Translations under genes and position numbers: made by a program
The notes under the pieces: generated by a model
Database searches by the model: none
What the model was told of the DNA's origin: nothing
What the model saw: only the letters and a program-made list of their open reading frames with translations
Virus record (IMG/VR): IMGVR_UViG_3300031625_000625
Span: 1 to 22,326 of that record
From: a virus
Direction: 5' to 3' (one strand)
DNA length: 22,326 nt
Shown here: positions 1 to 22,326 of the stretch, one piece after another
How positions within the stretch are numbered: the stretch's first letter is position 1
Layout of the letters: each line of letters opens with the position of its first letter

Positions 1-107
1 AAGGTTTCAGATTCGGCATTTGTCATATTCCATTGAAAAATGGCATCTGTTCTCACGGGATTTTGTTCCATGTAGTATTTACCGATTGATAGTCAAGACC
101 TTCCCAT

Positions 108-150
108 CTTACAGAAAAAATTCAATGCGCCAAGCCCATTTTTCTGTAAG
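108..150 (+). other. Perfect 12-bp hairpin in the gene-free leader region
   Basis: Bases 108-119 (CTTACAGAAAAA) are exactly complementary to 139-150, with a 19-base loop. No T-run follows on either strand at the position a terminator would need, so this is more likely an RNA structural element. The loop contains ATGCGCC at 125-131, which is complementary to GGCGCAT at 672-678. A smaller hairpin sits just upstream at 30-43: CCATT, a GAAA tetraloop, then AATGG. Confidence 0.6.
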
Positions 151-210
151 AGGTATTGCAGTAAGTAAAGAAATATGCTAAACTTCCTGATAACTGAAAT
201 ACACAGGTAA

Positions 211-564
211 GGAGAAACCAATTCTCCCTCAGAATTTTCTCTGGCTAAGGTAAACGCCTAGATTGAGTTTTGATGTAAAAAACCATGGGAGCCGGGTAGG
301 TCTTACTGGCAACCTGCACAAGACGAAGGATCTTGTGTTGTCTCGGGCCGAGGTGTGCCTTAAATCCCTCACCACTGATGCTATGGATTGTTGTGTGGCT
401 TAAAAAGCGACTTGGTGGTAGTCACAACAAGGGATTAGGTTAGCAGGCCATATATTCGAAGTTTACCATTGACGCAGCCGGGAGAGGGTTGTGATCAAGT
501 GCATCTTAGGTATTTTTTGTACCTTTCGATGTTCAAGGTAAATGCTGCGCTTCGAGTCACCCCT
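211..564 (+). ncRNA. Candidate large structured non-coding RNA upstream of the DNA polymerase
   Basis: The whole of 1-704 has no credible reading frame, which is unusual in this compact genome, but it is rich in complementary segments. Those seen are 211-216 with 222-227; 249-255 with 461-467 (GGTAAAC/GTTTACC), closing a multi-branched region; 291-295 with 306-310; 316-323 with 331-338; 363-368 with 431-436 stacked directly on 388-395 with 423-430 (TTGTTGTG/CACAACAA); 473-478 with 544-549 (CGCAGC/GCTGCG); and 501-505 with 528-532 enclosing 508-512 with 520-524. Segments 486-494 and 557-563 can also pair and would cross the 473-478 helix, suggesting a pseudoknot. All helices are read on the plus strand, but orientation and ends are not proven. 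I could not match it to RNase P, tmRNA or a group I intron core. Large phage RNAs such as GOLLD or ROOL are alternatives that I cannot test by eye. Confidence 0.5.
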
Positions 565-629
565 TATTACTTTTTGACTTAAAGTTGTAGTAATTACTTT
601 TACTTAGATCATTAACCATAGCATCCCTT

Positions 630-678
630 ATGCGCCGACATTTCGACAAAGGTTTTTTGGAAAGAGAGATAGGCGCAT
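630..678 (+). promoter_or_regulatory. Hairpin in the leader of the DNA polymerase gene
   Basis: ATGCGCC at 630-636 is exactly complementary to GGCGCAT at 672-678, 27 bases before the polymerase start codon. The same ATGCGCC also lies in the loop of the hairpin at 108-150, so the 672-678 arm has two possible partners. No T-run follows, so this is not a terminator. It could control translation of the polymerase, whose start codon has only a weak ribosome-binding site. Confidence 0.4.
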
Positions 679-704
679 TTGAGTGTTTCGGTTAGTATCG
701 GGAC

Positions 705-2015
705 ATGAACATGTACGACACATCATGGCAATTAGCGGATCTCCTCGAAGGTCAAAAATCGATCTTCATGAGGACCGAGCCAGAGGTGCCGGATTTTACA
801 GATCGTTCATCATTTAGGATTTTGGTGTGGAGCTTGAAACAAAAGTTAGAAATCGAAGTAGACTCAAATAACATTGCATCTGTGATGAGTTTATTTAACG
901 GAACTCTCTTTAACAAAGATCGAGTTGACCGTCTTTATGTTTGGGGCATAAAATCTCTTTACACATATCTCAGGGCATTCAATCCAAAATTTGTAAAGCC
1001 GACTGTGAACATCCTTGATCTCAAGATCATAGAAAGTTTTCAGGGAGTAAGAAAAAATCGCCCAGAAAATGCAGTTGAGGCCATAAATAGGATGAAGCTT
1101 GCAGTCCAGCACAAAAACTGGCAGAAGCTTTACACGACGATTCACTTACCGTTGGCTCTCCGGGTACTACCCGCAATAGAGACAACTCCATTACTTGATG
1201 AAATATCAAGGAAACCTGTATATCCTTACTATGAAATCGAAGGACAGACAAATGGGCGTTTGAATTGTCTTAAGAAATATTCCAATAGTTATCTGCCCCA
1301 CAACATGGGACCAGATGTAAGAGAATCATTGAAACCAAAAGGGGACGATAAGCGTCTTTGTACTGCTGACTTTAAGTCATGTGAAGTTGCGGTTTTACAA
1401 TGGTTGTCTGGAGATGAACAAATTAAGAAAATCTTAGACTCTGGTGAAGACCTTCACCGAGCAATTTATGAAATTGTCACTGGAGATAAATGTGACACAG
1501 ATAAGAAAAGAAACATATCAAAGAAGATGTTCCTTCCGGTGATGTATGGATGCGGACCTAAAGGACTCGCTGCAAACCTCGACGTGGGTGCGTCCGTAGG
1601 GGCAGAGTTATTCCAAAGGATTAGAAGCAACTTCCCTACGGCCACTCATTTTATGCTTGAAAAACAAAGAGATGCAAAGCATGGAGTGGTTACAGATTAC
1701 TTTGGTAGACCAAGAAAATTCCCAGAAGGAGAAGCCTACCGATTCAGAAATACATTCGTGCAAGCCGTGGCCGCAACCGTCTGTCAGGAAAAGCTAATTG
1801 CTTTATGGAAATCCCTTGACGGTGAGACGGCACGGCTTGCTTTTTCTATACATGATGGCTACGGAATCGTTTGTGATATCCCCACTGCCAAACAAACATA
1901 TCAAACAGTAAAAGATACCTTGGAAAGCGAATCGGTGCTGTGCCCCGGTTTGTCTATGAAAGTGGCAATTAAGTTCGGGCTTAAGTTGTCGAATATGATA
2001 ACATTATGGAAATGA
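705..2015 (+). CDS. Family A DNA polymerase, polymerase domain without a functional exonuclease
   Basis: This 436-residue protein is a DNA-dependent DNA polymerase of the Pol I family, expected to copy the phage genome. The three catalytic motifs are visible. Motif A reads TADFKSCEVAVLQWLSGD, with the metal-binding Asp. Motif B is in the KKRNISKKMFLPVMYG segment (fingers helix). Motif C reads SIHDGYG. The usual HDE of motif C is HDG here, so the conserved Glu is missing. GRLNCLKKYSNSYLPHNM matches the GRLSSxxPNLQNIP region. The first 130 residues resemble a decayed 3'-5' exonuclease fold with no DxE pair. Only about 30 residues separate IETTP from GRLN, where Pol I has a thumb of more than 100. 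An in-frame stop (693-695) just upstream fixes the start. The ribosome-binding site is weak. The next gene follows after 18 bases. Confidence 0.9.
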   Translation: MNMYDTSWQLADLLEGQKSIFMRTEPEVPDFTDRSSFRILVWSLKQKLEIEVDSNNIASVMSLFNGTLFNKDRVDRLYVWGIKSLYTYLRAFNPKFVKPTVNILDLKIIESFQGVRKNRPENAVEAINRMKLAVQHKNWQKLYTTIHLPLALRVLPAIETTPLLDEISRKPVYPYYEIEGQTNGRLNCLKKYSNSYLPHNMGPDVRESLKPKGDDKRLCTADFKSCEVAVLQWLSGDEQIKKILDSGEDLHRAIYEIVTGDKCDTDKKRNISKKMFLPVMYGCGPKGLAANLDVGASVGAELFQRIRSNFPTATHFMLEKQRDAKHGVVTDYFGRPRKFPEGEAYRFRNTFVQAVAATVCQEKLIALWKSLDGETARLAFSIHDGYGIVCDIPTAKQTYQTVKDTLESESVLCPGLSMKVAIKFGLKLSNMITLWK

Positions 2016-2033
2016 CCCCTTTCAGGAGGAAAA

Positions 2034-2621
2034 TTGAAAAAATTGAAAAAGAAGAAAACCTTAGAAACAATTGTAAGCAAGTTTCCAATCACGGAAGAAG
2101 AGTATGCTGTTTTGGATAAGAAGTTTGGAAATTTGGCCCACTATGCTGCGTGGCAACTGAAGAAGAAAAATTCACAGAACAATCACACCAACGACCCAGA
2201 TGATGATGTTCAGGAGATGCGAATAGCTTTAATGAGAGCAGGAAGCTATTACAAAAGGCAAACTTACATTGAAGCTTGCTTTGAAGCCATGAACAATCAC
2301 GCTAAAGAAAAGTTCATTAAGAAGCTTCTTACAGAGCTTGAACAACTTTGGATTGATCGCCGTCGTCATGGTGCTAACCGTCAAAAATTTGGCGAGTTTC
2401 AAGAAGTTATCTTAGACCGGCTGGTCAAGAAGCATGTCCCCAAAAAAGATCGACCTGATCGATCAGCGAGTCTCAGATTCGATGTTAAGTTTTGTACTTA
2501 TGCAAAACAAATTTTGTGGAACAGCCAGAAGAGTTTAGGAAAGAAGATAACTCGTGAGAAAAGTTGGCGAACTGGTCTTGTTAGTTTAAGTGAATTCGAT
2601 TACCTTGGAGTAGCTGTGTAG
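2034..2621 (+). CDS. Possible sigma-70 region-2-like transcription factor
   Basis: This is a basic 195-residue protein. Residues around DDDVQEMRIALMRAGSYYKRQTYIEACFEAM resemble sigma region 2.1-2.3 (DLIQEGxIGLxxA...TYA), as in the small T4 late sigma factor gp55. A second stretch near the C-terminus, FDVKFCTYAKQILWNSQKSLGKKI, again resembles the FSTYAxxxIRxxI helix of region 2. No region 4 helix-turn-helix is evident, as in gp55. If correct, it would direct host RNA polymerase to phage promoters. The start is TTG at 2034, chosen because AGGAGG lies at 2024-2029; a second in-frame TTG is at 2043. It is co-transcribed with the polymerase and followed by a strong terminator. The family assignment is inference from short motifs and could be wrong. 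Confidence 0.5.
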   Translation: MKKLKKKKTLETIVSKFPITEEEYAVLDKKFGNLAHYAAWQLKKKNSQNNHTNDPDDDVQEMRIALMRAGSYYKRQTYIEACFEAMNNHAKEKFIKKLLTELEQLWIDRRRHGANRQKFGEFQEVILDRLVKKHVPKKDRPDRSASLRFDVKFCTYAKQILWNSQKSLGKKITREKSWRTGLVSLSEFDYLGVAV

Positions 2622-2645
2622 TATGCACGGCGACATTTTTGCACC

Positions 2646-2679
2646 AGCCCCGTATAGCACTTGTTATACGGGGCTTTTT
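2646..2679 (+). terminator. Rho-independent terminator after the polymerase/sigma-like operon
   Basis: AGCCCCGTATA (2646-2656) pairs perfectly with TATACGGGGCT (2665-2675), with an 8-base loop, followed by a T-run. An 11-bp stem with a GC-rich base and T tail is a textbook intrinsic terminator. Confidence 0.93.
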
Positions 2680-2731
2680 CTTTAAGACCAAAAGTTTCTT
2701 ATTCTTGACCTTGGCACAATCTGTAATTATC

Positions 2732-2769
2732 TGTAAGATCATTTCTCCAACCAGATTAAGAATCTTACA
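2732..2769 (+). other. Inverted repeat in the leader of the 2798 gene
   Basis: TGTAAGAT (2732-2739) is an exact inverted copy of ATCTTACA (2762-2769), with a 22-base loop. It lies between the terminator and the start of the next gene. TTGACC at 2705-2710 could be a promoter -35 box, but the -10 (TATCTG at 2728-2733) is poor. The repeat may be an operator or mRNA leader hairpin. Confidence 0.35.
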
Positions 2770-2797
2770 AAAGAAGGATTGCTTAAAGGAGCGAAAA

Positions 2798-3823
2798 GTG
2801 AAGAAACTAAAATTTCGGACAAGTCAAGAAAACTTTGATGCGATTACAAATCAGGGCGAGTTGTATGCTTCAATACCTGATGGGTATGAAGAGAAAGCTG
2901 TCTTGATGGCAAAAAACATCAAGAAGAAGTATATGCCTAAGTTTTCCAATCGGGAAACGGAATTCATGGTAAAGATGGAGGCTGTTGGAGACCCTGAAAG
3001 AGTAATGCCAATGATGATGGCAATTCTAAGCGTGACTAAAACAGGTTTAGAATCGGTTATTGACAAGTTGCAAAAGGGTAACTTTGGACATTCTAATTAC
3101 ACCATATCTGACATGGTGGAATTTGGTATGTGGAGTGATTTTGATGAAAGTCATTGCTCAGATTACGAGTCTGGAGTATTGACAGGAAAAGAAAAGAACA
3201 TCCCTAAGATATCAGGACTTATTAGTCTTATGTTTCATGGCAGTAGATTGCCGGAACATATCATGCGACAACATCCTTGGCTTCGCAGTTGCAGCAAAGA
3301 GTGCTTCCTTGAGTGTGCTGATGTCCCAATGCGGCATTTACTTCAAAAGACTCGTGCTTATTACAACGGAAGCAGAACTTCTTGCCGGGGTCTTATACTA
3401 CAAAAGTATTATTCAGATGGCCTAACACGTATGGGAGTGAAGTGGAAGGAAAGGGCTATTCGCAAGGGCAGTCGAACATGGGATCATGTGATTGATAACC
3501 CTTTTTTGGCTGTGGAGATTTCTTACCCGGATTCCACAGGAAGTAGTATTACTGGCAAGACAGCCCATCTAACAGGAGATATTGAAAAACAAGATTTCAT
3601 CTCTGTGTTTGTAGGGGGCGGAACTGGCTGGGCTTTAAGACCGGGAGATTGTGAGCGGATCGCCAATTCGTTTAATATGTGTTTCGGCCCATCGAAAGAA
3701 GAAACCTTGGCCTTCTTCTGTTTTGTGGTTAAAGATGTATTGAAGAAAAGAATCTCTAAGAATAAGATACGTCAAATCATGGAAGAGGTGCTAGATGAGG
3801 CTCAACAGAATATTACAAGGTGA
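2798..3823 (+). CDS. Unknown phage protein, 341 residues
   Basis: I do not recognise this protein. The start is GTG at 2798, preceded by AAAGGAG at 2786-2792 with 5-base spacing. An open frame extends upstream to 2639, but it runs through the terminator and is rejected. The protein is soluble-looking, with no signal peptide or membrane segment. It has several cysteines, clustered in LRSCSKECFLECADVP, and others in HCSDYESG, TSCRG and GDCERIANSFNMCFG. A glycine-rich FVGGGTGWALRPGD stretch precedes a basic helical C-terminus. Its last 29 bases overlap the start of the DNA methyltransferase gene, which indicates translational coupling. It may therefore act with the methyltransferase and ParB-like proteins, but no function can be assigned. 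Confidence 0.85.
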   Translation: MKKLKFRTSQENFDAITNQGELYASIPDGYEEKAVLMAKNIKKKYMPKFSNRETEFMVKMEAVGDPERVMPMMMAILSVTKTGLESVIDKLQKGNFGHSNYTISDMVEFGMWSDFDESHCSDYESGVLTGKEKNIPKISGLISLMFHGSRLPEHIMRQHPWLRSCSKECFLECADVPMRHLLQKTRAYYNGSRTSCRGLILQKYYSDGLTRMGVKWKERAIRKGSRTWDHVIDNPFLAVEISYPDSTGSSITGKTAHLTGDIEKQDFISVFVGGGTGWALRPGDCERIANSFNMCFGPSKEETLAFFCFVVKDVLKKRISKNKIRQIMEEVLDEAQQNITR

Positions 3824-4799
3824 TTGTCTTGAAAAAATGGCAGACATCCCTGATGACACTTTTGATATGTCATTTGCTGATCCTCCCTTTAATTTAGACA
3901 AGGGATATGATTCCTACAAGGACTCAAAGAAAGAGGACAAGTATTTCGATTGGTGTTCTGATTGGATGGGGGAGATGGTAAGGATCACCAAGCCATCTGG
4001 TAGTATTTTCTTGCACAACATACCAAAGTGGTTGGTGCAATATACTTGTCACTTGGCGGATTTGGCAACTTTCAAGAACTGGATTTCTTGGGATGCGCCG
4101 ACATCCCCAATGGGTAACACGCTTCAGCCTGCTCATTATGGAATTTTGTATTATGTGAAAGACGAATCACAATGCAAATTTTATGAAATGAGATACCCTC
4201 ATAAAAGATGTAGGGATAAGAAGGACTGCAATTTGTTAACGAAAGATTATGGTGGCAAGAAACATACCATCCATCCTTTCGGACCTTTAGTCAGCGACGT
4301 GTGGACTGATATCCATAGATGCAAGCATGACAGGTACAAAGACAAACATCCTTGTCAGCTTCCAGTTCATTTAATGGAACGACTTGTCTTATTTTGTACA
4401 GATGAAGGCGACAGTGTTTTCGATCCATTTGCAGGAACGGGAACAACCTTGATAGCTGCTCGACGTTTGGGTCGCAAATATCTTGGCATTGAATTGTCAG
4501 AACAGTATGCTAAGATAGCTGCTGACAAATTGGCGTTTGAGAAGACTCCTTCTAAGCTTAATGACATTTGGGTAAGTTGCTATTTGAATAGAATTCACAC
4601 AGCAAGAGAATCAGATATTTCTGAGGGAAGACCCAAGCAGTTCAAAGAAGGTTGGAAAGAGCTTTTTACTAATTGGCCAGACACGGACGATAAGAGAAGA
4701 GACCTAAACACGTCTGATTTGGCCTTCACAAAGGAAGTCAAGAATAAGATTTCCAAACTTTGTAGACCAAAGAAAAAGGTACAAGAAGATGAAAAGTGA
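3795..4799 (+). CDS. DNA methyltransferase of the N6-adenine/N4-cytosine class (beta order)
   Basis: This 334-residue protein is an S-adenosylmethionine-dependent DNA methyltransferase acting on the exocyclic amine of adenine or cytosine. The catalytic DPPF motif is at residues 29-32 (ADPPFNL). The cofactor-binding motif FDPFAGTGTT, with D210, G214 and G216, comes near the C-terminus, followed by GRKYLGIELSEQYAKIA. Catalytic motif before cofactor motif is the beta-group order, as in CcrM. An insertion between them is rich in Lys, His and Cys (MRYPHKRCRDKKDCN). About 80 residues follow the methylase core and look unrelated to it. No restriction endonuclease is nearby, so it is an orphan enzyme, which in phages often protects DNA from host restriction. 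It overlaps the genes on both sides (ATG at 3795; stop at 4799 inside the ParB-like gene). Confidence 0.9.
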   Translation: MRLNRILQGDCLEKMADIPDDTFDMSFADPPFNLDKGYDSYKDSKKEDKYFDWCSDWMGEMVRITKPSGSIFLHNIPKWLVQYTCHLADLATFKNWISWDAPTSPMGNTLQPAHYGILYYVKDESQCKFYEMRYPHKRCRDKKDCNLLTKDYGGKKHTIHPFGPLVSDVWTDIHRCKHDRYKDKHPCQLPVHLMERLVLFCTDEGDSVFDPFAGTGTTLIAARRLGRKYLGIELSEQYAKIAADKLAFEKTPSKLNDIWVSCYLNRIHTARESDISEGRPKQFKEGWKELFTNWPDTDDKRRDLNTSDLAFTKEVKNKISKLCRPKKKVQEDEK

Positions 4800-5820
4800 A
4801 ACGATCAATGTGCATGGCAAGAAGTTTAAGTTGGCCCATGATGTGGTTGACTTGGGATCTCTGATTCCTCAAGCAACTAACCCACGTCATGGAGTTCATT
4901 TGGTTGGCGGCAAGCCTCTCACGTTGTCTCAAATCAAAAAACTTCACAGTGAAGACCCTTTGATACTCCCGCTGTTGAACAGCGTTAAAAAAAATGGAGG
5001 AATTTTAGAGCCTTTGGTGGTGGAGAAAAAGGTCGGCAAGAACTTAACACGTGAAGGCAACCGAAGACTCTTTGTCTTGTATATTCTTGAATCTCAATTT
5101 CCGGGTAAATTTAACAAAGTTCCTGTTAAATTTTTCCCTGACAACATGGATGAGAATCATCGAGCAGATTACATTGGCACTATTCACAGCAAAGAGGTGG
5201 GCAGGAAGCACTGGGGCTCTTTTGCTGAATGGAAGTTTATGTTTGATGAGCAGAAGAGAAGAAAGCTCACAGACAAACAGATGATGGAACTGAAGGACAT
5301 GGACGAGGAAAAGTTCATGATTGGCAAAGCGAGTGTGGCTTTGATGTGCGAGTATATCGTGACGGAGAAGACGCATGAAATCACCGGCCCATGGTCTCAT
5401 ATTTATGAGATTGTAAAAGCGGCGAGACAAGCTTTCCCGAAGTTCATGAAAGACCCCAAGAACAAAGAGAAGAAAGCACTTATTTTCAAGGCAATCAAAG
5501 GCAGGAAGCTTAAGAACCCAATTCAAGCTCGTAAAATTTTGGGAATTCTTAAGAACACGCAAGCTTTGAAGATTTTGGCTAGTCATGGAATCGAACAGGC
5601 GTTGAGTTACAAAAACGATGCCGCTAGGCCCGGAGATTCATCTTTCGGTCACATGGAGAAGCTGCGACTTTCAATTACTTCGAAGCCTAAGCAGTTTGAG
5701 AAGCGATGCAATGGCTTGAGTGATAAAGATGAACAGGAGTTGATAGAGCTTCTGTCAACGCTTTCTGATGTTCTCAAAAAGACAGGGAACAAGAGGATAC
5801 TTAAAGCTGCTGGAATGTAA
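4789..5820 (+). CDS. ParB/Srx-fold protein paired with the DNA methyltransferase
   Basis: This is a 343-residue protein with an N-terminal ParB-like domain. LLNSVKKNGGILEPLVVEK (about residues 64-82) corresponds to the ParB segment where the protein chooses between alternatives and queries a partner. REGNRRL at 88-94 corresponds to the GERR box that binds nucleotide in ParB CTPases; here the Glu is followed by Gly-Asn. The remaining 200 residues are helical and basic, with no standard ParB helix-turn-helix that I can identify. ParB-fold domains are found as DNA segregation CTPases, as nucleases and next to or fused to phage DNA methyltransferases. The gene starts inside the methyltransferase gene (ATG 4789, methylase stop 4799) and ends just before a terminator. 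A partitioning role is unlikely, since no ParA is seen. Confidence 0.75.
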   Translation: MKSETINVHGKKFKLAHDVVDLGSLIPQATNPRHGVHLVGGKPLTLSQIKKLHSEDPLILPLLNSVKKNGGILEPLVVEKKVGKNLTREGNRRLFVLYILESQFPGKFNKVPVKFFPDNMDENHRADYIGTIHSKEVGRKHWGSFAEWKFMFDEQKRRKLTDKQMMELKDMDEEKFMIGKASVALMCEYIVTEKTHEITGPWSHIYEIVKAARQAFPKFMKDPKNKEKKALIFKAIKGRKLKNPIQARKILGILKNTQALKILASHGIEQALSYKNDAARPGDSSFGHMEKLRLSITSKPKQFEKRCNGLSDKDEQELIELLSTLSDVLKKTGNKRILKAAGM

Positions 5821-5836
5821 GTCCCCAAAATTAAAG

Positions 5837-5863
5837 AAAAAGCCCGGTTATGCCGGGCTTTTT
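5837..5863 (+). terminator. Rho-independent terminator after the methyltransferase/ParB-like operon
   Basis: AAAAAGCCCGG (5837-5847) and CCGGGCTTTTT (5853-5863) form an 11-bp perfect stem with a 5-base loop. The A-rich left arm makes it potentially active in both directions. Confidence 0.93.
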
Positions 5864-5898
5864 ATATTGATACATTACATAGTTTAGACTAGAACTCT

Positions 5899-5929
5899 TT
5901 AACAAGTCGGTGATGGCTTAAGGTATACT
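5899..5929 (+). promoter_or_regulatory. Possible promoter of the Nudix gene
   Basis: TTAACA (5899-5904) and TATACT (5924-5929) resemble -35 and -10 boxes, but the 19-base spacing is long and the -10 ends only 4 bases before the ATG. AAGG just upstream of TATACT may instead be the ribosome-binding site, so the promoter could lie further upstream. Confidence 0.3.
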
Positions 5930-5933
5930 CTTT

Positions 5934-6413
5934 ATGACCAACTATGTAATTGTTTGGACGCAGCGTGGGAACTCGAAAGATAATGTTCTTTTGGTTCTAA
6001 AAGACAAACCAGAGTGGCAAAAAGGGAAGTTAAATCTTCCCGGTGGCAAGGTTGAAGATGATGAATCTCCTCTTAAAGCAGCAGTAAGAGAGCTTAAAGA
6101 AGAAACTGGATACGATTCAATTCTTCCTGTAAGAAGCATGGGAATCGTGCAAGACGGCACCAGCATGATTCATTGTGTCAAAGCTGTGATCATGGACAAT
6201 GATGCTCCCTCTCCAAGAGAAGAGGAGACACAAGAAGTTCTGTGGACTCCATGGTACAAAGCAGAGCAGGATTCACGTCTTATACCAAACTTGAGGGTTA
6301 TTATTCCTTTAATGATGACAGGAGTTTCCGGTTGGGCAATTGGCGATACCTATAAAGGAAGCGGCAAAAAACGCCATACCATTAAGATAAGTTTGCCGAC
6401 AAGAGAAATTTGA
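5934..6413 (+). CDS. Nudix hydrolase
   Basis: This 159-residue protein hydrolyses a nucleoside diphosphate linked to another moiety. The Nudix box is complete: G38-x5-E44-x7-R52-E53-L54-x-E56-E57-x-G59-Y60, carrying the metal-binding Glu residues. Length and position of the box (residues 38-60) are normal for a single-domain Nudix enzyme, with W7-Q10 and L35-P36 forming the usual first strands. The substrate cannot be read from the sequence; candidates are oxidised dNTPs, NAD-like dinucleotides, ADP-ribose or RNA caps. It is placed after a terminator and followed by its own short gap, so it may be transcribed alone or with the helicase. Confidence 0.92.
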   Translation: MTNYVIVWTQRGNSKDNVLLVLKDKPEWQKGKLNLPGGKVEDDESPLKAAVRELKEETGYDSILPVRSMGIVQDGTSMIHCVKAVIMDNDAPSPREEETQEVLWTPWYKAEQDSRLIPNLRVIIPLMMTGVSGWAIGDTYKGSGKKRHTIKISLPTREI

Positions 6414-6445
6414 TAATAAGAAGCATGGGCGCATCTTAAAGTTTA

Positions 6446-6454
6446 TGGTATAAA
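6446..6454 (+). promoter_or_regulatory. Extended -10 promoter before the replicative helicase
   Basis: TGGTATAAA matches the TGn-TATAAT extended -10 pattern, which can work without a good -35 box. The predicted transcription start near 6461 leaves a leader of about 40 bases containing the ribosome-binding site AAAAGGAA. Confidence 0.5.
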
Positions 6455-6499
6455 GCTTGGATAACAAGATTACATAAAAGATAAAAGGAAGTGTGCCCA

Positions 6500-8071
6500 A
6501 TGGACGATATGTTTGAAGACCCAACTTTAGCTGACCCAGATGCAGAATCAGAAATCAAATACTCATGGGACGAAGATTTCCAGAGACACGTTATTTCCCT
6601 TCTTCTGTTAGACCGACAATTCATCTTGCAATCTCTTGATTTGGTTAAGCCAAATTACTTTACAAACAAAGCTCATCAAAAAGCTTGTGCTGTAACATTT
6701 AAGTTTTTCAAAGAGCATCGGATTCTTCCGAACAAAACATTTTTGATTCAAGAGATTAAAGATGATTTGAAAGACAACAAATCTCTTGACTATTACTTGT
6801 CAGAGATTGGTCTTCTTTATGATTACTTTCAGCCCGGTCTTGATGCTAGAGATTATCTTCAAAACAAGATTGTCTACTTTGCCAAAATACAAGCTATCAA
6901 AGCCGCCTTCAAAGAGTCACTAGCGAAGATAGACAAAGCTCCTGAAAATGAAAATACATGGGGTGAAGTTTATGAATTGATGCGGAAGTCGATGGAGACC
7001 AATGAGAACTTTGATCTTGGTCTTGATTACTTCAATACCATCAAAGACCGCTACGAGCAGATGGAAGATGATAAAGAAGAAAGAGCAAAATTTGTATTGG
7101 GTTTGATGGGGATCGACACTGAAATTAGTGCTGGCGGATACATTAAAGGAGAGATGGTTTCTTTCGTTGGTGGATCAGGTGTTGGAAAGTCGGTTATGCT
7201 TTGTTGCCTTACTGCAACGAATGTGTTACGTGGTAAGAACGGCGTGTACATCACCTTGGAATTAGCGGCAGAAAAAGTAGCAGATAGAATGGACGCAATC
7301 CTTACTGGATTTCCCATTCAATCTCTTTCATCTCATAGAGACGATATCTTTTCAAAGCTAACTGAATTGGAAGGTGTTGAATATAAAGAAGATGGGTTGG
7401 GCTCTTTGGTGATTAAGCAATTCCCTGCTCAAACCTGTACGGTGAATACAGTCAGGTCATATTTGTCCCAGCTTCGATTTCATGGTTTTGAACCAGATTT
7501 TGTTGTCTTGGATTACATTGGTGAAATGAAAGACCTTCCGGGAATGAAAACTTATGAGTCTCGGGAGAAGACTGTTAGTGAGCTTCGAGGAATGGCGACA
7601 GAGGAAAATGTATTCTTGGCTACAGCCATGCAGCCAAATAGAGGCTCCAGAGAGACACAGAAGGACGACAGAGGCCGTATTGAGGAAGAACACTTGGCAG
7701 ACTCCTTTGGACAGATCAGGCCGTTAGACGGCTGTTTCTCGTTGAACCAGAATGATGTAGAGAAATTACTGGGAATTGGCCGTTGTTACGTCATTAAACA
7801 ACGAGATGGTCGAAGTCGATATATGATTCGCTTGCGCTTTGACCTTGAAAGCCTTAAAATATCAGAAATATCTCAAGACAAATACTTGGATATACTTAAC
7901 AGTCACAAGCAGTCTGTTGAAGGCGATGTTGTGATTGATCACATGGGTTCGGTCAAAGTTACAGAAGAAGACAAAGTTGAGGCGGTTATGAACCGTGGCA
8001 CAGGGTGGGCACCCGGCCAAGGAGAGACCGACACAATCGGCGATGATAGCAAAGACCAAGACCCTCAATAA
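6500..8071 (+). CDS. DnaB-type replicative DNA helicase
   Basis: This 523-residue protein is a hexameric 5'-3' helicase of the DnaB/gp41 family that unwinds the replication fork. Residues 1-160 form the helical N-terminal domain (LLLLDRQFILQSLDLVKPNYFTNKAHQ resembles DnaB's NTD). The RecA-like motor follows, with Walker A GGSGVGKS at 224-231, a Walker B-like VVLDYIGEM with D338, and the arginine- and lysine-rich KQRDGRSR near the C-terminus expected for the arginine finger region. The C-terminal 60 residues are an acidic tail. The start is taken as ATG 6500, 10 bases after AAGGA. An in-frame GTG at 6491 is too close to the ribosome-binding site. The UvsY-like gene follows 24 bases on. No helicase loader or primase is recognisable in the window. 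Confidence 0.93.
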   Translation: MDDMFEDPTLADPDAESEIKYSWDEDFQRHVISLLLLDRQFILQSLDLVKPNYFTNKAHQKACAVTFKFFKEHRILPNKTFLIQEIKDDLKDNKSLDYYLSEIGLLYDYFQPGLDARDYLQNKIVYFAKIQAIKAAFKESLAKIDKAPENENTWGEVYELMRKSMETNENFDLGLDYFNTIKDRYEQMEDDKEERAKFVLGLMGIDTEISAGGYIKGEMVSFVGGSGVGKSVMLCCLTATNVLRGKNGVYITLELAAEKVADRMDAILTGFPIQSLSSHRDDIFSKLTELEGVEYKEDGLGSLVIKQFPAQTCTVNTVRSYLSQLRFHGFEPDFVVLDYIGEMKDLPGMKTYESREKTVSELRGMATEENVFLATAMQPNRGSRETQKDDRGRIEEEHLADSFGQIRPLDGCFSLNQNDVEKLLGIGRCYVIKQRDGRSRYMIRLRFDLESLKISEISQDKYLDILNSHKQSVEGDVVIDHMGSVKVTEEDKVEAVMNRGTGWAPGQGETDTIGDDSKDQDPQ

Positions 8072-8095
8072 CGATAACAAAAGAAACAGAGGTGA

Positions 8096-8659
8096 ATGAT
8101 GTCAGTAGAAAAATTAGAAATTGGGACAAGTTCGGTTGTTATCGATCCTGCCAATTTAACATTTAGTGAAGCCACTCTAAACAACTACGTTGAGACAGAG
8201 GCGGCTTATTACGACAATTTTGGTGCGTACTTAGCTCTTGCTGAGAAGAACTTGCAAATTAGAGATATCGAGCATGAGAAGCTTTTCCATTCTCGATACA
8301 TTGAAGCCAAGGATGTCGGCGGCACTGAAAAATACTGTGAAGCCAAGGCAAAAGTTGATCCTGATGTTGTTGCTCTTAAAGAGCGATGCGTAGAGGCTAA
8401 ATACATGGTGACACGTCTTAAGCAACATCTCAAAGCTTGGGATAAAAACCACGACAATGCCCAAAGCTTGGGACACATGCTTCGTAAAGCAATGGACAAG
8501 CTAAACTCTGCCATAATGGGGAAAGCTGGATATGGGGATTATGTTCCCAGTGATGATCTCATTGAGGAAACATGTCCTGCTGCAACTGTTACAGAAGTTG
8601 AGGTAGACGATGATTTGCAATTTGCAGCAGACGATTTAGGAATTTCCGACTTGGTATGA
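8096..8659 (+). CDS. Possible UvsY-like recombination mediator
   Basis: This is a 187-residue, mostly helical acidic protein. Its core (about residues 28-140) has the layout of T4 UvsY: an N-terminal helix after ATLNNYVETEAAYYDNFGAYLA, then a HEKLFHSRYIEAK helix, a short KVDPDVVALK segment comparable to UvsY's SADKDVLKVD, then a long helix ending in SLGHMLRKAMDKLNSAI. UvsY loads the UvsX recombinase onto DNA covered by gp32, and both of those partners are encoded downstream. The acidic C-terminal tail (VEVDDDLQFAADDLG) has no UvsY equivalent that I know. Start codons ATG-ATG at 8096 and 8099 follow AGAGGTG; the second has the better spacing. The stop overlaps the next start (ATGA). The assignment is inference from pattern and context. 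Confidence 0.8.
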   Translation: MMSVEKLEIGTSSVVIDPANLTFSEATLNNYVETEAAYYDNFGAYLALAEKNLQIRDIEHEKLFHSRYIEAKDVGGTEKYCEAKAKVDPDVVALKERCVEAKYMVTRLKQHLKAWDKNHDNAQSLGHMLRKAMDKLNSAIMGKAGYGDYVPSDDLIEETCPAATVTEVEVDDDLQFAADDLGISDLV

Positions 8660-9972
8660 AATCATTAGACCTAATTATTGAGCTTCGCAATAAAAATTTT
8701 TCCAACAAAGAAATTTGTAGAAGGCTAAATGAAAAATCTATTCCAGCACCATTAGGAAAACCGGAATGGAACTATAGGCTTTTGGCGGAATTTGAAGCTG
8801 AAGACATACACCGAAGGCTTGCTAAAATTTCTGGACCATTGCATGAGAAGCATTCAGGGATATCTGACGATACTCTTTATGGTTCTTTTCATTACGATAA
8901 ATTCAATTACACCAAATGTTGGAGAGACACTCTTCAAAGGTTTGATCAGTTTTGTATTCCTAAAGACCTATCGGGGAAAACTGTTTTAGACATAGGCAGC
9001 AACACTGGGGCGATGAGCTTTGAGTTTGCTAGAAGAGGCGCAAAAGTAACAGGGTTGGAATACAACAGAGAGAGAGTCTCTGTTTGTAATGAACTTCGTG
9101 ATTATCTTGAAGTCGATGCAGAGTTTCATCATGTTGATCTTAATCTCAGCATTCCAGATTCCATAAGTTGTCAAGAGTATGACATTGTTTGTTGTTGTGC
9201 GGTAGACGCTTATGTTGATGACCAAGCTGTTCTTTATAAGTTTGTGTCAGACATGGCCAAAGATACTTGTTATTTTGAATCAAATCATCCAAGTGCTGTG
9301 AGCAAAAATATCACAAAAGAAGTTGAAGATGTCAAGAAGCATTTTCGTTCAAGTTTTGAAAAAGTTGTTTTCATAGGTCAAAATGGACAAAGAAGAGTTT
9401 TCGTGTTTTCTAATTCAGATTTGTCTTTTGGAAAAAGCGGAACAGCTTTGGTAGGATATCACGAAAGAAAATATTTCTGTCACGATGAATGGCAGATGGT
9501 AAAAGATTGTTATGAGAAGGTGTCAGACATTGAACAGTGCGTCCCAATGGATTTTTCAAGAGTAGGTTGGGTTAAATCTAAACACATTCAAGGAAGATTA
9601 TTAAAGAAGATGATAGAATTGATAGGAGATGAGTCAATTTGGATTGCTGATCCCAAATTAAAAGAAAGTGTGAAAAAACAAACAATTTCTTTTATTCATA
9701 GTCTTATCGAAAGAGGCGTGTCTCATAGAGATATTCATACAGGCAATATGATTGTGGATGAATATGGGAAATTGTTTGTTATAGATTGGGAGTGGGTTGT
9801 TTTTGATGAAAACATGTATGACATAACAGGAACAGGAGAAACTCCCAATGGTGTAAGACAAACTCTTTTTTCTATGCCTTGCGGAGACAAACTAAATACT
9901 GTTGCACATGTTTTAGGAATCACAAAAGAAGACTTCCGTGATAAATACTCTCATGAAGAACCATTGGATTGA
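8656..9972 (+). CDS. Methyltransferase-kinase fusion protein (WbdD-like architecture)
   Basis: This 438-residue protein seems to be bifunctional. Residues 1-45 look like the tail of a serine-recombinase domain or a small helix-turn-helix (SNKEICRRLNEKSIPAPLGK). A class I methyltransferase follows, with motif I LDIGSNTG around D112-G118, LEYN at about 133-136 and a DIVCCCAVDAYV strand. The C-terminal half carries an aminoglycoside-phosphotransferase/RIO-like kinase catalytic loop, H357-R-D359-I-H-T-G-N364, and metal-binding DWE at 377-379 in place of DFG. The same pairing of methyltransferase and kinase occurs in WbdD, which caps O-antigen chains. The kinase N-lobe is short and hard to see. 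The gene starts within the stop of the UvsY-like gene. Use of AT-rich codons suggests a separate origin from the core genes. The substrate is unknown. Confidence 0.8.
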   Translation: MKSLDLIIELRNKNFSNKEICRRLNEKSIPAPLGKPEWNYRLLAEFEAEDIHRRLAKISGPLHEKHSGISDDTLYGSFHYDKFNYTKCWRDTLQRFDQFCIPKDLSGKTVLDIGSNTGAMSFEFARRGAKVTGLEYNRERVSVCNELRDYLEVDAEFHHVDLNLSIPDSISCQEYDIVCCCAVDAYVDDQAVLYKFVSDMAKDTCYFESNHPSAVSKNITKEVEDVKKHFRSSFEKVVFIGQNGQRRVFVFSNSDLSFGKSGTALVGYHERKYFCHDEWQMVKDCYEKVSDIEQCVPMDFSRVGWVKSKHIQGRLLKKMIELIGDESIWIADPKLKESVKKQTISFIHSLIERGVSHRDIHTGNMIVDEYGKLFVIDWEWVVFDENMYDITGTGETPNGVRQTLFSMPCGDKLNTVAHVLGITKEDFRDKYSHEEPLD

Positions 9973-10333
9973 ACAGTATAGAAAAAAGAAGTCTAAATTT
10001 TGGACAACAGAATTTGCAAAAAATGGAATTTTTGTATTAAAACCACGAATATCAGGTGTGTCTTTGGGTCAAAGTTATTGCAAGATTCTTTTCGTAGATT
10101 CAATGTTCGCTCTTCAAGACAATGAGTTGATGGACTTTCTTAACATTTGTCATCAACAAGGCATGTCTGGGATGTATGCCAGATTAAGATGTTTCAGGGG
10201 TCTTGAGTCTCCTACAGAATTAGAAAACTATGAGTTAACTGATCTGTCTTATTCTCAGTTGGGAATGGGAGTTAAACCAGACGACATTAAGTTTGAGTTT
10301 TCTTACAAGAACAAAAATCATCATGTGTTGTAA
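9953..10333 (+). CDS. Unknown small protein after the methyltransferase-kinase
   Basis: This is a 126-residue protein of unknown function. ATG 9953 lies within the last 20 bases of the upstream gene, indicating coupling. A GTG at 9938 would add 5 residues and neither has a clear ribosome-binding site. The N-terminus is basic (HWIEQYRKKKSKFW), the middle is predicted mixed alpha/beta (GIFVLKPRISGVSLGQSYCKILFVD), with a possible second domain around LESPTELENYELTDLSYSQLG. No catalytic motif or membrane segment is visible. It may assist the fusion protein it overlaps. Confidence 0.75.
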   Translation: MKNHWIEQYRKKKSKFWTTEFAKNGIFVLKPRISGVSLGQSYCKILFVDSMFALQDNELMDFLNICHQQGMSGMYARLRCFRGLESPTELENYELTDLSYSQLGMGVKPDDIKFEFSYKNKNHHVL

Positions 10334-10336
10334 AAT
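10308..10336 (+). promoter_or_regulatory. Possible promoter of the 10343-10554 small RNA
   Basis: TAAAAT at 10331-10336 is a good -10 box. With 17-base spacing the -35 is a weak AGAACA (10308-10313), inside the end of the preceding gene. The predicted start near 10343 falls exactly at the first base of the first RNA helix. Confidence 0.35.
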
Positions 10337-10342
10337 TAAAGT

Positions 10343-10554
10343 ACGGATGGCATATATAACTTACCGTCCGTTGCTGTAAACCATGATGGTTGAGACTAAC
10401 TTCGATGATGTCGCATCCAGAGTTTACGGCGAGTCAATGACTTACGAAGGTTTTTGATGATACCCATAGAGGAGTCAAAGAACGTGTCACACTCGTTGGT
10501 GTAACAACCATTAGGGAGCCGTAAATCTTTGTTGGATAACGGTTCCCTTTTTTT
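10343..10554 (+). ncRNA. Candidate terminator-ended small RNA
   Basis: This stretch has no open reading frame longer than about 15 codons but folds well by eye. ACGGATGG (10343-10350) pairs with CCGTCCGT (10364-10371) with one G-U pair. Immediately next, GCTGTAAAC (10373-10381) pairs with GTTTACGGC (10422-10430), also with one G-U, enclosing an AACC/GGTT hairpin (10379-10391, alternative) and GATG/CATC (10404-10417). It ends in an intrinsic terminator at 10514-10554. A -10 box places the transcript start at 10343. The RNA would be about 210 bases. It could also be a long 3' untranslated region of the upstream operon. Confidence 0.45.
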
Positions 10555-10894
10555 GTAGATGGATGTCGCTATACATCCACTCTGAAGAGTTGCAAATTTT
10601 AGGATCGGGCGAGCTAAGAATTTTGTAATGTTCCCACGCACTGTTGGTGCCGGTATTCAATCGAATGAAATGATATCCGGGGCACTCCATAGTGAATTTA
10701 GCAAACCAACCTGTTTGATTTAAGTTCCACGTGTGTATGGGAATCCATCCTTCTTCTTTAGTTATAATGGAAACAACAAGACCTTGTTCGTCGAACCCAT
10801 CTAATGGAATTCCGTTACAACCTTCTAAGAGCTTTGTTTGAAAATCAAAATTAGGCGGCAATCCAAAAAATCCAGCACAACAATTATTGTTCAT
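10511..10894 (-). CDS. C-terminal part of a glycosyltransferase-like protein, probably a gene remnant
   Basis: This 127-residue reverse-strand frame has no ribosome-binding site before its only ATG. It contains FGLPPNFDFQTKLLEGC, then GFDEQGLVVSIITKEEGWIPIHTW, then PGYHFIRLNTGTNSAWEHYK. I associate this order (GLPPxFDF, FDEQGLV, GYHFI/VxxN) with the C-terminal half of a family of bacterial and phage glycosyltransferase-like proteins. The matching N-terminus lies just upstream in another frame at 10940-11083, and the middle with the expected nucleotide-sugar DxD motif is missing. I infer a gene broken by an internal deletion. The frame stays open for 16 codons upstream of the ATG back to a stop, which supports its being a fragment. 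A functional small protein is the alternative. Confidence 0.55.
   Translation of the reverse strand: MNNNCCAGFFGLPPNFDFQTKLLEGCNGIPLDGFDEQGLVVSIITKEEGWIPIHTWNLNQTGWFAKFTMECPGYHFIRLNTGTNSAWEHYKILSSPDPKICNSSEWMYSDIHLQKKGTVIQQRFTAP
10514..10554 (+). terminator. Rho-independent terminator, plus strand
   Basis: GGGAGCCGT (10514-10522) pairs with ACGGTTCCC (10539-10547), one G-U, followed by seven Ts (10548-10554). It ends the upstream operon or the candidate small RNA and overlaps the 3' end of the reverse-strand reading frame. Confidence 0.85.
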
Positions 10895-10939
10895 ACCATT
10901 TGGTTGGTATTGATCTTTATGAACAAAAAGAAGAAGACC

Positions 10940-11083
10940 TTAAAATACCTGTCCTATGCTATTATAACATATGACATAATCAAACTCAGGATAGACTTTA
11001 GGGAGCAATCTTGTGGACTCACTGAGACATTCCCAGCCAGCTTCACTGACATTTCCCATTGTCCATCTGATTAAAGGTTTCAT
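10940..11083 (-). pseudogene. N-terminal fragment of the glycosyltransferase-like gene
   Basis: The reverse strand encodes 47 residues from ATG at 11083 to TAA at 10940: MKPLIRWTMGNVSEAGWECL, then SESTRLLPKVYPEFDYVICYNSIGQVF. The IRWT start and the YPEFDYVICYN strand are typical of the first beta-alpha unit of glycosyltransferase-like proteins, and it is too protein-like to be chance. It ends after the first strand. The reading frame then shifts and the C-terminal half continues in 10511-10894. The start codon touches the upstream region of the plus-strand phosphatase gene. Family naming is from memory of the motif pattern and is inference. Confidence 0.5.
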
Positions 11084-11094
11084 TGGTATTAGTT

Positions 11095-11553
11095 ATGATA
11101 AATAAAAAAACATTTGAAGTGCGATCCAGAGGGTATGCTCAGGAGTTTAAGTCGGACAAACCGTGGGCTGCAATTAGCGTGACCACAGAACCACCATGGC
11201 CTGATCTATTAGAGGAAAATAGAGTTGGTTTATTGCAGTTGGAATTTATGGACGCTGAGTTCATAAGGCCGACAAGCAAATGGAGCAATGGGCTGTCTAT
11301 CTTTAATGAAGATCATGCAATGCAAATTTTGGAATTTGTTTCTGATATGTGGGACAAAGCTGAAGTTTTCATGGCTCATTGTGATGCAGGACAATCTCGG
11401 TCTCCAGCAATTGCTGCTGCAATTGAAAATATTTACTATGGTTCTGGAGCAGATCAGCATTGGTTTAACACAAAAACTCCTAATATGCTTGTTTACAGAA
11501 AAATATTAGATGTGGAACATGAAAAAAATTCAGATTCTCCAGAAGAATCATAA
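11095..11553 (+). CDS. Dual-specificity/tyrosine phosphatase-like protein
   Basis: This 152-residue protein has the cysteine-phosphatase signature HCDAGQSRS: the nucleophile is Cys96 and the phosphate-binding Arg is Arg102 (C-x5-R), counting from ATG 11095. Around it are the expected strand EVFMAHC and the helix SPAIAAAIENIYYG. The length suits a minimal dual-specificity phosphatase. A general-acid Asp is probably in the loop near residues 75-90 but cannot be assigned. The start is ATG 11095, giving MINKKTFEVRSR. An in-frame TTG at 11083 has AAAGG 5 bases upstream and would add four residues. Its substrate could be a protein, sugar or nucleotide phosphate. The kinase-bearing fusion protein is nearby. 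Confidence 0.75.
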   Translation: MINKKTFEVRSRGYAQEFKSDKPWAAISVTTEPPWPDLLEENRVGLLQLEFMDAEFIRPTSKWSNGLSIFNEDHAMQILEFVSDMWDKAEVFMAHCDAGQSRSPAIAAAIENIYYGSGADQHWFNTKTPNMLVYRKILDVEHEKNSDSPEES

Positions 11554-11601
11554 AGCATGTACTATGTTTAAGGCAGATGGTTACTGCGGCTAAAGCGGGA
11601 T

Positions 11602-12243
11602 ATGGAAGTCCCCGAACAACCTCCATCTAAGGAAGAGTGTCAGAGATTTCGATCTTTGACACTCTTTTCTTTTATGGACTATGTAAAACTCCAAGACAAT
11701 TTAGATAAAGCACTGATTGGTCCTCAACAGTTGCTTTCTGGCACAAAGGTTCTTACAGAAGCCTCTCGTGAATCTCCTGCATATTTGGATAGAAGACATT
11801 TTCCATTTTGGTATCATCTAGGCAAACAACTGCCTGATATCGATAGAGTGATGCAAGTTGGTCCATATTTAGGATTAGTTGGTTCATGTCTTCTTCAAAG
11901 CTGTTCTGTTGCTGAATGGCATGTGTGTAGCGGCGGGGCCTATGAAATCACCAAGTCAAATATAAGGCTTCATTCCCCAAAAACAGAGACAAAATTTGTT
12001 TCTCCAGAAGAGTGTGGTGAGATTGGGCTGGCTTTAATCACAGAAAACTGTGATCTTACACACGACCCTATCACAGAACTCTTTAATCTATTGTGGGATT
12101 GTCTAGCTCCAGAAGGATTATTAGTTTGTGACTATATAAATTCTGACGCTCAAGGAGAGGCTTTTGAGGACTTCTGTAGGGTGAAGAATAGAGAGTCTCA
12201 CACATTCAAAACAAGGTATGGCGTCGGAATCATAGAGAGGTAA
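11602..12243 (+). CDS. Methyltransferase-fold protein, possibly degenerate
   Basis: This 213-residue protein resembles small class I methyltransferases. DRVMQVGPYLGLVGSCLL matches the motif I region (xVGxxxG, with Gln where an acidic residue is usual). GLALITENCDLTHDPITELFNLLWDCLAPEGLLVCDYINS matches the late strand and the LxPGGxxxxDD turn, here with APEGLLVCDY. These correspond to the Methyltransf_24 type, but the cofactor-binding acidic residue of motif II is not clear. Activity is uncertain. The ribosome-binding site before ATG 11602 is weak. The next gene starts 3 bases after the stop. Confidence 0.65.
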   Translation: MEVPEQPPSKEECQRFRSLTLFSFMDYVKLQDNLDKALIGPQQLLSGTKVLTEASRESPAYLDRRHFPFWYHLGKQLPDIDRVMQVGPYLGLVGSCLLQSCSVAEWHVCSGGAYEITKSNIRLHSPKTETKFVSPEECGEIGLALITENCDLTHDPITELFNLLWDCLAPEGLLVCDYINSDAQGEAFEDFCRVKNRESHTFKTRYGVGIIER

Positions 12244-12246
12244 CTT

Positions 12247-13170
12247 ATGGGATATGAAATAAACTACAAATATCATCCACGTCTTGAAGAAGGCGTTGGA
12301 TATAATCACGAAGTGGAAGAAGTTAGGAAAGTCAAAGTTGGGAAACCATTTGACGACACTCCTCTTGAGAAATGTGCAGCAGCAATAACTGCACAACTTG
12401 CAAGAAGAGACATCTGGGTTATTGATGTTGATGTGTATGAACTTGTTAAGAAGCAAATCAGTTTCAAAGAATCAAAAGATGGAAAAGGGATAGTCTTAAA
12501 GAACAAACGATTCACCTTGGGTGCCACTGCGGAATTGATTGCTGAAGACTTGATAGAAGTTCCAATGGTAGCACCAGTAGTCGCTTCTACGGCTCTAGTA
12601 CCAGCAGCCGCAGCACCAGTTCAAAGTAACTTGGAGCCGCATGAGATGATTACAGCACCGACAACTCAAGGTACAGATAATTTGTACTCCAATCCAAATC
12701 AAGCGGCTGTTAGAAGAAGCATTGATCCAAGAAACATCGATAAAACAAAAGCTCTTTATCAGGTGTATTACGAACCTTATGTAAGTCAAGCAGAGGCTAA
12801 GTCACTTAAGCTTCGCTTTACTGAAGATACAAGGTATAATGTTCATCAAGTAATCCCGTCTGCTACTGGGAAGTTAGATGCTCAGCAAATTGCTTTAACA
12901 GACGATACTGGTCAGGTTGTCGTCTTAGATGAGAAGTTCTTCACTTCAGCAGGGAGGGGACTTGTCGGCGATGCCGAAGTCGGGTTTTCGGAGCCAAGAT
13001 CAGCAAGAAGAAATAAAAACAAACTCATGTATGACGGAGAGCTTACAACCGGAGGGCAAGAGTTGGCTTCGTCGGGTGCTGCGGTGGGTGACATTCCGGT
13101 AGATGATGGACATATACCGGAAGACTTGTTAGTCACTCCAGATTTAAGACCGGGGAGAGCAGTAAGATAA
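12247..13170 (+). CDS. Unknown two-domain protein with an Ala/Pro/Val-rich linker
   Basis: I do not recognise this 307-residue protein. Residues 1-105 form a small alpha/beta domain (LEKCAAAITAQLARRDIWVIDVDVYELVKKQI). Residues about 106-128 are a low-complexity VAPVVASTALVPAAAAPV linker. Residues 150-240 form a second domain (KALYQVYYEPYVSQAEAKSLKLRF...ALTDDTGQVVVLDEKFF), followed by a flexible glycine- and proline-rich tail. There is no signal peptide. GAGAGG lies 6 bases before the ATG. Its stop overlaps the ATG of the following microprotein gene. Domain-linker-domain layout suggests a scaffold or adaptor, but this is a guess. Confidence 0.85.
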   Translation: MGYEINYKYHPRLEEGVGYNHEVEEVRKVKVGKPFDDTPLEKCAAAITAQLARRDIWVIDVDVYELVKKQISFKESKDGKGIVLKNKRFTLGATAELIAEDLIEVPMVAPVVASTALVPAAAAPVQSNLEPHEMITAPTTQGTDNLYSNPNQAAVRRSIDPRNIDKTKALYQVYYEPYVSQAEAKSLKLRFTEDTRYNVHQVIPSATGKLDAQQIALTDDTGQVVVLDEKFFTSAGRGLVGDAEVGFSEPRSARRNKNKLMYDGELTTGGQELASSGAAVGDIPVDDGHIPEDLLVTPDLRPGRAVR

Positions 13171-13328
13171 TGAAAACTGCAAATACTATTTTTCACATGT
13201 TGTGTTTTTCAAAGAATCCGCTGCCTTGGTATCTTAAGGCCCTTAAGATGGTTTTATTTGTTTGTTTATGGTCGATAGAAGAAGCATGTTTTTTGTATCG
13301 ATGGATAAAAAGGAAGATGAGAATATGA
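13170..13328 (+). CDS. Small probable membrane protein, 52 residues
   Basis: A short frame starts at ATG 13170, overlapping the TAA of the upstream gene, with GGGGAGAG about 10 bases before it. The centre (LKALKMVLFVCLWSIEEACFLYRW) is hydrophobic but contains two glutamates, so it could be an amphipathic or single-pass helix, flanked by basic IKRKMR. No homologue is recognised. The overlap start and hydrophobic content are the only support. Confidence 0.45.
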   Translation: MKTANTIFHMLCFSKNPLPWYLKALKMVLFVCLWSIEEACFLYRWIKRKMRI

Positions 13329-13369
13329 AAGATTCCATAGACGCAGCCGACGCAAATTTTAGGACATAA
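13325..13369 (+). CDS. Possible 14-residue micropeptide in an ATGA overlap
   Basis: ATG at 13325 overlaps the stop of the 52-residue frame (ATGA) and is preceded by AAAGGAAG. It encodes MKDSIDAADANFRT. It may only serve to carry ribosomes to the next gene at 13387, or be chance. Confidence 0.2.
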   Translation: MKDSIDAADANFRT

Positions 13370-13386
13370 ATTTAAGGATAAAGAAA

Positions 13387-13974
13387 ATGACATCACAGGC
13401 ACAAAGAAAGTTAAAGAAAAAGAAGACTAAGGAAAGAGATGCCAAGAAAAGAGTTTTGGCACGGCGGGAAGCATTAAGAGTACCGCTTCGTGAAGAGAAG
13501 GCCGAAGCTCGACGCAACAAACGGCAAGACAAGTTCATAAAGGAAGTTGCGTCACTCGACAATAATTTTCAGTTCTTCACTGAAGAGCAGTTGGCAAATC
13601 TTGATGAATCTACGTTAACTCAACTTGAAGAGAACTGTAAGGTGCTTCGTGGTCTTGAACATGAGTTCGAGAAGGAAGTTGAAGCGAAGCTTCAATTGAA
13701 CGAAGAGCTTGAAGATGACGGGCATTTTTCTCTTCAAGAGAAACTTAAAGCCATGTCTGAAAAGACCATTACTCAGCAGAAAAATATCGCTGACCAACAA
13801 GATGTAGGAACTGGTGGAGTGGCTGACTGTAAGATGGCTGTTGCTAAAGCAAAATCAGTTAAGAAAAAGTCAGACACGGCAGAAATTGCTTTAGTTAAAG
13901 CAAATGAGGACTCTTCTGAAATTGCTGATTCCCCAGAGGTGTCGCTTTCTAAGGTCGTTGAAGAAATTTCTTAA
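13387..13974 (+). CDS. Unknown lysine-rich coiled-coil protein
   Basis: This is a 195-residue protein of unknown function. The first 50 residues are extremely basic (RKLKKKKTKERDAKKRVLARREALR) and could bind nucleic acid. Residues 60-130 look like a charged coiled coil (LDESTLTQLEENCKVLRGLEHEFEKEVEAKLQLNEELEDD). The C-terminal third is low-complexity with Ala, Lys and Ser. AAGGATAAAGAAA precedes ATG 13387. It sits just upstream of the SSB promoter, so it ends the operon that began further upstream. Confidence 0.8.
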   Translation: MTSQAQRKLKKKKTKERDAKKRVLARREALRVPLREEKAEARRNKRQDKFIKEVASLDNNFQFFTEEQLANLDESTLTQLEENCKVLRGLEHEFEKEVEAKLQLNEELEDDGHFSLQEKLKAMSEKTITQQKNIADQQDVGTGGVADCKMAVAKAKSVKKKSDTAEIALVKANEDSSEIADSPEVSLSKVVEEIS

Positions 13975-13991
13975 ACTTCTGCTAAAGTCCA

Positions 13992-14020
13992 TTGACCCTT
14001 GTTACGAAAAGTAGTATAAG
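13992..14020 (+). promoter_or_regulatory. Strong sigma-70-type promoter of the SSB gene
   Basis: TTGACC (13992-13997) and TATAAG (14015-14020) are separated by exactly 17 bases, a near-consensus host housekeeping promoter. The predicted transcript start is near 14027, about 50 bases before the SSB start codon. Confidence 0.75.
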
Positions 14021-14076
14021 ACACTTATCAATACTGTGAATTGGTCACAGCTACTTTAACAAACGAGGAGAGTACG

Positions 14077-15111
14077 ATGGCAGAATTTGGAAGTTTGAAT
14101 TTGGAAGAGATGGCTGGCGAAGACACTCGGCTTAGCACATCAGGTGGCGGGAATAACTTTCTCGACCAGTTTGTGCCAATGCCCGATGTTAAGCCGGGAC
14201 AAAGCGGATCGGTATCAATCCGAATCCTTCCTCCGCAAAAAGGTGGCCGATTGTTTCAATACAATCGAGTACACACAATGAATGGTCGAAAGGTGCATTG
14301 CCCTCGACCTCTAGCCAACGGCAAGTGGGATCGCCAAGTTGCATGTCCCATTTGCGACTATTACAGTGGACTGTGGCGTCAATCTGATAAGCTTGACAAA
14401 GCTGGTCATGGTGCTGAAGCTGACAAGCTGAAGGACGAAGCCAGAGACATCAAGCCCGTCGAGCGTTACTATTACAACGCTATCGTTCGAAGCTTGACAC
14501 TCGATGGTGAGACCAAAACAAATGTTGGTCCACGAATTCTGTCGGTCGGAAAGATTCTTCACAAGATGATCATCCGAGCAATTGTCGGTGACGACAATGA
14601 CGCTGACTCCAAGCTCGGTAACATCACCGACTTGAAGAATGGATACGACTTCGTAATTCGCAAGGAAGTTACTCCCGGCGAAGGATTCCCGAAGTACGAC
14701 CGTTCTGCGTTTGCTCGTGCCACAACGGTAACGGGTGATCCAGCGGAAATCAAAGCTTGGGTCGAATCTCTTCATGACTTGACCAAGCTTCGTAATCCAA
14801 AGGATTTGGACGTTCTTGAAAAAGAACTTGCAATCCATCGTGGATTGATCGCTGACGAAAACGAAGGCTTCAATACTGAAGAGTTTGATGCCAAGTGGAA
14901 GCAAGCAGCAAGCGACGAAGTTAATGAACTGATGGAGCACACTCCGGGCGGCGTTGCCGTTCCTGCGGATGTTCCAGCAGCAACTTCGGAAGCAGCAACT
15001 TCGGAAGCCACAGCAGCTTCGACTACCACAGAGACTCCAGAGGCACCTGCCGAGGATCTCAACATCGAGGACGATGACTTCCTCGCACAGTTGGACGAAA
15101 TCAACAAGTAG
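14077..15111 (+). CDS. gp32-like single-stranded DNA-binding protein
   Basis: This 344-residue protein coats single-stranded DNA in replication and recombination. Residues 25-75 form an OB-fold start (GSVSIRILPPQKGGRLFQYNRVHTMNGRKVHCPRP). A zinc site is formed by H74-C75 and C90-P-I-C93, comparable to the His-Cys3 site of T4 gp32. The C-terminus is a flexible Ala/Thr/Ser/Glu linker and ends in an acidic tail (EDLNIEDDDFLAQLDEINK), the typical protein-interaction tip. Within the linker a 15-base unit is repeated in tandem at 14977-15006. The start is ATG 14077, with ACGAGGAG upstream; a TTG at 14041 is too far upstream. Codons ending in C are more frequent than in neighbouring genes, which suggests high expression. 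It has its own promoter and terminator. Confidence 0.93.
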   Translation: MAEFGSLNLEEMAGEDTRLSTSGGGNNFLDQFVPMPDVKPGQSGSVSIRILPPQKGGRLFQYNRVHTMNGRKVHCPRPLANGKWDRQVACPICDYYSGLWRQSDKLDKAGHGAEADKLKDEARDIKPVERYYYNAIVRSLTLDGETKTNVGPRILSVGKILHKMIIRAIVGDDNDADSKLGNITDLKNGYDFVIRKEVTPGEGFPKYDRSAFARATTVTGDPAEIKAWVESLHDLTKLRNPKDLDVLEKELAIHRGLIADENEGFNTEEFDAKWKQAASDEVNELMEHTPGGVAVPADVPAATSEAATSEATAASTTTETPEAPAEDLNIEDDDFLAQLDEINK

Positions 15112-15131
15112 GAATAGCCTCTTGTTAATGT

Positions 15132-15162
15132 AAAGGGGCAGTGGTAACACTGCCCCTTTTTT
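15132..15162 (+). terminator. Rho-independent terminator after the SSB gene
   Basis: AAAGGGGCAGTG (15132-15143) and CACTGCCCCTTT (15148-15159) form a perfect 12-bp stem closed by a GTAA tetraloop of the GNRA class, with T-runs after it. Confidence 0.95.
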
Positions 15163-15232
15163 CTTTTCACGAAGATGTAATTCATGAAGGGACAAAGATG
15201 ACTTAAGAAGACTGAGTAGGGAGTTTGATGAG

Positions 15233-16447
15233 ATGGCTAAGGCTAAAAAGAAAGAAGTAGACAAGGCGGCACTTTTCGCCAAGATAGCTGCTGATACAGG
15301 TGGCGACGTAATCGGTAATTTAGACCCGATTCGATTTTTTATTGATACAGGCAATCTTGCCTTCAATTACACATGCTCTGGTAAATTCATCGGTGGTGGA
15401 ATTCCATCAGGTCGAATTACTGAAATGTACGGAGCATCTTCTTCGGGCAAATCTCTTTTTGCCGCCAACATTCTTCATGGATGTCAAATGATGGATGGTT
15501 GGACGATATTGTTGGACTGCGAAAATGCAGCCAACAATGAGTTCATGGAGAGAGTCAGCGGCATTGACTCAAAGAGATTACTGCGACACACTCCTCCGAC
15601 TCTGGAGAAAGTCTTCCGCACAGTTCACACTGTTACCAAACAGATTCGTGATGCGGAAGAGGCTAATGGTTTGGAACGCAAGCCGATCACTTTTGTTTAC
15701 GACTCAATTACTGTCTCGCCGTGTGAGCGTGAGTTGAAAGAAAATGATCTGCCCATGGACCATACTGATGCTGACTGGAAAAGAGTTGTAGGTCGCAAAG
15801 AGCAGCCCGGCGAGCGTGCCAAAATTTGTGGAGCAGAGTTGCGTAAGATCACTCCACTTTTGGAAAAACAGGATGTCACGCTTGTTATTCTTAATCAGGT
15901 TCGAGAGAAGATCGGAGTGATGTACGGATCACCTGAAACAACAGGTGGTGGCGGAAAAGCTCTTGAATTCTATGCTTCTTTGCGACTAAGATTGGCTGCA
16001 AAGAAGAAGATCGAAAACAAGGCACTTGATATGTTCTCTGGCATCAATATGCAAGTTAAGAATGTCAAGAACCGAACCTTCCGACCCTTTGTAGTTTCTG
16101 AAGATATCAAACTGTATTTTGATAATGGCATTGATCCACTCAGTGGAGTTCTGTCTTGTTTGCGACAAGATGGAAGAATTATTTTGAGTGGACAGGGCAA
16201 TTACAAAGTTGCAGATGAGTATCTTCCAGACAATCAAACGGAATACAAGTTTAGGGCAAAGAAAGTAGACAACACGGTTAAACCAGAAGTTCTCTACGAT
16301 TGCCCAAAGCTTGTTGACTGTGAGACAACAGAGGAAGTTAAAGAATATCTGAGTCACTTTACTACTGGCATGGCAGCTTCGGCCAGTGGAGACTTTGAAG
16401 AGACCGATGTTTCTTTCGATGCGGATGGCAATCCGGTAACGGCTTAA
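15233..16447 (+). CDS. recA: RecA/UvsX-family recombinase
   Basis: This 404-residue protein forms filaments on single-stranded DNA and drives strand exchange, needed for recombination-dependent replication. Walker A is MYGASSSGKS, with G67-S74. ILLDCENAANNEFMERVSGID follows the Walker A as in RecA (DAExALD). LVILNQVREKIGVMYGSPETTGGGGKALEFYAS (about 219-249) includes Walker B and loop L2; G232 begins the conserved GxPETT. This stretch is closer to bacterial RecA than to T4 UvsX. The C-terminal 100 residues are unlike E. coli RecA, and the tail is acidic (FEETDVSFDADGNP). The ribosome-binding site GGGAG lies 9 bases before ATG 15233. The stop overlaps the convergent reverse-strand gene by 4 bases. 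Confidence 0.95.
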   Translation: MAKAKKKEVDKAALFAKIAADTGGDVIGNLDPIRFFIDTGNLAFNYTCSGKFIGGGIPSGRITEMYGASSSGKSLFAANILHGCQMMDGWTILLDCENAANNEFMERVSGIDSKRLLRHTPPTLEKVFRTVHTVTKQIRDAEEANGLERKPITFVYDSITVSPCERELKENDLPMDHTDADWKRVVGRKEQPGERAKICGAELRKITPLLEKQDVTLVILNQVREKIGVMYGSPETTGGGGKALEFYASLRLRLAAKKKIENKALDMFSGINMQVKNVKNRTFRPFVVSEDIKLYFDNGIDPLSGVLSCLRQDGRIILSGQGNYKVADEYLPDNQTEYKFRAKKVDNTVKPEVLYDCPKLVDCETTEEVKEYLSHFTTGMAASASGDFEETDVSFDADGNPVTA

Positions 16448-16710
16448 AAGCCTAGCGGAGCTTCATAGGGCAAGTGGTCAGGACTTTCCTCCACTTGCCC
16501 TTCTTCGTTTAGCCACTCCATGATTTGATCATCGGAGAGTTCTGAGAAATATCGATCTCGAACTGTATCATGATCATATTCTTCGACGACAATTAAGGTG
16601 CCGTCTTCTAGTCTTATTGTTACCGGTGTGGAGTTTATGATCAACTCATGTTCTGGTTGATCATGAGTTTGAAATAGATTGTTTAGGTAGCAACTGATTC
16701 TTTCAAACAA
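16444..16710 (-). CDS. Unknown acidic protein, reverse strand, 88 residues
   Basis: This unknown protein has a small beta-rich middle (HELIINSTPVTIRLEDGTLIVVEEYD) and an acidic helical C-terminus (SELSDDQIMEWLNEEGQVEESP). The start is TTG at 16710, overlapping the upstream gene by 28 bases and preceded by GGGGG. The stop lies within 4 bases of the recA stop, convergently. It forms a two-gene reverse-strand operon with the gene at 16683-17156. The start codon choice is uncertain. Confidence 0.65.
   Translation of the reverse strand: MFERISCYLNNLFQTHDQPEHELIINSTPVTIRLEDGTLIVVEEYDHDTVRDRYFSELSDDQIMEWLNEEGQVEESPDHLPYEAPLGF
16468..16508 (+). terminator. Terminator of the recA transcript, inside the convergent gene
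   Basis: GGGCAAGTGG (16468-16477) and CCACTTGCCC (16491-16500) form a perfect 10-bp stem, with an inner AGG/CCT pair, followed by a T-rich TTCTTCGT tail. It lies about 20 bases after the recA stop. The same bases encode the C-terminus of the reverse-strand gene, so they have two roles. Confidence 0.75.
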
Positions 16711-17156
16711 TATTCCCCCGCACCGATTTTTTCGAAGGCGTGTCCTTCTCTTGTTAGTGCTTTTCTTATAGTTGCCATGTGATTACACAAACAGGCGTCA
16801 GTTACATTATAGTTCTTGTATTTTAGTTTTAGTTCTTTAAGAGACAGGGAATTTCCGCTTAGCAAACGACGTTGAATGAATTTGCTTATTTTGGATGCGT
16901 CTCTAAGAATTGATTTTCTTGTCTTGTTTGTGCATGGATACAATTTTTCGACACTTGTGTATTCTGGGTTTTCATCATATTGAGGGTCACATATAGCATT
17001 CGCTAAAGATTTGAGTTCCATTCGCTTTCCTTTAGCAATGACTTTGTGAATCTCAGCGTTGAATGTTTTGGCGTATTCAATAATTGATGGAAGATGTTTT
17101 TCGTATGTAAGGAATTTTCTGTTATCCCTTGTTTTAATAAGAAGGCAGTTTTGCAT
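16683..17156 (-). CDS. Unknown basic protein, reverse strand, 157 residues
   Basis: This protein is basic, alpha/beta and unrecognised. The C-terminal half looks like a winged-helix or helix-turn-helix domain: LKELKLKYKNYNVTDACLCNHMATIRKALTREGHAFEKIGAGEYCL. The pattern of a helix, a recognition-like helix with DACLCNHMATIRKAL and a beta-wing ending in GEYCL is reminiscent of small transcription regulators, though this is inference. A strong ribosome-binding site AGGAGA precedes the ATG by 7 bases, and TATAAT lies upstream. It diverges from the amidoligase gene and could regulate it, since both promoters overlap. Confidence 0.8.
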   Translation of the reverse strand: MQNCLLIKTRDNRKFLTYEKHLPSIIEYAKTFNAEIHKVIAKGKRMELKSLANAICDPQYDENPEYTSVEKLYPCTNKTRKSILRDASKISKFIQRRLLSGNSLSLKELKLKYKNYNVTDACLCNHMATIRKALTREGHAFEKIGAGEYCLKESVAT

Positions 17157-17176
17157 ATCGTTTCTCCTAAATGCAA

Positions 17177-17205
17177 TTGACAGATTCTTTAATTATATCT
17201 AAAAT
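17177..17205 (+). promoter_or_regulatory. Near-consensus promoter of the amidoligase operon
   Basis: TTGACA (17177-17182), a 17-base spacer and TAAAAT (17200-17205) give a predicted transcript start near 17212. The amidoligase ATG is at 17214 with no ribosome-binding site before it, so the mRNA is probably leaderless or nearly so. Confidence 0.75.
17192..17197 (-). promoter_or_regulatory. Divergent -10 box for the reverse-strand pair
   Basis: ATTATA on the plus strand reads TATAAT on the minus strand, inside the spacer of the plus-strand promoter. The -35 is weak. The two promoters overlap, so binding at one should exclude the other. Confidence 0.5.
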
Positions 17206-17213
17206 TACATGTT

Positions 17214-18227
17214 ATGGATAGCCCTTTATTTAGTTGCCAATCTTACAGAAGATTTGGCGTAGAGATTGAAATAAATACATTAGATGGTTCGGCCCGTAGG
17301 CCGGATACTGAAAATGGAGAAATACCTTTAGGTGCTGATGTATTGGCACATATAGTGCATAAAGCCACCAAAGAGAAGGTTGAAATACAATCTTGGGATT
17401 ATATTCATAATAACGCTGATTGGGTGATTAAGCACGATACAAGCTGTGGTATGGAGATAAATTCCCCTGTTCTAAAGGGGTGGACAGGATTAAAGAAATT
17501 AGTCCGAGTTGCAGAAATGATTGGAAAATCATCTTTAGAAGCGGATAGAAGATGTTCTTTACACGTTCATATTAACATTTCTGATTTGTCAAAAGCTCAA
17601 TTGGCCTCAGTTATTGCTTATTACATCAAGTGTGAGCATGTGTTGTTTGATTCCTTCCCTGATCATAGAAAGAATAACCGATACTGCCAGTTCTTGGGGA
17701 TGAGCGACATGTTTTCCCATGATTATCTCATAAATGCGGACGACATCATACACAAAGTGTCTAGTACAAAATATTTTTCCTTGAACGCTTATCACTTTAT
17801 GCGTGGAGGAGGATTCACAGATGATAATTCAAGAAGACTTTCTGTGGAAATTAGGATGGCAGAAAACACAGGTTGCGTAGACCCTTGCTTTATGAAAAAT
17901 TGGATAAGATTGTTGTTGCATTTTTTTGATGTGACAAAAAATTTACCGGCACCTTATGATTATACAGAGGGAGACCCATGGTCAGGTCTTTTGTGGCTTG
18001 ATACACGTGATGTTATGGCGTTATTGGGATTTGATAATGAGAGTCATTTGTCAGAGGGTCTTAAACAAGTTCGTAGTTGGTTCATAAACAGATTGAGGGA
18101 AAACACGCTTTGTGATTTGCCCGGAATTTGGTCCAAGGCAGGACGTTACAAAAATTGGACTGATATACCAGATACATCCGAGGTGAAAGATGAAGACTAT
18201 CTCTATGGAAAAAGATACGTTGTCTGA
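17214..18227 (+). CDS. Putative amidoligase (COOH-NH2 ligase family)
   Basis: This is a 337-residue enzyme of the amidoligase family, related to glutamine synthetase-like and gamma-glutamylcysteine ligase folds, which joins a carboxylate to an amine using ATP. Seen motifs are FGVEIE with E17 and E19, WVIKHDTSCGMEINSP with D75 and E81, LHVHIN with H117 and H119, and LSVEIRMAEN with E212, R214 and E217. These acidic and His residues are those expected to bind magnesium and ATP. Family enzymes act on peptidoglycan-like peptides, proteins or amino acids. The substrate here is unknown. There is no ribosome-binding site before ATG 17214, but a strong promoter ends 8 bases upstream. Two unknown genes follow, and the first overlaps the end of this one by 38 bases. 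Confidence 0.8.
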   Translation: MDSPLFSCQSYRRFGVEIEINTLDGSARRPDTENGEIPLGADVLAHIVHKATKEKVEIQSWDYIHNNADWVIKHDTSCGMEINSPVLKGWTGLKKLVRVAEMIGKSSLEADRRCSLHVHINISDLSKAQLASVIAYYIKCEHVLFDSFPDHRKNNRYCQFLGMSDMFSHDYLINADDIIHKVSSTKYFSLNAYHFMRGGGFTDDNSRRLSVEIRMAENTGCVDPCFMKNWIRLLLHFFDVTKNLPAPYDYTEGDPWSGLLWLDTRDVMALLGFDNESHLSEGLKQVRSWFINRLRENTLCDLPGIWSKAGRYKNWTDIPDTSEVKDEDYLYGKRYVV

Positions 18228-18690
18228 TGATAACTCATATATAAATCAGATGACGAAACTATCAAAAACAATTAAAGACATGCGGTCTATGGCGAGTACG
18301 CTAATTCCGTACACATACCCTAAAGCTGATTTCAAAGACGAGCAAGACGTTCTTTGCTTAAAGCAGAGAACTGTAACTATTGATGGATATGAAGTCATTC
18401 TTTGTTACAGCGATGCTGAATACAAAGAATATATTTTGTCCTCTTTGCAAATACAGCCAGTTCAAGGTCCATTTCTTCCCTTCACCCTTATTTGTAAATT
18501 AGGTAAGGAATTTTTTGGATACAAGAATGTTTCTTACATTGAATTTTTCAGAAATAATAAGAAGGTTTATTGTTGGACTATTAAGTCCCGAGAGGGGAGA
18601 AGATTATTCCCCGGAAAGAAAACAAAGTCAAGTTCTTATGAAGGATACAAATTTAGAATCCTTCACCCCGGTTCGGTAGATTTGTTTTGA
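18190..18690 (+). CDS. Unknown protein in the amidoligase operon, 166 residues
   Basis: This unrecognised protein starts inside the end of the amidoligase gene (ATG 18190; GAGGTG lies 5 bases upstream). It has an N-terminal helix (INQMTKLSKTIKDMRSMASTLIP), a middle domain (VTIDGYEVILCYSDAEYKEYILSSLQIQPVQGPFLPFTLICKLGKEFFG) with beta-strands, and a basic C-terminus (RLFPGKKTKSSS). It is probably co-translated with the amidoligase and may be its substrate or partner. No motif supports a function. Confidence 0.8.
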   Translation: MKTISMEKDTLSDDNSYINQMTKLSKTIKDMRSMASTLIPYTYPKADFKDEQDVLCLKQRTVTIDGYEVILCYSDAEYKEYILSSLQIQPVQGPFLPFTLICKLGKEFFGYKNVSYIEFFRNNKKVYCWTIKSREGRRLFPGKKTKSSSYEGYKFRILHPGSVDLF

Positions 18691-18752
18691 TTTGCACTTC
18701 CTATTGGATAAATAGAGAAGACGACTCACTTCTTAAAAGCGAGGAAAAAGCA

Positions 18753-19058
18753 ATGAGCAACTCAAGACAAAAACTTCAGTACCTTATGATCAAGCAGTTA
18801 CTTAAACGGGGCACAGTCGAACTGATTTTGCCAGATGGAGTCACACTTGAAATTGGAATAACACAAGAAGACAAACTTGGCCAAGAAAAAAAAGAAGATG
18901 GCTATTGCTATGTTGTCGCATCCCGAGACGGAAAGTCTGTAATGTTAGACTCTTATAATTTAGGCTTGCAGTTTGAGCCAGAAGACAATACAATAATTTA
19001 TGAAGATGAGATCATCGGAGAAGATGGTCAACTTATTCGTTCATTAGACGTTGTTTAA
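18753..19058 (+). CDS. Unknown small acidic protein, 101 residues
   Basis: The start is ATG 18753, with GAGGAA at 18741-18746. A longer frame from TTG 18687 lacks a ribosome-binding site and is not preferred. A TTGATT-N16-TAAATA promoter-like pair at 18687-18714 could give it its own transcript. The protein has a helical N-terminus (RQKLQYLMIKQLLKRG) and then an alternating beta pattern (TVELILPDGVTLEIGI...YCYVVASRDGKSVMLDSYNLGLQFEPEDN), ending acidic. Function unknown. Confidence 0.8.
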   Translation: MSNSRQKLQYLMIKQLLKRGTVELILPDGVTLEIGITQEDKLGQEKKEDGYCYVVASRDGKSVMLDSYNLGLQFEPEDNTIIYEDEIIGEDGQLIRSLDVV

Positions 19059-19393
19059 GAACTTTCAGGCACAAAATGAGTACCGTAAGATTCTTTAAGT
19101 TCAAGCTTCCCAGATAAAGACAAGGAGCAAACGTGCGTACCAATAACTACGCCCTCATTTCTAGGCAGGGTGAATTCAATCCACGTTTCAAAATCTTTCT
19201 CGTTGACAACAAATTTCGTAACTGATATACGAAGATGATTGGGAGGTGTTTCTACTTGATGAACTACGTTGTACTCGGAGTCACGGGCAAATTCCATGGT
19301 CATGCGCATCATTTGCGATTGATCAAGGAACTGTGACCAATTGGCTTGGAGCAATAGCTCCAATTTTTCATTAACGATTAAGTTGCTTACCAT
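19055..19393 (-). CDS. Unknown protein, reverse strand, 112 residues
   Basis: This frame fills a stretch with no plus-strand gene. It reads as a plausible globular protein: an N-terminal helix (LIVNEKLELLLQANWSQFLDQSQMMRMTMEF), then beta-strands (NHLRISVTKFVVN, FETWIEFTLPRNEGVVIGTHVCSLSLSGKLELKESYGTHFVPE). No strong ribosome-binding site precedes the ATG at 19393 and it overlaps the preceding plus-strand gene by 4 bases at its stop. Function unknown. Confidence 0.65.
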   Translation of the reverse strand: MVSNLIVNEKLELLLQANWSQFLDQSQMMRMTMEFARDSEYNVVHQVETPPNHLRISVTKFVVNEKDFETWIEFTLPRNEGVVIGTHVCSLSLSGKLELKESYGTHFVPESS

Positions 19394-19408
19394 AAAGAGG
19401 TAACACCG

Positions 19409-19681
19409 ATGAATACTAAAGATTTGAAACTCACTGTATCAGAGTATGTCAATACTCTTTCTGACGAAGAGGCAAGATGGTTGGCCGATAGATTGCATGA
19501 AAGGCTATCTGGCGACCTGTCCGACGCATTAAAAATGATGAGTCGGAATAAACGCATGGACGCAGTTCTTTCGCTGGCAGGATCAGGAAACGGATTGTTT
19601 GATTTGTGCGATGAGATTACGGAGGTATTGCGGCAAATTTGCAGAAAAAGAGGACTCATAAAAGGCCCCAGAGCGGCTTAA
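19409..19681 (+). CDS. Unknown small helical protein, 90 residues
   Basis: AGAGGT lies 8 bases before ATG 19409. The protein is nearly all helix (LTVSEYVNTLSDEEARWLADRLHERLSGDLSDAL, then DAVLSLAGSGNGLFDLCDEITEVLRQICRKRG), with a flexible glycine-rich turn between two helical halves. It is followed by a terminator, so it ends its own short operon. Function unknown. Confidence 0.8.
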   Translation: MNTKDLKLTVSEYVNTLSDEEARWLADRLHERLSGDLSDALKMMSRNKRMDAVLSLAGSGNGLFDLCDEITEVLRQICRKRGLIKGPRAA

Positions 19682-19692
19682 ACTAAAACTAA

Positions 19693-19730
19693 AACCAAAG
19701 CTGGGCTTCCTGTCCAGCTTTGGTTGTTTT
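19693..19730 (+). terminator. Rho-independent terminator
   Basis: AACCAAAGCTGG (19693-19704) pairs perfectly with CCAGCTTTGGTT (19714-19725), 9-base loop, followed by TTTT. It separates the 19409 gene from the exonuclease-helicase group. Confidence 0.9.
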
Positions 19731-19741
19731 ATAGTACGAAG

Positions 19742-19924
19742 ATGAATACTGAAGTTAAGAGACTTACTGATCAACGTCTTCCATGGCAGAAGGAAGGTTA
19801 CGTTGATCCTTTCGCTGAGTATGAGCGACTAAAATGTCAAGCATTTGGCGAGATAATTAAAGAGTTATTTCAAACGCTCAAACCCAAAACCCCCAAAGTC
19901 AATTGGATAGAGGAAGGATTCTGA
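19742..19924 (+). CDS. Unknown 60-residue protein
   Basis: The start is ATG 19742, with a weak GAAG upstream; the frame stays open further upstream but only through the terminator. The peptide is charged and helical (DPFAEYERLKCQAFGEIIKELFQTL). Its stop is one base before the exonuclease ATG, and its last codons carry that gene's ribosome-binding site (GAGGAAGG). It is likely co-transcribed with the exonuclease. Function unknown. Confidence 0.7.
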   Translation: MNTEVKRLTDQRLPWQKEGYVDPFAEYERLKCQAFGEIIKELFQTLKPKTPKVNWIEEGF

Positions 19925-19925
19925 T

Positions 19926-20672
19926 ATGCAGTATGCAAGCATCGATATTGAGACACTTGGACTTGATCCAGATTACTGTGATGTGATTGAATTTGGGTGT
20001 GTTCTTGAAGACACCAAAGAGTTAAAGACTTTGGAAAAGCTTCCCAGCTTTCATTGTTATCTGACAAAGCCAAGGGATCGTTACCAAGGTGAAGTTTATG
20101 CAATGTGGATGCACTCCAAGAGCGGCATTTTTGAACGCATTGCAAAACGCACAGAAGGTTACAGTTATATTCCTCATGATCTTTTGGATGAGGTGTTCGC
20201 CGAGTGGTTGCAAGATCAAGGTATTGAAGATAAACTGGTTGTGGCCGGAAAGAACTTCCAAGCTTTTGACATGCGATTCTTAAGACGTTTGGGTTTTGGA
20301 GTCAAAACTCAGATTCATCACAGAACTCTTGATCCCGGCAGCATGTATTTCGATCCAATGATTGATGATGTTCCTCCCGGTTTGGCAGAGTGTCTTAAAC
20401 GTGCGGGAGTTGAAAAAACAGTAGAGCACACTGCTGTTGAAGATGCTGTTGATGTTGTTCGTTGCATACGAGCAAAGAGCGGCACACTTTATGAAAAAGT
20501 CCGCAACTGGTGTGTTTATGAAAGACTGCAAGACGAAGACCTTGGTTGTGTAGATGTGTTTGATAATGTAGAAGAAGCCAAGGAATATGTCTCTGAGAGA
20601 AGACTGATGCCTCTTGGTACAAGTTCTATGTTTACAATTGTGTCTCCTGAAGGACAGATAACTAAATTTTGA
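19926..20672 (+). CDS. DnaQ-like 3'-5' exonuclease (DEDDh family)
   Basis: This 248-residue nuclease of the DEDDh superfamily has a full catalytic set: D7 and E9 in ASIDIETLG, N110 with D115 in GKNFQAFD, and H168 with D173 in EHTAVEDAVDVVR. The His at the third motif marks the DEDDh type (as in DnaQ, RNase T and oligoribonuclease) rather than DEDDy. It removes bases from 3' ends of DNA or RNA. As the polymerase at 705-2015 appears to lack proofreading, this could be the separate editing exonuclease. The last 60 residues (WCVYERLQDEDLGCVDVFDNVEEAKEYV) lie beyond the nuclease fold and could bind a partner. The stop abuts the helicase gene. Confidence 0.92.
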   Translation: MQYASIDIETLGLDPDYCDVIEFGCVLEDTKELKTLEKLPSFHCYLTKPRDRYQGEVYAMWMHSKSGIFERIAKRTEGYSYIPHDLLDEVFAEWLQDQGIEDKLVVAGKNFQAFDMRFLRRLGFGVKTQIHHRTLDPGSMYFDPMIDDVPPGLAECLKRAGVEKTVEHTAVEDAVDVVRCIRAKSGTLYEKVRNWCVYERLQDEDLGCVDVFDNVEEAKEYVSERRLMPLGTSSMFTIVSPEGQITKF

Positions 20673-20680
20673 GGTTGAAG

Positions 20681-22326
20681 ATGCCCGAAGTAATTAGACT
20701 TGAAGACACAAATGATTTAATCCCAACTTCCAAATACAAGTATGGAAGTTGGGATTTTGATACTTTCAACCCTGTCCAAAGCAGGTTGATGGAAACATAC
20801 GATAGTGATGCAAATATTGCAATCGCTGCGGCCACCAGCGCAGGCAAGACAGTTTGTGCTGAGATGTATATGGCACATGAAGTTCGTGAGCGTGGCGGTA
20901 AGACGGTTTATGTAGGACCGCTTAAAGCGTTGGCCAGCGAAAAGGAACAAGACTGGACTGACAAGGCTCATCATTTCCACGACTTGGATATTTCTATTGT
21001 TACAGGAGATTATCGATTCACTGGGCAAAGAATCAAAGAGCTTGATCATACAGATATCATTGTTATGACTCCTGAAATGTTGGCGTCCAGATGCAGGAAC
21101 AGCAGTTCTGATAAAAGTCGCTTTCTTTATGATGTTGGAACGGTTGTGTTTGATGAAAGTCATTTACTTACTGTTCCAAATCGTGGCGATCACATTGAAG
21201 TAGCTCTCATGAAACTGGTTGAGATCAATCCGAACATCAGGATTGTGTTGTTGTCAGCCACCATGCCGAATGTACATGAAATTTGTGGGTGGACGTGTAA
21301 GCTTACAGGGCGTGATACACATTTTCTGGAATCTGATTATCGGCCTTGTCCTCTCAATGTCCATTATGAAACCTACTACGATGGTGATCGATATTACGAT
21401 CAGAAAGAGGAAGAGAAAGTAAGCACTGCCATTAACATCATTGAGTATTACATCAAGGATAAGTTTCTTGTGTTTGTACACACGAAGAGAACTGGTCACT
21501 TGATGGTTAAGATGTTGGCAAACTATGGAGTCAAAGCTGAATTCCATAACGCCGATCTCAATAAAGACAAAAGACAAAAGCTTGAGAAGAAGTTCAAAGA
21601 CGACAAAGACTTCAGGGTGATTGTGGCGACATCCACATTGGCATGGGGACTTAACCTTCCTGCTCGTCGTGTCATCGTTACAGGGCTACACAGAGGACTC
21701 ACACAGGTTGAAAACTACGACATTCAACAAATGGTGGGCCGTGCTGGTCGTCCAAGGTTCGACCCTGTGGGAGATGCTTATATTCTGGTGCCGGAATCAG
21801 AGAAGAATGAACAGATCGCAAAGCTCAGAGTGAAATCGCCGATCAAGTCTACTCTTTTGGACTGGGTTGGTAAACCAGATTCACTTGTTGAGGATCGTCA
21901 TTACAAAACATTAGCGTTTCATGTGGTCAGTGAAGTTCATCGTGGATACATTAAGACAAAAGAACAATTCCACATTTGGTATCGAAAGAGTTTGGCCCAC
22001 TATCAGGATCATGAGTTTGATGATTCTGTTGTGGATAGAGTTCTGAAAATGCTTGAACAATATCGAGCAATCAAGGTTGAAGATGGCGAATACAAATGCA
22101 CGGCCCTTGGTACGATTGCATCAATGTTCTACTACAGCCCATTTGATGTCAGTGATTTGAAGAGAAATTTCCACAAGCTGTTTGAAAGCGGGAAACAGAG
22201 TGATGACTTTGCTATCGCTATGGCTATGGGAAATGTGGATTCATTTAGATGGAACATTGCCAACAAAGGCGAGAAGCTTGAGATGGATAGGTTTCGATCT
22301 AAGATTGAGCAGATGTATGGACAAGG
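20681..22326 (+). CDS. Ski2/Hel308-like superfamily 2 helicase (3' end outside window)
   Basis: The first 548 residues are in the window. Walker A ATSAGKT (51-57), VGPLKALASEK motif Ia, motif II DESH (158-161) in place of DExH variants, SAT motif III (LLSATMP) and motif VI QMVGRAGRP (Q350-R357) are all present. The TSTLAWGLNLPARRVIVTG segment is motif V. This arrangement, with a winged-helix-like part after the motor (about 395-480), fits the Ski2/Hel308/Brr2 type that unwinds forked DNA or RNA with 3'-5' polarity. GAGG lies 6 bases before ATG 20681. A perfect 13-bp inverted repeat lies in codons 13-26. The coupling with the exonuclease gene suggests a shared repair or RNA-decay role. Confidence 0.93.
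   Translation, partial: MPEVIRLEDTNDLIPTSKYKYGSWDFDTFNPVQSRLMETYDSDANIAIAAATSAGKTVCAEMYMAHEVRERGGKTVYVGPLKALASEKEQDWTDKAHHFHDLDISIVTGDYRFTGQRIKELDHTDIIVMTPEMLASRCRNSSSDKSRFLYDVGTVVFDESHLLTVPNRGDHIEVALMKLVEINPNIRIVLLSATMPNVHEICGWTCKLTGRDTHFLESDYRPCPLNVHYETYYDGDRYYDQKEEEKVSTAINIIEYYIKDKFLVFVHTKRTGHLMVKMLANYGVKAEFHNADLNKDKRQKLEKKFKDDKDFRVIVATSTLAWGLNLPARRVIVTGLHRGLTQVENYDIQQMVGRAGRPRFDPVGDAYILVPESEKNEQIAKLRVKSPIKSTLLDWVGKPDSLVEDRHYKTLAFHVVSEVHRGYIKTKEQFHIWYRKSLAHYQDHEFDDSVVDRVLKMLEQYRAIKVEDGEYKCTALGTIASMFYYSPFDVSDLKRNFHKLFESGKQSDDFAIAMAMGNVDSFRWNIANKGEKLEMDRFRSKIEQMYGQ
20719..20756 (+). promoter_or_regulatory. Terminator-like hairpin inside the helicase gene
   Basis: AATCCCAACTTCC (20719-20731) pairs perfectly with GGAAGTTGGGATT (20744-20756), 12-base loop, followed by two more Ts. 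It lies 38 bases after the start codon, within coding sequence, so it may cause partial termination or slow translation at low ribosome occupancy. Confidence 0.5.

Follow-up and report, generated by a model that had tools for sequence, protein, structure and literature searches.

A predicted structured RNA with a covarying pseudoknot beside the DNA polymerase gene of related phages

To our knowledge, long structured RNAs of phages are few, and the best known of them, GOLLD and ROOL, are without an assigned function; assembly into a homo-oligomeric cage made of RNA only is characteristic of both. GOLLD, as described in PMC12286853, is an ornate noncoding RNA of unknown function that occurs in phages and prophages, often exceeds 800 nt, and is often located near tRNA islands. 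ROOL is described in the same source as a phage and prophage RNA, also of unknown function, that contains pseudoknots, measures 659 nt in a solved example, and is likewise often found near tRNA islands (PMC12286853). OLE RNA, of about 600 nt, occurs mostly in Bacillota according to the abstract of PMC12054373. Here, we describe a locus at which a predicted long RNA lies beside a phage DNA polymerase gene; our searches of open-licence papers listed none whose title or opening abstract lines describe such an RNA.

The stretch of viral DNA that we analyzed (the window; IMGVR_UViG_3300031625_000625, 22,326 nt) begins with 704 nucleotides that the original prediction took to be free of genes. This description holds for positions 72-704, a 633-nt gap between divergent genes that contains no open reading frame (ORF) of at least 60 amino acids (aa), but not for positions 1-71. 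The record IMGVR_UViG_3300027847_002824, whose polymerase is identical to that of the window in a contig scan and differs by one residue in a second comparison, extends 2,508 bases further to the left, and these additional bases identify positions 1-71 (minus strand) as the 5' end, 23 codons long, of a gene for a 246-aa protein; this gene lies outside the RNA and is complete in a near-identical contig (L001:1839-2579, minus strand). The divergent protein has relatives in L002 and L004 (27-28% identity), and ORFs beside it in these loci (L002:2663-3745 and L004:3247-4182) encode proteins that we take to resemble aspartate carbamoyltransferase. On the other side of the gap, positions 705-2015 (plus strand) encode a 436-aa family-A DNA polymerase (Pfam PF00476, E 4.7e-25; DNA polymerase in PHROG). 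Adjoining it is a gene for a 193-195-aa protein (2034-2618) that matched neither Pfam nor PHROG, is 53-54% identical in L002 and L004, and has relatives in at least 125 viral stretches, making it a useful marker of this phage lineage. By eye, we also noted a near-perfect inverted repeat, ttacagaaaaa...tttttctgtaa (~107-148), between the divergent gene and the predicted RNA promoter, whose loop carries atgcgccaag, with similar strings in L007, L027, and L018, and, 3' of the 195-aa gene (~2648-2690), a hairpin that resembles a terminator, ccccgtatagcacttgttatacgggg with a run of T after it. ARAGORN detected no tRNA or tmRNA in the 22-kb window.

A blastn search with window positions 1-704 against 50,697 phage records gave no match. 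Viral contigs were scanned with the neighboring protein (window 2040-2618), keeping the best 80 of 125 stretches, and further relatives, L108 among them, came from a scan with a polymerase alignment; polymerase queries of one or two sequences gave two loci each. A DNA-pattern scan found 17 stretches, comprising 10 known contigs, one further copy (L091), and six others without polymerase homology (L090, L093, L094, L099, L100, and L101). When genome contigs were scanned with the 193-aa neighbor protein, none of the 257 pattern matches was a relative, and the host was therefore not found. The distance from the divergent gene to the polymerase ranged from 534 to 2,399 nt across 49 distinct gap sequences, a count that includes near-identical copies and excludes three copies of the window (L001, L003, and L005) and loci with no detected divergent gene. 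Comparison of the gaps with one another by blastn revealed conserved blocks within several subgroups. Subgroup 1 consists of the window, L006, L007, L008, L009, L010, L013, L015, L027, and L108, and its polymerases are 47-56% identical to that of the window. In several loci, other genes occupy part of the gap. In L022, a gene matching membrane dipeptidase M19 (L022:2638-3927, minus strand; Pfam E 2.2e-42) separates the divergent gene from the RNA site. Five loci, L031, L035, L054, L068, and L081, have a plus-strand ORF of 294-295 aa on the divergent-gene side of the RNA; the copy in L031, the one searched of the five, had no Pfam match.

Comparison within subgroup 1 indicates, from covariation, conserved motifs, and model matches, that the plus strand at ~191-625 (both ends predicted) very probably encodes a structured RNA of ~435 nt, common to the window and nine relatives. 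A long RNA closed by a long-range helix had been proposed for the whole of 1-704; compensatory changes, a predicted promoter, and the place of the element agree with such an RNA, over this smaller extent. Folding of one sequence is weak evidence here: the 704 nt gave z scores of -2.73 on the plus strand and -1.93 on the minus strand (20 shuffles each). The comparative evidence is strong. We aligned ten sequences with MAFFT, without reference to structure, over the core (alignment A6) and at full length (A8, window 185-633), and counted, in these and in alignment A10 described below, those pairs backed by at least three hand-drawn sequences. Changes on both sides occurred at 22 of 30 pairs in A6, compared with 13.0 +/- 1.9 in shuffles, a null that ignores kinship among the sequences, and with 6-9 in slid controls, a comparison that leans in favor of the pairs, which were chosen from helices hand-drawn on the same sequences. 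In A8, such changes occurred at 40 of 52 proposed pairs (22.5 +/- 2.7 in shuffles; 11-16 slid), the cell count was 83 (35.5 +/- 5.0 in shuffles; 12-24 slid), and 80.7% of cells were paired, compared with 32-43% when slid. One possibility is that the region is degenerate intergenic DNA with chance complementarity, and the unremarkable folding of positions 240-580 (z of -0.66) would fit this idea; the controls for A6, A8, A10, and the pseudoknot contradict it, and we regard it as extremely improbable.

The first domain of the putative RNA would be closed by the long-range helix P1 (249-255/461-467, plus strand, as are all elements below). This helix, listed in the original prediction, covaries: both sides change at all seven pairs in A8, and 49 of 63 cells are paired, compared with 23 and 26 of 63 after a shift of one position. 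Tested alone in each sequence, P1 was not significant (p 0.04-0.70), and a free search picked another helix in 5 of 10. Inside this domain lie hairpin P2 (292-309; stem 292-295/306-309), with the conserved loop GURRGUCUUA, all cells paired (100%), and both-side changes at three of four pairs, and hairpin P3 (314-340; 318-323/331-336 on an outer 314-317/337-340), with both-side changes at 8 of 10. The earlier version of this second hairpin, 316-323/331-338, is present in the window and was hand-drawn at the same place in relatives; its A8 columns are blurred (38 of 76 cells paired; 22 and 26 of 76 slid). A motif AAACC...GGGURRGUCUU is found on the plus strand ~350-540 nt 5' of the polymerase in two subgroups. 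Two further motifs serve as anchors, RAGGUNNNCC (350-359), with a similar motif in the second subgroup, and GGUUAGNAGG (438-447), which closes helix P5; each is present with minor variants in 10/10 subgroup 1 sequences, and their spacing is 85-95 nt in every one. P5 pairs a 5' strand at 358-368 (358-360 and 363-368) with a 3' strand at 431-439 (431-436 and 437-439), as judged from hand-drawn helices and A8 pair counts, with both-side changes at seven of nine pairs and 64-75% of cells paired. The portion 363-368/431-436, proposed earlier as a helix, is likewise present in the window and drawn by hand at the same place in relatives, and again its A8 columns are blurred, with 22 of 60 cells paired, no better than when slid (17 of 51 and 21 of 53).

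A 3' domain would be closed by a second long-range helix, P9, between 492-496 and 607-611. Here, 40 of 47 cells were paired (9 of 48 and 17 of 46 when slid), the 5' strand had 84% of cells paired, and both sides changed at 6 of 10 pairs. The helix is short in the window and reaches 8-12 bp in most relatives; it was recovered in 7 of 10 sequences, the exceptions being the window, L008, and L013. Its 3' strand, placed from motifs and A8 pair counts, is followed by the conserved motif AACCAWRG (614-620). Immediately 5' of P9 is hairpin P8 (475-491; 475-479/487-491), hand-drawn in 9 of 10 and outside the statistical counts. Two pairings originally predicted for this part of the sequence found no support. 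For 473-478/544-549, 18 of 49 cells were paired, compared with 17 of 49 in each slid control; for a possible crossing pair, 486-494/557-563, the count was 31 or 35 of 70 in two registers, and part of the claimed strand, 492-496, pairs with 607-611 instead.

The crossing pair in this RNA is a different one, formed by stems Pa (371-375/415-419, or in an equivalent register 370-374/413-417) and Pb (388-395/423-430). Pb had already been predicted as a helix, and it recurs here as the second stem of an H-type pseudoknot. Both sides change at four of six pairs in Pa and five of six in Pb, and a small hairpin, P6 (398-408; 398-401/405-408), hand-drawn in 8 of 10, lies within the pseudoknot. In A8, most relatives have Pb out of register by one: 41 of 76 cells were paired as aligned, and a slide of -1 raised this to 53 of 76. 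In all ten subgroup 1 sequences, two perfect stems cross one another between the anchors, and their letters differ wholly between phages; in L009, CCCGGC/GCCGGG is combined with TGCTCGT/ACGAGCA, and in L013, CTCATC/GATGAG is combined with GTCCAA/TTGGAC. An alignment-free search identified the pseudoknot in 11/11 phages, including L018, which took no part in model building, compared with 0.7-3.4% of sequences resampled to first order rather than by exact dinucleotide shuffling, and 6 of 90 hybrids that join halves of two phages. The loop limit in this search was 30 (at 25, L027 was missed), and in L006-L008, one strand of the pseudoknot had been shifted by one base after the helices were first drawn by hand.

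Covariation alone does not separate an RNA from hairpins in DNA, and with an inverted repeat nearby (~107-148), it might be argued that the structure acts at the DNA level as a protein-binding or single-stranded-DNA element. We consider this very doubtful. A pseudoknot and helices of long range are features expected of RNA, the predicted promoter is placed strand specifically, and G-U pairs outnumber A-C mismatches on the plus strand (47 and 25 in A8; 24 and 15 in A10), a modest excess.

The RNA is likely a separate transcript, as judged from sequence features on either side of it. A predicted sigma-70-like promoter, TTGCAG-N17-TAAACT (156-184, plus strand), would initiate transcription near position 191, toward the polymerase gene. 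Within 190 nt 5' of the core motif, 10/10 subgroup 1 phages have a single match to TTGn3-N17-TAn3T, with a chance expectation of 2-12% in each. The polymerase gene would be transcribed from its own -10 box, predicted as TAGTAT (693-698, plus strand), 6 nt before the ATG; TAnnnT is found 6-9 nt 5' of the polymerase ATG in 9/10 subgroup 1 phages, and at 5-10 nt in 11 of 40 other loci. A TATAAT-like string 5' of the polymerase in some relatives, such as L006 and L008, was rejected as a promoter, since it coincides with P9 (3' strand). Of 11 subgroup 2 sequences, 9 have the strict promoter pattern, at uneven distances; in L035, it reads TTGACA-N17-TATAAT. The RNA match usually ends 60-360 nt before the polymerase start, and in 26 of 28 cases, no ORF of at least 75 aa intervenes. 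On the far side of the RNA, such ORFs are present in 10 of 28.

This arrangement, on the same strand and directly 5' of the polymerase gene, is also what would be expected of a cis-acting leader of the polymerase mRNA, resembling a riboswitch or an attenuator, an alternative already named in the original prediction. The -10 box in 9/10 phages would make the polymerase mRNA leaderless, and ORFs stand between the RNA and the polymerase in two of the 28 cases, L040 (a 93-aa ORF on the opposite strand) and L018 (plus-strand ORFs); these ORFs had no Pfam match. Given a predicted promoter of its own in 10/10 and a separate predicted polymerase -10 box in 9/10, the RNA is probably not a leader, and we rate that reading as decidedly unlikely. 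Promoters and ORF layout together favor an RNA with its own transcript that is linked to the polymerase.

A second subgroup, represented by ten sequences in alignment A10, has similar motifs and different helices, and by eye, the same pseudoknot was not seen. Both-side changes occurred at 21 of 35 pairs (13.3 +/- 2.0 in shuffles; 5-12 slid), and the count of further pair types was not above that of shuffles (162 of 500). An apparent likeness of this subgroup to 16S rRNA motifs was rejected, as no rRNA match was found in L050:4100-4690 at E up to 10. Given the different helices and a pseudoknot not seen here, what links this subgroup to subgroup 1 is its motifs, its place, and weak cross-matches. 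Two covariance models were built, R1 and R2. R2 meets L008 at its RNA (E 0.53), and both models match L067 at one and the same place, R1 with E 0.051 and R2 with E 4.6e-9.

Run over 64 sources (696,361 bases) at a cutoff of E 0.01, R1 matched 15 and R2 matched 18. Once copies are merged, we reckon that these 33 sources represent 27 phages; 20 of them contributed to building the models, and L018, L040, L028, L057, L067, L074, and L081 were outside training. All 33 matches are upstream of the polymerase and on its strand. At the same cutoff, 31 of 64 sources, some with long noncoding gaps, gave no match by either model, and matches below the threshold were seen at the correct place in L022 (R1, E 0.17) and L002 (R2, E 0.27). 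The gaps of L021, L024, L026, and L029 form a third group with conserved blocks, matched by neither R1 nor R2, and perhaps hold a further version of the RNA. Records of 458,813, 381,443, and 101,533 bases each carry the RNA as a single copy, at the polymerase. Taken together, these searches suggest that the RNA is very probably conserved across many relatives of this phage, including very large ones.

What might such an RNA do? The fold is conserved, on one strand and at one place, and from that place our best guess is a stand-alone RNA that serves replication; we infer its transcription, its ends, its action in trans, and its link to replication. Specifically, we think it rather probable that this is an independently transcribed, structured noncoding RNA of ~435 nt that would work in its folded state during replication, probably together with a protein from the replication module of the phage or from the host. 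Its fixed position beside the polymerase gene might alternatively reflect a role in cis. ColE1 RNA II and the transcript-primed origins of some phages provide an analogy for one such role, in which the transcript would form an R-loop or a primer and the folded RNA would be needed in cis to start DNA synthesis. A replication origin of this kind, also raised in the original prediction, would account for a single-copy RNA in a divergent promoter region beside replication genes, adjoining the polymerase in 26 of 28 cases, and for the presence of a protein gene at the site instead in four phages. An unsystematic look identified neither an iteron array nor an AT-rich unwinding element, and L018 and L040 have genes between the RNA and the polymerase. 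In the 458,813-base record, the cumulative GC skew is flat before and rising after a minimum at ~57 kb, 19 kb from the RNA (76.4 kb). We consider an origin unlikely and continue to prefer a separate RNA acting with a protein.

The original prediction held that lack of covariation in relatives, or a protein gene at this place, would speak against an RNA. The relatives covary, and in four phages the gap is taken up by a gene encoding a 387-394-aa protein. One of the four is LR756511.1 (L004:4841-6004), a named relative from an uncultured phage with a genome of 595,163 bases, and the others are at L030:3476-4660, L033:3499-4662, and L076:3483-4658. R1 and R2 had no match in these four whole records, a result to be weighed against the many noncoding gaps that both models also miss. 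The protein was not found in eight other records searched, has no Pfam match, and gave one weak PHROG match, to an RNA polymerase (E 0.12). It may contain motifs reminiscent of polymerase motifs A and C; a profile comparison with the polymerase gave no support (probability 0.6%), and its predicted structure is poor (mean pLDDT 53). As a tentative and rather improbable extension, the new RNA class may be a polymerase- or origin-bound part of the replication apparatus that was swapped for this protein in the branch of LR756511.1, L030, L033, and L076. If true, this would be an exchange of RNA for protein at one locus, in a lineage that includes very large phages. The branch offers a natural comparison, and an RNA class that is tied to the locus of a DNA polymerase and combines a predicted promoter with a pseudoknot that covaries is a definite target for expression analysis, probing, and knockout.

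Comparison with known families is consistent with a novel RNA, as had been predicted. Searches of Rfam 15, which includes GOLLD, ROOL, OLE, group I introns, RNase P, and tmRNA, gave no match at curated thresholds in the window or in 12 loci. With the cutoff relaxed to E 10, positions 1-720 gave one match, at the level of chance (15.8 bits; threshold, 70), and L050:4100-4690 gave none, and at E up to 1, seven loci gave two matches, both below threshold and outside the RNA. Group I introns interrupt genes; this RNA lies between two divergent genes, an arrangement kept in relatives. The kind, a long structured phage RNA, is known, and the family is very likely new and absent from Rfam.

The likeness to GOLLD and ROOL is one of analogy. 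GOLLD is also a long, ornate noncoding RNA of phages, whereas the RNA described here is ~435 nt long and lies beside a DNA polymerase gene, with no tRNA in the window and no Rfam match. ROOL shares with it a phage setting and a pseudoknot, and differs in the same absence of tRNAs (over 22 kb) and of an Rfam match. OLE is likewise a large structured RNA of unresolved function, and it too differs in that no Rfam match was obtained here. Primer RNAs of the ColE1 RNA II type are structured, promoter driven, and sited at a replication locus; they would be alike only if the origin reading were right. Unlike the RNAs of tRNA islands, the RNA described here has a replication neighborhood that supplies a testable hypothesis for its role.
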